A stretch of 64,000 nt of DNA from Gordonibacter massiliensis (ex Traore et al. 2017) (GTDB lineage Bacteria > Actinomycetota > Coriobacteriia > Coriobacteriales > Eggerthellaceae). Made by a program: the position numbers and the translations under genes. Under the pieces are notes generated by a model, which was not told the DNA's origin, searched no databases, and saw nothing but the letters and a program-made list of their open reading frames with translations. Shown piece by piece: positions 1 through 64,000 of the stretch. The first letter of the stretch is position 1. Every line of letters begins with the position of its first letter. The stretch spans positions 2,476,168 to 2,540,167 of the forward strand of contig LT827128.1 in NCBI GenBank assembly GCA_900170005.1, read 5' to 3'.

Positions 1-1067
1 CCGTCGCCCTCCTTGTCGTTCACGAAGAAGGCCACCGCCTTGGGGCCCTCGTCTTGGAGGATGATCTTGATGTTCTGGTTGAATCCCGTGGGATTCTTCG
101 CCAGGTTGAGCAGGGTGGACCTTCCCGCTACCGAGAATTCCTGCAAGCGCCCGTTTTGCGGATCGAACGCGTCGATGGCGCGCTGCAGCGCCTCGGGCGC
201 CACGCCCACCAGATCGGCCGCGGCCCAGGTGGCAAACAGGTTGTACACCATGTACGCGCCGCTGAACGCCGCCTTCAGCACGGCGTCGCGCTTCGGGCCG
301 CGCGCGGCGAAGGCCAGCCCGTCGGCCCCCAGCCGCACGTCCCGCGCCTCGCAGTCCAGCGCCGGGCGCGCGAACCCGCACGTGGGGCAGCGATAGGAGC
401 CCAGCTGGCCGTACTGGCGGTAATCGTATTCCAGCATGGTGGAGCAGCGCTGGCACATCTGCGCGTCGGCCACCGTGTTCTGCGGCAGGTGCAGGTCCTC
501 GCCCACGCCGAAGGCTATCGTGGGGTTGCCCACGCGCTCGGCGATGGCCGCGCACAGCGGGTCGTCGGCGTTGAACACGAGCGTGGTGTTCGGCGAGGTC
601 GCCAGCGCGCCCGCGATGCTTTCCTGAATGCGGTCGATCTCGCCCACGCGGTCCAGCTGGTCGCGGAACAGGTTCAGCAGCACCACGTAGCTCGCCTGCA
701 AATGCGGCAGGATCTTCGCCAGCCACAGCTCGTCGCTTTCGAACACGCCCCAGTCGGCCTCCTGGGCGTGCAGCAGCGCCGTGGCCACGCCGGAGTCCAA
801 GTTCGCGCCCGTGCGGTTGCACACCACGCGCTGTCCGGCGGTTTCAAGCGCGTCGGCCAGCAGGTTCGTCACCGTGGTCTTGCCGTTCGTGCCCACAACG
901 CACACCGAGCCCTTCCGCAGGCGCGGCGCAAGGTCGGCGATGACGCGCGGGTCGACGTACAGGGCGATCTTTCCCGGAAAATTCGCGGCGGGACGGTGGA
1001 ACACGTGCTTCAACCCCCACGTGGACACGGCGCTGACGGCGCGTGCGGCGGCGAACTGCAAGCCCAT
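1..1067 (-). CDS. murT: Lipid II isoglutaminyl synthase, MurT subunit (C-terminal end outside window)
   Basis: Mur-ligase-family protein that, with the glutaminase GatD, amidates the D-glutamate of lipid II in the cytoplasm. The visible 355 residues begin MGLQFAAARAVSAVSTWGLK, then a P-loop GTNGKTT near residue 52, the FRDQLDR motif of the central Mur domain, and two CxxC pairs (CQRC and CPTC) that form the zinc ribbon inserted in MurT but absent from MurC-F. The ATG at 1067 has GAAAGGA 9 bases upstream. The reading frame runs off the left edge of the window, so the last part of the C-terminal domain and any gatD partner lie outside. The gene is transcribed away from the deacetylase gene, with a 276-bp divergent spacer. 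Confidence 0.9.
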   Translation of the reverse strand, partial: MGLQFAAARAVSAVSTWGLKHVFHRPAANFPGKIALYVDPRVIADLAPRLRKGSVCVVGTNGKTTVTNLLADALETAGQRVVCNRTGANLDSGVATALLHAQEADWGVFESDELWLAKILPHLQASYVVLLNLFRDQLDRVGEIDRIQESIAGALATSPNTTLVFNADDPLCAAIAERVGNPTIAFGVGEDLHLPQNTVADAQMCQRCSTMLEYDYRQYGQLGSYRCPTCGFARPALDCEARDVRLGADGLAFAARGPKRDAVLKAAFSGAYMVYNLFATWAAADLVGVAPEALQRAIDAFDPQNGRLQEFSVAGRSTLLNLAKNPTGFNQNIKIILQDEGPKAVAFFVNDKEGD

Positions 1068-1343
1068 GGGCAATCCTTTCGGTTCGAGACGCGCCCCAGT
1101 ATAACCCTTTCGCCCGGAGCGGCCGAATCCGCTGCAGAACGCCACCGCGTTCCCTCCATACAATTTTCAGTAGAAGGCATCTCGAGGCCTTCTTGGTGCT
1201 GGTTTGGTAGTGTTATGGTGTTAAATTGCCGGCAAGCACAAGGCCACTCGCGGCGGAACGACTCCGCACGGGCCTTTTACCCACGTTTTCCGATAGAATA
1301 CGCAGGAGACGATTAACGACAGGCACGCGTACGTTCGATCGCC

Positions 1344-2972
1344 ATGGGAGCGGAAATGCATGATAACTACGGTCAAGGCTCTGAGCGCCACGAGAACGGA
1401 GGGCTAGCGCCCCGACCGGATCGGGCGCGCTCCGACAGCGCGCGCCGCAGCGCCTCCGAAAACCGGCGTGCCCGCGAAGGCGGCTCATATTCAGGCAGCG
1501 GACGCGGCTTCGAACGGACGGGCTTGACGGCGGAAGAGCGCGCAGCAGGGCGCCCGATCGCGCACCCCTCCTCGCGCGGCGGGGGCAGACCGGCCCATTC
1601 GGGGCGTATTCCGCAGCAGAACTCGGGCCGAGTTCCCCGACAGGGTTCGGGCCGCATCCCCCAGCAGGGTAGAAGCCAGCACTATTCTCCGTCACCGAAC
1701 GCGCAGACGCGCCCGCGCAGGACGAGCGACGCTCCGTCCGGGCGCAGCCGCGAGGAGCATCCGACTCCCGGCCAAACCCCCTACCAAGACCGCGACCGCT
1801 ATCTGCGCATATCGCAAAAGCCGGAGCGCAAGGGCCGTCGCGTGGCGGGAGTGCTGGTCAGTTTGGGCGTGGTGGCCGCCGTCGTCCTCGGCGTGGTGCT
1901 GTTCGTGCAGAGCCTTCCCGCCAACATCACCCTCAACGGCGCCAACATCGAGGTGCACGGCGGCAAGACGCTGGCCGACGCCTTATCGGCCAGCGGCATC
2001 AAGCCCCAACCGGGCGACCTGTTGGCCGTGGACGGCAGCGTTTTGGAGGCGGGCAAGGGAAAGCCGTTCTACGCCACGGTCAACGGCGCGGTGGTGGAGG
2101 AGCTGGACAAGAAGCTGGCCTCGGGCGACGTGGTGGAAATAGGCAACGGCGGACCTATCGAAGAGCCGTTCGACGGCGTGGAGGAAACGATCCCCTGGAC
2201 CGCGGTCAAAGAGGGGGCCGGAGCCATCCACGTGATGGAGGGCGAAGGCAAAGACGGCGTCAAAGCCACGAAGACCGGCAAGACGTCCGGCATCACGGCC
2301 GAGCAGGTCACGCAGGAGCCCAGCGACATGGTGTGCCGCAACGTCACGCCGAACGTGGGCGACGACAAGGTGATCGCGCTCACGTTCGACGACGGCCCCT
2401 GGGGCAAACAGACCGGCGAGGTGCTTGACGTGCTGGCCGCCAACGACGCGAAGGCCACGTTCTTCACGGTGGGCAACCGCATCGAACGAGACGACGGCGC
2501 CTCGTTCGTGAAGCGGGCGGTTTCCGAGGGGCATCAGGTTTGCACGCACTCCTACGACCATGCCTCGGGCAGCGGCCAAAGCGTGAACCTGGGCTACATG
2601 ACGCCTCAAGAGCAGGTGGACGAGATAAAGAAGGGATACGCCGCCATCGAAGCCGCAACCGGCACCGAGGCCAGCCGCATCGTGCGCGTGCCCGGCGGCA
2701 ACTTCGGCGAGGACGTGGTGAAGAACATCGGCCCGCTCATCAAGGCGGAGATCGGCTGGAACATCGACTCGAACGACTGGCGCCGTCCGGGGCCCCAGGC
2801 CATCGTCGACGAGCTCATGGGGGCCTGGCCGGGCGCCATCGTCCTCATGCACGACGGCGGCGGCGACCGCTCGCAAACCATCGAGGCGCTCAAAACCGCC
2901 CTGCCCCGCTTGAAGGAGCAAGGCTACCGCTTCATCACCATCGACGAGCTCATGCAATATCCGCTGTCATAG
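1344..2972 (+). CDS. Membrane-anchored polysaccharide deacetylase (NodB/CE4 domain)
   Basis: A 542-residue protein. Residues 1-165 are hydrophilic, rich in Arg, Ser, Pro and Gly with repeated SGR(I/V)P motifs, and probably cytoplasmic. One membrane segment (about 170-190, VAGVLVSLGVVAAVVLGVVL) follows, then an extracellular spacer and a CE4 domain from about residue 335. The metal-binding triad is visible as FDDG (D349/D350) and HSYDH (H402, H406), so the enzyme is probably active, removing acetyl groups from peptidoglycan or another wall glycan. The start is uncertain: ATG 1344 has no clear ribosome-binding site, whereas ATG 1356 (four codons in) has GGGAG 5 bases upstream. It stands alone. 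The Arg-rich N-terminus is unusual for the family and may bind acidic partners or DNA. Confidence 0.85.
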   Translation: MGAEMHDNYGQGSERHENGGLAPRPDRARSDSARRSASENRRAREGGSYSGSGRGFERTGLTAEERAAGRPIAHPSSRGGGRPAHSGRIPQQNSGRVPRQGSGRIPQQGRSQHYSPSPNAQTRPRRTSDAPSGRSREEHPTPGQTPYQDRDRYLRISQKPERKGRRVAGVLVSLGVVAAVVLGVVLFVQSLPANITLNGANIEVHGGKTLADALSASGIKPQPGDLLAVDGSVLEAGKGKPFYATVNGAVVEELDKKLASGDVVEIGNGGPIEEPFDGVEETIPWTAVKEGAGAIHVMEGEGKDGVKATKTGKTSGITAEQVTQEPSDMVCRNVTPNVGDDKVIALTFDDGPWGKQTGEVLDVLAANDAKATFFTVGNRIERDDGASFVKRAVSEGHQVCTHSYDHASGSGQSVNLGYMTPQEQVDEIKKGYAAIEAATGTEASRIVRVPGGNFGEDVVKNIGPLIKAEIGWNIDSNDWRRPGPQAIVDELMGAWPGAIVLMHDGGGDRSQTIEALKTALPRLKEQGYRFITIDELMQYPLS

Positions 2973-3269
2973 CACGGCGGCCGCCGAATTGGCAACGATC
3001 CAAAGGGCAGCAAGCAAAAGCCAAGAGGGCCAGCCGGTGCAATCGGCCGAGAGGGCGATTGCTTGAGACCGTTCACCCACTCGACCCGCCCGTTGAACGT
3101 CTCCGAAGACACGTCGCGGACAACCTCATGCGCGCGGCGATTCGTCCTGTTGCTCGAACCGCGATATTGGTATAGTGGGGGAATCTGGTCGCTTGGGCGT
3201 GCCGACCGCTTTCAAGCGGTCGAACAGCTGCGAGGGACATCGTATAGCCCGGTTCACAGGGGAGCTCGC

Positions 3270-4544
3270 ATGGACGTTAGCCAAATCGTATCCGTCGCCG
3301 TGTTCGTCGTGGTCATGGTGGCCATCATGACCGAGAAACTGCACCGCTCGCTCGCGGCCATCGTGGGCGCGATGGTGGTGCTGGCGCTGCATGTGCTGTC
3401 GTTCGACGCCGCCATGGAGCACATCGACTTCAACACGCTGGGCGTGCTTTTGGGCATGATGCTGTTCGTGTCCGTGGTGAAGCTGTCCGGCATGTTCGAA
3501 TTCTTGGCCATCAAGTGCGCACGGCTGGCCAAGGGCGATCCCTGGAAGGTCATGTTGCTGTTCGTGCTGCTCACCGCCGTGCTGTCGGCGTTCTTGGACA
3601 ACGTGACCACGGTGTTGCTCATCGGGCCCATGACGCTCACGGTGTGCAAGCTGCTCGACGTGAATCCCATCCCGTTCTTCATGACCGAGATCCTCGCGTC
3701 CAACATCGGCGGCACCGCCACGCTCATCGGCGACCCGCCGAACATCATGATCGGCTCGGCTGCCGGGTTCACGTTCTTCGACTTCATCCTGTACGACGCG
3801 CCGGCCGTCGTGATCATCCTAGCCGCCGTGCTGGCGGTGTTCTACTTCCTGTACGGTCGGAAGATGCACGTGAACGACGAGCATCGCGCGCGGATCATGG
3901 AGCTGGACGAGCATGCGATGATCAAGAACAAGCGCCTGCTCAAGCAAAGCTACGTCATGATCGGGCTCGTGGTGGTGGGCTTCATGGCCCACGGTGCGCT
4001 GGGGCTCGAATCGAGCGTTATCGCGCTCGGCGCGGCCGGCATCATCATGCTGATCTCGGGCGAGAGCATCGAGGAAGCGCTCTCGCAGGTGGAGTGGACC
4101 ACGCTCGCGTTCTTCGCCGGCCTGTTCGTCATCGTGGGGGCCATGGCGGAGACGGGCGTCATCGAGATGCTGGCGCAGGCTCTCATCGGGGCGACGGGCG
4201 GCAACGTGTTCGTCACCATGCTCGTGCTGCTGGTGGGGTCGGCCGTCATTTCCAGCTTCTTGGACAACATTCCGTTCGTGGCCACCATGATCCCCATCCT
4301 GCTGGCCATGGAGTCAACCGGCATGGACGTGACGCCCCTGTGGTGGGCCGTGTCGCTGGGCGCCTGCCTGGGCGGCAACGGCACGCTCATCGGCGCGAGC
4401 GCCAACGTGGTGCTGTCCGACATCAGCAAGAAGCACGGCCACGAGATCACGTTCGTGCAGTTCCTGAAGACAGGCTTCCCCATCATGCTGCTGACCGTGG
4501 TGATTGCGGGGCTGTACCTGGTGGTGCGGTTCCCGCCGGCGTAA
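3270..4544 (+). CDS. ArsB/NhaD-superfamily ion permease (SLC13-like)
   Basis: Polytopic membrane protein of 424 residues made of two homologous halves. Each half has the family's signature helix break, seen as FLDNVTTV followed by GGTATLIGDPPNIMIGSA in the first half and FLDNIPFVATM followed by GGNGTLIGASANV in the second. The DPPN motif is typical of the ArsB/NhaD-type Na+/H+ antiporter and P-protein group; the transported ion cannot be read from sequence. The start at ATG 3270 is chosen because AGGGGAG lies 6 bases upstream; a longer in-frame start at 3063 has no such signal. The gene is monocistronic, and the 297-bp upstream spacer holds an 18-bp perfect hairpin at 3204-3221. Confidence 0.85.
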   Translation: MDVSQIVSVAVFVVVMVAIMTEKLHRSLAAIVGAMVVLALHVLSFDAAMEHIDFNTLGVLLGMMLFVSVVKLSGMFEFLAIKCARLAKGDPWKVMLLFVLLTAVLSAFLDNVTTVLLIGPMTLTVCKLLDVNPIPFFMTEILASNIGGTATLIGDPPNIMIGSAAGFTFFDFILYDAPAVVIILAAVLAVFYFLYGRKMHVNDEHRARIMELDEHAMIKNKRLLKQSYVMIGLVVVGFMAHGALGLESSVIALGAAGIIMLISGESIEEALSQVEWTTLAFFAGLFVIVGAMAETGVIEMLAQALIGATGGNVFVTMLVLLVGSAVISSFLDNIPFVATMIPILLAMESTGMDVTPLWWAVSLGACLGGNGTLIGASANVVLSDISKKHGHEITFVQFLKTGFPIMLLTVVIAGLYLVVRFPPA

Positions 4545-4644
4545 GGACATCGGCGGCGGTTCGTCTGGAATGCTCGCATGCTTCCCGTAAGCCGAGCATG
4601 CTGCATCGAGCAGCCAAGAAATCTGAGGATTGCGCATCGACCTC

Positions 4645-4673
4645 TTGCAGGTGGAAGCGCCTTTCGGTATACT
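4645..4673 (+). promoter_or_regulatory. Promoter of tRNA-Thr
   Basis: TTGCAG at 4645-4650 and TATACT at 4668-4673 are separated by 17 bases, a good housekeeping sigma-70 promoter. Transcription would start near 4680, about 25 bases before the mature tRNA. Confidence 0.7.
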
Positions 4674-4704
4674 TCATTCTCGCGCTTCGCAAAGAAGCCG
4701 TGTT

Positions 4705-4780
4705 GCCAACGTGGCTCAGCTGGTAGAGCAACGCACTCGTAATGCGTAGGTCAGCGGTTCGAATCCGCTCGTTGGCTCCA
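4705..4780 (+). tRNA. tRNA-Thr (anticodon CGT)
   Basis: Cloverleaf of 76 nt with encoded CCA. The acceptor stem GCCAACG pairs perfectly with CGTTGGC. The anticodon arm is ACGCA-CTCGTAA-TGCGT, giving anticodon CGT for codon ACG. The T arm contains GGTTCGAATCC. Confidence 0.97.
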
Positions 4781-4789
4781 GAAAAAGTG

Positions 4790-4831
4790 CAGGCCAGCTA
4801 GGGAAACTTGGCTGGCCTGTTTCTTTGTTTT
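4790..4831 (+). terminator. Intrinsic terminator of tRNA-Thr
   Basis: CAGGCCAGC (4790-4798) pairs with GCTGGCCTG (4811-4819), followed by the T-rich tract TTTCTTTGTTTT. It sits 10 bases after the tRNA 3' end. Confidence 0.85.
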
Positions 4832-4911
4832 CAGGTGGATTTCGCGCGTGGTCAAAAATCTGGTCAAATTTCGCCAAGAGGGTGGAATCCTCCGCAAGCG
4901 CACCATTGATG

Positions 4912-5139
4912 CTACGGCCGGTTAACGGGAGAAGGCGCGGTGCCAAACGGCGTGCCGCAATCGGGACAGACCAAAACGAGGCCAGATCTTAAAACCGTTT
5001 TCGCTTCCTCGCATTTCGCGCAATAGAAAACAACCTGGTTCGGGTAGCTGATGCCACCCGATGCCTGCTCGAGCTCGTCCCCATCGAATTCGACGCCCTC
5101 GCAAGGAAAGCAGTCGGCAAGCACTCCTTCGACCACCAT
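4912..5139 (-). CDS. Small zinc-ribbon protein (75 aa)
   Basis: A 75-residue acidic protein with two CxxC knuckles, CAKC in the middle and CPDC near the C-terminus, spaced as in a single treble-clef or zinc-ribbon fold. Two more cysteines lie near the N-terminus (CFPC). ATG 5139 is preceded by a G-rich stretch (AAGGGGGCGGG) that can serve as a ribosome-binding site. Function unknown; such small ribbons often act as protein-protein or nucleic-acid adaptors. It could be misread non-coding sequence, but the paired cysteines argue for a real gene. Confidence 0.6.
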   Translation of the reverse strand: MVVEGVLADCFPCEGVEFDGDELEQASGGISYPNQVVFYCAKCEEAKTVLRSGLVLVCPDCGTPFGTAPSPVNRP

Positions 5140-5431
5140 GATCGACCCGCCCCCTTTCTACGTGCACCGCACGCGAAGCGTCCCCTATCTGAATCATAGA
5201 CCGAATCGCAAGCAAAACGCGAGATCATGCGCACGAACACCCCTCCAAACGAAACGAACGCCAAGATGCGCGGCCGTGCTCAACGGCAGGGTTATCTTCA
5301 AAGCCCGGGCATTATCATAGTCAAGCGCCCAATAAGCGCGCTTTCGTATCGGCACGTCGGCGGCTGTGGCGAAGCGATCGTCGCAAAACGCTGATAGCAA
5401 GCAGATCGCAGAGTGAAAAGGAGCCATCATT

Positions 5432-5710
5432 ATGGGACTTATCAACATGGGAAAGAACGCGGAAGACAAGGCGCTGGAGAAGCTGGCTGTGTACTTGGAC
5501 AACATGAACCTTCAGGAGAAGGACGGAACGGTCCATGCGGGCGCGTTCGAGCTGGCGGGCGGCTATAGTCGCAAGAACACGTCCCGCATCCTCAACGGCG
5601 TGCTGGAGTTCATGCAGAAGCAAGGCTACGAAATAGTGAACATGCAGATAGCCCCCAGCGGCATGGGCGACAGCCTTATGAGCTGCATGGTGCTCGTCGT
5701 GTACAAATAA
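5432..5710 (+). CDS. Conserved-looking small protein of unknown function (92 aa)
   Basis: Predicted cytoplasmic protein of 92 residues with no signal peptide or membrane segment. It begins MGLINMGKNAEDKALEKLA and contains a helix-turn-helix-like stretch (GGYSRKNTSRILNGVLEFM, about residues 49-67) followed by a Met-rich beta segment at the C-terminus. AAAAGGAG lies 9 bases before ATG 5432, so translation is well supported. It is a single-gene unit convergent with the HsmA-type gene. No family is recognised; a small DNA- or RNA-binding protein is one possibility, but this is inference from the predicted helices only. Confidence 0.7.
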   Translation: MGLINMGKNAEDKALEKLAVYLDNMNLQEKDGTVHAGAFELAGGYSRKNTSRILNGVLEFMQKQGYEIVNMQIAPSGMGDSLMSCMVLVVYK

Positions 5711-5818
5711 CCCGCCATGCCCTTGCCGGCGTTCCCGCACTCGCATGGCCCCACTCGCCGCTTGCAGCCGCCGTCGCGTTCGACCCGCAACGGCGGCCGT
5801 TGCGACTGAAAAAGGCCG

Positions 5819-6313
5819 TTACCCGCGCGAAGCGTGGTGCTTGCGCCCGCGCAGGGCGGTGAGGGCGACCAGAAGGGCGGCGGCGCCCACCACGACGAGG
5901 GAGCCGATGCCAGCCTGCAGGTTGGCCAGATGCAGCATGGGCACGCCCTGCAGAACGCCCAGCGTGTACGGCATGAGCCAGAACAGCCACACCACGATGC
6001 TGAACGTGTGGAAGCGCTGCTTGGCGCGCTCGCTGCCCCGAACGTACGTGACGGTGGCCCACGTGGCGTGTGCGGCCATGAGCATGATGGCGAGCACGCC
6101 GGAAGCAGCGTGCATTCCCAAGGCGGCGTCGCCCCCGCTTTGCGCCATGAGCGTCATGATGGTGGTGCCGGTGGTGTCGAAGGCGAAGCCCGTCCAAAAC
6201 AGAACGAGGTTGCGCTTCGTGAGCGAGTGCCGACGCTCGTCGAACACTCCGATGGTGTAGAACACGAGCGCGAGGCTGATGGTGGCCGTCGCCAATATCA
6301 ATTGGATGGACAT
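5819..6313 (-). CDS. HsmA-family (TIGR03987) integral membrane protein
   Basis: A 164-residue membrane protein with about five hydrophobic helices and a positively charged C-terminal tail (LRGRKHHASRG). The N-terminal half, with FYTIGVFDERR and WTGFAFDTTGT, matches the TIGR03987/HsmA family of unknown function. Start at ATG 6313 is chosen because AAGGAAGCG lies just upstream; a longer frame to 6388 has no such signal. The promoter and three palindromic sites (GAAC-N3-GTTC) lie between it and the divergent tocopherol-cyclase-family gene. In this family such genes are often controlled by TetR-type repressors; none is encoded next to it here. Confidence 0.8.
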   Translation of the reverse strand: MSIQLILATATISLALVFYTIGVFDERRHSLTKRNLVLFWTGFAFDTTGTTIMTLMAQSGGDAALGMHAASGVLAIMLMAAHATWATVTYVRGSERAKQRFHTFSIVVWLFWLMPYTLGVLQGVPMLHLANLQAGIGSLVVVGAAALLVALTALRGRKHHASRG

Positions 6314-6379
6314 GGTCGATCGCTTCCTTTCGTTGGCCGGGGTCTGCGCAAGCAGGCTCCGAACGCGGACATTTTTGAA

Positions 6380-6464
6380 AATGAACATCGTTCATTTAAA
6401 CTGAACGGCGTTCATTATAGTCGTGACGCTGAGGAATGCAAGCCTTTTCTGAACAATGTTCATT
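6380..6464 (-). promoter_or_regulatory. HsmA promoter with three GAAC-N3-GTTC operators
   Basis: On the minus strand TTGCAT (6441-6436) and TATAAT (6419-6414) are separated by 16 bases, giving a strong promoter for the HsmA-type gene. Three palindromes of the form GAAC-N3-GTTC lie at 6383-6393, 6403-6413 (overlapping the -10 edge) and 6451-6461 (upstream of the -35). The first two are exactly 20 bp apart, two DNA turns. The layout suits a dimeric repressor of TetR type. Confidence 0.65.
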
Positions 6465-6560
6465 TCATGGTGTCATCGCCTCATGAACGGGCGCGTGACA
6501 CTCGCTGCACCGGGGAGTCGGGGATGGTACCATCATCGCTTCCCGACGCGAGGAGCGCGC

Positions 6561-7394
6561 ATGAAACCGTATTACGAAGGCTGGTACATGAAGCAGCAGC
6601 AGGGAGACGACATCCTCGCCGTCATCCCCGGTCGCGCCCAAGACGAGGCTTTCATCCAGGTGGTCACGGCGAACGGATCGCGCTACGTGCCCTACGAGCT
6701 GGAGGATTTCCGCCTGACCAGGAACCGCAGCATGCGCGTGGGCAGAAGCCTGTTCTCGCCGCGCGGCATGATGCTGGACGTGGACGCGCCGGGCATCCGG
6801 CTCTCCGGCCGCCTGCTCTACCGCGAGCTCGCGCCGCTGCGCTCGGACATCATGGGACCGTTCGCCTTCCTTCCCATGGAGACGAAGCACACGGTGTTCA
6901 GCATGAGGCACCGCGTGGACGGGCAGGTGGAGATCAACGGCCGCACGCTGCGCTTCGACAAGGGCAAGGGCTACATGGAGGGCGATCGCGGGCACAGCTT
7001 CCCCCGCGGGTACACGTGGATCCAAAGCTGCGACTTCGACTGCGCGGCCTCGGTCATGCTCGCGCTGGCCGAGATACCCTTGGCCGGAATGCGCTTCACC
7101 GGCTGCATCGGCGTGGTGTGGATCGCGGGAGTCGAGCACCGATTCGCCACGTACCGCGGCGTGCGCATCGTGAAAGCCAGCGACACGCTGGTGGAGGTGA
7201 GGCAAGGCGACATGTCCTTGCGGGTGGAGTTGCCCGAGGCGGAGGGGCACTGCCTGCAGGCGCCCGCCCAGGGCTCCATGGAGCGGCCCATACGCGAAAG
7301 CCCCGCCGTGCCCGCGCGCTTCCGCTTCGTCAAGGACGGCCGAACGCTGCTCGAAGCCGAGGGGCGCACGAGCTTCGAGCTGGTGGCGTCCTAG
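6561..7394 (+). CDS. Tocopherol-cyclase-family protein
   Basis: A 277-residue cytoplasmic protein beginning MKPYYEGWYMKQQ, with the conserved GWY(M/F)K opening and the later KGYMEGDRGHSFPRGY-like motif (about residues 138-153) of the tocopherol cyclase family (PF14249). No signal peptide. The reaction in anaerobic bacteria is not established; plant VTE1 cyclises a prenylated quinol, while bacterial members are uncharacterised. Start at ATG 6561 is preceded by GAGGAG at suitable spacing; upstream in-frame ATGs lack this. It is divergent from the HsmA-type gene and probably senses the same regulator, since one palindrome lies about 100 bp upstream of its start. Confidence 0.82.
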   Translation: MKPYYEGWYMKQQQGDDILAVIPGRAQDEAFIQVVTANGSRYVPYELEDFRLTRNRSMRVGRSLFSPRGMMLDVDAPGIRLSGRLLYRELAPLRSDIMGPFAFLPMETKHTVFSMRHRVDGQVEINGRTLRFDKGKGYMEGDRGHSFPRGYTWIQSCDFDCAASVMLALAEIPLAGMRFTGCIGVVWIAGVEHRFATYRGVRIVKASDTLVEVRQGDMSLRVELPEAEGHCLQAPAQGSMERPIRESPAVPARFRFVKDGRTLLEAEGRTSFELVAS

Positions 7395-7634
7395 GCGGCA
7401 CCGCACTTCCGGCTTCGCCGAAACGACCGTCGGACGATCGCCCGCGCGCGACAGCCGGGTGCGGGGCATCCGTCGGCAGCTCCCAGCCCCGCTCCCGGTG
7501 TTGCGCGCCGCATGAACGCGCAGCCCCCGCCGTGCCGTGAAGACGCATCGGCACACGGCGCAGGACGCTGCTGCTATACTGAACGCAACATAACCGCGCG
7601 CCGAAACGGCGCCTGGCGGAAAGGGGCTGCGTCC

Positions 7635-8120
7635 ATGCTGTACGACAACATCCTGGTTCCCTACGACGGATCGGAATCGGCGCGAGCCGCGCTGGCGGAG
7701 GCCGTGCGCTACGCGCGCGAGGACCCGGGTGCCGCGTTGCGCATCATCCAGATCATCGACACGGAGCAGCTGGTCATCGAGCGGTTGGAAAAGGAAGGGC
7801 GCAACACCACCGACGAGCTGTCGTCCGTGCTGCTGCACGCGCATTACGACGAAGCCGTGAACGAGGCCGACGCGGCGCTGCACAAGCAGATCGACCGCAT
7901 GCTTAAGGGCCTCATGAACGAGATCACCATCGAGCTTCTGGAGGAGACGGTGCCCGGCGAGCAGATCGTGGCCTATGCCGAAGAGCACGCTTGCGACCTG
8001 ATCATCATGGGATCGCGCGGGCTGGGGGCCCTGCGCGGCATGCTGGGCAGCGTGAGCAGCCACGTGCTGCGCCAGGCGAAGGCGCCCGTGCTGGTGGTGA
8101 AGCAGCGCACGGAAGGCTAG
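7635..8120 (+). CDS. Universal stress protein, UspA family
   Basis: A 161-residue single-domain protein. It begins MLYDNILVPYDGSESA, with the family's first strand and the conserved VPYDGS turn, and ends with the ATP-binding signature GSRGLGALRGMLGSVSS (G126 onward, G-x2-G-x9-G-S/T) and the final strand APVLVVK. It therefore belongs to the ATP-binding subgroup. A long central helix pair (about 45-100) is rich in charged residues. GGAAAGGGG lies about 9 bases before ATG 7635. It is monocistronic. Confidence 0.92.
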   Translation: MLYDNILVPYDGSESARAALAEAVRYAREDPGAALRIIQIIDTEQLVIERLEKEGRNTTDELSSVLLHAHYDEAVNEADAALHKQIDRMLKGLMNEITIELLEETVPGEQIVAYAEEHACDLIIMGSRGLGALRGMLGSVSSHVLRQAKAPVLVVKQRTEG

Positions 8121-8328
8121 CCGACGCTCCCCACCGTCATCCCGAACATCTGCCCGCCGACGGGTTGCCGAGCGTTCGCACGAAACGTTTGCGAAACCGC
8201 ACATCCAACGGCTTTTGATGCGGTCCTGTTCGACCGTTGATGGTTTGTCGACATTCTCGTGCTATGCTCGGCCTTCGAGCGTCTGCGAGCGACGCGAAAA
8301 CCGACACCGCGAAGGAGAGCACGCGACC

Positions 8329-9027
8329 ATGACCGAGCGCGAACGCGAGCGCCAAGCAACGCTGCTCGTCGCCGATGACGAGCCTGATATCGTGGAGATG
8401 CTGGCCGAGTACTTCACCGGTCGCGGTTTTCGCGTGCTCGAAGCGAGCAGCGGCCAGGAGGCGCTCGAACAGGCCGCGCACGCTCCGGATCTCGTGTTGC
8501 TGGACGTGGGCATGCCGCGCCTCGACGGGTTCGAAGTGTGCCGCCGCTTGCGCGAGCATCTCACCTGCCCCATCCTGTTCCTCACTGCGCGCGTGGAGGA
8601 CGTGGACGCGCTCGAGGGCTTCGCCTGCGGCGCCGACGACTACGTGCTCAAACCGTTCTCGCTGGCCGTGCTGGGCGCGCGCGTGGACGCCCACCTCGCA
8701 CGCGACCAACGCCAACAGGTGAAAGCCGAGGTGCGTTTCGACGGAGACGTGGCCATCGACTACCGAACCCGCACGGTGGCGGTGGCGGGCGCGCCCGTGG
8801 ACCTCACGCGCCGCGAGTTCGACATCGTGGCGTTCCTGTCGAAGCACCCCGGCCAGGTGTTCGACCGCGACCGCATCCACGAGCGCGTGGGCGGCTGGGA
8901 GAACGAAAGCGACTCGCAGGTGGTCACCGAGCATATCCGGCGCATCCGCAACAAGCTGGCCGCGGCCGGCGTCGAGCGCGACCCCGTGGAAACGGTGTGG
9001 GGCATGGGGTACCGGTGGCGCGCATGA
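8329..9027 (+). CDS. OmpR-family response regulator
   Basis: A 232-residue transcription factor. The receiver domain (about 10-125) shows acidic pocket D16/D17, phospho-acceptor D59 in LLDVGMP, and the switch lysine in DYVLKPF. The C-terminal winged helix ends with HIRRIRNKL and VWGMGYRWRA, typical of OmpR/PhoB proteins. GAAGGAGAGC precedes ATG 8329. Its stop codon overlaps the start of the histidine kinase gene (ATGA), so the two are co-translated and form a cognate pair. Confidence 0.95.
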   Translation: MTERERERQATLLVADDEPDIVEMLAEYFTGRGFRVLEASSGQEALEQAAHAPDLVLLDVGMPRLDGFEVCRRLREHLTCPILFLTARVEDVDALEGFACGADDYVLKPFSLAVLGARVDAHLARDQRQQVKAEVRFDGDVAIDYRTRTVAVAGAPVDLTRREFDIVAFLSKHPGQVFDRDRIHERVGGWENESDSQVVTEHIRRIRNKLAAAGVERDPVETVWGMGYRWRA

Positions 9028-10826
9028 GAAAACGCCGTCCGGACGCAGAGCCGCACGCTGCGGGAACGCCGGCAGCCGCGGCACGGTCTGGCGCACCGGC
9101 GGCGCCGCCGAGCCCCGGCGCGCCGAACATGCCGGCAGCTGCGGGCGCATGGCCGCCCCCGCAACCCGTCGCGCCGCCGCCAGGCAGGCGGCCCGGGCGC
9201 CTCACCCGTTTGAGGGAGCGGTGGCGCAACGCCTCGCTCAAAACCTCGTTCATGGTGTACATGCTGGTGTTTCTGGTGGCCGCGCTCGTGCTGTCCACCG
9301 CGACGGGGTCGCTGTTCGGCGGTCTGCAGAACCAGACGACCGCCGACGCCTACGAGGTTGCGGGCCTTTACCTGTACGACAAGGACGCCGACGCGCTCGT
9401 GCCCGCCCGCACGGTGGAGATGTCCGTCGACGGCAGCTCGGCGTTCGTGCAGACGATGCGCAACGGCATAGAATCGATCGCCCGGGAGAACCTGTCCGAC
9501 GACACCAACGTCATGGACGCGAGCGATTACGCGCTCTATTCCGGCTCGGTCGATTCCGGTTCCGACGAGGCATCCGGCAAAGAGGGCCTCTACCCGGACG
9601 CGTCGATAGCGAACCTGCCCGCCTACGACGCGTGGGCCCGCGACCGGTTCGACGCATGGCTCGCTGAAAACCCCGACAGCCCCTACGCCTCGTTCTTCTC
9701 GACGGGAACCGCGAGCGGCGACGGATCGCCGACGGAGGGGCTTATGACGTCGGCGGTCGGATACTACCTGAACACGCCGCCCTCGCCGGGCGCGCAGGCG
9801 CTCAACACCCTGTTCGGCCTGCTGTCGTTTCTCATGTTCCCCCTGTGGTTCGGCGTGTGCATCTTCGCCGCGGCGCGCCGGTTCTACCGCAAGCGCCTTG
9901 CTCCCGGCCTAACCGTCTTGGACGACGCGGCCGCCAAGATAGCCGACCAGGACCTCGACTTCACCGTGTCGTACGACCGCGGCAACGAGCTGGGCCGGCT
10001 GGCCCGTTCGTTCGAGACGATGCGCACGTCGCTGGCCGAGTCGCAGCGCGCGCTTTGGCGCACGGCCGAGGAGCGCAAGCGGCTCAACGCCGCGTTCGCG
10101 CACGATTTGCGCACGCCGCTCACCATCTTGAAGGGCAAGATCGAGCTGCTGGAGGCGCGCGTGCGGTCGGGCGACGCGTCGCCCGAGCAGATGCAGGCCT
10201 CCTTTGAATCGCTATCGGCGCAGGTGGTGCGCTTGGAGCGCTACGTTGCGGCGATGAGCGGGCTGCAGAAGCTGGAGGACCGCATTGCCGAGCCGGCCGT
10301 GCAGCCGTTCGACGTCGTGGCCGAAGCTGTGGAGGACATCGGCTGCGCGCTCTGCCGCAGAACGGGCGAGGCGGAGGGGCAAACGAACGGCTCGGACGCG
10401 ACGCACGGCACCGAACGGGCCGAGCGCGTCGCCTTCGCGCTCTACGTGAGCGCGCGCTGCGACGCCGACCGGCCGACCCTCGCAGTCGACCGCTCTCTCG
10501 TCGAGGAAGTCGCCGAAAACCTTGTGGGCAACGCCGCCCGCTTCGCCGCGGCGCGCGTCGAAGCGCGGCTCGATGTGCGCGACGGTTTTCTCGTGCTCGC
10601 GGTGGAAGACGACGGGCCGGGGTTCTCGCCCGAGGCTCTGGCGCATGGCTGCGCGCCGTTTTTCAGCGAGACGCCGTCGAAGGACCACTTCGGCCTGGGG
10701 CTCAACATCGCCGCCCTGCTCTGCGACAAGCACGGCGGAAACCTGGAGCTGGACAACCGACCCGAAGGCGGGGCACGCGCGACGGCGCGCTTTGCCATGA
10801 ATTTCCCTGCCGTTGACAAGCGGTAG
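9024..10826 (+). CDS. Membrane sensor histidine kinase
   Basis: A 600-residue kinase, cognate to the response regulator upstream with which it overlaps by 4 bases. Residues 1-70 are an unusual Ala/Pro-rich cytoplasmic tail. TM1 spans about 75-97, an extracellular sensor of about 160 residues follows (acidic, with many Asp/Ser), then TM2 near 259-285 and a HAMP segment. The H-box AFAHDLRTPLT is near residue 360 and the ATPase domain shows an N-box-like NAARF, G1 EDDGPGF and G2 GLGLNIA. The signal is unknown. The DHp box is FAHDLRTPL rather than the usual SHELRTPL. Confidence 0.92.
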   Translation: MRKRRPDAEPHAAGTPAAAARSGAPAAPPSPGAPNMPAAAGAWPPPQPVAPPPGRRPGRLTRLRERWRNASLKTSFMVYMLVFLVAALVLSTATGSLFGGLQNQTTADAYEVAGLYLYDKDADALVPARTVEMSVDGSSAFVQTMRNGIESIARENLSDDTNVMDASDYALYSGSVDSGSDEASGKEGLYPDASIANLPAYDAWARDRFDAWLAENPDSPYASFFSTGTASGDGSPTEGLMTSAVGYYLNTPPSPGAQALNTLFGLLSFLMFPLWFGVCIFAAARRFYRKRLAPGLTVLDDAAAKIADQDLDFTVSYDRGNELGRLARSFETMRTSLAESQRALWRTAEERKRLNAAFAHDLRTPLTILKGKIELLEARVRSGDASPEQMQASFESLSAQVVRLERYVAAMSGLQKLEDRIAEPAVQPFDVVAEAVEDIGCALCRRTGEAEGQTNGSDATHGTERAERVAFALYVSARCDADRPTLAVDRSLVEEVAENLVGNAARFAAARVEARLDVRDGFLVLAVEDDGPGFSPEALAHGCAPFFSETPSKDHFGLGLNIAALLCDKHGGNLELDNRPEGGARATARFAMNFPAVDKR

Positions 10827-10883
10827 ATATTTGCCCCGTAGCATCGGAAGCGTACCGAACGCACCCGAGAAACGGAGCATCGC

Positions 10884-11828
10884 ATGGAAGACACCGCCAC
10901 GCCCCGCGCGCCCCTTGCGCCTCGCCCGGCCCGCACACCCCGCACGACTCCGGTTGCGCACGGCATCGTGACAGCAGCAGGGGTTTCGCCGGCTGTCGCG
11001 AGCGAACCGCGCCCGGCGGGAGAGCGACCCGCGTCGCAGTCGGCGCGGGCGTCGCGCCCGCTTCCGGTTGCGCACGACGCTGCGGCGGCGCGAGCGGCTT
11101 CTCCGTCGAGCGAGCGTACCGCCGCCGAGCACCGCGCGCTTGTCCGCAAGCGCGCGGCCGTCATAGTGGGCCTGGTGGGCATCACCGCCGTGCTGGCCGC
11201 GCTGTGCGTGCGCTTCGGCCCCGAGCTGTTCGCGTTCGTGAGCGACGCCGCACGCTTCCGCGCCTGGGTCGACGAAACCGGAGCGCTGGGTCGCGCGCTG
11301 TTCGTGGCGGCGAACACGGCCCAGGTCGTGTTCGCGTTCCTGCCAGGAGAGCCGCTGGAGCTGGCGGCCGGCTACGCCTTCGGGTTCTGGGAGGGTACGT
11401 TGTGGTGCCTCGTGGCCAGCGCGCTGGGAACCGCCATCGTCATGCTGCTCGTGCGTGCCTTCGGCATGCGCGTCGTGGGGCTGTTCTTCCCTCCCGAGAA
11501 GATAACCTCGATGCGCTGGCTGCGCGACGCGCGACGCTTCGAACTGCTGCTGTTCTTGGTGTTCCTGATTCCCGGCACGCCGAAGGACCTGCTCACGTAC
11601 GTTGCCGGCCTGGGTTCGAGCCCCGTATGGCGCATCGTCGCCCTCACTGCGGTGGGGCGCATCCCCTCGGTGGTTTCGTCCACGCTGGCGGCAGGAGCGC
11701 TGGGCGACGGCAACTACGGCGTGGCAGCCGTCACCGTGGCGGTTACCCTCGTGCTCGTGGGTGCGGGCGTGTTGGCTTACCGGCGGCTGGCGAAGCAGCA
11801 GGACGAAGCGGCCGAGCCAATCGGTTGA
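10884..11828 (+). CDS. VTT-domain (TVP38/TMEM64, DedA-like) membrane protein
   Basis: A 314-residue protein. The first 90 residues are Pro/Ala/Arg-rich and probably disordered in the cytoplasm. A first membrane helix lies near 95-115, then the VTT domain with the re-entrant motif FAFLPGEPLELAAGYAFG and the later FLVFLIPGTPKDLLTYVAG typical of TVP38/TMEM64 proteins, which in bacteria are linked to undecaprenyl-phosphate or phospholipid scrambling. The last helix precedes a short acidic tail. GGAG lies 7 bases before ATG 10884. It follows the histidine kinase by 57 bp and may be a target of that system. Confidence 0.88.
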   Translation: MEDTATPRAPLAPRPARTPRTTPVAHGIVTAAGVSPAVASEPRPAGERPASQSARASRPLPVAHDAAAARAASPSSERTAAEHRALVRKRAAVIVGLVGITAVLAALCVRFGPELFAFVSDAARFRAWVDETGALGRALFVAANTAQVVFAFLPGEPLELAAGYAFGFWEGTLWCLVASALGTAIVMLLVRAFGMRVVGLFFPPEKITSMRWLRDARRFELLLFLVFLIPGTPKDLLTYVAGLGSSPVWRIVALTAVGRIPSVVSSTLAAGALGDGNYGVAAVTVAVTLVLVGAGVLAYRRLAKQQDEAAEPIG

Positions 11829-11834
11829 ATTGTG

Positions 11835-11859
11835 CTTATTGAGAGAAATTCTCAATAAG
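11835..11859. promoter_or_regulatory. Perfect palindrome upstream of the encapsulin locus (Fur-like)
   Basis: Ten-base arms CTTATTGAGA and TCTCAATAAG flank five bases. The core TTGAGAG-AAA-TTCTCAA resembles a 7-1-7 Fur-type box. It lies 6 bp after the VTT gene and 165 bp before the ferritin-like cargo gene. It could equally be a weak terminator stem, but no T-run follows directly. Confidence 0.4.
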
Positions 11860-12023
11860 GTGCATCATTTTTCGAGACATTCGCTGACATCGGGAGTACC
11901 ATATCGGTAAAGGTAAGAGACGAACCGCCGCTTGGCACGTCGCTCGCATACGGAAAGCACGCCGTACCTCCGAAAACCGGGCCGATTGCGCCGAGAACGG
12001 CACATCGAAAGAGAGGGAACACC

Positions 12024-12395
12024 ATGCCCAGTTTTGCCAACCCGTTCGCCGGAAACGTCGACCGCAAGATGACCAACGCCGAGCTGATGCAGGCGTTGCG
12101 CTTGGACATCGCCGGTGAGCTCGAGGCCATCTACCTGTACGAGTCCCACTACCTGGCCACCGACGACCCCGCCGCCAAAGCCGTGCTCGGCGACATCCGT
12201 GACGAGGAGAAGGCCCACATGGGAGAGCTCATCACCCTTATGCGCCATCTCGACCCCAAGGAGACGGAATTCTTCCTGGACGGCGAGGGCGAAGTGAAGG
12301 AGATGCTGGAGGACCTGGGCATCGCGACGGACGGCGAGATCGCCCCGGCACCCGCCGAGCCCGCCGCCGCCCCCACCGTGGGCGACCTGGCGTAA
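12024..12395 (+). CDS. Encapsulated ferritin-like protein (demiferritin cargo)
   Basis: A 123-residue two-helix ferritin-like protein. Helix 1 carries GELEAIYLYES (E32, E34) and helix 2 carries RDEEKAHMGEL (E61, E62, H65), the half-ferroxidase ligand set of encapsulated ferritins, whose dimers complete the di-iron site. The last ~25 residues are a flexible Pro/Ala linker ending PTVGDLA, which matches the short hydrophobic cargo-loading peptides that bind the inside of encapsulin shells. It therefore probably oxidises Fe(II) for mineral storage in the shell encoded 391 bp downstream. GAGAGGGAACACC precedes ATG 12024. Confidence 0.9.
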   Translation: MPSFANPFAGNVDRKMTNAELMQALRLDIAGELEAIYLYESHYLATDDPAAKAVLGDIRDEEKAHMGELITLMRHLDPKETEFFLDGEGEVKEMLEDLGIATDGEIAPAPAEPAAAPTVGDLA

Positions 12396-12786
12396 GCGAC
12401 GCGAGAAACGCTGCGCACGCCGCACGCGAGGTGCTCGCTGCTCGCGCGCAAGACGGCGAGCCGCTAACGGGCATGCGAGGCGCAAGCGATGCGCCGTTCG
12501 CCTGCAGCGTGTTCGCCGCGGGCGTCTCGTCCGCGGCGAACACGCGAACCGCGGGGCTCGCTTGGGCGCGCAGCACGCACGCTGCGCTCGGTGCACATGT
12601 CGCACACGATACGCCTGTCGCACGCAGCACCTAGGTCGCACGCAGCGCGCCGAATGTTTCACGTGAAACATTCGTTCGTCTGCGGTCTTCTCGCAAGCGC
12701 GGGGCGAGCGTCGATCGCTGCCGGACGTTACGCGCAGCAAATCGTTTTTCCGCAATTGTTTTTTCATCGAGCGAAAGGAATTCACC
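12396..12786. other. 391-bp spacer inside the encapsulin locus
   Basis: No convincing gene. The first half is GC-rich with repeated CGCACGCAGC-type motifs, the middle holds the parS palindrome, and the last 50 bp become AT-rich (CGTTTTTCCGCAATTGTTTTTTC), which may hold a separate promoter for the shell gene. GAAAGGAATTCACC is the shell gene's ribosome-binding site. Confidence 0.6.
12651..12674. other. parS: parS site (ParB-binding centromere)
   Basis: The 16-bp sequence TGTTTCACGTGAAACA at 12655-12670 is the consensus bacterial chromosomal parS with no mismatch. The palindrome extends four more bases on each side (CGAA...TTCG), 24 bp in all. A second perfect copy lies at 52984-52999. Confidence 0.9.
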
Positions 12787-13599
12787 ATGGATTACCTGGC
12801 TAGAGATTCAGCCGATCTGTCGGTCGAGCTGTGGAACCGCATCGACGACGCCGTGATCGGCACGGCCCGCAACCAACTCACCTGCCGCCGCTTCCTGAAG
12901 ACCTACGGGCCGCTGGGCGCGGGCGCCACCACCGTCGCCGTGGACGGCGTGGGCAAGGGCGAGGCGCTGGAGGACGGCATCGGCCGCATCGTGGGCCGCA
13001 CGCAGCTGGAGCTTCCGCTGTTCTACGAGGACTTCACCCTGCTCGGCCGCGACCTGGAGCTGGCTGCCCAAACCGGCATGCCGCTCGACCTGGCCCCCGC
13101 CATCGCCGCCGCCAAGAAGGCCGCACGCCGCGAGGACGACCTGATCTTGAACGGCAACGCCGCCCTCGGCACCGCGGGCCTGCTCACCGTCAAGGGCACC
13201 GCGAAGGTGAAGAAGGGCGACTGGAGCAAGGGCGAGAACGGCTTCGCCGACGTGGCAGCCGCCGTGTCGCAGCTGGCCAAGAACGGCTACTTGGGCCGCT
13301 ACGCGCTGGTCGTGGCGCCCGACCTGTACCTCGACCTGCAGCGTCTGCAGCCGAACACCGGCATGCTGGAGATCGACCGCATCCAGAAGCTCATCGGCGA
13401 CAACGTGTACATGACCAGCGTCATGGGCCCCGGCAAGGCCGTGCTCGTGTGCGCCGAGCCGGAGTACCTGGACCTGGCTTTGGGCCTGGACCTCTCCGTG
13501 GGCTACCTGGAGCTCACCGATTTCAACCACACGTTCCGCATCATGGAGACGGCCGCCCTGCGCGTGAAGGACCCCGCCGCCATCGTCGTGCTCGCATAG
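12787..13599 (+). CDS. Encapsulin shell protein, family 1
   Basis: A 270-residue HK97-fold capsid-like protein, the usual length for T=1 encapsulins (linocin M18/DyP-encapsulin family). It begins MDYLARDSADLSVELWNRID, the N-terminal helix that docks cargo peptides, followed by AVIGTARNQLTCRRFLKTYGPLG. The P-domain and E-loop (about 50-80) and the C-terminal ETAALRVKDPAAIVVL are in the expected order. Sixty copies should form a shell of about 20-25 nm enclosing the ferritin-like protein encoded upstream. The start at ATG 12787 follows GAAAGGAATTCACC, and a strong terminator lies 43 bp after the stop. Confidence 0.95.
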   Translation: MDYLARDSADLSVELWNRIDDAVIGTARNQLTCRRFLKTYGPLGAGATTVAVDGVGKGEALEDGIGRIVGRTQLELPLFYEDFTLLGRDLELAAQTGMPLDLAPAIAAAKKAARREDDLILNGNAALGTAGLLTVKGTAKVKKGDWSKGENGFADVAAAVSQLAKNGYLGRYALVVAPDLYLDLQRLQPNTGMLEIDRIQKLIGDNVYMTSVMGPGKAVLVCAEPEYLDLALGLDLSVGYLELTDFNHTFRIMETAALRVKDPAAIVVLA

Positions 13600-13641
13600 G
13601 CTCGCGCGAAACGCGCAAAACGCACCAACCGATCATCGAAG

Positions 13642-13668
13642 GGACGCCCGCAACGGGCGTCCTTTTTT
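13642..13668 (+). terminator. Intrinsic terminator of the encapsulin gene
   Basis: GGACGCCCG pairs with CGGGCGTCC across a CAA loop and is followed by six T. Confidence 0.95.
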
Positions 13669-13711
13669 GCGCAACGACGCAACCCGCTTAAAAAATCGAC
13701 GCTGAAAAATG

Positions 13712-13795
13712 TCCGCTGTTAAACCAGCATCGACATCCGCAAGCCAGCGCGTTGTCATCCTGAGCAGGACATGTCAATGCTGGTTTAACAGCGGA
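13712..13795. repeat. 84-bp inverted-repeat element, copy 1
   Basis: Terminal 19-bp perfect inverted repeats TCCGCTGTTAAACCAGCAT enclose about 46 bp that include GTCATCCTGAGC. A related copy lies at 47782-47865 with the same core and ends. No coding capacity. Confidence 0.85.
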
Positions 13796-13853
13796 AAATG
13801 GTTTGCGACTGCAACCCTCGACAGCCACGCTTAGCACATTCAACCGCAACATG

Positions 13854-13922
13854 TTATGCAGAACAGGGAGTAGACTTTATGCAAAACGGGGAGTAGACTT
13901 TATGCAGAACGGGGAGTAGGCA
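13854..13922 (+). repeat. Three tandem 23-bp repeats, each a mini-ORF with its own ribosome-binding site
   Basis: Units at 13854, 13877 and 13900 differ at only a few bases. Each contains ATG, four codons and TAG (M-Q-N-R/G-E), and the GGGGAG of each unit lies 8-9 bases before the next ATG. The last GGGGAG serves the ATPase gene start at 13925. Confidence 0.85.
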
Positions 13923-13924
13923 AG

Positions 13925-15106
13925 ATGATAGAGAAAGGGTGGAGTATGATTCCACGCAGGATAGAATCGAAAATGCTGGACATGGCCGCAAAATTCCCCA
14001 TCGTTTCTTTAACGGGACCTCGGCAGAGCGGAAAATCGACTTTGCTGAAGGAAAGCTTCGCCGAATATCGCTATGTATCGCTCGAAGACCCAGATGTGCG
14101 TGCTTTCGCTTACGACGACCCGCGTTCGTTCCTCAAACTTTACGACAACCACGTTGTCATCGATGAAGCCCAGAACGCGCCCGACCTGTTCTCGTATTTG
14201 CAAAGCGCGGTAGACAAAACCGGGGATCCAGGCCAGTACATCCTTTCCGGTTCGCAAAACTTCCTCATGATGCAGCACATCAGCCAATCGCTCGCAGGTC
14301 GCGTCGCCGTATTCAAGCTGCTCCCCTTCTCTTACCGCGAGCTGGCCGAAGCCGGCAGAAGCCCCTCCGAAATCGAGGACTGGATGTGGACCGGAGGATA
14401 CCCGCGCATCTACGACCGAGATATCAATCCCAACGACTACTTCCCTCATTACGTGCAGACCTACCTGGATCGCGATGTCAGACAGCTGGGATCGGTACGA
14501 AACCTTACGGCCTTCAATGCTTTCGTACGATTATGCGCCGCGAACATCGGCGGGATTATGAACATAACGAGCTTGGCGAACACGTGCGACATCGACGTCA
14601 AAACCGCGCGAGAATGGCTCTCCATCCTAGAGACCAGCTATCTCGTCTTTCGCCTTCCCCCCTATCATAAAAACTTCGGGAAGCGCTTGGCGAAACGGCC
14701 CAAGTTGTATTTCTACGACACCGGCTTGGCTTGCAACCTCCTGGGCATCCAGGCCCCCGAAAGGCTCAGGCAACATGAAAAACGCGGCGCCCTCTACGAG
14801 AACGCCGTCATTGCAGAGCTGATGAAACGCATCCTCGCCCAAGGAAGATCCCCGGAACTGTACTACTGGCGGGATGCCAACCAGAAAGAGGTCGATCTTC
14901 TCATTGACGAGAACGGTATGCTGTCGCAAGCTTGGGAGATAAAATCGTCGGCAACGTACAAACCAAGCCAGTTCTCAACCCTCGAGTCCGTTGCATCGCT
15001 CGCGAATCTGCCGCCCGAACATCGCTCTGTCGTTTATGCGGGCAACGATTCTTTCGAAACGAAGCACGGCACCGTCATGACGCTGGCGGACATCGACAAG
15101 GATTGA
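13925..15106 (+). CDS. AAA-type ATPase with C-terminal DUF4143 domain
   Basis: A 393-residue cytoplasmic ATPase. Walker A is GPRQSGKSTLL near residue 36, Walker B is VVIDEAQNAP near 83, and sensor 1 is ILSGSQNFLM near 118. The C-terminal half contains ARKRPKLYF-like and YYWRDANQKEVDLLI segments, the restriction-nuclease-like DUF4143 region with the D-x-n-KEVD motif. Such genes are common, mobile and of unknown role. The start may be ATG 13925 or 13946. Base composition is clearly lower in GC than in the encapsulin genes next to it, which suggests acquisition by transfer. The gene stands alone, preceded by the 23-bp tandem repeats. Confidence 0.88.
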   Translation: MIEKGWSMIPRRIESKMLDMAAKFPIVSLTGPRQSGKSTLLKESFAEYRYVSLEDPDVRAFAYDDPRSFLKLYDNHVVIDEAQNAPDLFSYLQSAVDKTGDPGQYILSGSQNFLMMQHISQSLAGRVAVFKLLPFSYRELAEAGRSPSEIEDWMWTGGYPRIYDRDINPNDYFPHYVQTYLDRDVRQLGSVRNLTAFNAFVRLCAANIGGIMNITSLANTCDIDVKTAREWLSILETSYLVFRLPPYHKNFGKRLAKRPKLYFYDTGLACNLLGIQAPERLRQHEKRGALYENAVIAELMKRILAQGRSPELYYWRDANQKEVDLLIDENGMLSQAWEIKSSATYKPSQFSTLESVASLANLPPEHRSVVYAGNDSFETKHGTVMTLADIDKD

Positions 15107-15222
15107 TCCCCTCCTTGGTACGCGAACGTCCGGGATCGCACGAGGATCACCACCCAGGTTGACCGCGCGGAAGCGAAGCAACCCGCGCTTCGCGCGCAGC
15201 GCGAAAACGGCCGTGCGGATTG

Positions 15223-15257
15223 CCGTAGGGGCGCACTCCAGAGCGCCCGTTCGCGCG
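15223..15257 (+). repeat. Dispersed GTAGGGGCG hairpin repeat, copy 1
   Basis: CCGTAGGGGCGCACTC followed by GAGCGCCCG and a TCGCGCG tail. Related copies: 41287-41318, 41402-41431 and 42581-42614 (the last two inverted). Confidence 0.7.
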
Positions 15258-15323
15258 CCAGCGCGAAAACTATCATCCAGGTTGGCACTAGTAAGTCAGC
15301 GAGGGCGGGCCGCAGCGTCGAGG

Positions 15324-15353
15324 GGTTCCGGCGGCCGGCAGGCCGCCGGAACC
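15324..15353 (-). other. 13-bp GC-rich hairpin after the AarF/UbiB gene
   Basis: GGTTCCGGCGGCC pairs with GGCCGCCGGAACC across four bases, 4 bp beyond the stop codon. No T-run follows on the minus strand, so it may act as an mRNA 3'-end stabiliser or a weak terminator. Confidence 0.5.
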
Positions 15354-15356
15354 CGC

Positions 15357-17198
15357 CTACTCCACCTTCTCGTCGTTGCGTTGCTGGTGGCGGGTGAGCA
15401 GGACGCGCCAGATCACGTAGACGCCCAGCACGAACGCGCCCAGGTACCCCAGAATGCCCAGCAGCGGCACGCCTAGCAGCTGCGGCTGCATGGCCGTTTG
15501 CGCTATGAGGCTGGAGCCCACGAACAGGCCGGCCGAGATCAGCGCCATGGCCACAATGCCGCTCACGGAGTAGAGCGCTGCGGTGAAGTCGCTCGGCACG
15601 TGCAGGTCGGCGCCCACCTTCACCTGCCCGCGATCGAGCATGTCCAGCGTGTGCGACACCTGCGTCGGCAGGCGCGTGGCCGCCTCGGCGGATGCGGTCG
15701 TGGCGGTGAACAGGCTCTTCGCCTTCGCTTCCATCGCGTCGAGGTTGAACATCTGGCGCCTCACGTGGTTGGAGATGATCTCCACCACGCTCGCCTCCGG
15801 CGCGATGTCCACCAGCACGCCCTCGATGGTCATCATGCCGCGCGCGAGCATGGTGAGCGACGGCGGCAGCGTGAGGTTCTGCGTGCGCATGACCTCGATC
15901 ACGTCGAGCAGGGCCGTACCCACGTTGATGTCGGCGAGGTCGGCCGACGCGTACGAGTCCAGAAGCGCGCTTATCTGGCCGAGCAGCAGCCCGTGGTCCA
16001 CCGGCCCGTGCGCCTTGGCCAGCGCGAGCAGCGCGTCCTTGAGCGCGAACGCATCGTTCTGGGCCACGGCAGTGAACAAGCGACCCACGATGGCCCGCTC
16101 GGACGACGAGAGCGACCCCGTCATCCCCAGGTCGATCCACACGATGTCGCGCCCGCGCACGAGGATGTTGCCCGGATGCGGGTCGGCGTGGAAGAAACCG
16201 TCGTCGATGACCTGGGTGACGTAGCTCTCGGCCAACCGCCTCCCCAGCGCCACCGGATCGTCCCCCTGGGCGCGCAGCGCGGGCACGTCGTTGATGTGCA
16301 CGCCGTCGACGTACTCCATGACCAGCACCTCGTCGGTGCTGAACGCGGGGTACGGACGCGGGCTCTCCACGTGCGGCTGGTCGACCAGCTCCGCGCCGAA
16401 ACGCTGCAGGTTGCCCAGCTCCACCGAGAAGTCCACCTCTTCGGCCGTGGTGCGAGCCAGCTCGTCCACCAAATCGCCCAGCGTGAGCATGATGCCGTCG
16501 GGCACGTGCGTGAGATCGGCCAGGGCCAGCGCGTGCCGGATGAGCGTGATGTCCTCGGCCATCTGCTCCACCACGTTGGGTCGGCGCACCTTCACGGCCA
16601 CGACCGCCCCTTGTTCCGTCGCGGCCCCGGCGGCAACGCCCGCAGCCGCGTCGGCGGCGGAATTCTCGCCCGCGCTCCGACCCGCGGCGCCAGAGGAATC
16701 GCCGGCCGCGTCTTCTTCCGCGTCCCCGCCCGTGCCTCCAGCCGCTTCCCCCGCCGCAGGCCGCTTTTCTTGCGCGCCCGCCGCCACCGGGTCGCCCAGC
16801 CCCTGCGCCAGCCGCGCGCGATGCACCTGGGCAACCGATGCCGAGCCCAGCGGCTGCTCCTCGATGTCGGCGAACGTCTCGCGCCACGGATGTCCCAGCG
16901 ACGCCTCTATCGTGTCCACGATCACCGAGAACGGCACGGGGGCCACGTTGGCGCGCAGGGTTTTGAACGCATCGGCGTAGGCTTTGGGAATGACGTCGCT
17001 GCGGTTCGAGGCGATTTGGCCCATCTTCACGAACGTGGGCCCCAGATCCTCGAGGATGGCCGTGGCCTTCTCGGGCGTCAATCCCGAAAAGGCGTGGTGC
17101 TCGCGCAGTATCCTCTCGATCTCGTGCATGCGGTGGCCGGACGTGTTGTCGCGCAGCGTGATCTCGGCCGCACGCAGCACTTCGCGGAATGTGGGCAT
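15357..17198 (-). CDS. AarF/UbiB-family atypical protein kinase
   Basis: A 613-residue protein. The N-terminal KxGQ motif appears as VKMGQIASNRSDVIP near residue 58, the Ala-rich nucleotide loop as GSASVAQVHRA near 118, the invariant lysine as VAVKVRRPN (K203), and the catalytic core as DGFFHADPHPGN and WIDLGMTG. Two membrane helices close the protein, with a basic tail. UbiB proteins are ATPases or kinases linked to isoprenoid-quinone or lipid handling; here menaquinone is the likely connection. Residues 132-198 are a Gly/Ala/Glu-rich insertion between the nucleotide loop and K203, absent from ordinary members. GAGGAGG precedes ATG 17198. Confidence 0.9.
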   Translation of the reverse strand: MPTFREVLRAAEITLRDNTSGHRMHEIERILREHHAFSGLTPEKATAILEDLGPTFVKMGQIASNRSDVIPKAYADAFKTLRANVAPVPFSVIVDTIEASLGHPWRETFADIEEQPLGSASVAQVHRARLAQGLGDPVAAGAQEKRPAAGEAAGGTGGDAEEDAAGDSSGAAGRSAGENSAADAAAGVAAGAATEQGAVVAVKVRRPNVVEQMAEDITLIRHALALADLTHVPDGIMLTLGDLVDELARTTAEEVDFSVELGNLQRFGAELVDQPHVESPRPYPAFSTDEVLVMEYVDGVHINDVPALRAQGDDPVALGRRLAESYVTQVIDDGFFHADPHPGNILVRGRDIVWIDLGMTGSLSSSERAIVGRLFTAVAQNDAFALKDALLALAKAHGPVDHGLLLGQISALLDSYASADLADINVGTALLDVIEVMRTQNLTLPPSLTMLARGMMTIEGVLVDIAPEASVVEIISNHVRRQMFNLDAMEAKAKSLFTATTASAEAATRLPTQVSHTLDMLDRGQVKVGADLHVPSDFTAALYSVSGIVAMALISAGLFVGSSLIAQTAMQPQLLGVPLLGILGYLGAFVLGVYVIWRVLLTRHQQRNDEKVE

Positions 17199-17282
17199 GG
17201 TTCGCCTCCTCGTCGTTACAGCCGCCCCATCGTAGCATGCGGAGCATCGGCGAACTACCCGGCTCCTTCATTCAACAGCAAG

Positions 17283-17310
17283 CTGAAAACTAGCAAGAGC
17301 GTGGTATGAT
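17283..17310 (+). promoter_or_regulatory. Promoter giving a near-leaderless DMT transporter mRNA
   Basis: CTGAAA (17283-17288) and TATGAT (17305-17310) are 16 bases apart. The ATG follows the -10 box by only 9 bases and no Shine-Dalgarno sequence is present, so transcription should begin at or within a few bases of the start codon. Confidence 0.55.
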
Positions 17311-17319
17311 GCAGCGGCT

Positions 17320-18306
17320 ATGGCCCGCATTGTGAAAACATCCGCTTCTTTGCCGCTTTGGACGTACAAGGCGTTCCTGTTGGTGGCCGCGGCCATCTGG
17401 GGGCTGGGCACCGTGGTCATCAAGTCGACGGTTGACGCGTTCCCGCCCGCCTGGATCGTGGGCGTGCGCTTCACGGCCGCGGGCATCATCCTGGGCGTTA
17501 TCATGCTGCCCCGCTTCAGGAAGAGGATCGATGCCGACCATCTGCGAAAAGGCGCCGTTTTGGGCGTGCTGGTGTTCCTGTCCTATTGGAGCAACTCCAC
17601 CGGGCTCACCGACACCACGGGGTCGAACAGCTCGTTTCTCACCTCGCTGTACTGCGTCATCATCCCATTTCTGGGATGGGCACTGCGCGGGCCGCGACCC
17701 ACGCGCTTCAACATCGCGGCCGCCGTGGTGTGCGTGGCGGGCGTCGGGTGCGTGTCGTTCGCGAGCGGCGCGGGCTTCTCGCTGCGCTTCGGGGACCTGA
17801 TCACGCTGCTGTCCGCCCTGTTCCTGAGCTTCCATGTCATATACACGTCGAAATTCGCGCCCGGCTGCGACATGACGCTGCTCACCGTCATCCAGTTCCT
17901 CGTGGCGGGCGTGCTGGGCCTTGCGGCCGGGCTCGCCTTCGAGCCCCTGCCGAACTTCGCCCAGCTGGGAGCGGACACGTGGACGAGCCTGGCCTACCTG
18001 GCCGTGTTCGCCTCGTGCGTCGCCCTGCTGCTGCAGAACCTGGCGGTGGCCCACGTGGACCCGGCGCCCGCCTCGCTGTTTTTGGCCACCGAGTCGGTGT
18101 TCGGCGTGCTGTTCTCGGTGCTGTTTCTGGGCGAGTTGCTCACGGCGCCGCTGTTCGCCGGCTTCGCGCTCATCTTCGCCGGCATCGTGGTAAGCGAGTA
18201 CCTGCCGCAGCGCGCCGCAAAGAAAGCCGCGAGCGAGGCGGAAGCGGCACCGGAAGCCGAGCGGCCCGAACAGGGCGGCGAAGGCTCGCTGGCAAACCGC
18301 TCGTAA
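17320..18306 (+). CDS. DMT-superfamily transporter (EamA)
   Basis: A 328-residue membrane protein with about ten helices in two EamA repeats; the first repeat opens LLVAAAIWGLGTVVIKS and the second contains DLITLLSALFLSFHVIYTSK. A charged C-terminal tail rich in Glu/Ala is cytoplasmic. Substrate unknown; family members export amino acids or metabolites. It resembles the DMT gene at 53908-54981 in sequence order and in lacking a ribosome-binding site. It is divergent from the AarF/UbiB gene. Confidence 0.88.
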   Translation: MARIVKTSASLPLWTYKAFLLVAAAIWGLGTVVIKSTVDAFPPAWIVGVRFTAAGIILGVIMLPRFRKRIDADHLRKGAVLGVLVFLSYWSNSTGLTDTTGSNSSFLTSLYCVIIPFLGWALRGPRPTRFNIAAAVVCVAGVGCVSFASGAGFSLRFGDLITLLSALFLSFHVIYTSKFAPGCDMTLLTVIQFLVAGVLGLAAGLAFEPLPNFAQLGADTWTSLAYLAVFASCVALLLQNLAVAHVDPAPASLFLATESVFGVLFSVLFLGELLTAPLFAGFALIFAGIVVSEYLPQRAAKKAASEAEAAPEAERPEQGGEGSLANRS

Positions 18307-18415
18307 GAACGGTAGCCCCGAAGGCGCGTCTCCTCATCGAATTACCTCTCATAATGCAGCCCGCGAACCTACTTCCTTTTACTTTGCTCGCTAGTCCCCC
18401 TTGCATATATTCTAC

Positions 18416-18454
18416 TATTACGAGAAAATACAAGATATTGAATTTCTCGTAATA
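18416..18454 (+). promoter_or_regulatory. 12-bp inverted repeat abutting the ATPase ribosome-binding site
   Basis: TATTACGAGAAA (18416-18427) and TTTCTCGTAATA (18443-18454) pair perfectly across 15 bases. The right arm ends directly at the GGAGAG of the following gene, and a TATATT -10-like box lies at 18406-18411. It may be an operator or an mRNA hairpin limiting translation. Confidence 0.65.
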
Positions 18455-18464
18455 GGAGAGCGCC

Positions 18465-19661
18465 ATGAAGCTCATACGCCGAAACGGCTACCTGTCGAAG
18501 CTCGCCGAGGTCGAAGGGACACCCGACATCAAGGTGATCACCGGCGTGCGCCGCTGCGGCAAGTCAAAGATCCTCGAGATGTTTGCCCAAGAGGTGCAGG
18601 AGCGCGACCCGCAAGTCAACATCATCCAGGTTAATTTCAACCTTGTTCAATTCGAACCGCTGCTAGAATATCGTGCTTTGTGCGATCATATCGAAGGCCA
18701 ATATATCGAGGGAACCCAAAACTACGTGTTCATCGACGAAATCCAGATGTGCAAAGGGTTCGAGAAGGCCATCAACAGCCTGCACGCCTCCGAAAAGTAC
18801 GACCTGTACATTACCGGTTCGAACGCCTTCCTTATGAGCAGCGACCTCGCGACGCTGTTCACTGGACGTACCTTCGAGCTTCCCGTCTTCCCGTTCTCGT
18901 TGGCGGAGTTCATGCTGTACTACGAGTTGGACGACGCAACCGAGGCCTTCGCGCGCTACACGATCGAAGGCGGTATGCCCGGCTCCTACGCCTACCGAAC
19001 CGACGAGACACGCTACTCCTATGTCGCCGACGTGTTCGACACCCTCATCGTTCGAGACATTCGGCAAAAGCACGGCATCCGCAATGTGGATGCGCTCGAC
19101 CGCGTTGCGGATTTCCTGATGGACAACGTATCGAATGTCACGTCGTCAAACAGTATCGCCGAAGCGCTATCCCGCGTCGGTTCCAAAACAAGCGACAAGA
19201 CAGTCGGCTCCTATCTAGGCTACCTCTGCGACGCCTTCGCCTTCTACAGGGTACGCCGTTACGATACGCGGGGGAAACGCTATCTTGCGTCGGGGAACAA
19301 ATACTATCTGAGCGATCATTCCTTCCGATACGCTAAGCTGGGCACCAGAAACATGGACTACGGACGCGTTTACGAAAGCATGGTGGCCATCGAACTGATG
19401 CGTCGCGGCTACGAGGTATACGCCGGCATGCTCTACGAGAAAGAGATCGACTTCGTGGCGATGCGGCGCGGAGAAAAGCGCTACATCCAGGTGAGCGACA
19501 ACATCTCGGACAAGGGCACGTTCGAGCGCGAGTGCGACCCTCTGCTGAGAATTCGCGACGCTTATCCGAAGATTGTTTTAGCCAATACGCATCATGATCT
19601 ATACACCTACGAGGGGATTGAAGTGCGCGACCTCGCTTCATGGCTCGCTTCGCCCGAATAA
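18465..19661 (+). CDS. AAA-type ATPase with DUF4143 domain (second copy)
   Basis: A 398-residue protein. Walker A is GVRRCGKSKIL near residue 27, Walker B is YVFIDEIQMCKG near 90, and sensor 1 is YITGSNAFLMSS near 118. The C-terminal nuclease-like region carries YEKEIDFVAMRRGEKRYIQV, matching the E/D-x-K pattern of the PD-(D/E)XK-like DUF4143 fold. It is only distantly similar to the ATPase at 13925. GC content is lower than in neighbours, consistent with transfer. GGAGAG precedes ATG 18465. Role unknown; proposals for the family include toxin-antitoxin-like or defence functions, but none is shown here. Confidence 0.88.
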   Translation: MKLIRRNGYLSKLAEVEGTPDIKVITGVRRCGKSKILEMFAQEVQERDPQVNIIQVNFNLVQFEPLLEYRALCDHIEGQYIEGTQNYVFIDEIQMCKGFEKAINSLHASEKYDLYITGSNAFLMSSDLATLFTGRTFELPVFPFSLAEFMLYYELDDATEAFARYTIEGGMPGSYAYRTDETRYSYVADVFDTLIVRDIRQKHGIRNVDALDRVADFLMDNVSNVTSSNSIAEALSRVGSKTSDKTVGSYLGYLCDAFAFYRVRRYDTRGKRYLASGNKYYLSDHSFRYAKLGTRNMDYGRVYESMVAIELMRRGYEVYAGMLYEKEIDFVAMRRGEKRYIQVSDNISDKGTFERECDPLLRIRDAYPKIVLANTHHDLYTYEGIEVRDLASWLASPE

Positions 19662-20096
19662 GCCGGACGCAGACAACCCATCACCCGTACATGGTCAGCA
19701 GGTCGCAAAACCGATCAAACGTTGAGGGGGTCAACCGAAAAGAGCCTAAGACGAGCATCGCACAGCTACAAGCCGTTCCCTCTCCCGCCATTGATCCGCT
19801 CGCACATGTTTTTTCATCGTATCCGCGCCTCGACGTACGAGACCCGCATCCGAGTATCCCCCTTAAAGATTAATGACGATTGCGTAAAGGACGCCCAGAA
19901 TAGCAGGGCTTTATGGCAAGATGGAGCATTGCATAGTCATATGCAGGGACACACGACGACCACGCTCGCGCGCACGGCACGCGAGCCGGCGATGCAGGCG
20001 CGCGAAACCTGCCGGCGCTCGATCGCGCACGCGGGGCACTGCGACCGCGCAAGGCAACTTCACCGGTCGAGACGCGCGCGATAAGGAGACACGACG
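19662..20096. other. 435-bp spacer before the FHA/PknB cluster
   Basis: No convincing gene or hairpin terminator. The right half shifts to the high GC of the cluster. A TTGCAT-type sequence near 19927 could belong to the cluster promoter, but no clear -10 was found. AAGGAG lies 8 bases before the fhaA start. Confidence 0.5.
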
Positions 20097-21380
20097 ATGG
20101 GCTTTCTTTCGAGGTTCGAAGGCAAGATGGAAGACACGTTCGAGGGAGCGGCCGACCGCATGGTCAACGCCCCCATCTCGCCCGTGCAGATTGCCAAGAA
20201 GGCCGAGAAGCAGATGCGCCGTGAGAAGATGGTGGGCGCCGGAAAGCAGTACGCCCCCACGCTCTACACGGTGCTCGTGAACCCCGAGGACGATCAGCGC
20301 CTGTTCGGCTACTATCCCACGCTGGCCGGGGAAACGGAAACGTACCTGGCGGCGAAGGCCGCCGACGAAGGGTTGGTCATGGATGGGCAGCCCCTCGTGC
20401 GCTTCATCGTGGACGAAGGTTTGAAGCACGGTAAGTTCGACGTCATCGCCGAGCCGGTGGCCGCGCCCATCATCGCCCAGCTGCGCGCCGAGGAGATGCA
20501 GCGCTACGGCATCGGCGGCGGGGCGGCTCCGGCAGGCTACGGCGCGGCTCCGGCCCAACCCTACGGCTACGGTCAGCCTGCGGCGCCCGCCGGCGGATAC
20601 GGAGCGCCCGGCTACGGCGCGAACGGCGCCGCGTTCTCCGGCTACGCCGGAGCGGGCGATCAGGAGATCGCCCCAACGGTTCAACCGAGAGCTGCGTATC
20701 CGGCAGCGGATGCCGCGCCCGCCTATGCCCAGCCCCAGCCCTATCAGGACCTCGACGCGGGTTTCGATGAAGCCGCAGGATACGACGACTTCGACCAGAA
20801 CGGCAAGCCGCCCCTGCCCTACGTGCCCGAAGACGAGATAGACTACTCCATCGACTACGGCGAGTACACGTTCGACAGCCAGGACTTCGACGACTACCGC
20901 CAGAACGGCCGCTCGCAAGGCGCACCCATCCCCAACGGCGCCGCGGCGGCGGGAGCCGCAGTCGCGGCAGGCGCGGCGGGAGCCGCAGTCGGCTATGCCG
21001 CCCAAGCCCCCGCAGGGGCGCCCGTCGCCGCCGACACGGTGGTGTTCGCGGGCGGAGCCGGGCAGGCCAACCCCGTGCCCGACCAGCGCGCGGTGCGCGC
21101 GAGCCTCATCGACACCACGAACAACCGCACCTACACGCTGGCGACGTCGCGGTTGCTCATGGGCCGCGAGTCGAAGAACGACATCGTGGTCAACGACATC
21201 AACGCCAGCCGCACCCACGCCGAGCTGCGCTTCGAGCCCCAGGGCGTATGGACCATCACCGACTTGGGCTCCACGAACGGCACGCTGGTCAACGGCGCCG
21301 AGATAGCCACCCAACCGCTGTACGAGGGCGACCGCATAACCATCGGCATGACGAACTTCGTGTTCACCCAGGCGCAGTGA
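20097..21380 (+). CDS. fhaA: FhaA: DUF3662 and FHA domain protein
   Basis: A 427-residue cytoplasmic adaptor. The N-terminal DUF3662 domain begins MGFLSRFEGKMEDTFEGAAD and contains the conserved NPEDDQRLFGYYPTLAGE stretch. A long disordered middle (about 145-330) is rich in Gly/Ala/Tyr/Pro with acidic tyrosine repeats. The C-terminal FHA domain shows GRESKNDIV, SRTHAEL and DLGSTNGTLVNG, the phosphothreonine-binding set. In actinobacteria FhaA is a PknB partner that modulates peptidoglycan synthesis and lipid II flipping. It leads the cluster fhaA-fhaB-PP2C-SEDS/PBP-pknB. Confidence 0.92.
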   Translation: MGFLSRFEGKMEDTFEGAADRMVNAPISPVQIAKKAEKQMRREKMVGAGKQYAPTLYTVLVNPEDDQRLFGYYPTLAGETETYLAAKAADEGLVMDGQPLVRFIVDEGLKHGKFDVIAEPVAAPIIAQLRAEEMQRYGIGGGAAPAGYGAAPAQPYGYGQPAAPAGGYGAPGYGANGAAFSGYAGAGDQEIAPTVQPRAAYPAADAAPAYAQPQPYQDLDAGFDEAAGYDDFDQNGKPPLPYVPEDEIDYSIDYGEYTFDSQDFDDYRQNGRSQGAPIPNGAAAAGAAVAAGAAGAAVGYAAQAPAGAPVAADTVVFAGGAGQANPVPDQRAVRASLIDTTNNRTYTLATSRLLMGRESKNDIVVNDINASRTHAELRFEPQGVWTITDLGSTNGTLVNGAEIATQPLYEGDRITIGMTNFVFTQAQ

Positions 21381-21435
21381 CGCAGGAGGACGCGCGGATG
21401 ATAGTTCCCGACCGCATAGAGCGAGGAGTGCACTC

Positions 21436-21849
21436 GTGATCGACGTCGTACTGCTGATCGGACGCCTGCTGTTCGTGGCGCTGCTGTACCTGTTCCTGTT
21501 CGCCATCATGAAGACCGGCATCGGCCTCGTGCGCGGCCAACGCAAGAAGGAGCGCACGTGGAACCTGTCGGTGGAGCGCGGCCCCAAGGAGCTGCGCGGC
21601 GTGTCCATCGTCGTGCGCGGGCCCGTTATCGTGGGCCGCAGCCCCGGAGCCGACATCGTGGTGGGCGCGGGTTACGTGTCGGGCCGCCACGCGCGCTTCT
21701 CCCTCATGGGGCAGAACCTGTTCGTTGAAGATTTGGGCTCCACGAACGGCACGGCCGTGAACGGGCAGCTCATCGGCGAGCCGGTGGCCCTGAAGAACGG
21801 CGACGTGGTCAACGTGGGCGACGTGGCCATTCGCGTGAGGTTCGCCTAA
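21436..21849 (+). CDS. fhaB: FhaB: membrane-anchored FHA domain protein
   Basis: A 137-residue protein starting with GTG 21436 after GAGGAG. One N-terminal membrane helix (about 3-24) is followed by a basic linker and an FHA domain with GRSPGADIV, SGRHARF and DLGSTNGTAVNG. FhaB (FipA-interacting) binds phosphothreonine on PknA/PknB substrates at the cell pole or septum. Its stop overlaps the ATG of the phosphatase gene by one base (TAATG). Confidence 0.92.
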   Translation: MIDVVLLIGRLLFVALLYLFLFAIMKTGIGLVRGQRKKERTWNLSVERGPKELRGVSIVVRGPVIVGRSPGADIVVGAGYVSGRHARFSLMGQNLFVEDLGSTNGTAVNGQLIGEPVALKNGDVVNVGDVAIRVRFA

Positions 21850-23108
21850 TGGCCGCCGAACGCTCGTACAAGTCGACGCCGCACACGCGCAAAGGCGCCA
21901 CCACCACGTTCGGCAGCCGCACCGACATCGGCTGCTTGCGCGACCACAACGAGGACAGCCTCATCGTCACGCCTCCCCTGTTCGCCGTCGCCGACGGCAT
22001 GGGCGGGCACGCAGCCGGCGAGGTGGCCTCCGAGATTGCCGTGAATGTGCTGGCCGAGCAGGCGCCGGCCCATCCCGACCCCGAGGCCCTCGGCCGCGCG
22101 GTGGAAGAGGCGAACCGCGCCATCATCCACGCGGCCCGCGAAGGACGCGGACGCGAGGGCATGGGCACCACCGTGACCGCCGCCATGCTGGAAGGCGAAC
22201 GGCTCATCGTGGCCCAGGTGGGCGACTCGCGCGCCTATCTGCTGCACCAAGGCAAGCTCCAACAGCTCACGCGCGACCACAGCCTTATGGCCGACATGAT
22301 AGAAGCCGGGCAACTCACGCCCGAGGAGGCGCGCACGCACCCGAACCGCTCGGTTATCACCCGCGCGCTGGGGAGCGACCCGCACACCCAGCCCGACCTG
22401 TACGAGATCAACGTGGAGACGGGCGACCGTTTGCTCGTATGCTCCGACGGCCTTTCGAGCATGGTGCGCGACCAGGACATAGAATCGGTGCTGGCCCGCG
22501 TACGCGACCCGCAGCGTTGCGCATCGCAGCTGGTGAACGAGGCTATAGCGGCCGGCGGCCACGACAACGTCACCGTGATCGTGGCCGACGTCACGGGCTT
22601 CGCCGAGGTGCGCCGCAAGAAGATGGCGCGCAAAACGAAATTCAGCATCGCGCTCGTGCTCGTGCTGTTCGCTGCCATCGTGGGCGCCACGGCCTGGGGC
22701 ACGAACGAGTACCTGCACAACGCCGCCTACCTCATCGACCAAGACGGCAAGGTGGCCATCTACCGCGGCGTGCCGGGCAATGTGTTCGGCCTGAGCTATT
22801 CCGAGCTGGTGGAATCCACGGACGTGGCGGTGAGCGACTTGCAGCCCGGGTTCCAGGAACGGCTGAAGGACGGCTGGCGCGTGGACAGCGTGGAAGCCGC
22901 CGAAGAGCTGGTCAAGGAATACCAAGCGGACATCGACGCCAAAGCGAAGCAGGGCGAGGCCCAAAAGAGCGCCCAGGGTTCGACCGAAGGCGATAAGACC
23001 GCAGACGGCGCCTCGACCAACGGCTCGACCGCGACGGGCGCCGGCGCCAACGGCTCGCCCGACGCGAACCCGTCCGCTTCCGCCGGCACCCAAGGCGGTG
23101 CCGCATGA
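21849..23108 (+). CDS. PP2C-type Ser/Thr protein phosphatase
   Basis: A 419-residue phosphatase that reverses PknB phosphorylation. The catalytic domain (about 20-255) carries the metal-binding motifs RTDIGCLRDHNEDS, DGMGGHAAGE, GTTVTAA, VGDSRAYL and SDGLSSMV, and ends with GGHDNVTVI. A membrane helix lies near 265-285 (ALVLVLFAAIVGATAW), followed by an extracellular domain of about 135 residues with a low-complexity Ser/Thr/Gly end. This matches actinobacterial PstP. It is translationally coupled on both sides (TAATG with fhaB, ATGA with the SEDS/PBP gene). Confidence 0.94.
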   Translation: MAAERSYKSTPHTRKGATTTFGSRTDIGCLRDHNEDSLIVTPPLFAVADGMGGHAAGEVASEIAVNVLAEQAPAHPDPEALGRAVEEANRAIIHAAREGRGREGMGTTVTAAMLEGERLIVAQVGDSRAYLLHQGKLQQLTRDHSLMADMIEAGQLTPEEARTHPNRSVITRALGSDPHTQPDLYEINVETGDRLLVCSDGLSSMVRDQDIESVLARVRDPQRCASQLVNEAIAAGGHDNVTVIVADVTGFAEVRRKKMARKTKFSIALVLVLFAAIVGATAWGTNEYLHNAAYLIDQDGKVAIYRGVPGNVFGLSYSELVESTDVAVSDLQPGFQERLKDGWRVDSVEAAEELVKEYQADIDAKAKQGEAQKSAQGSTEGDKTADGASTNGSTATGAGANGSPDANPSASAGTQGGAA

Positions 23109-25870
23109 CGCGGCGCAACATCGAGCTCATCCTGCTGTGCGTGGCGGCGCCCTTCGTGGTGCTGCTGTTCGCCATGCTGGCCATAAACAAGGGGCAGAGC
23201 CTGGACATGACCACGCTGGGCGTGCCCATCGGCATCTTCGCCGCGTTCGTCATCGCCCACCTGGCCACCCGCAAGTTCGCGCCCAAGGCCGACCCGGCCA
23301 TCCTGCCCATCGTGTTCGCGCTTTCGGGCATAGGCATCTGCTTCGTGGAACGCCTGGCGCCCAAGCTCGCCTTGGGCCAGGTCATGTGGCTGTTCCTGGG
23401 CGTAGCGTGCATGGTGCTGGTCATGGTGCTGGTGCGCAACCTAGACAAGGTGGCCAAGTACAAGTACACGCTCATGATCGTGGGCTTCCTGCTGCTGCTC
23501 TCGCCGCTGGTGCCGGGAATCGGCCAGGAGATCTACGGCAGCCGTATCTGGCTGGGCATCGGCAAGTTCTCGTTCCAACCCGGCGAGATCGCGAAGATCG
23601 TCATCGTGCTGTTCCTGGCGGGCTATCTGGCGCAGAACCGCGAGATGCTCTCCGTGTTCACGTGGCGCGTGGGCCCGTTCAACCTGCCCGATATCCGCGT
23701 GCTGCTGCCGCTTCTGCTCATGTGGCTGGTGGCGTTGGTCATCGTCGTGTTCGAGAAGGACCTGGGCAGCGCGCTCGTGTTCTTCTTCCTGTTCCTCATC
23801 ATGCTGTACGTGGCCACCGGCAAGAAGTTCTTCCTGGTGGTGGGCCTGGGGCTCATCGCCATCGGCGGCGTGGGCGCGTTCATGGCGTTCAGCCACGTGC
23901 AGGTGCGCGTGAACAACTGGCTCGACCCCTTCGCCGACGCGCAGAACACGGGCTACCAGCTGGTGCAGGGCATCTACTCCATCGCCGACGGCGACCTGTT
24001 CGGCGTGGGTATCGGTCGCGGTTTGGCCGAGCAGATCCCCGTGGTGGAGAGCGACTACATCTTCGCCGCCATCGCCGAGGAGATTGGCCTGTTGGGAGCG
24101 GCCGGCGTGCTGCTGCTGTTCCTGTGCCTGGCCATCCGCGGCTTCGTGACGGCGGCGCGCGCGAAGAGCGACGTGAGCTCGCTGGTGGCCGTGGGCCTCA
24201 CCACCATGATCGTGCTGCAGGCGTTCATCATCGTGGGCGGCATCACCCGGCTCATCCCCCTCACGGGTCTCACGCTGCCCTTCATCAGCCAGGGCGGATC
24301 GTCGCTTCTGGCCAGCTTCATCGCGGTGGGCTTCCTGCTGCGCTGCGGCGACGAGGGCACCGGCGTGGAAACCGAGGTGGCCAGCGCCACCAGCTCGCTG
24401 CATGCGAACAGCGTGCTGGGGCGCGTGTCGCTGGGCAAGCGGCTTACGCACGCCATACTCATCCTATCCGTGCTGTTCGCGCTTCTGGTGGCGAACCTCA
24501 CGCTCATCATGGTGGTTCAGGCGAACTACTACCAGAACATGCCCGGCAACAACCACACGCTGGCGAAGGAGGCGCGCACCGAGCGCGGCACCATCTCCAC
24601 CTACGACGGCACGGTGCTGGCGCAGAGCGTGCAGCAGGACGACGGCACGTACGAGCGCGTCTACCCGGCGGGCGATCTGGCCAGCCAGGTGGTGGGCTAC
24701 GCGTCCACGCAGTTCGGCACCTCCGGCATCGAGGCCGCCGAGAACGACACGCTGAAGGGCCAGCAGAACTTCGCCAGCTGGACCGACGTGCTGAACTCGC
24801 TGGCGGGCATCGGTGGCGTGGGCAACGACGTCACGCTCACGCTCAACTCCAAGATACAGCAAGCCGCGCAGGACGCGCTCTCGGGATACGCGGGTGCCTG
24901 CGTGGTTCTCGACCCCGATACGGGCGCCGTGCTGGCCATGGCCTCCTCGCCCACGTACAATGCGGCCGATTTCGCGGCGGAGATCGAGAAGGCCAACGCC
25001 AACCCCGACGGCGTGAGCACGTTGCTGAACCGCGCGATTCAAACGCTCTACGCCCCCGGCTCCACGTTCAAGATCGTGACGTTGGCAACGGCGCTCGAGG
25101 ACGGCGTGGCGAAGGAGGACACCGTGTTCTCATCGCCCGGCACCATGGAGATAGGCAACGGCACCGTTTCGAACTTCAATAAGAACGATTACGGCAACAT
25201 CACGCTCGCCCAGGCCACGGAGCTGTCGAGCAACACCGCGTTCGCCCAGTTGGGCGTTGATATGGGCGCCCAAAAGCTCGTAGACGGCGCCGAGAAGTTC
25301 GGCTTCAACAAGGACATCGACTTCACGCTGGACACCGCCCTCATGTCGCTCATGCCCGAACCCAACGAGATGACCACCTGGGAAACCGCCTGGGCCGCCG
25401 CCGGCGAGCCGGTGAACCCCATGAACCACAAGAGCCCCGCCGGCCCGCAGGCCACGGTGCTCGAAATGGCCATGGTCGGTTGCGCTATTGCCAACGACGG
25501 CACCATCATGAACCCCTACCTGGTAGAGGGCATCTACAACGCCAACGGCGAGCGCAGCTTCTCCGCCACGCCCAACAAGTTCCTGCAGGCCGTGAGCAAA
25601 GAGACGGCGAACCGCGTGAAGGACGTGCTCAAGGGCGTCGTCACGAACGGCACGGGCACCGCGGCCGCCATCGACGGCGTGGAAGTGGCCGGCAAGACGG
25701 GCACGGCCGAGAAGACGGACAGCAACGACAGCTGGTTCGTGGGCATGGCCCCCGCCGACAACCCGCGCGTGGTGGTGGCCATCAACTTGGAGGACGCCGC
25801 CGAGGGCACGGGCACCGAGCGGGCGCAAAATGTGTTGAAAACGGCCTTGCAGGTGCAAGGGCTTTTGTAA
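23105..25870 (+). CDS. SEDS glycosyltransferase (RodA/FtsW) fused to class B penicillin-binding protein
   Basis: One uninterrupted 921-codon frame joins two enzymes normally made as separate proteins. Residues 1-430 are a RodA/FtsW-type polytopic polymerase, with the conserved re-entrant region ending PFISQGGSSLL. A further membrane helix near 455-475 leads to an extracellular transpeptidase with S653-TFK, S708-SN and K864-TG, the three penicillin-binding motifs in order. The pair builds and crosslinks peptidoglycan. In mycobacteria rodA and pbpA are adjacent genes at this position in the pknB cluster; here the stop between them is gone. ATGA overlap with the phosphatase gene. The fused state fixes stoichiometry at 1:1. 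Confidence 0.95.
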   Translation: MTRRNIELILLCVAAPFVVLLFAMLAINKGQSLDMTTLGVPIGIFAAFVIAHLATRKFAPKADPAILPIVFALSGIGICFVERLAPKLALGQVMWLFLGVACMVLVMVLVRNLDKVAKYKYTLMIVGFLLLLSPLVPGIGQEIYGSRIWLGIGKFSFQPGEIAKIVIVLFLAGYLAQNREMLSVFTWRVGPFNLPDIRVLLPLLLMWLVALVIVVFEKDLGSALVFFFLFLIMLYVATGKKFFLVVGLGLIAIGGVGAFMAFSHVQVRVNNWLDPFADAQNTGYQLVQGIYSIADGDLFGVGIGRGLAEQIPVVESDYIFAAIAEEIGLLGAAGVLLLFLCLAIRGFVTAARAKSDVSSLVAVGLTTMIVLQAFIIVGGITRLIPLTGLTLPFISQGGSSLLASFIAVGFLLRCGDEGTGVETEVASATSSLHANSVLGRVSLGKRLTHAILILSVLFALLVANLTLIMVVQANYYQNMPGNNHTLAKEARTERGTISTYDGTVLAQSVQQDDGTYERVYPAGDLASQVVGYASTQFGTSGIEAAENDTLKGQQNFASWTDVLNSLAGIGGVGNDVTLTLNSKIQQAAQDALSGYAGACVVLDPDTGAVLAMASSPTYNAADFAAEIEKANANPDGVSTLLNRAIQTLYAPGSTFKIVTLATALEDGVAKEDTVFSSPGTMEIGNGTVSNFNKNDYGNITLAQATELSSNTAFAQLGVDMGAQKLVDGAEKFGFNKDIDFTLDTALMSLMPEPNEMTTWETAWAAAGEPVNPMNHKSPAGPQATVLEMAMVGCAIANDGTIMNPYLVEGIYNANGERSFSATPNKFLQAVSKETANRVKDVLKGVVTNGTGTAAAIDGVEVAGKTGTAEKTDSNDSWFVGMAPADNPRVVVAINLEDAAEGTGTERAQNVLKTALQVQGLL

Positions 25871-25945
25871 ATAAGGTATGCTTATGGCAATCGTATCAAC
25901 CCTATGCAATACCGCCATGAGCATGTGACCTAAAGGAGCAGAAAC

Positions 25946-27946
25946 GTGACCGGAAACATGACAGGCAGGGTGTTCAACAACCGCTACCAGATAACCGAGC
26001 GCATCGGCATCGGCGGCATGGCCGAGGTGTACCGCGCGCAGGACAACGTGCTCGGGCGCCTGGTTGCGGTGAAGGTCATGCTGCCCCAGTACGCCGCCGA
26101 CCCCAACTTCACCCAGCGCTTCAAGCAGGAGGCCGCCGCAGCCGCCAACCTGCAGAGCCCGTACATCGTGAACGTGTACGACTGGGGCCAGGACGACGGC
26201 ACGTACTACATCGTCATGGAATTCGTGCGCGGAAGCGATTTGAAAACGGCCATCAACGAGCGCGGCGCCATCAACCAGCGCAAGGTGGCCGAGATTGGCT
26301 CGCAGGTGTGCCAAGCCCTCACCGTGGCGCACAACCTGGACATCATCCACCGCGACATCAAGCCGCAGAACATCATGGTGCAACCCGACGGCAACGTGAA
26401 GGTCATGGACTTCGGCATCGCGCGCGCCAAGAACTCCGTGATGACGCAGACGTCGTCGGTGCTGGGCACGGCGCACTACATCTCGCCGGAGCAGGCGCAG
26501 GGCAAGGAGCTCACCGCCGCCAGCGACATCTACTCGCTGGGCATCGTGCTGTACGAGGCCGCCACGGGCAGGCTGCCCTTCGACGGCCCCGACGCCGTGA
26601 GCGTGGCCATGAAGCAGGTGAACGACCTGCCGGCCCCGCCGCGCGAGATCAACCCCGACATCGATCCCGGCCTCGAGGCCATCATCATGCGCGCCATGGC
26701 GAAGAACCCCGCCGAGCGGTTCGCCACCGCGCAGGACATGCGCTACGCGCTGAACGACTACCTGGCCGGGCGTCCCGTGAACGCGGGCAGCTTCACCAGC
26801 GCCGAAACGGCCGTCATGGGCGGCGTGGTTCCCCCTATGGCCGTGGCCGACGGCACCGCCGTCATGCCCGCCATGGGCGGCAACGGCGTGAAGCCGGCGG
26901 GCACGTCGAACGGCGGCAAGAACTTCCGCGTGGACGACGGCAAGAAGAAGAGCAACAAGAAGACCATCGGCATCGTCATCGGCATCATCGCCGCGCTGGC
27001 CGTGGTGGGCATTGCGGCGTACGCCCTCATGGGCGGCTTCGCCACGGGCGACCCCGTGCCCGACGTGACGGGCAAAACCGTCGAGGAGGCCACGGCCGAG
27101 CTGAAGGCCGCCGGCTTCGAAATGGGCACGGCCGACCAGAAGTACGATGAAAAGGTCGAAGCGGGCAAGATCATCAGCCAAGACCCCAAGGCCGGCGACA
27201 AACGCGAGAAGGGCTCGAAGATCAACGTGGTGGTGTCTCAGGGCATCGAGCAGGTAACCGTTCCCGACGTAACGGGCATGTCCGCCGAGGATGCTAAGCG
27301 AGTCATCAAGGAAAAGGGACTTGTGCCGAGTGCGGCGTCGTCCGATTCGTCTGAGTATTCGGACACCATTGCAAAAGGTTCAGTCGTCAAAACCAATCCT
27401 GCAGCTGGGCAGAAGGTCGAAAAGGGTGCTACCGTCGAATACGTGATATCGCTCGGAACCGAGGGCACCGAAGTGCCCAATGTGGTGGGCAAGCGCGAGG
27501 GCGAGGCCGTGGCCACGCTCAACAACGTTGACTTCAACGTGACCACCGATTATGCGTCCAGCGATACCGTGGCTGAAGGCTTGGTCATTAGCCAGAACCC
27601 TGGTGCGGGCAAGACGCTTAAGCCGGGCGAGACCGTCAACATCGTGGTCAGCACCGGCAAGGACAAGCCTTCCAGTTTCACCGTGACCGCCTCGGTTTCG
27701 GGTGAGGGCGGCTACGTGTCCCCGACGACCATGGAGGTTGACGAGGGCGGTAGCGTCACCTTCACCGTCACGCCCACCAACGGCTACACGGTGTCGTCCG
27801 TCACCGACACGAACGGCAACACCTACACCGTGTCCCCCAGCGGCGGCAGCTTCACCGTGAGCAACGTGAAGAACAGCATCGCCGTGACCGTGGTGTTCAA
27901 ACAGTCGACGCCCACCCCCACGCCAGACAGCGGCACGACGAACTAA
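25946..27946 (+). CDS. pknB: Ser/Thr protein kinase PknB with PASTA repeats
   Basis: A 666-residue receptor kinase starting at GTG 25946 after AAAGGAG. The kinase domain (about 10-270) has GIGGMAEVYRA, catalytic HRDIKPQN (H135, D137), DFGIARA and GTAHYISPEQ. One membrane helix lies near 345-367. Outside the cell come three PASTA repeats, recognisable by VPDVTGKT, VPDVTGMS and VPNVVGKR, which bind muropeptides or lipid II. A further C-terminal repeat domain of about 75 residues (EGGYVSPTTMEVDEGGSVTF...) and a Thr/Pro tail are unusual for PknB. Bases 27290-27660 have lower GC and different codon use than the rest. Confidence 0.95.
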   Translation: MTGNMTGRVFNNRYQITERIGIGGMAEVYRAQDNVLGRLVAVKVMLPQYAADPNFTQRFKQEAAAAANLQSPYIVNVYDWGQDDGTYYIVMEFVRGSDLKTAINERGAINQRKVAEIGSQVCQALTVAHNLDIIHRDIKPQNIMVQPDGNVKVMDFGIARAKNSVMTQTSSVLGTAHYISPEQAQGKELTAASDIYSLGIVLYEAATGRLPFDGPDAVSVAMKQVNDLPAPPREINPDIDPGLEAIIMRAMAKNPAERFATAQDMRYALNDYLAGRPVNAGSFTSAETAVMGGVVPPMAVADGTAVMPAMGGNGVKPAGTSNGGKNFRVDDGKKKSNKKTIGIVIGIIAALAVVGIAAYALMGGFATGDPVPDVTGKTVEEATAELKAAGFEMGTADQKYDEKVEAGKIISQDPKAGDKREKGSKINVVVSQGIEQVTVPDVTGMSAEDAKRVIKEKGLVPSAASSDSSEYSDTIAKGSVVKTNPAAGQKVEKGATVEYVISLGTEGTEVPNVVGKREGEAVATLNNVDFNVTTDYASSDTVAEGLVISQNPGAGKTLKPGETVNIVVSTGKDKPSSFTVTASVSGEGGYVSPTTMEVDEGGSVTFTVTPTNGYTVSSVTDTNGNTYTVSPSGGSFTVSNVKNSIAVTVVFKQSTPTPTPDSGTTN

Positions 27947-27960
27947 CTGCAAGAGCAAGT

Positions 27961-27994
27961 AACGAGAAAGCCGCCAGTAGGCGGCTTTCTCGTT
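27961..27994 (+). terminator. Terminator of the fhaA-pknB cluster
   Basis: AACGAGAAAGCCGCC pairs with GGCGGCTTTCTCGTT across AGTA, 14 bp after the pknB stop. Few T follow, so the 15-bp stem itself must do most of the work. Confidence 0.75.
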
Positions 27995-28130
27995 GTCGGG
28001 CGACAAGTTCTGCCCATACGCCCTGTCGAGCAGTTGCCATCGCAACAACAGCTGCATGCACGTTCGATCGAACGACCCCGCAGCGTCGTACACTGGGTGG
28101 ATTGCCCGCGAATCCGAAAGGCCCTTCGGA

Positions 28131-28832
28131 ATGAATCACGTCCTTATTCCCCTAGTCCTCGCAGCCGTCATCGTCGTCGCCGTCTGCCTGGTTTCCCTAG
28201 CGAATCTGAAGTCGCAGCAGCGCAATGTCGAAACCGCTTGGCACCATCTGAACGAACTGAGGCGGCACGGGATCGAAATCGTGCCCACGTTCGTGGCCGC
28301 CGTCGGAAAAGACGAAGAGGCGTCGCGTGGATCGGGTGGTGCATCAACGCCGCTGCGCTGGGCGCTAAACGACGTCGAGTCCGCCTCGCGCACTGCCGCC
28401 CAGGCCGACAACCCCCCTGCTGCCGCAGCTGCCGACGACCGGCTCGTGCAAGCCGTCGAGCGCGTATACGCGGCGGCGGAGGTCGATACGGCTTTCGTGG
28501 CCAGCACCGCCAGCCGCCAAGCGAGCTCCGAGCTCGATTCCGCCATGAGCGCCATCTCCCAAGAGCAGCAGATATACAACAACACGGCCACCATCGCCGC
28601 CAACGCGCAGCGCTCTTTCCCCGCCGTGCTGTTCACCAAACGCCTGGGGCTGAGCGAGCCCGAACGCTACGAATCGGAAGCGGCCGTCCGGCGCGCCGCG
28701 CTCGACTGGACCCGCGAAAGCCTTCCTTCGCTCGCCGATGCGTCGCCCCATGTCATGAGCCCCCAAATGCTCTGGGTATCCAGCATGGCCGACCTCGCCA
28801 TGGACGACCGCACCACCGAACGACGCCGCTAG
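28131..28832 (+). CDS. LemA-like membrane protein
   Basis: A 233-residue protein. An N-terminal helix (about 4-24) is followed by NLKSQQRNVETAWHHLNELRRHGIEIVPTFV, which matches the LemA pattern of one helix, then R-x-V-x-x-A-W...L-P-x-x-V. The remainder is a long alpha-helical bundle on the outer or inner face of the membrane. ATG 28131 is preferred over a longer frame because AAAGG lies upstream and the membrane helix then sits at the N-terminus. Role in the family is unknown; it has no obvious partner here. Confidence 0.72.
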   Translation: MNHVLIPLVLAAVIVVAVCLVSLANLKSQQRNVETAWHHLNELRRHGIEIVPTFVAAVGKDEEASRGSGGASTPLRWALNDVESASRTAAQADNPPAAAAADDRLVQAVERVYAAAEVDTAFVASTASRQASSELDSAMSAISQEQQIYNNTATIAANAQRSFPAVLFTKRLGLSEPERYESEAAVRRAALDWTRESLPSLADASPHVMSPQMLWVSSMADLAMDDRTTERRR

Positions 28833-29335
28833 CACACGATCCCCCAGCGCCTTCTCACTTCTGAATATCGCCCCTCCGTCATCCAGACAAGCGACCTCGC
28901 CTTCTGCCATCCTGAGCGGAGCGTGAAGCGCAAGGCGACCCCTCTGCCATCCTGAGCGGAACGCGAGGGGACGGTCTGCCCTTTGTCATCCTGAGCGGAG
29001 CAGACGCAGTCTGCGGAGTCGAAGGATCCCGTGCGGCGATAGCCGCAAGCGTCCCAGCTGGCGCCGTGAGGGATCCTTCGACCCGGTCTGCGGCTCCGCT
29101 TCGCGGCGCCTCCCTGCGCTCGCTTCGCGTGCTCGGGAGTTCGACAGTCCACTGGACTGTCGAATGCTCAGGATGACAGAAAACGAGCCGTTCGTGCAAA
29201 GCATCTTAACCAGCACCGCAACGTCCCTCCCTGTATCTGGACTTTTGACGTGCATTTTCGTCATGTATGGGTTGCGTGCTATGATATAGGGCACATTCGC
29301 TCAACCATGCCCCAGGCCCATCAAGGAGGTACCGC
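28833..29335. repeat. 503-bp spacer with nested TCATCCTGAGC inverted repeats
   Basis: No gene seen. Several copies of (G/C)CATCCTGAGCGGA occur between 28908 and 29000. An outer inverted repeat TGTCATCCTGAGC (28984-28996) and GCTCAGGATGACA (29166-29178) encloses an inner one GTCGAAGGATCCC (29018-29030) and GGGATCCTTCGAC (29070-29082), plus a third hairpin TTCGACAGTCC/GGACTGTCGAA near 29140. The 3' part probably carries the promoter of the NlpC/P60 gene. Confidence 0.75.
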
Positions 29336-30445
29336 ATGCAAGAGCCCGCACCCGCCCTTTCCCGGCGCTCGTTCGTCGGCGGCGCTGCCGTCGTAGCCGC
29401 CGCTTCCCTCGCTTGCCCCTCGACCGCGTTCGCCGTGACCGCCGCCGAGAAGCAAGCCGAAGCCGATGCCGTGCGCAACCAGCTGGTCGGCCTGCAAGCC
29501 GATCTCGAGGCAGCAGAGGCGAACTACCACGTGGCCGTCATCGAGCAGCAAGCCGCGAAAGACGCGATGGATGCCGAGCAGGCCAAGATCGACGAGGCTG
29601 TCGGAAAAATCGCCGACCTGCAGGACCGTCTGGGCATCAGAGCCCGCGGCATGTATCGATCCGGCTCGTCATCGTTCCTCGATTTCCTTTTGGGAGCCAC
29701 CTCTTTTACTGAGTTCACCCAAAACTGGGACATTTTAAGCCAGCTGAACGAAAGTGATGCGGTGTTGGTCGCGGAAACAAAAACGCTTCGTGAAGAGCTG
29801 GAAGCCTCAAAGCAGGAATACGCCAAGCAGGAAAGCATCGCCGCCGCCAAAACCACCGAGGCCAGGAAAATTCAAGAGGAGCATTCGGCAAAGGTCGCCC
29901 AAGCCAACGAGCTCATGGGTTCTCTCGACGCCGAGGCGCGCGAGCTTTTGGAACAGGAACAGGCCGCTGCCGCTGCCGCCGCGGCGGCTCAAATCGCAGC
30001 CGAAGAAGCGGCCAAAAACACCGCATCCAACAACGTCGTCGCTCCCGATGACAACTTCGGCGGCAGCACCGGCAGCATCAGCAGCGGCGTGGAGGTTCCC
30101 TCGCAGGGCTCCGTTGTCGACTACGCGCTGAGCCGCAAAGGCTGCCCCTACGTTCTGGGAGCCGCCGGTCCCGACTCGTTCGACTGCTCGGGGCTCGTGT
30201 GCTGGGCTTATGCTCAAGTGGGTATCTCGCTCCCACACTACACAGAAGACCAAAAGGCTGTTGCTCGTCAGGTTGTAAACATCTCCGACGCACGTCCGGG
30301 CGATGTCCTGTACCGCCCCGGCCACGTAGGTATCGCCGTCGGGTATGGCGGCGTGCCCTATGTGCATGCACCGACCCCCGGCGCCTACGTGCGCGACACC
30401 GATCCCCTCTCTTGGTCGCAATTCACCTGCGCGCTGCGGTTCTAA
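29336..30445 (+). CDS. Secreted NlpC/P60 peptidoglycan endopeptidase with coiled-coil
   Basis: A 369-residue exported hydrolase. The N-terminus LSRRSFVGGAAVVAAASLA...AFA is a Tat-type signal (twin Arg, then a hydrophobic stretch). Residues 40-225 form a long coiled-coil of the PcsB/RipA type, split by a hydrophobic patch (FLDFLLGATSFTEF) that in relatives contacts FtsX. A Ser/Gly linker leads to the NlpC/P60 domain with catalytic C284 (DCSGL), H330 (GHVGI) and H344 (VHAP). It cleaves stem peptides during cell separation. AAGGAGG lies 8 bases before ATG 29336, and a terminator follows 29 bp after the stop. Confidence 0.93.
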   Translation: MQEPAPALSRRSFVGGAAVVAAASLACPSTAFAVTAAEKQAEADAVRNQLVGLQADLEAAEANYHVAVIEQQAAKDAMDAEQAKIDEAVGKIADLQDRLGIRARGMYRSGSSSFLDFLLGATSFTEFTQNWDILSQLNESDAVLVAETKTLREELEASKQEYAKQESIAAAKTTEARKIQEEHSAKVAQANELMGSLDAEARELLEQEQAAAAAAAAAQIAAEEAAKNTASNNVVAPDDNFGGSTGSISSGVEVPSQGSVVDYALSRKGCPYVLGAAGPDSFDCSGLVCWAYAQVGISLPHYTEDQKAVARQVVNISDARPGDVLYRPGHVGIAVGYGGVPYVHAPTPGAYVRDTDPLSWSQFTCALRF

Positions 30446-30473
30446 CGCCAGCCGAGCAACCAAGAACGCAACG

Positions 30474-30500
30474 AACGCCCGGGCAGTGCCCGGGCGTTTT
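30474..30500 (+). terminator. Intrinsic terminator of the NlpC/P60 gene
   Basis: AACGCCCGGGC and GCCCGGGCGTT pair across AGT and run into TTTT. Confidence 0.88.
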
Positions 30501-30567
30501 CGCAGTCTCGCCACGCATCGTTCGTCTCGCTCCACAGGTTGTTAGGTAATGCTACAATAGCAGCCAT

Positions 30568-30643
30568 GCCTCCGTAGCTCAGGGGACAGAGCACCGCTCT
30601 CCTAAAGCGGGTGCCGCGCGTTCGAATCGCGCCGGGGGCACCA
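30568..30643 (+). tRNA. tRNA-Arg (anticodon CCT)
   Basis: Cloverleaf of 76 nt with encoded CCA. Acceptor GCCTCCG pairs with CGGGGGC (one T-G). The anticodon arm CCGCT-CTCCTAA-AGCGG gives CCT for codon AGG. A TACAAT -10 box lies at 30553-30558, very near the 5' end, so the leader must be short. Confidence 0.95.
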
Positions 30644-30786
30644 TTGAAACTCGCAAGCCATCGGCCTTTATCGGCCGATGGCCCATGAACGCCTCGCATC
30701 TCTTGCTAAAGCGATTTCGACCTGCCATAATCCATGCATTAAATCAAAGTGATACGATTGACTTTGATCTTGAGGAAGAGGCAGCT

Positions 30787-32895
30787 ATGGGAACCAACCG
30801 CCCCGTCGCCCGTATGGCCCGCTCGATCTCCACCGCCACGACAGCACGTGCACCGCACGAAGGCTCGGATGCAGTCCGAGGTTTCCGAGGGAGGGGCTTC
30901 CTCACCCTTCTTCTGGCGCTCGTCCTAGCGGTGGGCCTCGTTCCAGCGGTGCCGTTGCAGGCTTTCGGAGCCTTTGAGGATTCGGGCATCGACGGCGGAT
31001 GCACCTGGATATACAAAGACTACAACAACAATACGCTGACGATAAAGCCCACGGATGGCATAAGCGGGCAATTGAGCGAGCACAACACCACTCCTCAGCG
31101 AGGATGGCTGGCGAAATATGCCGACCTCGCCAAAAGCATCACCGTCGAACCTGGCGTGACCGCACAAGGCGATATGCAATCTCTGTTCGCCGGAATGACC
31201 GCTGTAACGTCGGTAGTCCTGCCCAATGAGGGCTTCGACCAGGGTATCAAGAACGCGCAGAGCATGTTCTCTGGTTGCAAGGCGCTCACGAGCATTACGC
31301 TGCCCGATGACTTCGGCGGCAATATCACGAACGCGAAAAACATGTTCTCCGGCTGCCAGGCGCTCGAGAGCATTGATCTGCGCGATGGCTTCGGCAGCTC
31401 GACCTTGAATGCAACCGACATGTTCCTCGACTGTTCGGTCCTCTCGATCGTGTATCTGGGAGAGAACTGCAACGGAAGCCTTCTGGCCCAGGTTCCTGAT
31501 ACCACCAGAAATGAGTACATCGACAAATGGATATGCGTCAGGAGACAGGGCGTGGAAAACAAAGACGTGGCAGCCTATAAAGACGGCAAGACCCCGAGCG
31601 AGTTGCCGACCGACTATGAGGACGCGGGGGAACTCGCCTCGGAGTACGCGCGCCAGCATGCCGGAGGGATCGCGCCGAGCTTTACTCGGATAATAGCCGC
31701 CGGGTCGGCTCCCGACGCGATCACAATAACCCTTGACACAGCGCCTCCTTCCGATGCGTTCGTAAGCTACAGCCTCGACGGCAAGAGCTGGCAAGACTCC
31801 CACATATTAGAGGGTCTCAATACTTACACGACCTATGACGAGATCGAGGTTCGGTACTCAAGCCCCGCCTACGATACCGAGGCGAAGAACCAATCCCCTC
31901 TTTCCGCCACGACGTACGGGCGCATAACCTACGAACCCAACGGCGGCTCAGGCGCCACGAAGCCTACCGACGGGGAGTCCGGCAGCAAGTCGGCCCCTGC
32001 GGCCGAAAGCACGTTCACGCGCCCCCAATACAAGAGGTTCAAGGAGTGGAGCACCTCGTCCGATGGCAAGGGAGCGTCCTACCAACCAGGAGATCAGGTC
32101 CCCTTCGAACAGGGCGGCAACACGCTTTTTGCCATCTGGAAGGACTACGCGCCCCCGAAAATCACCACCACCGCTCTTCCCTCCACGAAGACAGGGGATT
32201 CGTACCATCAGAAGCTTACCGCTTCAGGGGACGAACCCATGACGTGGAGCATCACCGCAGGTGAACTACCTGCGGGGCTCACGCTCTCTCCGGACGGCAT
32301 CATCTTCGGCACGCCGAGCGCTAAGGGCGTATTCCCCTTTACCGTCAAGGTTGCAAACGACCTCGATGATATCGACACCGCCGATTACGCGATCACCGTG
32401 GTGGGCCCGCCCGTCATCACGATCTCCTCGGACACGCTCCCCGCAGCCGAGCCGGGAAAGCCCTACCGCTTCCACTTCACCTCCGACGAGGACGCTCCGG
32501 CGACGGATGTTTCGGCCCTCTCCGGTTCCGCGAGCTCTCTCGCTAACGCTCCCGGCGTCTCGAGCGACGCTCTGGCGATCGATTCCACCCTCAACGCATA
32601 CGGCGTGTCATGGAGCCTCGAAGCGGGCGCCTTGCCTAGCGGGCTTTCCCTGGCACCTGACGGCGAGCTTTCCGGCACACCGCATGGCCCAGGCACCTAC
32701 ACCTTCACCGTGAAGGCGACCAACCGCTACGGTTCCACTGCGCAGACGTTCCACCTCGCGGTGAACTCGCCTGTCACCCTCGTTGCCACGGGCGACAATG
32801 TCGCCGGCCCAACCGCAGGCCTGGTTGCCCTGTCGCTTTTCTGCGCCGCAAGCATAACCGTCCTTTCCCTGCGCCGTCGCGCGCGCAGGCGATAG
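30787..32895 (+). CDS. Cell-surface protein with BspA-type, Listeria-Bacteroides and He_PIG repeats
   Basis: A 702-residue secreted protein. Signal peptide RGFLTLLLALVLAVGLVPAV...AFGA ends near residue 60. Then come BspA-like leucine-rich repeats with (N/T)A..MFSGC.AL.SI.LP..F (about 110-215), a Listeria-Bacteroides repeat (ITYEPNGGSGATKP), and two putative Ig-like He_PIG repeats with (A/E)LPAGLTLSPDG..GTP. The C-terminus LVATGDN, a hydrophobic helix and RRRARRR look like a sortase-type wall signal with a non-canonical motif. ATG 30787 is chosen for its AGGAAGAGG and signal placement; an upstream frame to 30685 is unlikely. GC is lower than average. An 8-bp inverted repeat (30743-30768) lies just upstream. 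Confidence 0.85.
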   Translation: MGTNRPVARMARSISTATTARAPHEGSDAVRGFRGRGFLTLLLALVLAVGLVPAVPLQAFGAFEDSGIDGGCTWIYKDYNNNTLTIKPTDGISGQLSEHNTTPQRGWLAKYADLAKSITVEPGVTAQGDMQSLFAGMTAVTSVVLPNEGFDQGIKNAQSMFSGCKALTSITLPDDFGGNITNAKNMFSGCQALESIDLRDGFGSSTLNATDMFLDCSVLSIVYLGENCNGSLLAQVPDTTRNEYIDKWICVRRQGVENKDVAAYKDGKTPSELPTDYEDAGELASEYARQHAGGIAPSFTRIIAAGSAPDAITITLDTAPPSDAFVSYSLDGKSWQDSHILEGLNTYTTYDEIEVRYSSPAYDTEAKNQSPLSATTYGRITYEPNGGSGATKPTDGESGSKSAPAAESTFTRPQYKRFKEWSTSSDGKGASYQPGDQVPFEQGGNTLFAIWKDYAPPKITTTALPSTKTGDSYHQKLTASGDEPMTWSITAGELPAGLTLSPDGIIFGTPSAKGVFPFTVKVANDLDDIDTADYAITVVGPPVITISSDTLPAAEPGKPYRFHFTSDEDAPATDVSALSGSASSLANAPGVSSDALAIDSTLNAYGVSWSLEAGALPSGLSLAPDGELSGTPHGPGTYTFTVKATNRYGSTAQTFHLAVNSPVTLVATGDNVAGPTAGLVALSLFCAASITVLSLRRRARRR

Positions 32896-32910
32896 ACCGG
32901 TATCCGCCTT

Positions 32911-32948
32911 TTGCCCTGTATGCCTTTCGCGAAAGGCATACAGGGCAA
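32911..32948 (+). terminator. 19-bp perfect hairpin after the surface protein gene
   Basis: A perfect 38-bp palindrome centred on TTTCGCGAAA, with ends TTGCCCTGTATG and CATACAGGGCAA, 15 bp past the stop codon. It probably stops transcription in either direction, although the T-run is poor. Confidence 0.65.
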
Positions 32949-33059
32949 CCCGTTTGCCTCGACCGGTCTTGGAATAGCCAAAACCTGGTAAAAGGTAACG
33001 AAGGGCGGCAGTTTGCATGATGCCCTGCACCGGTCGAGCGGATATGATACAATCAGGGC

Positions 33060-33146
33060 AATCGATGGTGCCCCGCCTAGCCGGGCGGCATCGGTTGACT
33101 AGACTAAGCCGGGAACTTGTTCAGGGTCGCCCGGCTTTTCTGTTTC
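33060..33146 (+). ncRNA. Candidate structured small RNA or attenuator
   Basis: A TACAAT -10-like box (33048-33053 region) is followed by a short stem CCGCC/GGCGG (33072-33088) and then an intrinsic terminator, AGCCGGG (33107-33113) with CCCGGCT (33130-33136) and TTTTCTGTTT. The left part also contains AGCCGGG (33079-33085), an exact alternative partner for the terminator's right arm, so two exclusive folds are possible. It lies 180 bp upstream of a lipoprotein gene. No known family is recognised. Confidence 0.4.
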
Positions 33147-33322
33147 CCAACACCGTTCGCCTTACTCCTTCCTCGCCACCGCCCTCCCTTCATTCCTTCG
33201 CCGCGAGCCGACCGTTCACCGGCTTGCCGCCAACGTCAGCTACGAAAGCGGCCGCATGCGTTAGGCTCCAACCGTTCATCGAGTGTCCGCGCAAAGAGAC
33301 GCGGGCAAGAGAAGGAGGCACC

Positions 33323-34048
33323 ATGAAGAAGATCGTGGCCATGGGCGCAGCGGCGGCGCTAGCCCTCACGTTGGCGGGCTGCTCCGGCGGCACGGCCGAC
33401 CAGCAGCAATCCGGCGAAGGCGCGCCGAGCGCTTCGCAGGACGCGCAGAACGCCGCACCGGCGAAGGAGAACAAGCTGACCGTGACCGACTCCGGCTGGT
33501 CCGTGGACGATCAGGGATACGTCCATTACGGCATCATCGTTAAAAACGAGGGCTCCCAAGGTGCCCTGTTCCCCACCATCAAGGTGACGGGCAAGGACGA
33601 GAGCGGCAACGTGGTGTCGTCCGACCAGCAGACGCTCATGTCCCTCCGTCCCGACCAGGAAGTGGCCTGGGGCGGGCAGGCCGGCAACGGAACGGCGCCG
33701 GCCACCGTGGAGTTCGAGCTGAGCGTGGGCTCCAACAACTGGCAGGACTCCGACGAGAACATCGACATGTTCAAGGTCGACGGGGTATCCGCCCAAGACA
33801 GCGGCTATGGCACCGTGAACTTCGTCGGCGAGATAACCAGCCTGCTCACCGACACCGACATGGACCAAGTGGCCGTGAGCATCATCCTGCGCAACGGCGA
33901 CGGGGCCATCGTGGGCGGCTACACCGGCTTCGCCGACAACCTGGCCGCCGGCGCCACCACGTCGTTCGACGTGCTGGGTTACGGCGTGCCCGAGTACGTC
34001 GACTTCGAAGCCTGGGCCCAGCCGTGGATGGTGGCGTCGCAGAAGTAG
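33323..34048 (+). CDS. Lipoprotein with FxLYD-like domain
   Basis: A 241-residue lipoprotein. The signal MKKIVAMGAAAALALTLAGC ends at a lipobox cysteine at residue 20, followed by a Gly/Ser/Gln-rich spacer. The mature part is a beta-rich module with VHYGIIVKNEG and TIKVTGKDESGNVV segments, resembling FxLYD/DUF4352-type extracellular domains. A second similar module follows from about residue 155 (QVAVSIILRNGDGAIVGG). Function unknown. AAGGAGGCACC precedes ATG 33323. Monocistronic and convergent with the kinase gene. Confidence 0.8.
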   Translation: MKKIVAMGAAAALALTLAGCSGGTADQQQSGEGAPSASQDAQNAAPAKENKLTVTDSGWSVDDQGYVHYGIIVKNEGSQGALFPTIKVTGKDESGNVVSSDQQTLMSLRPDQEVAWGGQAGNGTAPATVEFELSVGSNNWQDSDENIDMFKVDGVSAQDSGYGTVNFVGEITSLLTDTDMDQVAVSIILRNGDGAIVGGYTGFADNLAAGATTSFDVLGYGVPEYVDFEAWAQPWMVASQK

Positions 34049-34070
34049 CGGAAAACAGCCCTGATGATCG

Positions 34071-35450
34071 TCAGCGCGCCCGCGCCTTCGGCAGCGTAAC
34101 CGTGACGCAGGTTCCCCGCGGCTCGTTGCCCTCGACCGCAATGGTTCCGCGAGCGCGCTCGACGAGGGCGCGGGCTATAGAGAGGCCCAAACCGCTGCCG
34201 GGCGTGGTGCGCGCCGCGTCGGCGCGGTAAAAGCGCTCGAACACCTGCTCTCGATCCGCCGGATCGATGCCGCAGCCGGTGTCCGCAACCGACACCGCCA
34301 CCCGGCCGGCGCGTTCCTCGCAGCGCAGCTCCACGACGTCGCCCTCCTCCGTGTACTTGAGGGCGTTGTCCAGCAAGATGCCCACCACCTGCCGCAGCGC
34401 GTCGGCGTCGATAAGCGCCTCGCCCGCAGGCTGCGCAACCACCGTCAGCGTCTTGCCGCCCACCTCCGCCACGTCGGCGTACAGGTCGCCCACTTCGGCC
34501 ACGACGCCGGATACGTCGACCGGCTCCATCTCGCGGTCGTCGTGTACGGGCGCATCGGCCGACGACAGCGTCATAAGATCGTCCACGAGGCGCGCGAGGC
34601 GCTTCGTCTCATCGGCAACCGCGTTCACGTCCTCGAACTTGTCCACGACGCGGGCATTCGGATCCGCCAGCAGCCGCTCCTGGGCGGCGCGGATGATGGC
34701 CAACGGGGTGCGCAGCTCGTGCGAGGCGTTCTGCACGAACTCGGTCTGGCGGTTCATGCTGGCCACAATGGGCTTGATGGTCTTGCGCGACAGGAAATAG
34801 CTTGCCGCCGCCGCGCCCAGCACGGCCGCCACCAGATAGATGACGAGCATCTTCGTGAAGTGGTCGAGCAGCGCCAACTCGGAGTCCACGTTCACGAGCA
34901 CCTGCAGGTAGTCTTTGGACTCGGAACCGTCCACCGCGTAGTTGACGCATCGGTACGCATGCCCGCCCGCCCGAGCCTCGTACACCCGGCCGATGTTCTC
35001 CCGGTCGAAGGGAACATCGTCGAAGTACGTGGGGTAGACGGAGTAGAGGCCCTCCGTGTGGAGCGGCTGCCCTTCGGCGTTGCGCCACAGGTAAATGAGC
35101 TGGGGGTTCGATGCCACGTAAGCCTCGCTGGTAATGATGATGCTCTCGGCGGAAGCGGTGTCGGCGTCGGTTCCGCTGTTCCGTGGAACGAACTCGATAT
35201 CCTCGCGGATCTCGGCGTTCGCCCCCAGGGACGGCTCGGATCCCACGTTGCCGCCTGTCGGATCGACGGCAACGGCCATCGTCACATCGCGCACCTCGTC
35301 CAGCTGCGCATCGGCCGTTCGGTACACGTTCGCGCTCACCAGCTGGAACACCAGCACGCCGAACAGCGAGAACAAGAGGGCGAACGCCGCGAAGAACAGC
35401 AGCGTGTTGCGAGCGAGTATGCGGCGGACGCGCCGTTCCTCAAACCTCAT
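34071..35450 (-). CDS. Membrane sensor histidine kinase
   Basis: A 459-residue kinase. TM1 is about 14-37, an extracellular sensor of about 160 residues contains NPQLIYLWRNAEG (PAS/dCache-like), TM2 is about 201-220, and the H-box ASHELRTPLA has H244. The ATPase domain shows NALKYT, DTGCGI and GSGLGLSIAR. It overlaps the 3' end of the response regulator gene by 11 bp and is its cognate kinase. The pair is divergent from the MacAB-type exporter operon and probably controls it, for example in response to a cationic peptide or antibiotic; that signal is inferred only from context. Confidence 0.94.
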   Translation of the reverse strand: MRFEERRVRRILARNTLLFFAAFALLFSLFGVLVFQLVSANVYRTADAQLDEVRDVTMAVAVDPTGGNVGSEPSLGANAEIREDIEFVPRNSGTDADTASAESIIITSEAYVASNPQLIYLWRNAEGQPLHTEGLYSVYPTYFDDVPFDRENIGRVYEARAGGHAYRCVNYAVDGSESKDYLQVLVNVDSELALLDHFTKMLVIYLVAAVLGAAAASYFLSRKTIKPIVASMNRQTEFVQNASHELRTPLAIIRAAQERLLADPNARVVDKFEDVNAVADETKRLARLVDDLMTLSSADAPVHDDREMEPVDVSGVVAEVGDLYADVAEVGGKTLTVVAQPAGEALIDADALRQVVGILLDNALKYTEEGDVVELRCEERAGRVAVSVADTGCGIDPADREQVFERFYRADAARTTPGSGLGLSIARALVERARGTIAVEGNEPRGTCVTVTLPKARAR

Positions 35451-36120
35451 CGTCGGCCGTCCACACGTAACCCGCGCCGCGAATGGTTTTGAGGAAGCCG
35501 TCGTAGCCGTGCTCCTTGAGCGCCTTGCGCAACGCGCTCACGTACACCTCCACCACGTTCGACGACGTGTCGTTCAGAAAGCCCCACACCCGGTCGAACA
35601 GCTGGGTTTTGGAAACGAGCTGCCCTTCGTGGCTCACCAGGTACTCCAGCACATCGTACTGCTTGCCCTTGAGCGCGACCGGAGCGCCATCCACCGTGGC
35701 GCGCTTCGTGTTGGGGTCGAGGACCAAACCGCGAAACGCCAGGGTGCCGAGCGTGCGCACGCCCATGCTGCGCCGCATGATGGCCTGCGCCCGCAGCACC
35801 AGCTCGTCGCGATCGAACGGCTTGGCCAGGTAGTCGTCGGCGCCCAATCGCAGGCCGCGCACACGATCGTCGCGCGCGTTCTTGGCCGTGAGCATGAGCA
35901 CGGGCGTCTCGATGCCCTCCGCACGAAGGCGCTCCATGACGCCGTAGCCGTCGATCACCGGCAGCATGATGTCCAGCACCACAAGGTCGTACACGTCCTG
36001 CCGCGCGAAGAACAGCCCCTCTTCGCCGTCGAACGCCTGGTCTACGGCGTAGCGATCGCCGAACGCCTCGGCTATGGCTCGCGAGATGGCACGGTCGTCT
36101 TCGATGATGAGTATCTTCAT
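35440..36120 (-). CDS. OmpR/PhoB-family response regulator
   Basis: A 226-residue regulator with receiver motifs IIEDD, D50 in VVLDIMLPVIDGYG, and K in DDYLAKPF, and a winged helix ending IRGAGYVWTADDEV. It is first in the operon with the histidine kinase. Just upstream, between it and the divergent exporter genes, lies a 22-bp inverted repeat that may be its own binding site. Confidence 0.95.
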   Translation of the reverse strand: MKILIIEDDRAISRAIAEAFGDRYAVDQAFDGEEGLFFARQDVYDLVVLDIMLPVIDGYGVMERLRAEGIETPVLMLTAKNARDDRVRGLRLGADDYLAKPFDRDELVLRAQAIMRRSMGVRTLGTLAFRGLVLDPNTKRATVDGAPVALKGKQYDVLEYLVSHEGQLVSKTQLFDRVWGFLNDTSSNVVEVYVSALRKALKEHGYDGFLKTIRGAGYVWTADDEV

Positions 36121-36140
36121 GCGGCCATTCTAGCATCGGC

Positions 36141-36229
36141 CACCTTAAAAGTTGCTGAAACGAACGCCGCCGTTCGGCACGGGTTGACATTGCGAAAAAC
36201 CCGTCGGCGTTTCAGGAAGTTTTAAGGTG
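36141..36229. promoter_or_regulatory. Divergent control region with a 22-bp near-perfect inverted repeat
   Basis: Left arm 36141-36162 (CACCTTAAAA...TGAAACG) and right arm 36208-36229 (CGTTTCAG...TTTTAAGGTG) match at 20 of 22 positions, spaced by 45 bp. The arms sit symmetrically between the response regulator and the exporter operon. A TTGACA lies at 36184-36189. Confidence 0.65.
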
Positions 36230-36277
36230 CCTTTCGCTACGATGCCCCCGCATTGAACGTTATCGGAAGGAGAACCC

Positions 36278-36502
36278 ATGAGTTCCAGAACCATGAAGAT
36301 CATCATCGGCGTGCTGGCCGCAGCACTGGTGATCGTAGGAGGGTTGGCCGTGCTGAAGAACGTCGGGGGCTTGGGCGGCGGGCAGGAGAACCTCGAACTC
36401 CAAGGCAACGGAGAGTTAACGTACGACAAATCGACGGAGGGAACGACCGCCGACATCGTGACCCGCAAAGACGGCGTCACCGTCATCGACGGCAGCAACT
36501 AG
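36278..36502 (+). CDS. Small membrane-anchored protein leading the exporter operon (74 aa)
   Basis: A 74-residue protein with one N-terminal hydrophobic segment (about 6-27, MKIIIGVLAAALVIVGGLAV) and a short extracellular tail rich in Gly, Glu and Asp. CGGAAGGAGAACCC precedes ATG 36278. It is first in the operon, 18 bp ahead of the adaptor gene. No family recognised. It could be an accessory component or a small regulator of the two-component system; this is inferred only from position. Confidence 0.7.
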   Translation: MSSRTMKIIIGVLAAALVIVGGLAVLKNVGGLGGGQENLELQGNGELTYDKSTEGTTADIVTRKDGVTVIDGSN

Positions 36503-36520
36503 AGACGGCAGGGGCAGATC

Positions 36521-37465
36521 ATGACCAACAGCAGCGTGCAACAGCGCAAAAAGCCTTCCGTCGGCCTTGTCGTTCTCGCCCTCGTGCTCGCCGTGGCGCT
36601 GGGTGGGGCCGCCTGGTGGCTCGTCGCGGGCGACGAGGCTTTCGGCGGCGCCTTGAAGGGCCTGGGCGGAAGCGACCCAACCGAAGAGGCTCCCCTGCCG
36701 ACGGCACCGGTGACGAGGGAAACCATCGAGAAGGCCGTTACCGGCGCGGGAGAGGTGAAAGGGAGCGCCACCGAGAAGCTCAAGCCCGCGAAATGGCGCT
36801 ACTTCTCCAGCTTCGACGCGCCTCTGAACAAGCTCGTGCGAGCGGGCGAGCCGCTCGTGTCCTACACGTACGGCGACCCCCTGGTCGCTCCGTACGACTT
36901 GGTGGTGAAGTCCTACACCTTGCCCAAGGCCAAAGAGGAGCTCTCGCAAGACGAGCACTTCGTGGAGGTGGAGCGCGTGGACACGGTGCATATCGAGATG
37001 CCGGTGTCCGAAAGCGACTTGGCCAGCCTGGCCGAGGGCCAGGAAGTCGACGTCGCCATCGGCGACCAGGCGCCGCGCGCGGGCGTCATCTCCAACATCA
37101 ACCAGGTGGGCGCGTATAACGCCAGCGGGTCGAAGTTCACGGTGACGGTGGACGTGGTCAACGACGGCAGCATCTGGCTTGGCATGTCGGCCACGCTCTC
37201 CGTGAAGGTGGCCGTGGCCGAGAACGTGCTCGCCGTGCCCGTAAGCGCCGTGTCGGGCGCCGACGACGCGAAAACCGTGACGGTGCAGAATGCCGACGGC
37301 ACGACGCGCACCGTGCCGGTGACCACCGGCATCTCCGACGGCACGCTGGTCGAAGTGACGGGCGAGCTCAACGAGGGCGACCTGGTGGTGTTGAACGAGG
37401 TCCCTTCCGCTTCCGACGGCGAGGCGGGCGTGATCACGACCATGGTCAACGAGGCGGCAGTATGA
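36521..37465 (+). CDS. MacA/HlyD-type efflux adaptor protein
   Basis: A 314-residue protein. One membrane helix (about 14-36) anchors it, with the rest outside the cell. It carries a shortened lipoyl-like half (GEPLVSYTYGDPLVAPYDLVV), a beta-barrel domain (HIEMPVSESDLASLAEGQEVDVAI) and a C-terminal membrane-proximal domain (NVLAVPVSAVSGADDAKTV), the order seen in RND/MacA adaptors. The long alpha-hairpin of Gram-negative MacA is missing, as usual in Gram-positive forms. Its stop overlaps the ABC ATPase start (ATGA). Confidence 0.88.
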   Translation: MTNSSVQQRKKPSVGLVVLALVLAVALGGAAWWLVAGDEAFGGALKGLGGSDPTEEAPLPTAPVTRETIEKAVTGAGEVKGSATEKLKPAKWRYFSSFDAPLNKLVRAGEPLVSYTYGDPLVAPYDLVVKSYTLPKAKEELSQDEHFVEVERVDTVHIEMPVSESDLASLAEGQEVDVAIGDQAPRAGVISNINQVGAYNASGSKFTVTVDVVNDGSIWLGMSATLSVKVAVAENVLAVPVSAVSGADDAKTVTVQNADGTTRTVPVTTGISDGTLVEVTGELNEGDLVVLNEVPSASDGEAGVITTMVNEAAV

Positions 37466-38328
37466 GGACCGAACGCACGGGGACGCACGCGAAGGAGCGC
37501 CCCTCGTCCGCCGCGAGCGTCGCTTCTTCCACCATCCGCATGGAGCGGCTGGCCAAACGCTACCCTATGGGCGACGAGGTGGTCCACGCCCTCGACGGCG
37601 TCGACTTCTGCGTGGACGAGGGCGAGTTCGTGGCCATCGTCGGCCCGTCGGGCTCGGGGAAGTCCACCCTCATGAACATCATCGGGCTGCTGGACGTGCC
37701 CGACGACGGCACGTATACGCTGGACGGCCAAGACGTGGCGCTGCTCGCCGACAACGAGCTGGCCGACCTGCGCAACCGCTCGATCGGGTTCGTGTTCCAA
37801 AGCTTCAACCTGCTGGGATCGCTCACCGCGTTGGAGAACGTGAAGCTGCCGCTGACCTACCGCGGCACGAGACCGCGCGAGGCCGACGCCACCGCCCGCC
37901 GTTATCTGGCGAAAGTGGGGCTGGAAGGCCGCGAGCGGCATCTGCCGAGCCAGCTGTCGGGCGGTCAGCAGCAGCGCGTGGCCATCGCCCGGGCGCTCGT
38001 GGGCGAGCCGAGGATCATCCTGGCCGACGAACCCACCGGCGCGCTGGACTCGCACACGAGCGTCGAGATCATGGAGCTGTTCAAAAACCTGCACCGCGAG
38101 GGGCAGACGGTGATCCTCATCACGCACAACCCCGACTTGGCCGAGCAGGCCGAACGCGTGGTGCGCATCGCGGACGGCCGATTGGGCACGAGCGAGCGCG
38201 GGCACGAGGGCGGACGGCGCGCGGCGCGCGACACCGTGGGCGGCAACGACGCCGCGCCGGCAACCGCCGTGGCGCGCCCGGCGGCGGAACGGGAAGGAGA
38301 AGCCCATGCGACGCGTGCAAACGGTTAG
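37462..38328 (+). CDS. ABC transporter ATPase (MacB/LolD type)
   Basis: A 288-residue nucleotide-binding subunit. Walker A is GPSGSGKSTL near residue 70, the Q-loop VFQSFNLL, signature LSGGQQQRVAIARAL, Walker B ILADEPTGALD and the H-loop LITHN are all intact. The last ~50 residues are an Arg/Ala-rich tail. It belongs to the MacB/LolD/FtsE group that powers mechanotransmission rather than direct transport. It overlaps the adaptor by 4 bp and the permease gene by 23 bp. Confidence 0.95.
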   Translation: MRTERTGTHAKERPSSAASVASSTIRMERLAKRYPMGDEVVHALDGVDFCVDEGEFVAIVGPSGSGKSTLMNIIGLLDVPDDGTYTLDGQDVALLADNELADLRNRSIGFVFQSFNLLGSLTALENVKLPLTYRGTRPREADATARRYLAKVGLEGRERHLPSQLSGGQQQRVAIARALVGEPRIILADEPTGALDSHTSVEIMELFKNLHREGQTVILITHNPDLAEQAERVVRIADGRLGTSERGHEGGRRAARDTVGGNDAAPATAVARPAAEREGEAHATRANG

Positions 38329-39469
38329 AACCGCGCTGTCGAGCATCTCCCGCAACAAGCTGCGCACGGCGCTCACCATGCTGGGGCTGGTTATCGGCAT
38401 CTCGTCGGTTATCGTGCTCGTGGGCATGGGCGACGGCTCGAACCGGCAGGTGGAGGAGCGCATGAAGGCGCTGGGCGGCGACATCCTATCCGTCTTCGTC
38501 TTCGACGAAGACGGTCTTGCCTACGAGGACATGGAAGCCCTGCGCGCGCTGCCCGGCATCGGTTCGGTCGCGCCGTCGAAGGGCGTGAGCGGCGATCTGA
38601 CGGCCGGCGAGCGCAAGACAAAACGCGGCATGGTCGAAGCCTCCGACGAGCACTACCTGTCCGTGCGCAACCTGAAGCTCGCTGCGGGGCGCGACCTGTC
38701 AGTCGTGGACCGCGAGAACCGCTCCAACGTGTGCGTCATCGGCACGAACACGGCGAACGACCTGTTCGGCACGGCGGACTGCGTCGGCAAGACGCTCAAG
38801 ATAGCCGGTATCCCGTTCACCGTGGTGGGCGTGCTGGAGAGCACCGGCCAGACGATGGGCCTGAACGCCGACGCGCTCGTGCTCGTTCCGCTGACCGCCG
38901 CAACGAATTTGGGCGGCGACGCGAAAATCGAATCCGTTTACGCGCGTCCCGCCGCCGACGACGGCGTGCCGCTGGCGAAAGCGGTTTTGACCGGCTACCT
39001 GTCGGGCGCGAAGGGCATTCCCTCCAACCAGTTCTCCGTCATGTCGCAAGACGAGATGCTGGGAGCGTCCGACCAGATCAACCAGACAATGACGCTGCTC
39101 CTGGGCGGCATCGCGAGCATATCGCTCGTGGTTGCGGGCGTCGGCGTGATGAACGTGATGCTGGTGTCGGTGACGGAGCGTACCCGCGAGATAGGCATTA
39201 AGAAGGCGCTCGGAGCGCGACGATCGGACATCCTGCGGCAGTTCTTGGTAGAAGCGCTGCTGCTCAGCCTGATCGGCGGTGGCGTGGGCATTGCGGCGGG
39301 ACTGGCCTTCGGCGCGCTGGCGGAAGGCATGGGCATGGCGTTCGCGGCGTCGTGGAGCGTCGTGGGCGTGGCCGTGGCCGCCAGCACCGCCATCGGCCTG
39401 GCGTTCGGCATCTTCCCCGCCTACCGGGCCTCGCGCCTCACGCCCATCGAGGCGCTTCGGCAAGAGTGA
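38306..39469 (+). CDS. MacB-type ABC permease (FtsX domain)
   Basis: A 387-residue four-helix permease. TM1 near 18-40 follows SISRNKLRTALTMLGLVIGISS, typical of MacB proteins; then comes an extracellular MacB periplasmic-core domain (about 45-250), and the FtsX domain with three helices from about 262, including VTERTREIGIKKALGARRSDI (coupling helix). The C-terminus LTPIEALRQE is canonical. With the ATPase and adaptor it should export peptides, lipids or antibiotics, or act in envelope stress sensing. Hairpins follow at 39479-39535. Confidence 0.94.
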   Translation: MRRVQTVRTALSSISRNKLRTALTMLGLVIGISSVIVLVGMGDGSNRQVEERMKALGGDILSVFVFDEDGLAYEDMEALRALPGIGSVAPSKGVSGDLTAGERKTKRGMVEASDEHYLSVRNLKLAAGRDLSVVDRENRSNVCVIGTNTANDLFGTADCVGKTLKIAGIPFTVVGVLESTGQTMGLNADALVLVPLTAATNLGGDAKIESVYARPAADDGVPLAKAVLTGYLSGAKGIPSNQFSVMSQDEMLGASDQINQTMTLLLGGIASISLVVAGVGVMNVMLVSVTERTREIGIKKALGARRSDILRQFLVEALLLSLIGGGVGIAAGLAFGALAEGMGMAFAASWSVVGVAVAASTAIGLAFGIFPAYRASRLTPIEALRQE

Positions 39470-39478
39470 CGCACGGAT

Positions 39479-39535
39479 ACCCGGCGACGTTGGCGCCGGG
39501 CACCCTCTCATGCCGCCCCCGTGCACGGGGGCGGC
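39479..39535. terminator. Two GC-rich hairpins between convergent operons
   Basis: CCGGCG/CGCCGG (39481-39499) and GCCGCCCCCG/CGGGGGCGGC (39512-39535, TGCA loop). Neither has a T-run, but their place between convergent genes suggests two-way transcription stop. Confidence 0.5.
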
Positions 39536-39574
39536 GCCAAGCAGCGCTTCCGAAAACCTAGCAACAAGCAGGTG

Positions 39575-40531
39575 CTACTCGGGCTTCGAAGCGAGATCCT
39601 CGTCGGACGCCGGAACGGCGACGGGAGCCTCGGGCGCCTTCGGAGCGTTCTTCGAGGCGCCGAAAGCGAGTTTGATGGACTTCGTGGGGCAGTTTTCCAG
39701 GCAGTCGCCGCACAGGGTGCAGGCTTCCAGCGTGGGAGCGTCGGCGGTTGCCACGTCGATGTTCTCGGGGCAGACGGTGGAACAGGTGCGGCATCCCTCG
39801 CTCGAGATGCAGGTGGCGCAGCTCGCTTGCGGGCTCACGCCGAAGCCCAGCTTCGTGCGCGCCTTCTCCACCAGGCCGAAGAAGAAGCCCAGCGGGCAGA
39901 TGGCCGCGCACCAGCGCTTGAACAGGAACAGCTCGGCCAGCAGCATGAGCGGGAACACGATGAGCTCCCAGCCGGGCTGCAGCAACACGAACACGCGGTT
40001 CAGAGCCCACAGCGTGCCGAACACGAGCCCGATGGGGCACAGCAGGCAGAACACGGGGAACCCCACGGCGAACGACACCACGAGCAGCACCGCCAGCACG
40101 ATGCCCTGCGTCTTGATACTGGGCGCGCCCTTGGCGCAGGCCGAGCATCCCGAAGCTTTACGGCTTGGAGCGTCGGACGTCGCCGGGACGCACGCGTCCA
40201 TTGCGCTGGGCGATTCGCACGCCTCGCCGCCGCGCCCGTAAAGGCCGCGCGGCGTGTGGCCGCCGAAAACGTTCTTGAGCAGCTGCGACGGACACACCCA
40301 CGAGCAGAACACGCGGCCGAGCAGAAACACGATGGCCAGCACCGCCAGCACGCCCGGAAGCAGATGCCACGGGATGCTCTGCGACGCCGCCGCGATCTGT
40401 GCGAAGCCCACCGGACATGCCAGGCAGAGCGTTCCCACGGGCAGCGCGCCGCCGAAGTGGGCCGACGCCACCGCCACCACGAGCACCGCCAACGCCACGA
40501 CGATGCGCAAGGCGCGCTTACGCGTTTTCAT
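39575..40531 (-). CDS. NapH-like membrane ferredoxin
   Basis: A 318-residue membrane protein with about four or five helices. Cytoplasmic loops carry CLACPVG and FCSWVCPSQ, then CLLCPIG and CAAICPLG, the CxxxCP signature of NapH/NosR/CcoG-type quinol-linked proteins. A C-terminal domain has two 4Fe-4S sites, CATCISSEGCRTCSTVCP and CTLCGDCLENCPTKS. A CSACAK loop (about residue 128) adds possible extra cysteine ligands. It should pass electrons from menaquinol to the exported ferredoxin encoded just upstream, whose gene it overlaps by 14 bp. Confidence 0.88.
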   Translation of the reverse strand: MKTRKRALRIVVALAVLVVAVASAHFGGALPVGTLCLACPVGFAQIAAASQSIPWHLLPGVLAVLAIVFLLGRVFCSWVCPSQLLKNVFGGHTPRGLYGRGGEACESPSAMDACVPATSDAPSRKASGCSACAKGAPSIKTQGIVLAVLLVVSFAVGFPVFCLLCPIGLVFGTLWALNRVFVLLQPGWELIVFPLMLLAELFLFKRWCAAICPLGFFFGLVEKARTKLGFGVSPQASCATCISSEGCRTCSTVCPENIDVATADAPTLEACTLCGDCLENCPTKSIKLAFGASKNAPKAPEAPVAVPASDEDLASKPE

Positions 40532-41255
40532 GGCCGGCCCCCTTTCCGTCCTGAGGTCCGTTCGGATGAACGCCCTGGGTATGGGGCGCCAACGGCTCGG
40601 ATGCGCACGTGTAGCGCCCGGAAGCCAGCTCTTCGCTGGTCACAGAGCCTACGGCATGCGCTGCCTCGCTCGCACGCGACACCACCACGATGCCCTTGTT
40701 CTGCACGCTCGCATCGTAGGCGCGCAGCGAAGCCGAAGGGCACACCTGCTCGCAACGACCGCAGCCGTCGCAGAAATCGGGGTGCACGACGGGACGGTCG
40801 TGGTCGTCGAGCGTGATGGCGCCCTCGACGGGGCACTCGTCCTTGCATACCGTGCAGCCCGACCAATCCCAGGCCACGCAGGCGTCCTTCACCACCACGG
40901 CCACGCCCAGGTCGCGCTCGCGCGCGCCACCGTAGGAAAGCGCGCCCGTGGGGCACGCGTCCACGCACTGCATGCAGAAGTCGCAGTACCCGTGCTCGAA
41001 CGCAAGCGTAGGTGTGCCGTACGCAACCAGACTTTCAGCCAGCGGCACCGGCGTGACTATGCCGTATGGGCAGGCTTGCAAGCACCGCTGGCAGCGGTTG
41101 CACGCCGCCGCCAGGCGCACGTTCGACTCCGCGCCCGGCGGGCGCACGAAGGGCCGGTCGACCTGCCCCGTTGCCGCGCCGAACCCGCCCACGCCCACAA
41201 GCGCCGCGCCGGCGACGCCCGCCGCCACGAACCCGCGCCGCGTGATATCCGTCAT
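40518..41255 (-). CDS. NapG-like Tat-exported ferredoxin
   Basis: A 245-residue protein with a twin-arginine signal (TRRGFVAAGVAGAALVG). Four 4Fe-4S sites follow in order: CNRCQRCLQACP, CDFCMQCVDACP, CTVCKDECP and CDGCGRCEQVCP. This is the NapG/MauM arrangement, acting outside the membrane between a NapH quinol oxidase and a terminal reductase. ATG 41255 is chosen because GAGGAAGCG lies directly upstream and the signal then starts at residue 1; a frame to 41390 is not needed. It belongs to the molybdoenzyme operon region but is separated from torD by 433 bp with its own promoter-like region. Confidence 0.88.
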   Translation of the reverse strand: MTDITRRGFVAAGVAGAALVGVGGFGAATGQVDRPFVRPPGAESNVRLAAACNRCQRCLQACPYGIVTPVPLAESLVAYGTPTLAFEHGYCDFCMQCVDACPTGALSYGGARERDLGVAVVVKDACVAWDWSGCTVCKDECPVEGAITLDDHDRPVVHPDFCDGCGRCEQVCPSASLRAYDASVQNKGIVVVSRASEAAHAVGSVTSEELASGRYTCASEPLAPHTQGVHPNGPQDGKGAGHENA

Positions 41256-41286
41256 CGCTTCCTCACCCCTCCATCCACGAGAGCCC

Positions 41287-41318
41287 CCGTAGGGGCGGCC
41301 AACAGGCCGCCCGGCGCG
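41287..41318 (+). repeat. Dispersed GTAGGGGCG hairpin repeat, copy 2
   Basis: CCGTAGGGGCGGCC, AACA loop, GGCCGCCCGGCGCG. A more divergent inverted copy follows at 41402-41431 (CGCACCGGGCGGGGC ... GCCCCGCCCTTAC). Confidence 0.7.
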
Positions 41319-41528
41319 TGTGGCCGCTCGCACCCGTTCCGCATGGCGAGCAGCAGGTTGATTCCGCTGATCGCCGCCTTGCTTCCCCACTTGCGTATCA
41401 CCGCACCGGGCGGGGCAAGCCCCGCCCTTACTGTTCTTTTCGAGCTGAGCGGGCAGCTCCCCGCCCCTCCCCTGTTCCTTTGGAGCCGGACGAGCATCTT
41501 CACGTCTTCCTGCTCTTCTGGCACGTTT

Positions 41529-41626
41529 TTACGGTTATGAACGATTTTCATCGCCTTCATCAACCGAAAAATTGCATAATGCCTGATCGCGAAAATCTTC
41601 CCTTACAAAAATCGTTCATAACTGTA
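41529..41626 (-). promoter_or_regulatory. 20-bp inverted repeat in the napG promoter region
   Basis: TTACGGTTATGAACGATTTT (41529-41548) and its complement at 41607-41626 differ at one position and are 58 bp apart. A regulator that binds GTTATGAAC-type half-sites could loop or block the promoter between them. Confidence 0.5.
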
Positions 41627-41688
41627 ATTTTCTGCCAAGCCGATACACCTTCGCACGCGAACGGCAGCCTCCGGTATGGCAACCTCCG

Positions 41689-42366
41689 TTAGGAAAGCAC
41701 CTCCGCCACGGCGGCTTCGTCGGCCTTCAGGTACGCCTCGGTGAAGGCGGCCAGATCGAGGTAAAATCCGCCCTCGGCGGCTTTCCGCATGTCGCCGATG
41801 AAACGCTCGATCCAGTTCAGCAGGTGATCCTGCAGAAACGACCGCTGCGCGCGCAGCTGCCGCTCGGCACCCGCCTCGTCGCCGGCCCTCAGCGCCTCGA
41901 CGGCGCGACCGCACAAGAGCGCCATGAACGCCAGCTCCACGGCCAGGTGGTCCTCCGGCTCGGTGAAGCCGGGATTCTTCGCAAAGCCCGCGTCCCGGTA
42001 GATGCGCAGCACCTGGCTGTAGGCGTTCTGCATCATGAGGCCGCCTTCGCTCGTGTACACCGACTCGTACGGAAACGCCTTCTGCGCCGTGCGCGGCCCC
42101 ATGCCGAAGAACACGCGGTCGAACGTCACGGCCAGCATCTCGAGCTGCTCGTCATCGCACGTCGCGACATCGGCCTGCAACGCCGCGAAGCCGTCGGCCA
42201 ACGCCGGGTCGTCCGACTCCACGCGCGCCGCCTCTGCCAACTCGGTGGCGAACGCGGCGTCCAGCTCCTTCTCGTAGCAACGCGAGAGCAGCGCGTACAC
42301 GCGGGCGCGGTTCTCGCAGAAATCAACCAGGTTCTCCACCAGTTCGGCTGACATGACCTCTTCCAT
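41689..42366 (-). CDS. TorD/DmsD-family molybdoenzyme chaperone
   Basis: A 225-residue all-helical cytoplasmic protein. It begins MEEVMSAELVENLVDFCENRARVYALLSRCYEKELD and contains EPEDHLAVELAFMALLC near residue 140, the E-P-x-D-H hallmark of TorD/DmsD chaperones that bind Tat signals and help insert the molybdopterin cofactor. Its client should be the Tat-exported catalytic subunit at 44478. GAAGGAGCG precedes ATG 42366. It lies 656 bp downstream of the anchor gene, across the nested palindrome. Confidence 0.93.
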   Translation of the reverse strand: MEEVMSAELVENLVDFCENRARVYALLSRCYEKELDAAFATELAEAARVESDDPALADGFAALQADVATCDDEQLEMLAVTFDRVFFGMGPRTAQKAFPYESVYTSEGGLMMQNAYSQVLRIYRDAGFAKNPGFTEPEDHLAVELAFMALLCGRAVEALRAGDEAGAERQLRAQRSFLQDHLLNWIERFIGDMRKAAEGGFYLDLAAFTEAYLKADEAAVAEVLS

Positions 42367-42580
42367 GATTGACGCTCCTTCTTCGTTGTCATCGGCCGTC
42401 CCCCGTAACGGAACGCAGCGGGGAGGGGTGGCTGCATTCCGTCACGGGACGCGGTCGAACAGGGCTTGCATGACGCGGTTGTGACGTATGGTAGTGCTTG
42501 CCGCGCATCCCGCCTTTGGCGGGTGCGCGGTTGCGGCAAAAGGGTGCGTTCGCCGCATGGCGGTTGCGGTTCCGAGTCGC

Positions 42581-42614
42581 CGCGCCGGGCGATCTGGAGA
42601 TCGCCCCTACGGGG
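42581..42614 (-). repeat. Dispersed GTAGGGGCG hairpin repeat, inverted copy
   Basis: On the minus strand it reads CCCCGTAGGGGCGATC, then GATCGCCCGGCGCG. The two arms pair. Same family as 15223-15257 and 41287-41318. Confidence 0.7.
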
Positions 42615-42722
42615 AAAGCCGTCGCAGGACGATCCAAAACTCCCAGGCTTTACCGCCCAAGAAAGGCAACCTCGCAGGTTGAACCTCTCCCCTTAGTCAC
42701 ACGTACGGCACCCCCGCGCGTA

Positions 42723-42984
42723 GCGCCGGGCCTTGGCCGGGGGTGCGCCGCGAGATTCCCTAGGCGATCGAAGAGCGGGAGGGCTCGATGCGAGTTCCGC
42801 ATGGTGAACAGCCCTGTGGGCTGTTCACACACATTTTTCCGCGCCCGAGCGGGCGCATCAGAGAGCAGCTCTGCTGATCTCTGATCGTGGGCTGTTCGTG
42901 CGAGCCCAGGACTGCCCGAGCAGCGAGCCCTCCCGCTCTTCGATCGCCGGTGCAGGTTGACTGCCCCCGGCCAAGGCCCGGCGC
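42723..42984. repeat. 262-bp nested palindrome
   Basis: Outer arms of 21 bp are perfect (42723-42743, GCGCCGGGCCTTGG..., and 42964-42984). Inner arms of 25 bp are perfect (42763-42787, GGCGATCGAAGAGCG..., and 42924-42948). Inside lies an 11-bp hairpin GTGAACAGCCC/GGGCTGTTCAC (42804-42828) followed by a T-rich stretch. No reading frame. Confidence 0.85.
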
Positions 42985-43022
42985 GGACAGGTTGAACCCG
43001 CCAACCTGTCCGCCACCAAACC

Positions 43023-43901
43023 CTACCGGTAAATGAACTGCTCCACGCTCGTACCCACGCCGTACATGATGACGCGCAAAACCACTGCGCCCACCACCGA
43101 GCAAGCGCACGCCGCGAACATATACCCGGCCAGCGTCGACGGCTTCACCGTGCCGGTGCTGCCTTCGCCCTTCGTCGCCTTCACGCAAGCCAGCACCGCA
43201 AGCGCCGTCGGAGCAACGAGCCCCACCAGCACCACGCCCAGCCAGAACATCACGGCCAAATCGCCCGCAACCAAACGCTCGATCGAGCGCGAGGGAGCCT
43301 GGTACGGCGCCACGGCGATCCAGATCACGTAGGCCAGCGACGTCACCACCATGATGATGACGCCCGCCAGAGCCAGCTTCAACGCGAAGCCGCCCTCTTC
43401 GGAGGCCTTGCCGCGCAGCAGCACGAGCCCCGCCATGAGCGTCATGCCCATGGCCAAACCGCCGCCCAGGAACATGAGGGGCAGCGCCGCGCTATCCCAA
43501 GCGGGACGCGCCGCGATCAGGTACGAGGCGCCGGCCACCACCGGCAGCACCAAGCCCAGCACCGCGCCCAGCACGCCGAACACCTTGCTCGCGCCGGGGT
43601 ACTCCTTCTTCGCCAGCACCAGGTACACCAGCGACACGATGCCCATGATGGCGACGGTGAACAGCTCCTTGGAGAGCCCCGAGCCCAGGTTGCCCAGCAG
43701 GTGCGTCGCGCGCTCCGGGTGCCCCATGTGCAACACCGACACGCAGCCGCCCACGGCCAGGCACACGAGCGCGATCAACGCGCCCATGAAGCGCACGTCC
43801 TTGAACTTGCCCTTGAGCTCGCCCACGCCCAGGAACACGAAGCATCCCGAAGTCACGCCCAACAACACGCTGAATATCAAAAGGGGCCACTGGATTTCCA
43901 T
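43023..43901 (-). CDS. DmsC-type membrane anchor subunit
   Basis: A 292-residue protein with eight predicted helices. It begins MEIQWPLLIFSVLLGVTSGCF and has SVLHMGHPERATHLLGNLGSG near residue 55, matching the HxGxPxRa...L.N..SSW-like motif of DmsC/YnfH anchors. It oxidises menaquinol and passes electrons to the DmsB-type ferredoxin. Its start lies 2 bp after the ferredoxin stop, so the three subunit genes are co-translated. Confidence 0.92.
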   Translation of the reverse strand: MEIQWPLLIFSVLLGVTSGCFVFLGVGELKGKFKDVRFMGALIALVCLAVGGCVSVLHMGHPERATHLLGNLGSGLSKELFTVAIMGIVSLVYLVLAKKEYPGASKVFGVLGAVLGLVLPVVAGASYLIAARPAWDSAALPLMFLGGGLAMGMTLMAGLVLLRGKASEEGGFALKLALAGVIIMVVTSLAYVIWIAVAPYQAPSRSIERLVAGDLAVMFWLGVVLVGLVAPTALAVLACVKATKGEGSTGTVKPSTLAGYMFAACACSVVGAVVLRVIMYGVGTSVEQFIYR

Positions 43902-43903
43902 GC

Positions 43904-44476
43904 TTACTCATCCCCTTTCCAAGAGAAGCGGTCCAAGCCGTACGTCACGCCCGGATGGTTCCCCACGTCCTTGAGCTTGTGCGTGCTCTTGCGGGCGATC
44001 ATCTTCGACACGTCGGACTCGGGATCGTCCGCGTCGCCGAACAGGCGCGCCTGGCCGGGACAGTGCTTCACGCACGCCGGCTTCTCGCCCTTGTCGATGA
44101 GGTGCGCGCACATGGTGCACTTCTCGATGACGCCCTTGTCCTTGTCGGCGTCGTAGGTGCGCACGCCGTAGGGGCAGGCCATGACGCAGTACTGGCAGCC
44201 GATGCACTTGCTGTGGTCCACCAGCACCACGCCGTCTTCGCGCTTGTAGCTGGCGCCCGTGGGGCACACGCTCACGCACTGCGGGTTGTCGCAGTGCTGG
44301 CACGCCACGGGCAGGTAGTACATTTCCAGGTCGGGGTACGTGCCGGACGGACCCACCGTCAGCACCTTGTTGTAGTAGGTGCCCAGGCCCACGTTGTTCT
44401 CCTGCTTGCACACCACGGCGCAGGAGTGGCACCCGATGCAGCTATCTAGATCAATTGCGATGATGTTGCGCGTCAT
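43904..44476 (-). CDS. DmsB-type four-cluster ferredoxin subunit
   Basis: A 190-residue electron-transfer subunit. Cysteine groups in order: CIGCHSCAVVCKQ, CQHCDNPQCVSVCPTG, CIGCQYCVMACPYG and CTMCAHLIDKGEKPACVKHCP, giving four 4Fe-4S clusters in the DmsB pattern. There is no Tat signal; it is exported with the catalytic subunit. The start at ATG 44476 follows GGGAGG by 11 bases and sits one base past the stop of the catalytic subunit gene (TAGCATG). Confidence 0.93.
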   Translation of the reverse strand: MTRNIIAIDLDSCIGCHSCAVVCKQENNVGLGTYYNKVLTVGPSGTYPDLEMYYLPVACQHCDNPQCVSVCPTGASYKREDGVVLVDHSKCIGCQYCVMACPYGVRTYDADKDKGVIEKCTMCAHLIDKGEKPACVKHCPGQARLFGDADDPESDVSKMIARKSTHKLKDVGNHPGVTYGLDRFSWKGDE

Positions 44477-44477
44477 G

Positions 44478-47402
44478 CTACTTCGCACCTCCCTTCACGG
44501 TCACCTGCGACACACCGTCCTGCTGATCGTCGGCGGCGATCTGCTCGGCGCTCAGAGGCAGGAATATCTTCAGGTCGTCTTCGTTCATGCAGATGTTCTT
44601 CGGCGCGCCGTCCTCGGCCTTGTAGATCTTGCACAGGCCGCCGAAGTTGTCGGTGCCCACGGCAGGGTCGTAGGGGCCGTTGTTCTCGAATAGGATGTTG
44701 CAGTTCGAGTCCAGGGCGCCGTGCAGGTCGTCCGTGGCCTCGCGCTCGGGGAACCACCAGTCGTGCTCCACGTGGATCATGCCGGGCTTGATGGCCTCCG
44801 TGAGGTTCGCGCGCTGCTTGATCTTGTCCACGTACGTCTCGATGACCACCCAGTCGTCCTGCTCGATGCCATGCTCGGCCGCCGTGGCCGGGTTGATGTC
44901 CACCGTGGGGAACATGTGCACCTCGCGCATCCACGGGCTGTTGCGATACTCCGTGTGGAAGAACGCGTGGGAGCGGCCGCCCGTGATGAGCGTGTACGGG
45001 TAATCGTCGGTGAGGTCGGGGCGCGACAGCTTCGTGATGGGCGGCTCGATGTACATCGGCAGCGGGCCGTTGCCGTACAGCAGCAGGTCCTCGGACCACA
45101 TCTCCATCTTGCCGTTGTCGGACTGCGGATGCGCCGGGATCACCTTGCCGTCCGGCGTCTTCGTGCCGGGGAAGCGGTACACCGAGCCCATCTTGTTGCC
45201 GCGATACATCGTGTTGAAGCCCGGCTTGAAGTCGCTCGTCTTGCGCATGAAGCCCGTCTCGTACTTCGGCGCCTGCTTCACCGTGGCCATCTCCACGCCG
45301 GTCACGCTGATGCGCTCGCGGAAGTCCTCGAAGCTCGAGCACGACAGCTGCGGCGGAAGCGTGGCGGGGCCCTTCACCATGTAATCGAAGAACTCGTACT
45401 TGTCCTTCCAGTACATGTCCACGTCCATGTACTTCGCGAACTCGAAGCAGATGTCCATGTCGTCCTTGCACTCGCCCAGCGGCTCGTGGAACGGCTGGCG
45501 GATGAGGTACGTGTGGCTGGTGGGGTAACCGTGGCCGGAGTGCGCCCACTCCACGCGGTCAACCTCGTTGGGGTGCGCGGCCGGCAGGATGATGTCGGCG
45601 AGCTCGCCCGAGGGGGTCATGTACAGGTCCACGTTCACGAAGAAGTCCAGGTTCTTGAAGCCCTCGATGATCTCCTTACCGCCCTCGATGGACAGAATGG
45701 GCTCGGACGTCTGCTGCCAGTAGCCGTGGATCTGGAACGGATCGCCCTGCGCCATAGCCTTCGTCGTGGCCGCGCCGAAGCCGCCCTGCTGGCCGTAGAT
45801 GACCTGGCCGCCGGAGTTCTGCGTGGTCTCGCGCAGCTCGCCCGTGGCGTCGTCGGCCACGAGGATCTGCTGGTAGCCGGTGTTCTGGCACACGGACAGC
45901 TTCTTGATGTTCATGGCCGTTTCCTTGCGGCGCTGCCCCATGCGGCCCTGCTGGTTGGGCACGACGTCGAACATGAACGAGTCGTAGCCGGTGGCGGGCT
46001 CGCGGCCGATGTTCTGGCCGCCCTTCGTGTCGAAGTTGCCGGCCAACGCCATCATGATGGTGAACGCCTGCGAGATGCCGGACGTGTTGATGGAGAACTC
46101 AACCTTCTGGCCGCGCGTGAAGCACGCGTGCGGGCTGGCGTCGATGTAGGTTTGGATGGCCTCGCGGATCTTGTCCTCGGGCAGCTCGCAGAACTCGGCG
46201 GCGCGCTCGATGGTCCACGGGGTGACGTGCTCCACCAGGATGTCCCAGCTCGTGCGGTACGTCTTGCCGTTGATCTCATGGCTGCCGGACAGCGCCGGCT
46301 TCGCATCGGCCACGATGTTGCCGGCCTCGTCGAGCCACTGGAAGGCCTTCTCACCGCCCACGCCCTTCTTGTTCTGCCAGTCGCCGGACCAGAAGATCAG
46401 CTGGTCGTGAGCCTCGTCCCACGCGGGGTACAGCTCCTCGTTGCCGCCTTCCTTCATGAGCGACTCGCGCAGCTGGTAGCCCGTGCCGTTGCCGTTCGCG
46501 TCCTTCTCGTCGATGAAGAACGGGGCGTTGGTGTAGAAGCGCGCGAAGTCCTCGGCGCATTTGTCCGAGTGGATGATCTCGTTGATGAACGCCAGCACGA
46601 GCGCCATGTCGGAACCGGGGCGGATGGGCAGCCAGATGTCGGCCTTGCTGGCCGTGCACGTGTAGCGCGGGTCGACGCAGATGACCTTCGCGCCGCGCTC
46701 CTGCGCGCGCTTCACGGTCAGCCAGTCGTAGTAGCCGCGACTGCGCTCCTGGCGGCACCAGATGAGGATGCAGTCGGTGTTGTTGCCGTCCCAGCCGGTG
46801 TACTGCGTCTCGTCGCCGTACAAACGCTGGCTGGTGAAGTACGAGCCCACCCAGCACAGGTTGCCCACGCCGAACGTGGCCGTGCTGCCCAGCTCCAGCC
46901 ACAGCTTGTTGATGGCTTGGAACTGCAGCATGTCGCGGCCGGTGCCGTACTGGTGCGCGATGGTGTGCCAGCCGTACTGCTCGCCGATCTCGGTGTAGCG
47001 CTTGGCAGCCTCCTCGTAAGCCTCTTCCCAGGTGATGCGCTTCCACTGGCCGGAGCCCTTCTCGCCCACGCGCTTCTGCGGGTAGCGCACGCGCAGCGGG
47101 TTGTACAGCTCCTGCGGAATGGCGAAGCAGCGCCCGCACAGCGTGCCTTCGCTGAACAGGTCGGGGTTGCCCTCGATCTTCACCAGGCGTCCGTCCTTGA
47201 CGTGCCCGAACAGTGCGCAGCGGCCGTAGCACTGGCGGCACGCGCTCGGGATGATCTTCACGTCGTCGGACGAAGTCGCTTTTGCGCCGTCTGCCGCGTC
47301 GTCCGCGAAGGCAGCCCCGGCCTGCGAACCCAGCAGCAGCGTCGAGGCGGTCGCTACGGCCGAGGCCTTCACGAAGCCTCGGCGGCTCATCTTAAGTGAC
47401 AT
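44478..47402 (-). CDS. Tat-exported molybdopterin oxidoreductase, catalytic subunit
   Basis: A 974-residue DMSO-reductase-superfamily enzyme. Tat signal KMSRRGFVKASAVATASTLLLG, then a 4Fe-4S site C55-x2-C58-x3-C62-x26-C89, then the bis-MGD domains. GVGNLCWVG (C183) falls where a cysteine or serine would bind molybdenum; cysteine is therefore the likely ligand, but this needs alignment. Substrate is unknown. Eggerthellaceae use such operons for catechol dehydroxylation, DMSO/TMAO-type and other respiratory reductions; the dedicated TorD and DmsBC partners here fit a respiratory reductase. Very strong GGAGGAGGAGAG precedes ATG 47402. Confidence 0.92.
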   Translation of the reverse strand: MSLKMSRRGFVKASAVATASTLLLGSQAGAAFADDAADGAKATSSDDVKIIPSACRQCYGRCALFGHVKDGRLVKIEGNPDLFSEGTLCGRCFAIPQELYNPLRVRYPQKRVGEKGSGQWKRITWEEAYEEAAKRYTEIGEQYGWHTIAHQYGTGRDMLQFQAINKLWLELGSTATFGVGNLCWVGSYFTSQRLYGDETQYTGWDGNNTDCILIWCRQERSRGYYDWLTVKRAQERGAKVICVDPRYTCTASKADIWLPIRPGSDMALVLAFINEIIHSDKCAEDFARFYTNAPFFIDEKDANGNGTGYQLRESLMKEGGNEELYPAWDEAHDQLIFWSGDWQNKKGVGGEKAFQWLDEAGNIVADAKPALSGSHEINGKTYRTSWDILVEHVTPWTIERAAEFCELPEDKIREAIQTYIDASPHACFTRGQKVEFSINTSGISQAFTIMMALAGNFDTKGGQNIGREPATGYDSFMFDVVPNQQGRMGQRRKETAMNIKKLSVCQNTGYQQILVADDATGELRETTQNSGGQVIYGQQGGFGAATTKAMAQGDPFQIHGYWQQTSEPILSIEGGKEIIEGFKNLDFFVNVDLYMTPSGELADIILPAAHPNEVDRVEWAHSGHGYPTSHTYLIRQPFHEPLGECKDDMDICFEFAKYMDVDMYWKDKYEFFDYMVKGPATLPPQLSCSSFEDFRERISVTGVEMATVKQAPKYETGFMRKTSDFKPGFNTMYRGNKMGSVYRFPGTKTPDGKVIPAHPQSDNGKMEMWSEDLLLYGNGPLPMYIEPPITKLSRPDLTDDYPYTLITGGRSHAFFHTEYRNSPWMREVHMFPTVDINPATAAEHGIEQDDWVVIETYVDKIKQRANLTEAIKPGMIHVEHDWWFPEREATDDLHGALDSNCNILFENNGPYDPAVGTDNFGGLCKIYKAEDGAPKNICMNEDDLKIFLPLSAEQIAADDQQDGVSQVTVKGGAK

Positions 47403-47632
47403 CTCTCCTCCTCCTTTTGATCTCGTCGCCAAGATTCGCCGCGACGGAGCAGGAGAAAACGCGCGAACGGCGCGCAGACAGGGATGCGGGGATCGAGCAA
47501 AGTAACTAGGTGCCGGCCCCTCGCGGTGTGTGCGCCGTGCGCTCGCACCTCGCAGTGCGCTCGCCAGCACGCTCGCCCCTCGCAGTGTGCGCGCCCCTCG
47601 CGCGCTTCCCTCTCCTCCTTGCGGCAAATTAC

Positions 47633-47672
47633 TTGCAGTGCTAATTATATTTACTGCAATTATTAGTTCAAC
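47633..47672 (-). promoter_or_regulatory. Molybdoenzyme promoter flanked by TTGCAGT inverted repeat
   Basis: On the minus strand, TTGAAC (about 47671-47666) and TATAAT (47649-47644) are 16 bases apart. The -10 box is enclosed by the inverted repeat TTGCAGT (47633-47639) and ACTGCAA (47653-47659), centre-to-centre 20 bp, a likely operator. Transcription would start near 47637, giving a 235-nt leader. Confidence 0.65.
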
Positions 47673-47781
47673 ATGTAAAAACGAAGAATAATCTTGATCT
47701 GCCGCCTCGAGAGGTTTTAGCTCGCGTGCGGAACGATATCCGGGCGCCGCGGACGGCGACCTAGCACGAAATCGCTCCCTC

Positions 47782-47865
47782 CATTGTTAAACCGCCATTG
47801 ACATTCCGCAAGCCGGCGTATTGTCATCCTGAGCGGAGGCATTTCGATGCTGGTTTAACAGCGGA
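47782..47865. repeat. 84-bp inverted-repeat element, copy 2
   Basis: Same core and right end (ATGCTGGTTTAACAGCGGA) as 13712-13795, with several changes in the left arm. It includes GTCATCCTGAGCGGA. Confidence 0.8.
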
Positions 47866-47875
47866 TCGCTCCCAG

Positions 47876-48040
47876 AAAGCACGAAAATCACCGCTGTGAA
47901 GCAATTTGCGGCCTCTGGGTGCCCACGAGGAGCTTTGCGGTCGCCCCGCCTTTCTCGCTGAGGGCGTTTCCCCAGATCGCGGAATCAAGGGCGCGTTGGC
48001 TGGCCTACGGCGGGCTTCACAGCGGTGATTTTCGTGCTTT
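47876..48040. repeat. MITE-like element A (165 bp)
   Basis: Perfect 27-bp terminal inverted repeats (47876-47902 and 48014-48040) containing GCACGAAAATCACCG. The interior shares GGGCG...TTTCC.CAG.TCGCGGA with element B at 52727-52888. No coding capacity. Confidence 0.8.
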
Positions 48041-48535
48041 TCAGAGGTCGGCCGCTGCATCAAACCGCCACTGGCGTGCGTCAGCGCCCTGTGCGCTCAT
48101 CGCCTAGGTGGAGCCAGAACCTGCCACAGGACCCTCGCAGGAGCGGCAACTCCTCGGGAGAGGGTCGGTCGGCTTCTCCCGCTGCGAATGGCAGAGAGTT
48201 CTCGGGGGTTCGTCATAAAGGACAGCTTCGCCATGGTGCGCTTCCGCAGGCGCGCGCCCAACTGGTTCGGCCTACCTAGCGCAACGGCAGAACCGTCTTC
48301 GCCGAACCGCGACCGACGAAACGAGGTCGGCAAGGAGATTCGACCGAAAAGCTGTTGGTTTCTTGACGGGGGCGGCCCGCTTATGGTTTCTTGTAGGTTG
48401 AGAGAACGCGAAACGCCGTGCCGAACGACCGTGCCCTTCCCTTTGCGCGATCGCCCGTCCCTTTGCCCGGCGCGATGCGCACAACCTTCGCGACGGCGCA
48501 TCGCCGCCGTCCGGCGCACATCAGAAGGGTTCAGC

Positions 48536-48976
48536 ATGGAGAGCAAGCACAATCGCCTGATAGGCTACCTCGTGTACGACGCGCAGCGCTGCATAACCAA
48601 ATCTCTCGAGACCACGCTCAAACCCTACGACATCACTCCCGGTCAATGGAACCTTATAAACCAGCTCGATCAGGCTGGGGAGCTCTCGCAAAAAGATTTG
48701 GCCCTGCTCACGCACAAAGAGCAAGCTACCATCACGCGCTATTTGGACACGCTCGAGCGCAAGGGCCTCATCGTGCGCAACAAGCACAAGACCGATCGCC
48801 GAGCGCATGTGGTGTGCACCACCGAGAAGGCCCACGAGCTTATCCGCACCGTGCTGCCGCTCACCGTCGATACAGCGAACCGCCTGATAGAGGGCATCGG
48901 CCAGCAAGACATCGACACGTTCGTGAGCGTGCTGGCCGAACTCAAGAAGAACGCGGAGATCATCTCCGGCGACTGA
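48536..48976 (+). CDS. MarR-family transcriptional regulator
   Basis: A 146-residue winged-helix dimeric regulator. It begins MESKHNRLIGYLVYDAQRCI, then YDITPGQWNLINQLDQAGELSQKDLALLTHKEQATITRYLDTLERKGLIVRNKHKTDRRAHVV, the MarR wHTH and wing with its D-x-R-x-x motif (positions spread over about 30-95). It is divergent from the molybdoenzyme operon, 1.13 kb away, and could act on the TTGCAGT repeat there or on its own leader; neither is shown. AAGGG precedes ATG 48536. It ends 40 bp from the convergent surface protein gene. Confidence 0.92.
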   Translation: MESKHNRLIGYLVYDAQRCITKSLETTLKPYDITPGQWNLINQLDQAGELSQKDLALLTHKEQATITRYLDTLERKGLIVRNKHKTDRRAHVVCTTEKAHELIRTVLPLTVDTANRLIEGIGQQDIDTFVSVLAELKKNAEIISGD

Positions 48977-49015
48977 CGGGAGCCCTGCTTACGCCTGCCG
49001 CCGGAGACGATTCGG

Positions 49016-50191
49016 CTAACGACGCTTGCGACGCGCCGCGAAAACGCCCGCTCCACCGAGCGCGGCCAAGGCAAGCGCCGAAACGAGCGCCGTCGACGCG
49101 GCATCGCCGGTGGTCGCCAACTTAGCAACCGGTTTGTCCGCAGCAGGCGGCACGGCAGGCGGGGTCGGAGGAGCCGGAGGGGTCGGCGTCTTGGTGTTGG
49201 CGAAGGTGAGCTGGAGGGGAACGGCGTAGTCGGCCGTTATCTCGAACTCCAAGGGGGTGGAGTCCAGTTCGTACCCAGCCGGCGCCTCGATCTCCACGAA
49301 TCGGTACGACCCCAACGGAAGACCCGTGGCGGATACGATGCCGCCAGCATCCGCGACGAGCCGCTCGCAGCCGGCGACCGCCGCCCAGGATCCATCGGCT
49401 GCCCGCTGCTCAAGCCTGAACACGGCTCCGGACAACGTGCTCGAAGGATCGTCGGCATCCACCTTCTTCAACACCACGTCGCCCAGCACGGGGATCTTCT
49501 CGTTGGGGAACACGAGTCCGACGGGCTCAGTGGAAGATCCATCCACAACGAACTGAATCGGCGTCTCGTTAAGCTCGTAGTCCGCTGGAGCTTCGATCTC
49601 CACAAAACGATACTCGCCCAACGCGAGACCGTCCACGTCGATCAAACCCTGAGCGTCGGTCGTCAAGCGTTCGCAACCGGGCACGACCACCCAATCGCCG
49701 TTCGAGTTGTATTCCAGCTTGAACACGGCGCCCGCAAGCGTTGTCGCCGAATTGTCGGCATCCACCTTTTTGAGCGAGGCGCTACCGGAAACGGCGAAGG
49801 GCTTAGCCTCCGCGCCGCCGGGAATCGCGCTTCCCGTTGTTGCTGCGAGGTCGGTCGAGAGCTGGGCGTCCTGAATGCCCTGAGATTCGACGCTCGGGGT
49901 TTGCTCCGTTAAGGTGAGCTCTTCAACATCGGAACCGAAGCGGGCTGGATCGTCGATCGCCTGATCGGATGGGCGCGCGGAAGAGACCGCCGACACCCCC
50001 GATTCGACAGAGGCGCCCGAAACGTCCGATAGAGGAGCGCGTTCGTCCGCACCGGCCGCGTTCGCGGATTCCGGCGCACCGAAAGCGAGGGCGCAGCACA
50101 TGACAACGGAAAGGAGAACGGCGAATGCCTTTCTCCAAAAAAGCCTTGAAGCGCCTGGAGCCGAAAGTTGAACAGAATTCGTATTGACCAT
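49016..50191 (-). CDS. LAxTG-anchored surface protein with two SpaA/Cna-B domains
   Basis: A 391-residue exported protein. Signal FAVLLSVVMCCALAFGAPESANA ends near residue 45. A Ser/Val/Asp-rich region is followed by two SpaA-type prealbumin-like domains (about 137-228 and 235-325), each with LKKVDAD, GAVFKLE or GAVFRLE, and YRFVEIEAPA(D/G)YEL; the K in KKVD and the E in EIEAP can form the isopeptide bond of such pilins. A Pro-rich stalk leads to KLATTGD, a hydrophobic helix and RRKRR. LATTG fits the LAxTG motif used by class E sortases of high-GC bacteria. Start 50191 is chosen for its GGGAGAGG. Confidence 0.9.
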   Translation of the reverse strand: MVNTNSVQLSAPGASRLFWRKAFAVLLSVVMCCALAFGAPESANAAGADERAPLSDVSGASVESGVSAVSSARPSDQAIDDPARFGSDVEELTLTEQTPSVESQGIQDAQLSTDLAATTGSAIPGGAEAKPFAVSGSASLKKVDADNSATTLAGAVFKLEYNSNGDWVVVPGCERLTTDAQGLIDVDGLALGEYRFVEIEAPADYELNETPIQFVVDGSSTEPVGLVFPNEKIPVLGDVVLKKVDADDPSSTLSGAVFRLEQRAADGSWAAVAGCERLVADAGGIVSATGLPLGSYRFVEIEAPAGYELDSTPLEFEITADYAVPLQLTFANTKTPTPPAPPTPPAVPPAADKPVAKLATTGDAASTALVSALALAALGGAGVFAARRKRR

Positions 50192-50592
50192 AGCCTCTCC
50201 CATCCAGAAATCAAAATGTACGTCTCATCGAACGCCAAGAACATCCCAAGCTGTCGGGCGCGCCGTTGCCAAATCGTTACGGGTGCGCCGCAGCGCCAAA
50301 ATCGCGAAATCGAGCGAGGTTCGTATGCTTTCGAGGCTGTGGCCTCGTTCGAGGAAAGATAAAGGCGACCGTACTTGCCTACCGGGTTCAGCACCATAAT
50401 ACGAACGCGTTCCCCCTTTTTAGCGGGCAGAAGGGAGTGCGTTACCGAAGCGTAATGAGCAGAGCGGCCTCCGAGTTTCCCTGTGCCGCCTACCGCGCGC
50501 TTCGCCGGGCCTTCTCGCACCGTGCGCGCAATCGCGCCCAGTAAGCCGGACCGTTCGGAAAGCGAAGAAGCGGCCTTCGGACAACAAAGGCG
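50192..50592. other. 401-bp divergent spacer, left of the riboswitch
   Basis: Nothing coding seen. The first part is the leader and promoter region of the minus-strand surface protein gene; the rest shows no clear signal. Confidence 0.5.
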
Positions 50593-50621
50593 TTCACAAG
50601 CGGCGGGTTACTTGCTACAAT
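50593..50621 (+). promoter_or_regulatory. Promoter of the glycine riboswitch
   Basis: TTCACA (50593-50598), 17 bases, TACAAT (50616-50621). Transcription should start near 50628, about 60 nt before the aptamer. Confidence 0.7.
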
Positions 50622-50689
50622 GTGCCGGCACAATTTCATAGCGTCACCCCGTTGATACGTTCTGGATCGCATGAGACAGGACGAGGAGG

Positions 50690-50774
50690 GGCCTCTGGAG
50701 AATCCCGTTCACGGGTGCCGAAGGGGCAAGGCGGCCGAATGGCCCGCTGAAACTCTCAGGCAAAAGGACAGAGC
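50690..50774 (+). promoter_or_regulatory. Glycine riboswitch (single visible aptamer)
   Basis: The hallmark elements are in order: CCTCTGGAGAA, a short stem-loop CCCGTTCACGGG, TGCCGAAGGGGCAA, a variable stem GGCGGCC/GGCCCGC, and CTGAAACTCTCAGGCAAAAG followed by GGACAGAG. This is the second-aptamer type of the glycine riboswitch. The upstream ACAGGACGAGGA could be the ghost-aptamer/linker that pairs with it. It lies 122 bp before the AGCS symporter gene and should control it: glycine binding usually turns such uptake or clearance genes on, but the direction cannot be read with certainty. Confidence 0.9.
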
Positions 50775-50895
50775 AAAGCTGCCAGCTTGTTGCGCGCCCG
50801 CGCTTTTCCTCATCCGCATATCCTCCAGAACGGCCGCCCATCCCAACGGGTTGCGCTGAACTTGCACGTACGTGTACGCATCGAGGAGGAAACTG

Positions 50896-52425
50896 GTGGA
50901 AAGCTTTTTCAGCGTTATCAACGATGGACTCGTCGCCATAGACGACTTCATCTGGGGAGTACCGCTTATGGTGCTCATCCTGTTCGGCGGCATCTTGCTG
51001 ACCGTGCGCCTGCGCGCGGTGCAGTTCCGACAGCTGCCGCGCGCCCTGCGCTACATGGTGAAGAACGAGAAGGACGGCACCGGCGAAGTCACGAGCTTCG
51101 GCGCGCTGTGCACGGCACTGTCAGCCACCATCGGCACCGGTAACATCGTGGGCGTGGCCACGGCCATCGTGGCCGGCGGCCCGGGCGCGCTGTTCTGGAT
51201 GTGGCTGGCCGCGCTGTTCGGCATGGCCACGAAGTTCTCCGAGGGTCTGCTGGCCGTGAAGTACCGCAGCATCGACAAGAAAACCGGCCACGTGCTGGGC
51301 GGCCCGTTCTACTACATCGAGCGCGGCATGGGCAAGAACTGGCGCTGGCTGGCGAAGATCTTCGCGTTCTTCGGCATGTGCGTGGGCCTGTTCGGCATCG
51401 GCACGTTCACCCAGGTGAACTCCATCTCGTCGGCGTTCACCGGGTTCTTCGACCCCGACAAGAACGTGACGGTGAACATCTTGGGCATGGACTACTCCAT
51501 CTTCACCGTCATCGGCTCGCTCATTTTGGCGCTGCTCGTGGGCCTGGTGGTCATCGGCGGCCTGAAACGCATCGCGAAGGTGTCCGAGCGCGTGATCCCC
51601 GCCATGGTGGTGCTGTACGTGGGCTTCTCGCTCGTGCTCATCTTCACGAACCTCGACAAGGTGCCCGGCGCGTTCGTCACCATCTTCGAGAGCGCCTTCG
51701 GCCTGCAGGCGGCGGCCGGCGGCATGCTGGGCGCCATCATCGTGGCCATGCAGAAGGGCATTGCGCGCGGCATCTTCTCGAACGAAGCCGGCCTGGGCTC
51801 CGCGCCCATCGCCGCGGCGGCCGCGCAGACGAAGGAGCCGGTGCGCCAGGGCCTCGTGTCCATGACCGGCACGTTCCTCGACACCATCGTGGTGTGCACG
51901 ATGACCGGCCTGGCGCTGGTGATGACCGGTGCGTACCAGATTCCCGGCCTTGAGGGTTCCGCCGTGACCACGGCCGCGTTCCAGGCGGGCCTGCCGTTCA
52001 TTCCCGGCGACGTGGTGTCGTTCGTGCTCATGGCGTGCCTGGTGCTGTTCGGGTTCACCACCATCCTGGGTTGGGATTACTACGGCGAGCGCTGCCTTGA
52101 GTATTTCAGCAACGGCTCGATGAAAGCCGTCAAGGTGTACCGCTGGCTCTACATCGCCGCCGTGTTCATCGGCCCCTACATGACCGTGGCCGCCGTGTGG
52201 ACCATCGCCGACATCTTCAACGGCCTCATGGCGCTGCCGAACATGATCGCGCTCATCGCGCTGTCCGGCGTGGTGGTGAAGGAGACGAAGGATTACTTCG
52301 AGCGCCTGCGCGCCGCTGGCGACGAGGACGCCATGGAGCCGCACCTGCCCGGCGACAACTGGGATATCCCGCCCATCGATCCCATGAACCAGCCGGATTC
52401 CGACACGGCCGGGGCGCAGGCGTAG
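50896..52425 (+). CDS. AGCS-family Na+/alanine-glycine symporter
   Basis: A 509-residue membrane protein with about eleven helices. The family signature GALCTALSATIGTGNIVGVATAI lies near residue 70, and KGIARGIFSNEAGLGSAPIAAAAA near residue 295. GTG 50896 is the start because GAGGAGGAAACTG lies directly upstream; a GTG at 50872 is in frame but has no site. It imports (or exports) alanine or glycine with Na+ and is controlled by the upstream glycine riboswitch. A strong terminator follows. Confidence 0.95.
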   Translation: MESFFSVINDGLVAIDDFIWGVPLMVLILFGGILLTVRLRAVQFRQLPRALRYMVKNEKDGTGEVTSFGALCTALSATIGTGNIVGVATAIVAGGPGALFWMWLAALFGMATKFSEGLLAVKYRSIDKKTGHVLGGPFYYIERGMGKNWRWLAKIFAFFGMCVGLFGIGTFTQVNSISSAFTGFFDPDKNVTVNILGMDYSIFTVIGSLILALLVGLVVIGGLKRIAKVSERVIPAMVVLYVGFSLVLIFTNLDKVPGAFVTIFESAFGLQAAAGGMLGAIIVAMQKGIARGIFSNEAGLGSAPIAAAAAQTKEPVRQGLVSMTGTFLDTIVVCTMTGLALVMTGAYQIPGLEGSAVTTAAFQAGLPFIPGDVVSFVLMACLVLFGFTTILGWDYYGERCLEYFSNGSMKAVKVYRWLYIAAVFIGPYMTVAAVWTIADIFNGLMALPNMIALIALSGVVVKETKDYFERLRAAGDEDAMEPHLPGDNWDIPPIDPMNQPDSDTAGAQA

Positions 52426-52460
52426 AGCGCGCTGTGGGCGAAACGCGATAACCGGAGCAA

Positions 52461-52495
52461 AGACGCCTGCCAGATCTGGCAGGCGTCTTCTTTTT
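52461..52495 (+). terminator. Intrinsic terminator of the symporter gene
   Basis: A perfect palindrome, AGACGCCTGCCAG and its complement around ATCT-type centre, 28 bp long, followed by TCTTTTT. Confidence 0.95.
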
Positions 52496-52726
52496 AAAAG
52501 GAAGTCTTCGATCTCTTCGTCACGAACGTCACTGACCGCCCATCGCGACAGGCATTCCGCACGACAAGAACTCTCGCAAAGCGACGAGATCGGCCATTAT
52601 CCGAAGCGCTTGAAAGCTAACCGGTCCTCGCATGTAAAGAGGCCGCCACGAACGCCGACCGACTTTGCAGCGAATGGGCCGACCTGACCGCATCAACGGC
52701 AATTCGGCATGGAGTGCCTCCGTTTT

Positions 52727-52888
52727 GCACGAAAATCACCGATGCCCCCGCACCCTAGGTCGCCGCCAAGAACCTTCGAAGCCCGTCCCTGCAAGAGTCG
52801 GGCGAGTTTCCGCAGGTCGCGGAGAACGGCAACCAGAGAGGTCGCCTCGAGAGACTCCCTAACACGGGGATGCCGGTGATTTTTGTAC
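52727..52888. repeat. MITE-like element B (162 bp)
   Basis: GCACGAAAATCACCG at 52727-52741 and CGGTGATTTTTGTAC at 52874-52888 form terminal inverted repeats; GATGCCCCCG/CGGGGATGCC extends the right and left arms. The inside resembles element A at 47876-48040. Confidence 0.75.
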
Positions 52889-52972
52889 AGCAGGACTAAA
52901 CAAGCTGGACGCTTTGAGTGCGCAATGGCTCTTGCAAAGCAGAATTGTGATTTGTTTTCCCGGTCCAAGCAA

Positions 52973-53004
52973 GGAAAAGCCCGTGTTTCACGTGAAACAC
53001 GGGC
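52973..53004 (-). terminator. parS: parS site forming the stem of a minus-strand terminator
   Basis: TGTTTCACGTGAAACA at 52984-52999 is a perfect parS. The palindrome extends to 26 bp (52979-53004, ends GCCCG/CGGGC), and on the minus strand it is followed directly by TTTTCC, the form of an intrinsic terminator, 42 bp beyond the stop of the tRNA-binding gene. Confidence 0.85.
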
Positions 53005-53045
53005 CGTTTTCGCAATCATGAATAGAGCAGACGGGCCGAAGCGGC

Positions 53046-53411
53046 CTATCCCAGCCGGACGCCGTTGGGGACTTCGCGCTCGGGGACGGCGAGGGCGGGG
53101 AGGATGCCGTCTTCGTAGCCGATGTCGTAGATCATGCCCTCGGACACCTCTCCGGCCATCTTGCGCGGTGCCATGTTCACCACGAACAAGGCCTGACGTC
53201 CCTCCAGCTCGGCCTTGCAGTCGTCGCGCTCCTCCTTCATGCCCGAGAGGATCGTGCGCGTGAAGGCACCGAAGTCCACGGTCATCTTGATGAGCTTCTT
53301 CGACTTCTCGACGTCGTCCACGCGCACGATGCGCCCCACGCGGATATCGAGCTTGTCCAAGTCGTCGATGGTGATCGGCGGCTTGACAGGCGCGACCTCG
53401 ATCGGCTCCAC
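53046..53411 (-). CDS. tRNA-binding OB-fold protein (MetRS beta/CsaA-like)
   Basis: A 121-residue stand-alone tRNA-binding domain. LDIRVGRIVRVDDVEKSKKLIKMTVDFG (spread over residues 20-48) and VVNMAPRKMAGEVSEGMI match the EMAP/CsaA/MetRS-C fold, where the (L/A)DIRVG opening and the MAPRKM(A/R)G(E/V)xSEGM loop are conserved. It starts at GTG 53411, 8 bp after shikimate kinase. Roles in the family are tRNA binding or chaperone activity. It is the last gene of its operon. Confidence 0.9.
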   Translation of the reverse strand: MEPIEVAPVKPPITIDDLDKLDIRVGRIVRVDDVEKSKKLIKMTVDFGAFTRTILSGMKEERDDCKAELEGRQALFVVNMAPRKMAGEVSEGMIYDIGYEDGILPALAVPEREVPNGVRLG

Positions 53412-53419
53412 AACGGCCC

Positions 53420-53932
53420 CTAGCGCAGCGCGTCGGCCACTTTGCGGGCCGCGGCGGTGATGGACAGGTCGTCGATGTTCACGGTGATCTCGGCGTACTG
53501 CTCGTACAGCGGCTTGCGCTCGTCGTAGAGCTCGCGCAGGCTCATGCCGATGCCGCCCTTGAGCACCACACCGCGCTCCTGCAAGTCGTGCAGGCGGCGC
53601 ACCAGCTCCTCATAGGATATCTGCAGGTACACCACGCGTCCGATCTCGGCCAGGTGCTTCATGGCCTCGTCGGAGTACACGGCGGAACCGCCCGTGGCGA
53701 TGATGGAGTTCTCGGCCTGGATGTCGCGCAGGATCTCGTTCTCCACCTCGATGAAGCCCTCGGGGCCGCACGCGTCGATGAGCTTCTGCAGCGTCTTGTC
53801 GCACTGGCTCTGGATGACGAGGTCGGCGTCGACGAACTGGTAGTTCAGTATCTTCGCCAGCACGATGCCCAAGGTGGACTTGCCCGCACTGGGCATGCCG
53901 ATCAGGACTATGTTGTTCCGCTCTTGCTCCAT
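53420..53932 (-). CDS. aroK: Shikimate kinase
   Basis: A 170-residue P-loop kinase, the usual length of AroK. Walker A GMPSAGKST spans residues 12-20; DADLVIQ carries the shikimate-binding aspartate, GFIEVENEIL follows, and ATGGSAVY takes the place of the usual TGGG(A/S). LID residues lie around GVVLKGGIGMSLREL, which has fewer arginines than typical AroK, so substrate preference is not certain. GAGGAGGCATC precedes ATG 53932. The gene overlaps the DMT transporter gene by 25 bp. Confidence 0.85.
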   Translation of the reverse strand: MEQERNNIVLIGMPSAGKSTLGIVLAKILNYQFVDADLVIQSQCDKTLQKLIDACGPEGFIEVENEILRDIQAENSIIATGGSAVYSDEAMKHLAEIGRVVYLQISYEELVRRLHDLQERGVVLKGGIGMSLRELYDERKPLYEQYAEITVNIDDLSITAAARKVADALR

Positions 53933-54981
53933 GATGCCTCCTCTTGCGTCGATTCGACGGCTGCCAGGTCGCCGGCGTCCCGGCCGTCCAGCGCAACCGC
54001 CGCCTCCAAGGACACCACCGGCCCTCCGGGGGTTTCCAGCGCCACGGCGGGCACGTCGTCGTCCGCTTTGCGTTTCAACGGAAACGTTTCGCTCACCACT
54101 ATAGCAATGAAGATGAGGGCGAAGCCGCCCACGAGGCGAAGCCCTATCTCTTCCCCATACAGCAGCACGCTGAACAGCACGCCGAACACGCTTTCCAAGC
54201 TCAGGAACAGCGAGGCCTGCGCTGGCGGCACGTGCGCGAGCGCCACGTTCTGGATGACGAGCGCCACACACGAGGCGAACACCACGAGGTAGGCCATGTT
54301 CATCCAGAAGGCCGGCGTGAGCGCCTCGGCCGGAGGCAGCGTTTCGAAGCAGGCGCCGTACGCCACGCCGCACACGCCGCCCACGATGAACTGGAGCGTG
54401 GTGAGCACGAGCACGTCGTTCGTTTCGGAGAACTTCGACACGTACACGATGTGCACGGCGAACAGCAGCGCCGACACCAGCGTCATAGCGTCGCCAAAGC
54501 CCATGGACAGCTCGGAAAGCGAACCGGTGAGCGACACCAGGCCTATGCCCGCCACGGCCATGACGGCGGCCACGAGGTTGAACGCCGTGGGTCGCTTGCG
54601 CGCGATGACCCACCAGGCGAACGGCACGATGACGCAGTACGTTGCCGTGAGGAAGGCGTTCTTGCCCGGCGTGGTGTGGTCGAGCCCGATGGTTTGCACC
54701 CAGAACGCCAGGTAGCACAGCACGCCAAGGATGATACCCTTCACCAGGTAGTCCTTCGCCGTCTCATGCGAGAAGGCGATGCGCAAGCGGCGGAAGAACA
54801 GCGCGAGCAGGATGGCGCCCGTGGCCAGGAAACGGAAGCCGATGAGGTAAGCCGGCTGCAGCACGTCCACGGCGTCTTTCATGACCACGAAGCTGAGGCC
54901 CCAGATAACGGTAGCCACGACCAGCAGGAGCTTGTAGACACCCGTCGGAATGCGATCCTGTATGCCAGCGAGATTTTTCAC
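53908..54981 (-). CDS. DMT-superfamily transporter (EamA), probably leaderless
   Basis: A 357-residue membrane protein with ten helices in two EamA repeats (LLLVVATVIWGLSFVVMKDA; GFGDAMTLVSALLFAVHIVYVSK), plus a cytoplasmic acidic C-terminal tail of about 50 residues. It is the closest relative in the window of the transporter at 17320. Starts at GTG 54981 with no Shine-Dalgarno; TATAAT ends 8 bases upstream, so the mRNA should begin at or next to the GTG. The tail overlaps the shikimate kinase start. Confidence 0.88.
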   Translation of the reverse strand: MKNLAGIQDRIPTGVYKLLLVVATVIWGLSFVVMKDAVDVLQPAYLIGFRFLATGAILLALFFRRLRIAFSHETAKDYLVKGIILGVLCYLAFWVQTIGLDHTTPGKNAFLTATYCVIVPFAWWVIARKRPTAFNLVAAVMAVAGIGLVSLTGSLSELSMGFGDAMTLVSALLFAVHIVYVSKFSETNDVLVLTTLQFIVGGVCGVAYGACFETLPPAEALTPAFWMNMAYLVVFASCVALVIQNVALAHVPPAQASLFLSLESVFGVLFSVLLYGEEIGLRLVGGFALIFIAIVVSETFPLKRKADDDVPAVALETPGGPVVSLEAAVALDGRDAGDLAAVESTQEEASWSKSGTT

Positions 54982-54989
54982 AGCGGCCC

Positions 54990-54995
54990 ATTATA
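54990..54995 (-). promoter_or_regulatory. -10 box of a leaderless transcript
   Basis: TATAAT on the minus strand, 8 bases before GTG 54981. The -35 is weak. Confidence 0.55.
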
Positions 54996-55029
54996 CGGCG
55001 CGAGCCGCGCGAATGATAGGGCCGAACCG

Positions 55030-55995
55030 TCAACGGCCGCGTCGATCGAACACGGAACGCCCCCTTTGCCCGCGAAGGGTCTCCCAGGCCACGGCGGCCA
55101 GCCCCGCCCAGATGAGGACGAAGCTCGCCAGCTGCCAGGCGTCGGGAAGCTCGCCGAAGCACGTCACGGCCAGCAGCATGACGATCGTCGGGCTGATGTA
55201 CTGCAGCAACCCCAGCAGCGACAACGGAACGCGGTTCGCGGCGGCCGAGTACAGCACGAGCGGACCGGCCGTCACCACCCCGCTGCCCACGGACAGCACG
55301 GCGATGCCCACAGCCGACGTGACCGCCAAGGCGTCGGGGGCCGTGCGCGCCACGTCCCAGAAGCCGGGGACAACCCAGCCGATAGCGAACAGGCCCGCAC
55401 CGAGGAGCGCCGCGAACAGCGATTCGACGGCCATGCCGGGCAGCGCGTCGTAGCCGCCGCGCTTCTTGACGGCGCCGTACGCGCTGAACGTCGCGGCGAG
55501 CGCGAGCGATATCCAAATCGATCCGCCGTGCGCCACCGCGAACAGGACGGCCCCGCAGGCGGCCAGCGCCGTGGCGAGCTTCTGCATGGGCGAAAGCCGC
55601 TCGTGGAAGCACACGAGCCCGAGCACGATGCTCGTGAGCGGGCTGAGGAAGAAGCCGAGGCTCGTCTCCAGCAGGTGCCCGCTCGTGGACGCCCAGATGT
55701 AGACGCCCCAGTTGGCCGCGATGAGCACGCTCGAAGCGCCGAACGTCGCCCACGCGCGGCGATCGCGCAGCAGCGGCAGGAAGCGCGCGTGCAGCGCGAG
55801 GCACAGCGCGATCGAGAACGCACAGGACCACACCATGCGCGTGGCCAGCGCCTGCAAAGGCGGTATCGCCGAGAACAGCTTCCAGTACACCGGGATAACG
55901 CCCCAGATGGCGTAGCAAACGGCGGCCTGCACCAGCGCGATGCGCCCTCCCCGCTCAGTGCCAGGCTTCCCGCGAGCCATTCCCGTGCCGCACAT
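55030..55995 (-). CDS. rarD: RarD-type EamA transporter
   Basis: A 321-residue protein with ten helices. CYAIWGVIPVYWKLFSAIPP near residue 27, ANWGVYIWASTSGHLLETSLGFFLSPL near 105, and LGLLQYISPTIVMLLAV near 260 are the conserved RarD blocks. The substrate is not known; E. coli RarD gives its name only through a chloramphenicol phenotype. AAAGG precedes ATG 55995, 12 bp after the MFS gene, so it is the last gene of the large minus-strand operon. Confidence 0.92.
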   Translation of the reverse strand: MCGTGMARGKPGTERGGRIALVQAAVCYAIWGVIPVYWKLFSAIPPLQALATRMVWSCAFSIALCLALHARFLPLLRDRRAWATFGASSVLIAANWGVYIWASTSGHLLETSLGFFLSPLTSIVLGLVCFHERLSPMQKLATALAACGAVLFAVAHGGSIWISLALAATFSAYGAVKKRGGYDALPGMAVESLFAALLGAGLFAIGWVVPGFWDVARTAPDALAVTSAVGIAVLSVGSGVVTAGPLVLYSAAANRVPLSLLGLLQYISPTIVMLLAVTCFGELPDAWQLASFVLIWAGLAAVAWETLRGQRGRSVFDRRGR

Positions 55996-56007
55996 GACCG
56001 TGCACCT

Positions 56008-57279
56008 TTAACGCTGCCGCTCGGCGGCGCGCGTCTGGTTGCGACGCAGCAGCCGGAAGAACGCCGCGAACCCCGCGAGCGCCACCACGACGATGAGCGC
56101 AACCGCCGCGTACACCGCGAAGTCCCCGTTTTCCACGCCGCCGAGCGCACGCGCGCCTCCGGCGGCGAACGAGCTGAGCAGAGCCGCGCTCGCCATGTTG
56201 AAGTTCGCCAACGCGAGGTTCTCGGCGTAGTGCTTCTGCCCGAACTGGCTCCGGGCGAACGCGGAGGCGATCACCGGCACGCAGCCGTACGAGAAGCCCA
56301 CGAGCAGCGCGCCCGCCACGAACAGGGCCGGGACGCGCGTGCCCGGCGCAAACGAACAGGCCAGCGTCGCTGCACCAGCCATGGCCGCCAGCGACGCCGA
56401 CGCCATGACCGCGCGCAGCCCGAACCGGTCGAACACCACGCCGATCACGATGCGCGCGACTCCGTTCGTGGTGGACACCAAGCCCACGAGCAGCGTGGCG
56501 AACCCGGCTTCAAGCCCCACGGCCAGCGCGGCCGGCTTCGCATCGCCTATGATCATGAGCCCCGCGCAGATGGCGCAGGTGGCCCACACGCTGTAAACCC
56601 AGAACAGCGGGGTGCGCACCATGGGCGTCTCGGATTCCGCCCGCGGGGCGCCCGCCGCAGCGCGCTCGCCCGCATGCCCGGACGAGCCGTCGTCGCTCGA
56701 CGGATCGAGCGCGATCATCGGAGCGGGTTTGATGACGAGCGCCGTCGCGCCCATCACGAGCGCGATGAGCGCCGCCAGCACCAGAAACACCGTCCTCCAC
56801 CCCGCCAGGTCGATGCCCGCGGCGGCGGCCGTGCCCAAGACGAGCCCTCCCAGCCCGAAGCCCATCATGAGCGCGCCCGACGAGAACCCCACGCGCTCGG
56901 GGAACCACGCGTTCACCGTGGCGATGATCACGTTGTAGGCGATGCCGCATCCGCCGCCGCACAGCACGCCATAGGTCACGTACAGCGCCGGAAGACCGCC
57001 CGCGTCCAGCACGAGCGCGGTCGAGGCGAACCCTCCCACCAGCAGCACCCCCGCTATGAGCATGGTCGAACGGAACGAGAGGCGCGCGTTGAGCCTGGCC
57101 CCGAAATAGCCCCCGAGGCAGAACGCGATGATGGACAGGGTGAACACGAACCGCATGCTCTCCCGATCCCACCCGAACTCCTCCCCGATAGGAGCGGAGA
57201 AGTTCGACCACGAGTATATAAGGCCGAGAAAGAGCAGCGACAGCACGCCGGTGGCAAGGTAGCGCATGCGATGGTTCAT
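56008..57279 (-). CDS. MFS transporter, oxalate/formate antiporter-like (OFA) family
   Basis: A 423-residue twelve-helix carrier. The first helix region YSWSNFSAPIGEEFGW and GGGCGIAYNVIIATVNAWFPERVGFSSG are typical of OFA members that exchange carboxylates. Overlaps the dehydratase gene stop by 4 bp (ATGA), so the carrier is tied to the activase/dehydratase pair; it may import their carboxylic-acid substrate or export the product. Confidence 0.9.
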   Translation of the reverse strand: MNHRMRYLATGVLSLLFLGLIYSWSNFSAPIGEEFGWDRESMRFVFTLSIIAFCLGGYFGARLNARLSFRSTMLIAGVLLVGGFASTALVLDAGGLPALYVTYGVLCGGGCGIAYNVIIATVNAWFPERVGFSSGALMMGFGLGGLVLGTAAAAGIDLAGWRTVFLVLAALIALVMGATALVIKPAPMIALDPSSDDGSSGHAGERAAAGAPRAESETPMVRTPLFWVYSVWATCAICAGLMIIGDAKPAALAVGLEAGFATLLVGLVSTTNGVARIVIGVVFDRFGLRAVMASASLAAMAGAATLACSFAPGTRVPALFVAGALLVGFSYGCVPVIASAFARSQFGQKHYAENLALANFNMASAALLSSFAAGGARALGGVENGDFAVYAAVALIVVVALAGFAAFFRLLRRNQTRAAERQR

Positions 57280-58454
57280 AGGTTCCTCCTTCGTTTCGCC
57301 GCGCGCTTCGCGACGGTGGTCATAAGCTTGATGCGGTTCACCTGGTTAACCTCGCTCGTGCCGGGATCGAACTCGATGGTGGCGAGGTTGACGTCCGACC
57401 CCTCGGCCGCGCACCGCGCGCGCAGGGACTTGAGCGCCCCTTGGCCCGCCACGTGCCCCGCCAGGCACCCGAACGCGCGGGCGTACACGAGGTCGCGCAT
57501 GCCCATGCGGACGAACAGCCGCGCATAGCCCGCGATGGTCCAACCGGCTCCCTGCACCACATGACCGGGCACCACGTCGGCGGACGCGCGCTTCAGATCC
57601 TGCCCGGTCGGGCAGGAGAAACCGGCTGCCGCACGGTTCTTCAGCGCGGAGCACCGCTCGTCCAGCGCCTCGCGCAACGGCCCGGCGACGTCCTTCTGCT
57701 GCAGCGAGAATACCGCCAACGGCAGCAGGTACGGCAGCGCCGCCTCGCATCCCTCGCGTTCGAGGCACGCCGCGAGCCCGGCGTTCATGCCCTCGTCGAA
57801 CACGGCGGGCAGGGTGCCCACCACGCCCACGACGGGCCTGCCGTCGCGGTCGGGCACGCCGAAACCGGCCATCGCCGCATCGAAGGAGCCCAGAACGTTC
57901 CCGAACGAGAGGCGCTCGACGGAGGCGAGGGATGCGCAGAACCCCTCGCGCTGCGAGGAAAGCAGGTCGTCGAAGGCGCGCGCGTCGTCCTCGTCCAGAT
58001 ACGGCCGAACCCGCAAGCGCGCTTGCAGCAGCACGTCGCCCAAAGCCACGGCGTCGGCGAGGCGCGCGACCGCCCGGGCGTCGCGGGACAGCGCGTCCAG
58101 CGCCTCGTCGGCGCCGAGCACGCCCGCGCCCTCCCCCAACCCCGCTGCATCGAGCGCATGTGCCACCAGGTACGGCGCATCGTCGCCCCGGCAGAACACG
58201 CAGGGCGTGGGCACGACCACGCGCGCCGGCTCCGCGACGCCGGCCGCCTCGCGACGACGCTCCCGCAGCAGGGACACGGCGCGACCGGCGGAAAGCAGCG
58301 CCGCGTAGCAGGCGTCGTTGTTGACTGTTTCCAAGCCGGCTCGCACCACGTCCTCGCCCGATGCCGAGGTCACACGGCACGGCCGGTCGACGCCGGAAAG
58401 CGCGGCCTCGACGAGCGGCGCATGCCAAGGCGAGCAGAGCGGCACGACGATCAT
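57276..58454 (-). CDS. 2-hydroxyacyl-CoA dehydratase-related (HgdB/BcrC-type) protein
   Basis: A 392-residue protein beginning MIVVPLCSPWHAPLVEAALS. It shares the DUF2229/HgdB-type fold, with ETVNNDACYAALLSAGR near residue 48, PTPCVFCRGDDAPYLVAHALDAAG near 90, and GMRDLVYARAFGCLAGHV...EFDPGTSEVNQVNRIKLM at the end. Cysteines C71, C92 and others could ligate an iron-sulfur cluster (4Fe-4S, or the double cubane of DCCP-type homologues). Start ATG 58454 overlaps the activase stop (ATGA). It should receive electrons from the activase by ATP hydrolysis. Its substrate is unknown. Confidence 0.88.
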   Translation of the reverse strand: MIVVPLCSPWHAPLVEAALSGVDRPCRVTSASGEDVVRAGLETVNNDACYAALLSAGRAVSLLRERRREAAGVAEPARVVVPTPCVFCRGDDAPYLVAHALDAAGLGEGAGVLGADEALDALSRDARAVARLADAVALGDVLLQARLRVRPYLDEDDARAFDDLLSSQREGFCASLASVERLSFGNVLGSFDAAMAGFGVPDRDGRPVVGVVGTLPAVFDEGMNAGLAACLEREGCEAALPYLLPLAVFSLQQKDVAGPLREALDERCSALKNRAAAGFSCPTGQDLKRASADVVPGHVVQGAGWTIAGYARLFVRMGMRDLVYARAFGCLAGHVAGQGALKSLRARCAAEGSDVNLATIEFDPGTSEVNQVNRIKLMTTVAKRAAKRRRNL

Positions 58455-61453
58455 CGCGCACCCCCTCTCCGCAGGCGGTCTTCGCGCGCGGCGGCCATGG
58501 AGCGCACGCGGATGCGCGTGGCGGCCAGATCCACCATCTCGTCGATCTTGAGCGCCGTGAGCGAGCGCCCGCGCGCTTTGAGCACGGCGCGCGCCTGGTC
58601 GACGGTCACGGCGTCCAGTCCGCATCCGAACGAGTACAGCATCACGAACTCCACATCCTCGCGCTCGGCCGCGAACCGCGCCGCGCGCAGGATGCGCTCG
58701 GGGTATTCCCACCGGCTGCGCGGCCCGCCGGGCCCCTCGCCCGCCTCCGGCACCGGAAGCGCGTCCTCGGTCAGCACGGCGAACCCGTACGAGCGCAGCA
58801 AAGCCGGAACCGCATGGTTCGCCGCCGGGTCGCCATGGTACGGCCGACCCGCCAGCACCACGCCCGGCACGTCGTGCTCGGCCATGTACGCCAGGGCCTC
58901 GCGCCCCGCATCCGCGACGTCCTGGCGGAAGCGGCCCAGCTCGCGCGCGGCTTCGAGGGCGGCCCGCTCCACTTCGGAAAGGTCGAGGTCGGAAGCGAGG
59001 GGTTCCAACACCTGGAGCAGTGCCGGGGCGAGCCCCGCAGCCGGCTTTTCGCCGTCGAGCACGGCTTCCACGTGCGGCATGACCAGCTTCATGCCGCGCT
59101 CGTGCACGAAGTCCACGTTCGCATCGAGCACGAAAGGATAGCCGGCGAGCACCGGGCAGGATCGCCCCTCCGGCCCCTCGGCGCCGACGTACGGCAGGAA
59201 CGCCGCCGGCACGCCGCGCTCGGCCAGGTCGACGAGGTGCGCGTGCATGAGCTTGGCCGGAAAGCACAGCGACTCGGAGGGGATGGTCTCGAGCGCGCGG
59301 CCGCGCAGCGCCGCATCCGGCAAACGGGAGGACACCACGCGAAAGCCCAGATGCGAGAGCAGCGTGTGCCAGAACGGGTAGAGGTCGTACATGCCCAGCG
59401 CCCGCGGCAGTCCCATGTCGCCGCGCGGCGCCTCTTTCGACGACAGCGAACGGTACGCGAACAGCCGCTTGAGCCGGTACGCGAACAAATCGGGCAGATC
59501 GTTGTCCGGGGCGTCCTCGCCCAGCCCGCGCTCGCAGCGGTTCCCCACCGTGAACGTGCGCACCGCATCCCCGTCGTCGAACGTCGTGATCGTGAGCCGG
59601 CAGGCGTTGCCGCACCGGCCGCACAGCTCGGTGCGCTTGCTGCTGGCAAGCCGCTCGACCTTGTCGCGCGAGAGCAGGCCCGATCGAGAACCCTCGCGGG
59701 CACGGTCGCGCGCGATGAGGGCCGCTCCGTACGCGCCCATGTGCGCGGCCAGCGCCGGGCGGGCCACCTCCGCCCCGTACAGGTTCTCGAACGCGCGCAG
59801 CACGGCGTCGTTCATGAACGTGCCGCCCTGCACCACCACGCGCCGACCGAGCAAGGCCACGTCGCGAGCCCTGATGACCTTGTACACCGCGTTGCGCACG
59901 ACCGAGTATGCGAGTCCGGCAGCGATGTCGCCCAACGCGGCCCCTTCCTTTTGGGCATGACGCACGCGCGACGTCATGAACACGGTGCAGCGCGTGCCCA
60001 AGTCGACCGGGCGGCGCGCCCGCACCGCCGCGTCGAGGAACCGGTCGAAGCGCACGTTCATAGACCAGGCCATGCCGCTGAGCAGCGCCCCGCACCCGCT
60101 CGAGCAGGCCTCGTTCAGCACGATGCCGTCCACCGCCCCGTCGCGCAGCCACACGCACTTGATGTCCTGCCCGCCGATGTCCAGGATAAAGTCGGCGTCG
60201 GGCACCAGCTCCCGCGCGGCGCGCACGTGGGCCACCGTCTCCACCTCCCCCGAGTCCAGGGCGAACGCGCGCTTCAGCAGCTCTTCCCCGTAGCCGGTCA
60301 CGCACGCATGCGCCACCTCCACGGCCAGCGTGCCGTCGTGGCGCAGCGGCAGGTGCTTCCACAAATCCACGAGCATCGCCTGCGCGGCCTCCACCACGCT
60401 TCCCGCCGATCGCTCGTAATAGGTGCGCAGCACGCGCCCCTGCTCGTCTGCGAGCACGTACTTGATGGCCTCCGAGCCCGAGTCCACCCCCAAGAACACG
60501 CGGCCCTCGGCGCAGCTCAAGTCCGCCCGCGGCGCGTTGAGCGCGGCGTGGCGCTGCACGAATTCGTCGTACTCCTCTTCCGAGGCGAACAGGGCGTCGA
60601 GCCTCTCCAGCGTGGCGTCCTGGTCCCACTGGGCGGCGTCGAGCCGCTCGATGAGCGCGGCCAGCGTCATACCCTCGCCGTCCCACGCGTCGAACGCCGC
60701 CCCTTCGGCCACGAACAGGTGGCCGTCGGGCGGCACGACCGCATGCTCGTCGTCCAGCCCCAGGCGCAGCTTGAACCGCTCGCGCAGCGCCGACAGGAAA
60801 TGCAAGGGGCCGCCCAACAGCGCGACGGTTCCCCCGATGGGCCGGCCGCAGGCCAAACCCGCAATGCACTGCGCCGCCACGGCGTCGAACACCGACCCGG
60901 CGATGTCCTCCTTCGGCACGCCTTCGTTGAGCAGAGGGCGCACGTCCATCTGGGCAAACACCGCGCAGCGCGAGGCTATGGCGTGGACGGTGCGGCAGCC
61001 GTGCGCGCATACGTTCAGCTTCTCCGCGTTCATGTCCAGCATGCCGGCGATGGTGTCGATGAAGCCGCCGGTACCGCCCGCGCACGTGCTGTTCATGCGC
61101 AGCTCCTCGCCGCCGGTCAGGAACAATATCTTCGAGTCTTCGCCGCCTATCTCGATGGCGACGTCCGCCTGCGGGATGCGCCGCTCGATGGCCGTGCGCG
61201 CCGCCACGACCTCCTGGGTGAACGGAAGGTCGAGCAAATCGGCCAGCTGCATGCCCGCCGACCCCGTGACGCCCACCGTCATGGGCTCGCTCGGGAAATG
61301 AACGAGGGCGCGCGCGAGCGTGTACCCCAGCGTTTCCCGCACGTTCGACAGATGGCGCTCGTACGATTCGTAGAGCAGCGTGAGGTCGTCGTCGAGCACC
61401 ACGAGCTTGACGGTTTTCGATCCTATGTCCACGCCTGCGTGCAGCATTTCCAT
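58451..61453 (-). CDS. Acyl-CoA dehydratase activase-type ATPase, two ASKHA domains plus DUF2229 (1000 aa)
   Basis: A 1000-residue archerase-type protein. Domain 1 starts GVDIGSKTVK and has CAGGTGGFID and RCAVFAQ; domain 2 starts near residue 310 with FLGVDSGSEAIKYV and has CSSGCGALLS and RCTVFMTSR. These are the ATP sites and the cysteines that hold the shared 4Fe-4S cluster in HgdC/BcrA/BadF-type activases. The last 350 residues are a DUF2229 domain (LPRALGMYDLYPFWH onward). ATP hydrolysis fires an electron at very low potential to the partner encoded next. ATG 61453 or 61447 may be the start; AGGGGAGGGG precedes both. Confidence 0.92.
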   Translation of the reverse strand: MEMLHAGVDIGSKTVKLVVLDDDLTLLYESYERHLSNVRETLGYTLARALVHFPSEPMTVGVTGSAGMQLADLLDLPFTQEVVAARTAIERRIPQADVAIEIGGEDSKILFLTGGEELRMNSTCAGGTGGFIDTIAGMLDMNAEKLNVCAHGCRTVHAIASRCAVFAQMDVRPLLNEGVPKEDIAGSVFDAVAAQCIAGLACGRPIGGTVALLGGPLHFLSALRERFKLRLGLDDEHAVVPPDGHLFVAEGAAFDAWDGEGMTLAALIERLDAAQWDQDATLERLDALFASEEEYDEFVQRHAALNAPRADLSCAEGRVFLGVDSGSEAIKYVLADEQGRVLRTYYERSAGSVVEAAQAMLVDLWKHLPLRHDGTLAVEVAHACVTGYGEELLKRAFALDSGEVETVAHVRAARELVPDADFILDIGGQDIKCVWLRDGAVDGIVLNEACSSGCGALLSGMAWSMNVRFDRFLDAAVRARRPVDLGTRCTVFMTSRVRHAQKEGAALGDIAAGLAYSVVRNAVYKVIRARDVALLGRRVVVQGGTFMNDAVLRAFENLYGAEVARPALAAHMGAYGAALIARDRAREGSRSGLLSRDKVERLASSKRTELCGRCGNACRLTITTFDDGDAVRTFTVGNRCERGLGEDAPDNDLPDLFAYRLKRLFAYRSLSSKEAPRGDMGLPRALGMYDLYPFWHTLLSHLGFRVVSSRLPDAALRGRALETIPSESLCFPAKLMHAHLVDLAERGVPAAFLPYVGAEGPEGRSCPVLAGYPFVLDANVDFVHERGMKLVMPHVEAVLDGEKPAAGLAPALLQVLEPLASDLDLSEVERAALEAARELGRFRQDVADAGREALAYMAEHDVPGVVLAGRPYHGDPAANHAVPALLRSYGFAVLTEDALPVPEAGEGPGGPRSRWEYPERILRAARFAAEREDVEFVMLYSFGCGLDAVTVDQARAVLKARGRSLTALKIDEMVDLAATRIRVRSMAAAREDRLRRGGAR

Positions 61454-61475
61454 CCCCTCCCCTGAAAGCCGCAGG

Positions 61476-61754
61476 TCACGAATTGTTCGGCTCGTCCCAT
61501 GGGAACACCGGCGCCGGGCGCTCCACGCGACGCGCCTTGGCGGCGGCCGCCAACTCCAAGATGCGGTCGTGCTCGACTTTCTTCTTGTCCAGGTACGCCT
61601 GCTTCGCGCGGGCGCGCATGTCGTCGGTGATAGGCTCGCCGCAAGCCGGGCACGCATCGTCGAGCAGGTTGATGGCACCGCCGCAAGCGGCGCAGGTGCC
61701 GCGCTTGTCGTAACACTTGCCGCAACGCGAGCAATCGGTGCACGCGAACGTCAT
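61476..61754 (-). CDS. Zinc-ribbon protein (92 aa) in the molybdoenzyme-activase operon
   Basis: A 92-residue protein. Its N-terminal half packs eight cysteines in CxxC pairs, CTDCSRCGKCYDKRGTCAAC and CPACG, consistent with two zinc sites or a small iron-sulfur protein; the C-terminal half is a charged helix ending PVFPWDEPNNS. AGGAG lies 10 bases before ATG 61754. It ends 22 bp before the activase gene. It may be a small electron carrier or an assembly factor for the activase. Confidence 0.75.
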   Translation of the reverse strand: MTFACTDCSRCGKCYDKRGTCAACGGAINLLDDACPACGEPITDDMRARAKQAYLDKKKVEHDRILELAAAAKARRVERPAPVFPWDEPNNS

Positions 61755-61793
61755 GACCCACCATCTCCTAACACGTTTGCGAGAACATGAGAT

Positions 61794-61864
61794 CGCCGGT
61801 GCAACGACCACGTTGCACCGGCGACGAAAAGGTGGCGGACTCCGTCCGCGGGGGACGGACGGAG
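61794..61864 (-). other. Two intercistronic hairpins
   Basis: CGCCGGTGCAACG/CGTTGCACCGGCG (61794-61823, ACCA loop) and CTCCGTCC/GGACGGAG (61840-61864). They lie between the ferredoxin and zinc-ribbon genes, without a T-run; they could be mRNA processing or stability elements that set different levels for the upstream molybdoenzyme and downstream archerase genes. Confidence 0.6.
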
Positions 61865-61883
61865 CCCGCCGGAGAACGTAACG

Positions 61884-62216
61884 CTAGCGGTACAGCGCCA
61901 GATGGCCTTCGGTGGTGTCGGCCAGCTGCTTCATCTCCTCGAGCTCGCCGACGTGCAGGGCCTTCGAGATGCAGATGGCCGCGCACGGCGCGTTGCCCTC
62001 CTCCTTCTCCAGGCAGTTCGCGCACTTGTCCAAGCGGTACGCGTACGGCGACATGAACATCTCATGGCGGCCGTCCACCACGTCGGGCTTGCCCAGGAAG
62101 CAGCGCATGTACGTTTCCGTGACGGGCAGCTGGTAGTAATCCTGACACGCGAGCTGGCAAGCGGAGCAGCCCACGCAATAGTCGAGCTCAACGAGCACGC
62201 CAATTTTCTTAGCCAT
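61884..62216 (-). CDS. Two-cluster ferredoxin, electron partner of the molybdoenzyme
   Basis: A 110-residue protein starting MAKKIGVLVELDYCVGCSACQ. Cysteines C-VGC-SAC-QLAC form one 4Fe-4S motif and CANCLEKEEGNAPCAAIC the second; the other two clusters of full DmsB subunits are missing, so it is a shortened electron-transfer subunit. No Tat signal. It lies 42 bp downstream of the molybdoenzyme gene. Confidence 0.9.
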   Translation of the reverse strand: MAKKIGVLVELDYCVGCSACQLACQDYYQLPVTETYMRCFLGKPDVVDGRHEMFMSPYAYRLDKCANCLEKEEGNAPCAAICISKALHVGELEEMKQLADTTEGHLALYR

Positions 62217-62258
62217 GGTTCATCCCTTCATCTTCGTCGAATGTCTTTTGCCGTCACG

Positions 62259-64000
62259 CTATTCGGTGAACTTGCTGATCTTGCACAGGCTGCTGCGCAT
62301 GGGGGCGGCGCCGAAGCCGGGGTCGGATCCGTCGGCCGTGGTCAGCACGTTCGGGTTGGCTTCGTTCCAGCTGTAGCCGGGCAGGTTGAGCTCCTTGCAT
62401 TCGTGCTTGTAGTTCGGACGGCACATGCTCACGGCACCCTTGATGACGCCCTTGGATATGCGGGCCTTGGCCTTGATCTTGCCGCGCAGGCTCTCCACCC
62501 ACAGCCACTCGCCCTCGGAGATCTGGCGCTCACGCGCGTCCTCCTCGTTGAGCTCGATGTAGGGCCACGGCTCCAGGATGCGCTGGTGGGCAATGTTCGT
62601 CCAAGCGGAGTGGTAGAACGCGTAGTCGCGGGCACCGGTGGTGAGGCACAGGTCGTATTCCTGGTACAGGTCGGGCGTGGAATAGGGGCTCTCGAACGGC
62701 TCGTTGTAGCTGGGCAGCGGGGAATCGTAGCCGTAGGAGGGCATCTGCTCGGAGTACACCTCGATGCGCATGGTGGGCGTCTGGAACTTCACGAGGCCCT
62801 TCTCATGCTGCCGTGTGGTGCGGTTCTCGCCACCGTACTCGATGAAGTAGCCTTGCTTCGCCGCCACCTCGTAGTCGGTGATGGGCTCCTTGCCGTTGGG
62901 AATGAGGTGGAACTCGTTCAGGCGCCACAGTTGCATCTCTTCGGAGCTGTTCCACGGCCAGAGCTCAGGATCGAAGCGCTTGCCCAGGTTGCGCATGAAG
63001 TCCCAGTCGTCCCACGCCTCGCCGGGGGCCTTGACGGCCTTCTGCGGGATGTTGAACGGGCACGGCTCGGGATAGAGCTCCTCGTCGAAGTTGCCCACGC
63101 GCTCGGACCAGTGCGCGGCCGGCAGCACGATGTCGGCCAGCTCGGCGCCCGGCGTCATGAAGTAGTCCATGTTCACGTTGAGCTCCAGCACGTCGGACAG
63201 CAGCGCCTCGTGGATCTTCGTGGCGTTCTCGAAGCAACCCAGCGGGTCGTTGGCCACGGAGATCATGACCTTGACGGGCCACGGCTCGCCGGTGAGCATG
63301 GCGTCCCACACGTCGTTGGGGATGTTGGCGTTGCCGTACACCTGCGTGTACATGGGGTGCTTGTCGTAGCCCAGGCGCAGCTTGGGAGGCACGCGGTCGT
63401 ACGCGGTGATCTTCGGGTCGAGCATGAACTCCCAGAACGTGTTGAAGTAGATGCCGCCCTTGTCGTCCAGCGGCGGGTTCAGCAGAAGCTGCAGGATGGT
63501 GATGGCGCGGCCGGACTGCAACGCGTTCGACGTCATCATGCAGGCGCCCAGGTAGGCGGTCAGAAGCGACGGCTTGTCGTCGGTGGGGTTCGTGATGATC
63601 TCGAACATCTCCAGGATCTTCTCGACCGGGGTCCACGTGACGGCGGAAACCTTCTCGGGCGTCCAGACGGCGACCTCGTCCTTGTACGTTTCCAAGGCGG
63701 TCTTGCACGTCTTCTTGCTGCCGTCCTTGAGCTCGACCTCGAACGCCCCCATGAGCGTGGGCTTCACGCCGTCGCGATCGAAGCTCTCGCTTTCGGGGCG
63801 CCAGATGGCAATGCCGCCGGCGTTCTTGTCCCACACCACGTAATGCTCGTCGGACCCGTCTTCCACCAGGTCGGACTCGCGCAGCATCATGCGGGCCTCG
63901 TTGTCCACGAGGAACGGGGCGTTCGTCCACGTGGTGAGCATCTCCTCGGCGGCCAGGAACTTGCCGCTCTGGAACATGAGGTTGGTCAGGCCGAGCGCCA
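62259..64000 (-). CDS. Molybdopterin oxidoreductase, catalytic subunit (N-terminal part outside window)
   Basis: The visible 580 residues are the C-terminal two-thirds of a DMSO-reductase-superfamily enzyme. They include NVNMDYFMTPGAELADIVLPAAHWSER, a conserved pterin-domain block, and the MPT-binding C-terminal domain (TTGARDYAFYHSAWTNIAHQR, ELNEEDARERQISEGEW, EWLWVESLRGKIKAKARISKG). The 4Fe-4S motif and the molybdenum ligand are outside. It shares several blocks with the enzyme at 44478 but is a different clade. It heads an operon with a ferredoxin, zinc-ribbon, activase, dehydratase-related and transport genes. Confidence 0.92.
   Translation of the reverse strand, partial: ALGLTNLMFQSGKFLAAEEMLTTWTNAPFLVDNEARMMLRESDLVEDGSDEHYVVWDKNAGGIAIWRPESESFDRDGVKPTLMGAFEVELKDGSKKTCKTALETYKDEVAVWTPEKVSAVTWTPVEKILEMFEIITNPTDDKPSLLTAYLGACMMTSNALQSGRAITILQLLLNPPLDDKGGIYFNTFWEFMLDPKITAYDRVPPKLRLGYDKHPMYTQVYGNANIPNDVWDAMLTGEPWPVKVMISVANDPLGCFENATKIHEALLSDVLELNVNMDYFMTPGAELADIVLPAAHWSERVGNFDEELYPEPCPFNIPQKAVKAPGEAWDDWDFMRNLGKRFDPELWPWNSSEEMQLWRLNEFHLIPNGKEPITDYEVAAKQGYFIEYGGENRTTRQHEKGLVKFQTPTMRIEVYSEQMPSYGYDSPLPSYNEPFESPYSTPDLYQEYDLCLTTGARDYAFYHSAWTNIAHQRILEPWPYIELNEEDARERQISEGEWLWVESLRGKIKAKARISKGVIKGAVSMCRPNYKHECKELNLPGYSWNEANPNVLTTADGSDPGFGAAPMRSSLCKISKFTE

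Follow-up and report, generated by a model that had tools for sequence, protein, structure and literature searches.

A SEDS polymerase and a PbpA-type transpeptidase share a single reading frame in Gordonibacter massiliensis and other Coriobacteriia

Gene content and domain architecture

The window analyzed here is a 64,000-nt stretch of the genome of the gut bacterium Gordonibacter massiliensis (contig LT827128.1), in which five consecutive forward-strand genes concern us. These are an FhaA-like gene (nt. 20097–21380; PF12401 FhaA_N and PF00498 FHA), an FhaB-like FHA-domain gene (nt. 21436–21849; PF00498), a PP2C phosphatase of the Stp1/PstP type (nt. 21849–23108), a SEDS::PbpA fusion gene joining a RodA/FtsW-type glycosyltransferase to a class B PBP (nt. 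23105–25870), and a PASTA-domain Ser/Thr kinase of the PknB type (nt. 25946–27946). The phosphatase (NF033484) and kinase (NF033483), both above the cut-offs of their models, flank the fusion, in agreement with the PknB-cluster setting given in the initial annotation, and the fusion start overlaps the PP2C gene by 4 nt (ATGA). The fusion is presumably under the control of PknB. A scan for promoters and terminators returned no more candidates than shuffled sequences did.

The fusion is a single ATG-started frame of 921 codons, open throughout as first annotated, and contains three Pfam domains above their gathering scores. The SEDS moiety (residues 1–413, nt. 23105–24343) matches FTSW_RODA_SPOVE (PF01098; residues 87–414, 250 bits vs. 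a gathering score of 26.4) and, via phmmer, the FtsW and RodA structures. It is followed by a putatively cytoplasmic linker (residues 414–447, nt. 24344–24445) and the transmembrane helix of the PBP moiety (residues 448–471, nt. 24446–24517), which aligns with the N-termini of split PbpA proteins. The remainder comprises a PbpA-type dimerization/pedestal domain (PF21922 PBP_dimer_2; residues 494–576, nt. 24584–24832; 81.6 bits) and a transpeptidase domain (PF00905; residues 597–915, nt. 24893–25849; 214.3 bits). Pfam matches at E ≤ 0.001 were confined to these three families, with no GT51 domain among them. The first half is accordingly a SEDS glycosyltransferase by PF01098 and the second a class B PBP by PF00905 with SxxK, SxN, and KTG motifs and no GT51, and the two lie SEDS first in one ORF, the arrangement of a natural SEDS-PBP fusion. 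Class A PBPs also carry a glycosyltransferase and a transpeptidase on one chain; however, the glycosyltransferase here is of the SEDS family.

A linker had been expected near residues 430–480, and while one does separate the halves, it spans residues 414–447, with the helix lying after it. Likewise, an AlphaFold2 model contained a low-confidence stretch in this part of the protein, but pLDDT fell below 50 only at residues 420–436, and a helix spans residues 435–471 (the pTM of the full model was only 0.67, which makes its packing of the two halves tentative).

Catalytic residues

All 61 aligned fusions retain the SEDS residues W149, D219, R268, Q285, and D317 and the transpeptidase residues S653, K656, S708, N710, and K864. 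This set was obtained from 91 fused rows by discarding 30 that were partial, duplicated, or cut, and it comprises 60 fusions from within the class and one (L110) from outside (removal of six near-duplicates gave the 55-row alignment A1). D317 (nt. 24053–24055) aligned with the Asp of the 'TDF' motif in solved FtsW/RodA chains by phmmer, a residue which we take to be D297 of Escherichia coli FtsW. According to PMC8765783, D297 is the catalytic Asp of extracellular loop 4 in this protein, and its presumed SEDS-family counterpart is kept in every aligned fusion. The transpeptidase motifs lie where the initial annotation had placed them (S653, S708-N710, and K864), with K656 completing SxxK (SxxK, nt. 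25061–25072; SxN, nt. 25226–25234; KTG, nt. 25694–25702). Both sets of catalytic residues are therefore intact, from which the fusion would be predicted to be enzymatically active.

The best 50 Foldseek matches listed for the model were PBP chains. Among them, the nearest solved structures were transpeptidase fragments from Eggerthella lenta and Atopobium parvulum, followed by the Mycobacterium tuberculosis PbpA, and the model superposed on the transpeptidase crystal structure 4mnr at 1.0 rmsd and 73% identity. The titles of the A. parvulum structures name complexes with beta-lactams.

We did note that in several Chloroflexota relatives, whether split or fused, the SEDS Asp is present while the SxxK, SxN, and KTG motifs are degenerate or unalignable, which suggests that a SEDS protein can stay paired with a PBP whose transpeptidase motifs have degenerated. 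Fusion alone is therefore no proof that both halves act, and the transpeptidase half could in principle be a mere allosteric activator of the SEDS half. Given the invariance of all five transpeptidase residues (61/61) and the beta-lactam complexes named in the titles of the nearest solved homologues, we regard this as very improbable. We instead favor two active halves, in which the SEDS half would polymerize lipid II via D317 and the tethered PbpA half would cross-link the new glycan via S653/K656, S708/N710, and K864.

Distribution in Coriobacteriia and integrity of the junction

The initial annotation had proposed a search across Coriobacteriia, and the fusion does recur through the class: 379 of the 396 genomes searched have a match (E 1e-40 cut-off, with two first-look candidates scored per genome). 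Four genomes of the same genus match residues 1–921 without a stop at 95, 90, 88, and 83% identity. The junction was open in all 83 in-class genomes read (19 family groups), which were best matches or family representatives with fetched loci rather than a random sample; hence, the stop or frameshift in the linker that had been held out as a way to overturn the fusion was absent from 83/83 independent genomes. Four of the named loci (L137, L138, L149, and L157) derive from the same assemblies as G loci, such that the named and G sets are not independent of one another.

A sequencing or assembly artefact (i.e., a missed stop or frameshift) draws some color from three in-class genomes in which the frame is disrupted elsewhere in the gene (G030, G226, and G275). 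The break in G030, near residue 780, contains adapter-like sequence, presumably of Illumina/Nextera origin, and the frame changes in G226 and G275 are distant from the junction. With the four full-length matches in the genus and the 83/83 open junctions, we reject an artefact with near certainty. In L181 (Collinsella vaginalis) the gene reads as split, but a run of 742 Ns separates the halves. No split SEDS/PBP genes were seen within the class (396 genomes at two candidates each, 11 of them re-searched).

The 17 unmatched genomes include every sampled genome of four family groups (f8, f20, f24, and f29). Re-searching 11 of these (all except G041, G113, G117, G121, G123, and G143) with all candidates and a looser cut-off yielded no fusion beyond a fragment of residues 747–915 at a contig start in G065. 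A search for PknB covered these 17 genomes together with G093 and G349 (19 in all) and found it in six, all of them unmatched for the fusion and each with a contig end ~0.6 kb or less upstream of the kinase match. In the other 11 unmatched genomes no PknB match reached E 1e-50; these assemblies may lack the cluster, or it may truly have been lost.

Relationship to the RodA-PbpA pair and origin of the fusion

The order FHA genes-PP2C-fusion-PknB was kept in the 20 in-class loci with flanking sequence, save for genes cut by contig ends. The fusion resembles the mycobacterial RodA and PbpA pair in its pstP-pknB neighborhood (FHA proteins, PP2C phosphatase, and PASTA kinase adjoining; the conservation of this locus is stated in PMC6554272), its PBP_dimer_2 pedestal, and its SEDS-first order. 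The mycobacterial enzymes are two polypeptides, whereas here a single frame, read in 83/83 in-class genomes, would give one chain with an added conserved linker. Given the pstP-pknB setting and the one frame, we consider it a fused derivative of the actinobacterial RodA-PbpA pair. The mreB/mreC linkage of the Rod system (the MreBCD-linked RodA-PBP2) lies elsewhere: the genome has two further SEDS genes, one of which belongs to an mreB-mreC-PBP-SEDS array at C1:576580–582444, with the fusion at C1:2499272–2502034. The fusion is therefore an additional, third synthase of the genome.

Outside the class, the SEDS and PBP genes are mostly separate, with the stop of the first abutting the start of the second. 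In 16 of 18 distinct split loci, the start codon nearest to the SEDS stop lay ≤4 nt away (the outliers being L118 at −8 and L113 at +12), and in half of the loci (9/18) the SEDS and PBP genes are in the same frame. A quick, unrooted LG+G4 tree (73 rows) grouped the 32 fusions from the class on one branch (SH-aLRT 100), with Rhodococcus fusions on long branches outside the Coriobacteriia clade. Other phyla, covered through 80 loci only, contributed fusions from Anaerolineae (L183, L193, and L203). The out-of-class L110 (genome G667) is fused in frame; it comes from one assembly that is 74% complete, its linker is GC-rich and dissimilar, and its fusion may be an assembly error. We propose that the fusion arose because the stop between abutting, SEDS-first genes of a PP2C-PknB cluster was lost, in a single event that would date to the base of the class or close to it. 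Such a gene order lends itself to fusion, since the C-terminus of the SEDS protein and the N-terminus of the PBP would both be cytoplasmic by predicted topology. This suggests a topological rule whereby SEDS-first pairs are fusable, for which the evidence is modest, as the search started from a SEDS-first query and the other two PBP/SEDS arrangements of the genome, only one of which is adjacent, are both PBP-first.

The linker and its possible roles

The linker carries an acidic motif, GDEGTG (residues 415–420), and a basic motif, LGR...KRL (LGR at residues 438–440), neither of which was found in the 18 split relatives read. Among the 60 in-class rows (i.e., the 61 without L110), L438, G439, R440, and R446 are present in every one and T419 in 58, with replacement in two; T419 is also replaced in the named loci L144, L145, L162, and L164, the last of which has LGK for LGR. 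Across 11 near relatives, the linker had the lowest pN/pS of the segments (0.181), below the SEDS moiety (0.213), pedestal (0.273), transmembrane helix (0.379), and transpeptidase (0.380). On these sequence measures, the linker is under purifying selection and, given its conserved motifs and a pN/pS below that of all other segments, probably does more than tether the two halves.

A simpler account is that the fusion was fixed by chance after stop-codon loss and the enzyme behaves as the split pair does, with the linker a passive tether. Split abutting pairs suffice in other classes of the phylum, the length over residues 414–446 ranges from 29 to 78 residues (60 rows), and the middle of the linker alone is less constrained (pN/pS of 0.294 across the 11 near relatives). 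Set against this are the near-invariant linker residues, the pN/pS of the linker as a whole, and the restriction of its motifs to fused proteins among those read, and we therefore judge a passive tether unlikely, albeit the most serious of the competing accounts.

The gene might also give two products, with an internal start in the linker additionally yielding free PbpA. A GAGG precedes GTG421 in 12/60 in-class rows, including the window, and L034 has ATG421; codon 425 is ATG, GTG, or TTG in 41/60, perhaps a remnant of the former pbpA start codon. However, GTG is not enriched at position 421 (13 of 32 Val codons vs. 2747 of 5197 gene-wide), 28/60 rows have no Val there, and a Shine-Dalgarno-like match precedes the 425 start in only 1/61 rows (L104), making free PbpA from GTG421 or codon 425 improbable.

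Taken jointly, it is highly likely that the fusion is a single-chain actinobacterial RodA-PbpA peptidoglycan synthase which arose from one stop loss and whose linker is probably functional. In the cell it would exist as one chain and hence a fixed 1:1 complex, with the linker probably either keeping the PBP helix pressed to the SEDS core or taking a cytoplasmic signal. A more elaborate version, to which we give little credence, is a class-specific regulatory clasp in which GDEGTG (with T419) and a helical LGR...KRL would fasten the PBP helix to the SEDS core. T419 would be phosphorylated by PknB, with the FHA proteins reading the mark and PP2C removing it, and this would switch polymerization and cross-linking jointly within the one chain.

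Comparison with known fusions

Natural SEDS-PBP fusions are already known as a kind, being mentioned in PMC10449877, which cites the Rhodococcus RHA1 genome; in the literature searched, we found no report of the Coriobacteriia fusion itself. The Rhodococcus fusions found here are also single ORFs with SEDS first and transpeptidase second, but are plasmid-borne and ~26–28% identical to the present fusion. Where the latter has PBP_dimer_2, two of the three Rhodococcus fusions scanned have PBP_dimer and one has neither dimer family.

How SEDS polymerases and class B PBPs stay together and become activated is an open question, studied via artificial fusions. The likeness to these that the initial annotation drew holds for domain order: engineered E. 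coli RodA-PBP2 fusions, active according to PMC6207328 and PMC10449877, are also SEDS-linker-PBP, although they use an artificial GGGSx3 or TSGSGSGS linker and the E. coli PBP2, whereas the linker here is natural and conserved. As this fusion evolved naturally and has been kept widely through the class with a selected linker, linker swaps and single-chain biochemistry would test coupling directly. A natural fusion whose connecting segment has been preserved offers a ready-made test case, and the class appears to use the fusion in general. Beta-lactam-bound transpeptidase structures from apparent fused homologues already exist and are easily overlooked as parts of a fusion.

Domain Architecture and Predicted Function of the Fusion

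The SEDS::PbpA gene (nt. 23105–25870, forward strand) is one open frame of 921 codons, with a TAA stop and an ATG start that shares four bases with the stop codon of the PP2C gene upstream. Three Pfam domains scored above the gathering score in its product, FTSW_RODA_SPOVE (residues 87–414), PBP_dimer_2 (494–576) and Transpeptidase (597–915), placing both enzymes in a single frame as the initial annotation had proposed. The transpeptidase residues S653, K656, S708, N710 and K864 were confirmed at the positions claimed for them and are unchanged in all 61 aligned fusions (60 from the Coriobacteriia and one from outside the class), as are the SEDS residues W149, D219, R268, Q285 and D317. In the alignment, D317 corresponds to the conserved Asp of the solved FtsW and RodA chains, which we take to be FtsW D297. 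In one study, the putative catalytic residue of FtsW is D297, which lies in extracellular loop 4 (PMC8765783).

An AlphaFold2 model of the fusion (55 sequences) gave a mean pLDDT of 87.1 and a pTM of 0.67. Given that pLDDT fell below 50 at residues 420–436 and that a helix ran from 435 to 471, the linker is predicted to span residues 414–447 and the PBP transmembrane helix about 448–471. The proposed structural prediction thus recovered a linker, poorly modelled in part, located at 414–447 rather than at the 430–480 first suggested.

The transpeptidase part of the model matched the Eggerthella lenta structure 4mnr (1.0 rmsd, 73% identity), as well as structures from Atopobium parvulum whose titles describe complexes with several beta-lactams. 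The entries from both species are named peptidoglycan glycosyltransferases while containing the transpeptidase part, which fits their having been cut from fusions. Engineered RodA-PBP2 fusions are described as active with partial cleavage in the linker (PMC6207328) and as having yielded a cryo-EM structure (PMC10449877). Given the invariant residues, the structure matches and the activity of these engineered proteins, the natural fusion would most likely polymerise and cross-link in one chain.

Gene Neighbourhood

The fusion lies in a cluster ordered FhaA-like, FhaB-like, PP2C, fusion and PASTA kinase, bearing out the proposed PknB context, and the order was identical in 20 Coriobacteriia loci with flanking sequence, barring genes cut by contig ends. 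Downstream of PknB, we noted genes for a LemA-family protein (nt. 27993–28832) and for a member of the NlpC/P60 family whose coiled coil is PcsB-like (nt. 29336–30445), both perhaps cell-wall related.

The genome encodes two further SEDS genes, making the fusion the third, and four other transpeptidase-domain genes. One SEDS gene starts 13 bases after a PBP gene, as part of an array that follows mreB and mreC; the other is co-oriented with a PBP gene located ~6 kb upstream of it, a position suggesting an FtsI/FtsW pair. Only the fusion has the SEDS-first order among the three.

Distribution and Integrity of the Junction

A survey of the Coriobacteriia, the search originally suggested, returned a match in 379 of 396 genomes (E 1e-40), and a single stop-free frame spanned the SEDS end and PBP start in 83/83 class genomes whose loci had been fetched, representing 19 family groups. 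Four genomes of the same genus matched across residues 1–921 without a stop, and together with the 83 open junctions these led us to reject a missed stop or frameshift as the source of the fusion. When 22 genomes of groups f2 and f3 were re-searched, the match came as a single piece in five and as two pieces in 17, the latter lying in one open frame separated by a longer linker.

In a collection of named loci, some from the assemblies already surveyed, 39 of 80 were single-frame, comprising three from Anaerolineae and 36 Coriobacteriia-like loci (48–82% identity, best segment), with Gordonibacter, Paraeggerthella, Parvibacter, Olsenella, Collinsella, Atopobium, Ellagibacter and Slackia among the fused genera. 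The other 41 read as split, including the Collinsella vaginalis locus L181, whose run of Ns leaves its state ambiguous.

Two observations count against full universality in the class: 17 genomes fell short of the E 1e-40 threshold, and family groups f8, f20, f24 and f29 contain no matched genome. Fragmented assembly accounts for the missing fusion in at least six genomes (G065, G143, G069, G101, G145 and G117; loci L130–L135), where absence is unreliable since the contig ends ~0.6 kb or less upstream of the PknB match. In the single-contig genome G030 (L129, reverse strand, about 3767–3986), the fusion gene is interrupted by ~218 bases, probably an assembly artefact given the Illumina/Nextera adapter-like sequence within.

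Linker Conservation and a Possible Internal Start

Residues L438, G439, R440 and R446 are invariant in the 60 in-class fusions, D416, G420 and L447 are kept in 59, and T419 in 58, while the 414–446 segment ranges from 29 to 78 residues. These motifs were not seen in the RodA tails or PbpA N-termini of 18 split relatives. Among 11 near relatives in the family, pN/pS was 0.181 in the linker (0.294 in its middle alone), 0.213 in SEDS, 0.273 in the pedestal, 0.379 in the transmembrane helix and 0.380 in the transpeptidase domain, rough figures given the short linker and non-independent pairs. T419, for which a phosphorylation role would be a guess, is substituted in the named loci L144, L145, L162 and L164, the last also carrying LGK in place of LGR.

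Translation may possibly also start within the linker, at GTG421 or codon 425, yielding a separate PBP. GAGG precedes GTG421 in 12/60 in-class fusions; however, GTG makes up 13/32 valine codons at this position versus 2747/5197 gene-wide. Likewise, codon 425 is a start codon in 41/60, but a Shine-Dalgarno-like match lies ahead of it in only 1/61 rows. Residue 425 (nt. 24377–24379), encoded by GTG in the window and Met in 33/60 in-class fusions, may be a remnant of the former pbpA start.

Origin of the Fusion and Comparison with Other Natural Fusions

The SEDS and PBP genes are separate and abutting at 18 distinct loci from other classes or phyla. Measured from the SEDS stop, the closest start codon, weak TTG starts included, lay within 4 nt in 16 of these; in L118 it was at −8 and in L113 at +12. 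The neighbours share a frame in 9/18, a biased rate because the search ranks loci with in-frame neighbours higher.

In a phylogeny built from 73 concatenated rows, the 32 in-class fusions formed a single branch (SH-aLRT 100), the G667 fusion adjoined a split pair from its own family group, and the Anaerolineae and Rhodococcus fusions were placed elsewhere. Sequence relationships therefore indicate that fusion arose more than once and, as far as seen, once on the line to the class; the fused/split label needs five changes, three of them forced by starred branches. The G667 fusion (L110, 3600–6419), which lies outside the class and comes from one incomplete assembly, is in frame with a GC-rich, unlike linker.

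Every fusion found is SEDS-first, an order that the query favoured. Helix counting from the extracellular loop bearing D317 predicts a cytoplasmic C-terminus for SEDS, and class B PBPs have their N-terminus on the same side of the membrane, so joining SEDS-first genes would meet no topological conflict, on the basis of the model and the general topology of these proteins.

Our literature search, conducted largely without subscription journals and hence weak evidence of absence, found no report of a Coriobacteriia SEDS-PBP fusion. SEDS-PBP fusions also occur on plasmids of Rhodococcus, where their annotation is that of FtsW/RodA/SpoVE family proteins, and the three scanned each carried both Pfam domains. 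What is new here is that the fused form is common across a class and has a linker of its own; SEDS-PBP fusions as such have natural precedents.

The divergent Rhodococcus plasmid fusions (L217, L218, L219, H19, H27 and H28) are of two types, and L217, on a plasmid typed as conjugative, adjoins genes for a PP2C phosphatase and for an FHA-domain protein. In Chloroflexota, the PBP is fused in L183, L193 and L203 (Anaerolineae) and beside SEDS in L185, L186, L206 and L209; all seven loci keep the SEDS Asp with SxxK, SxN and KTG degenerate or unalignable, making the partner an apparent pseudo-transpeptidase by its motifs. These motifs are intact in L176, also from Chloroflexota.
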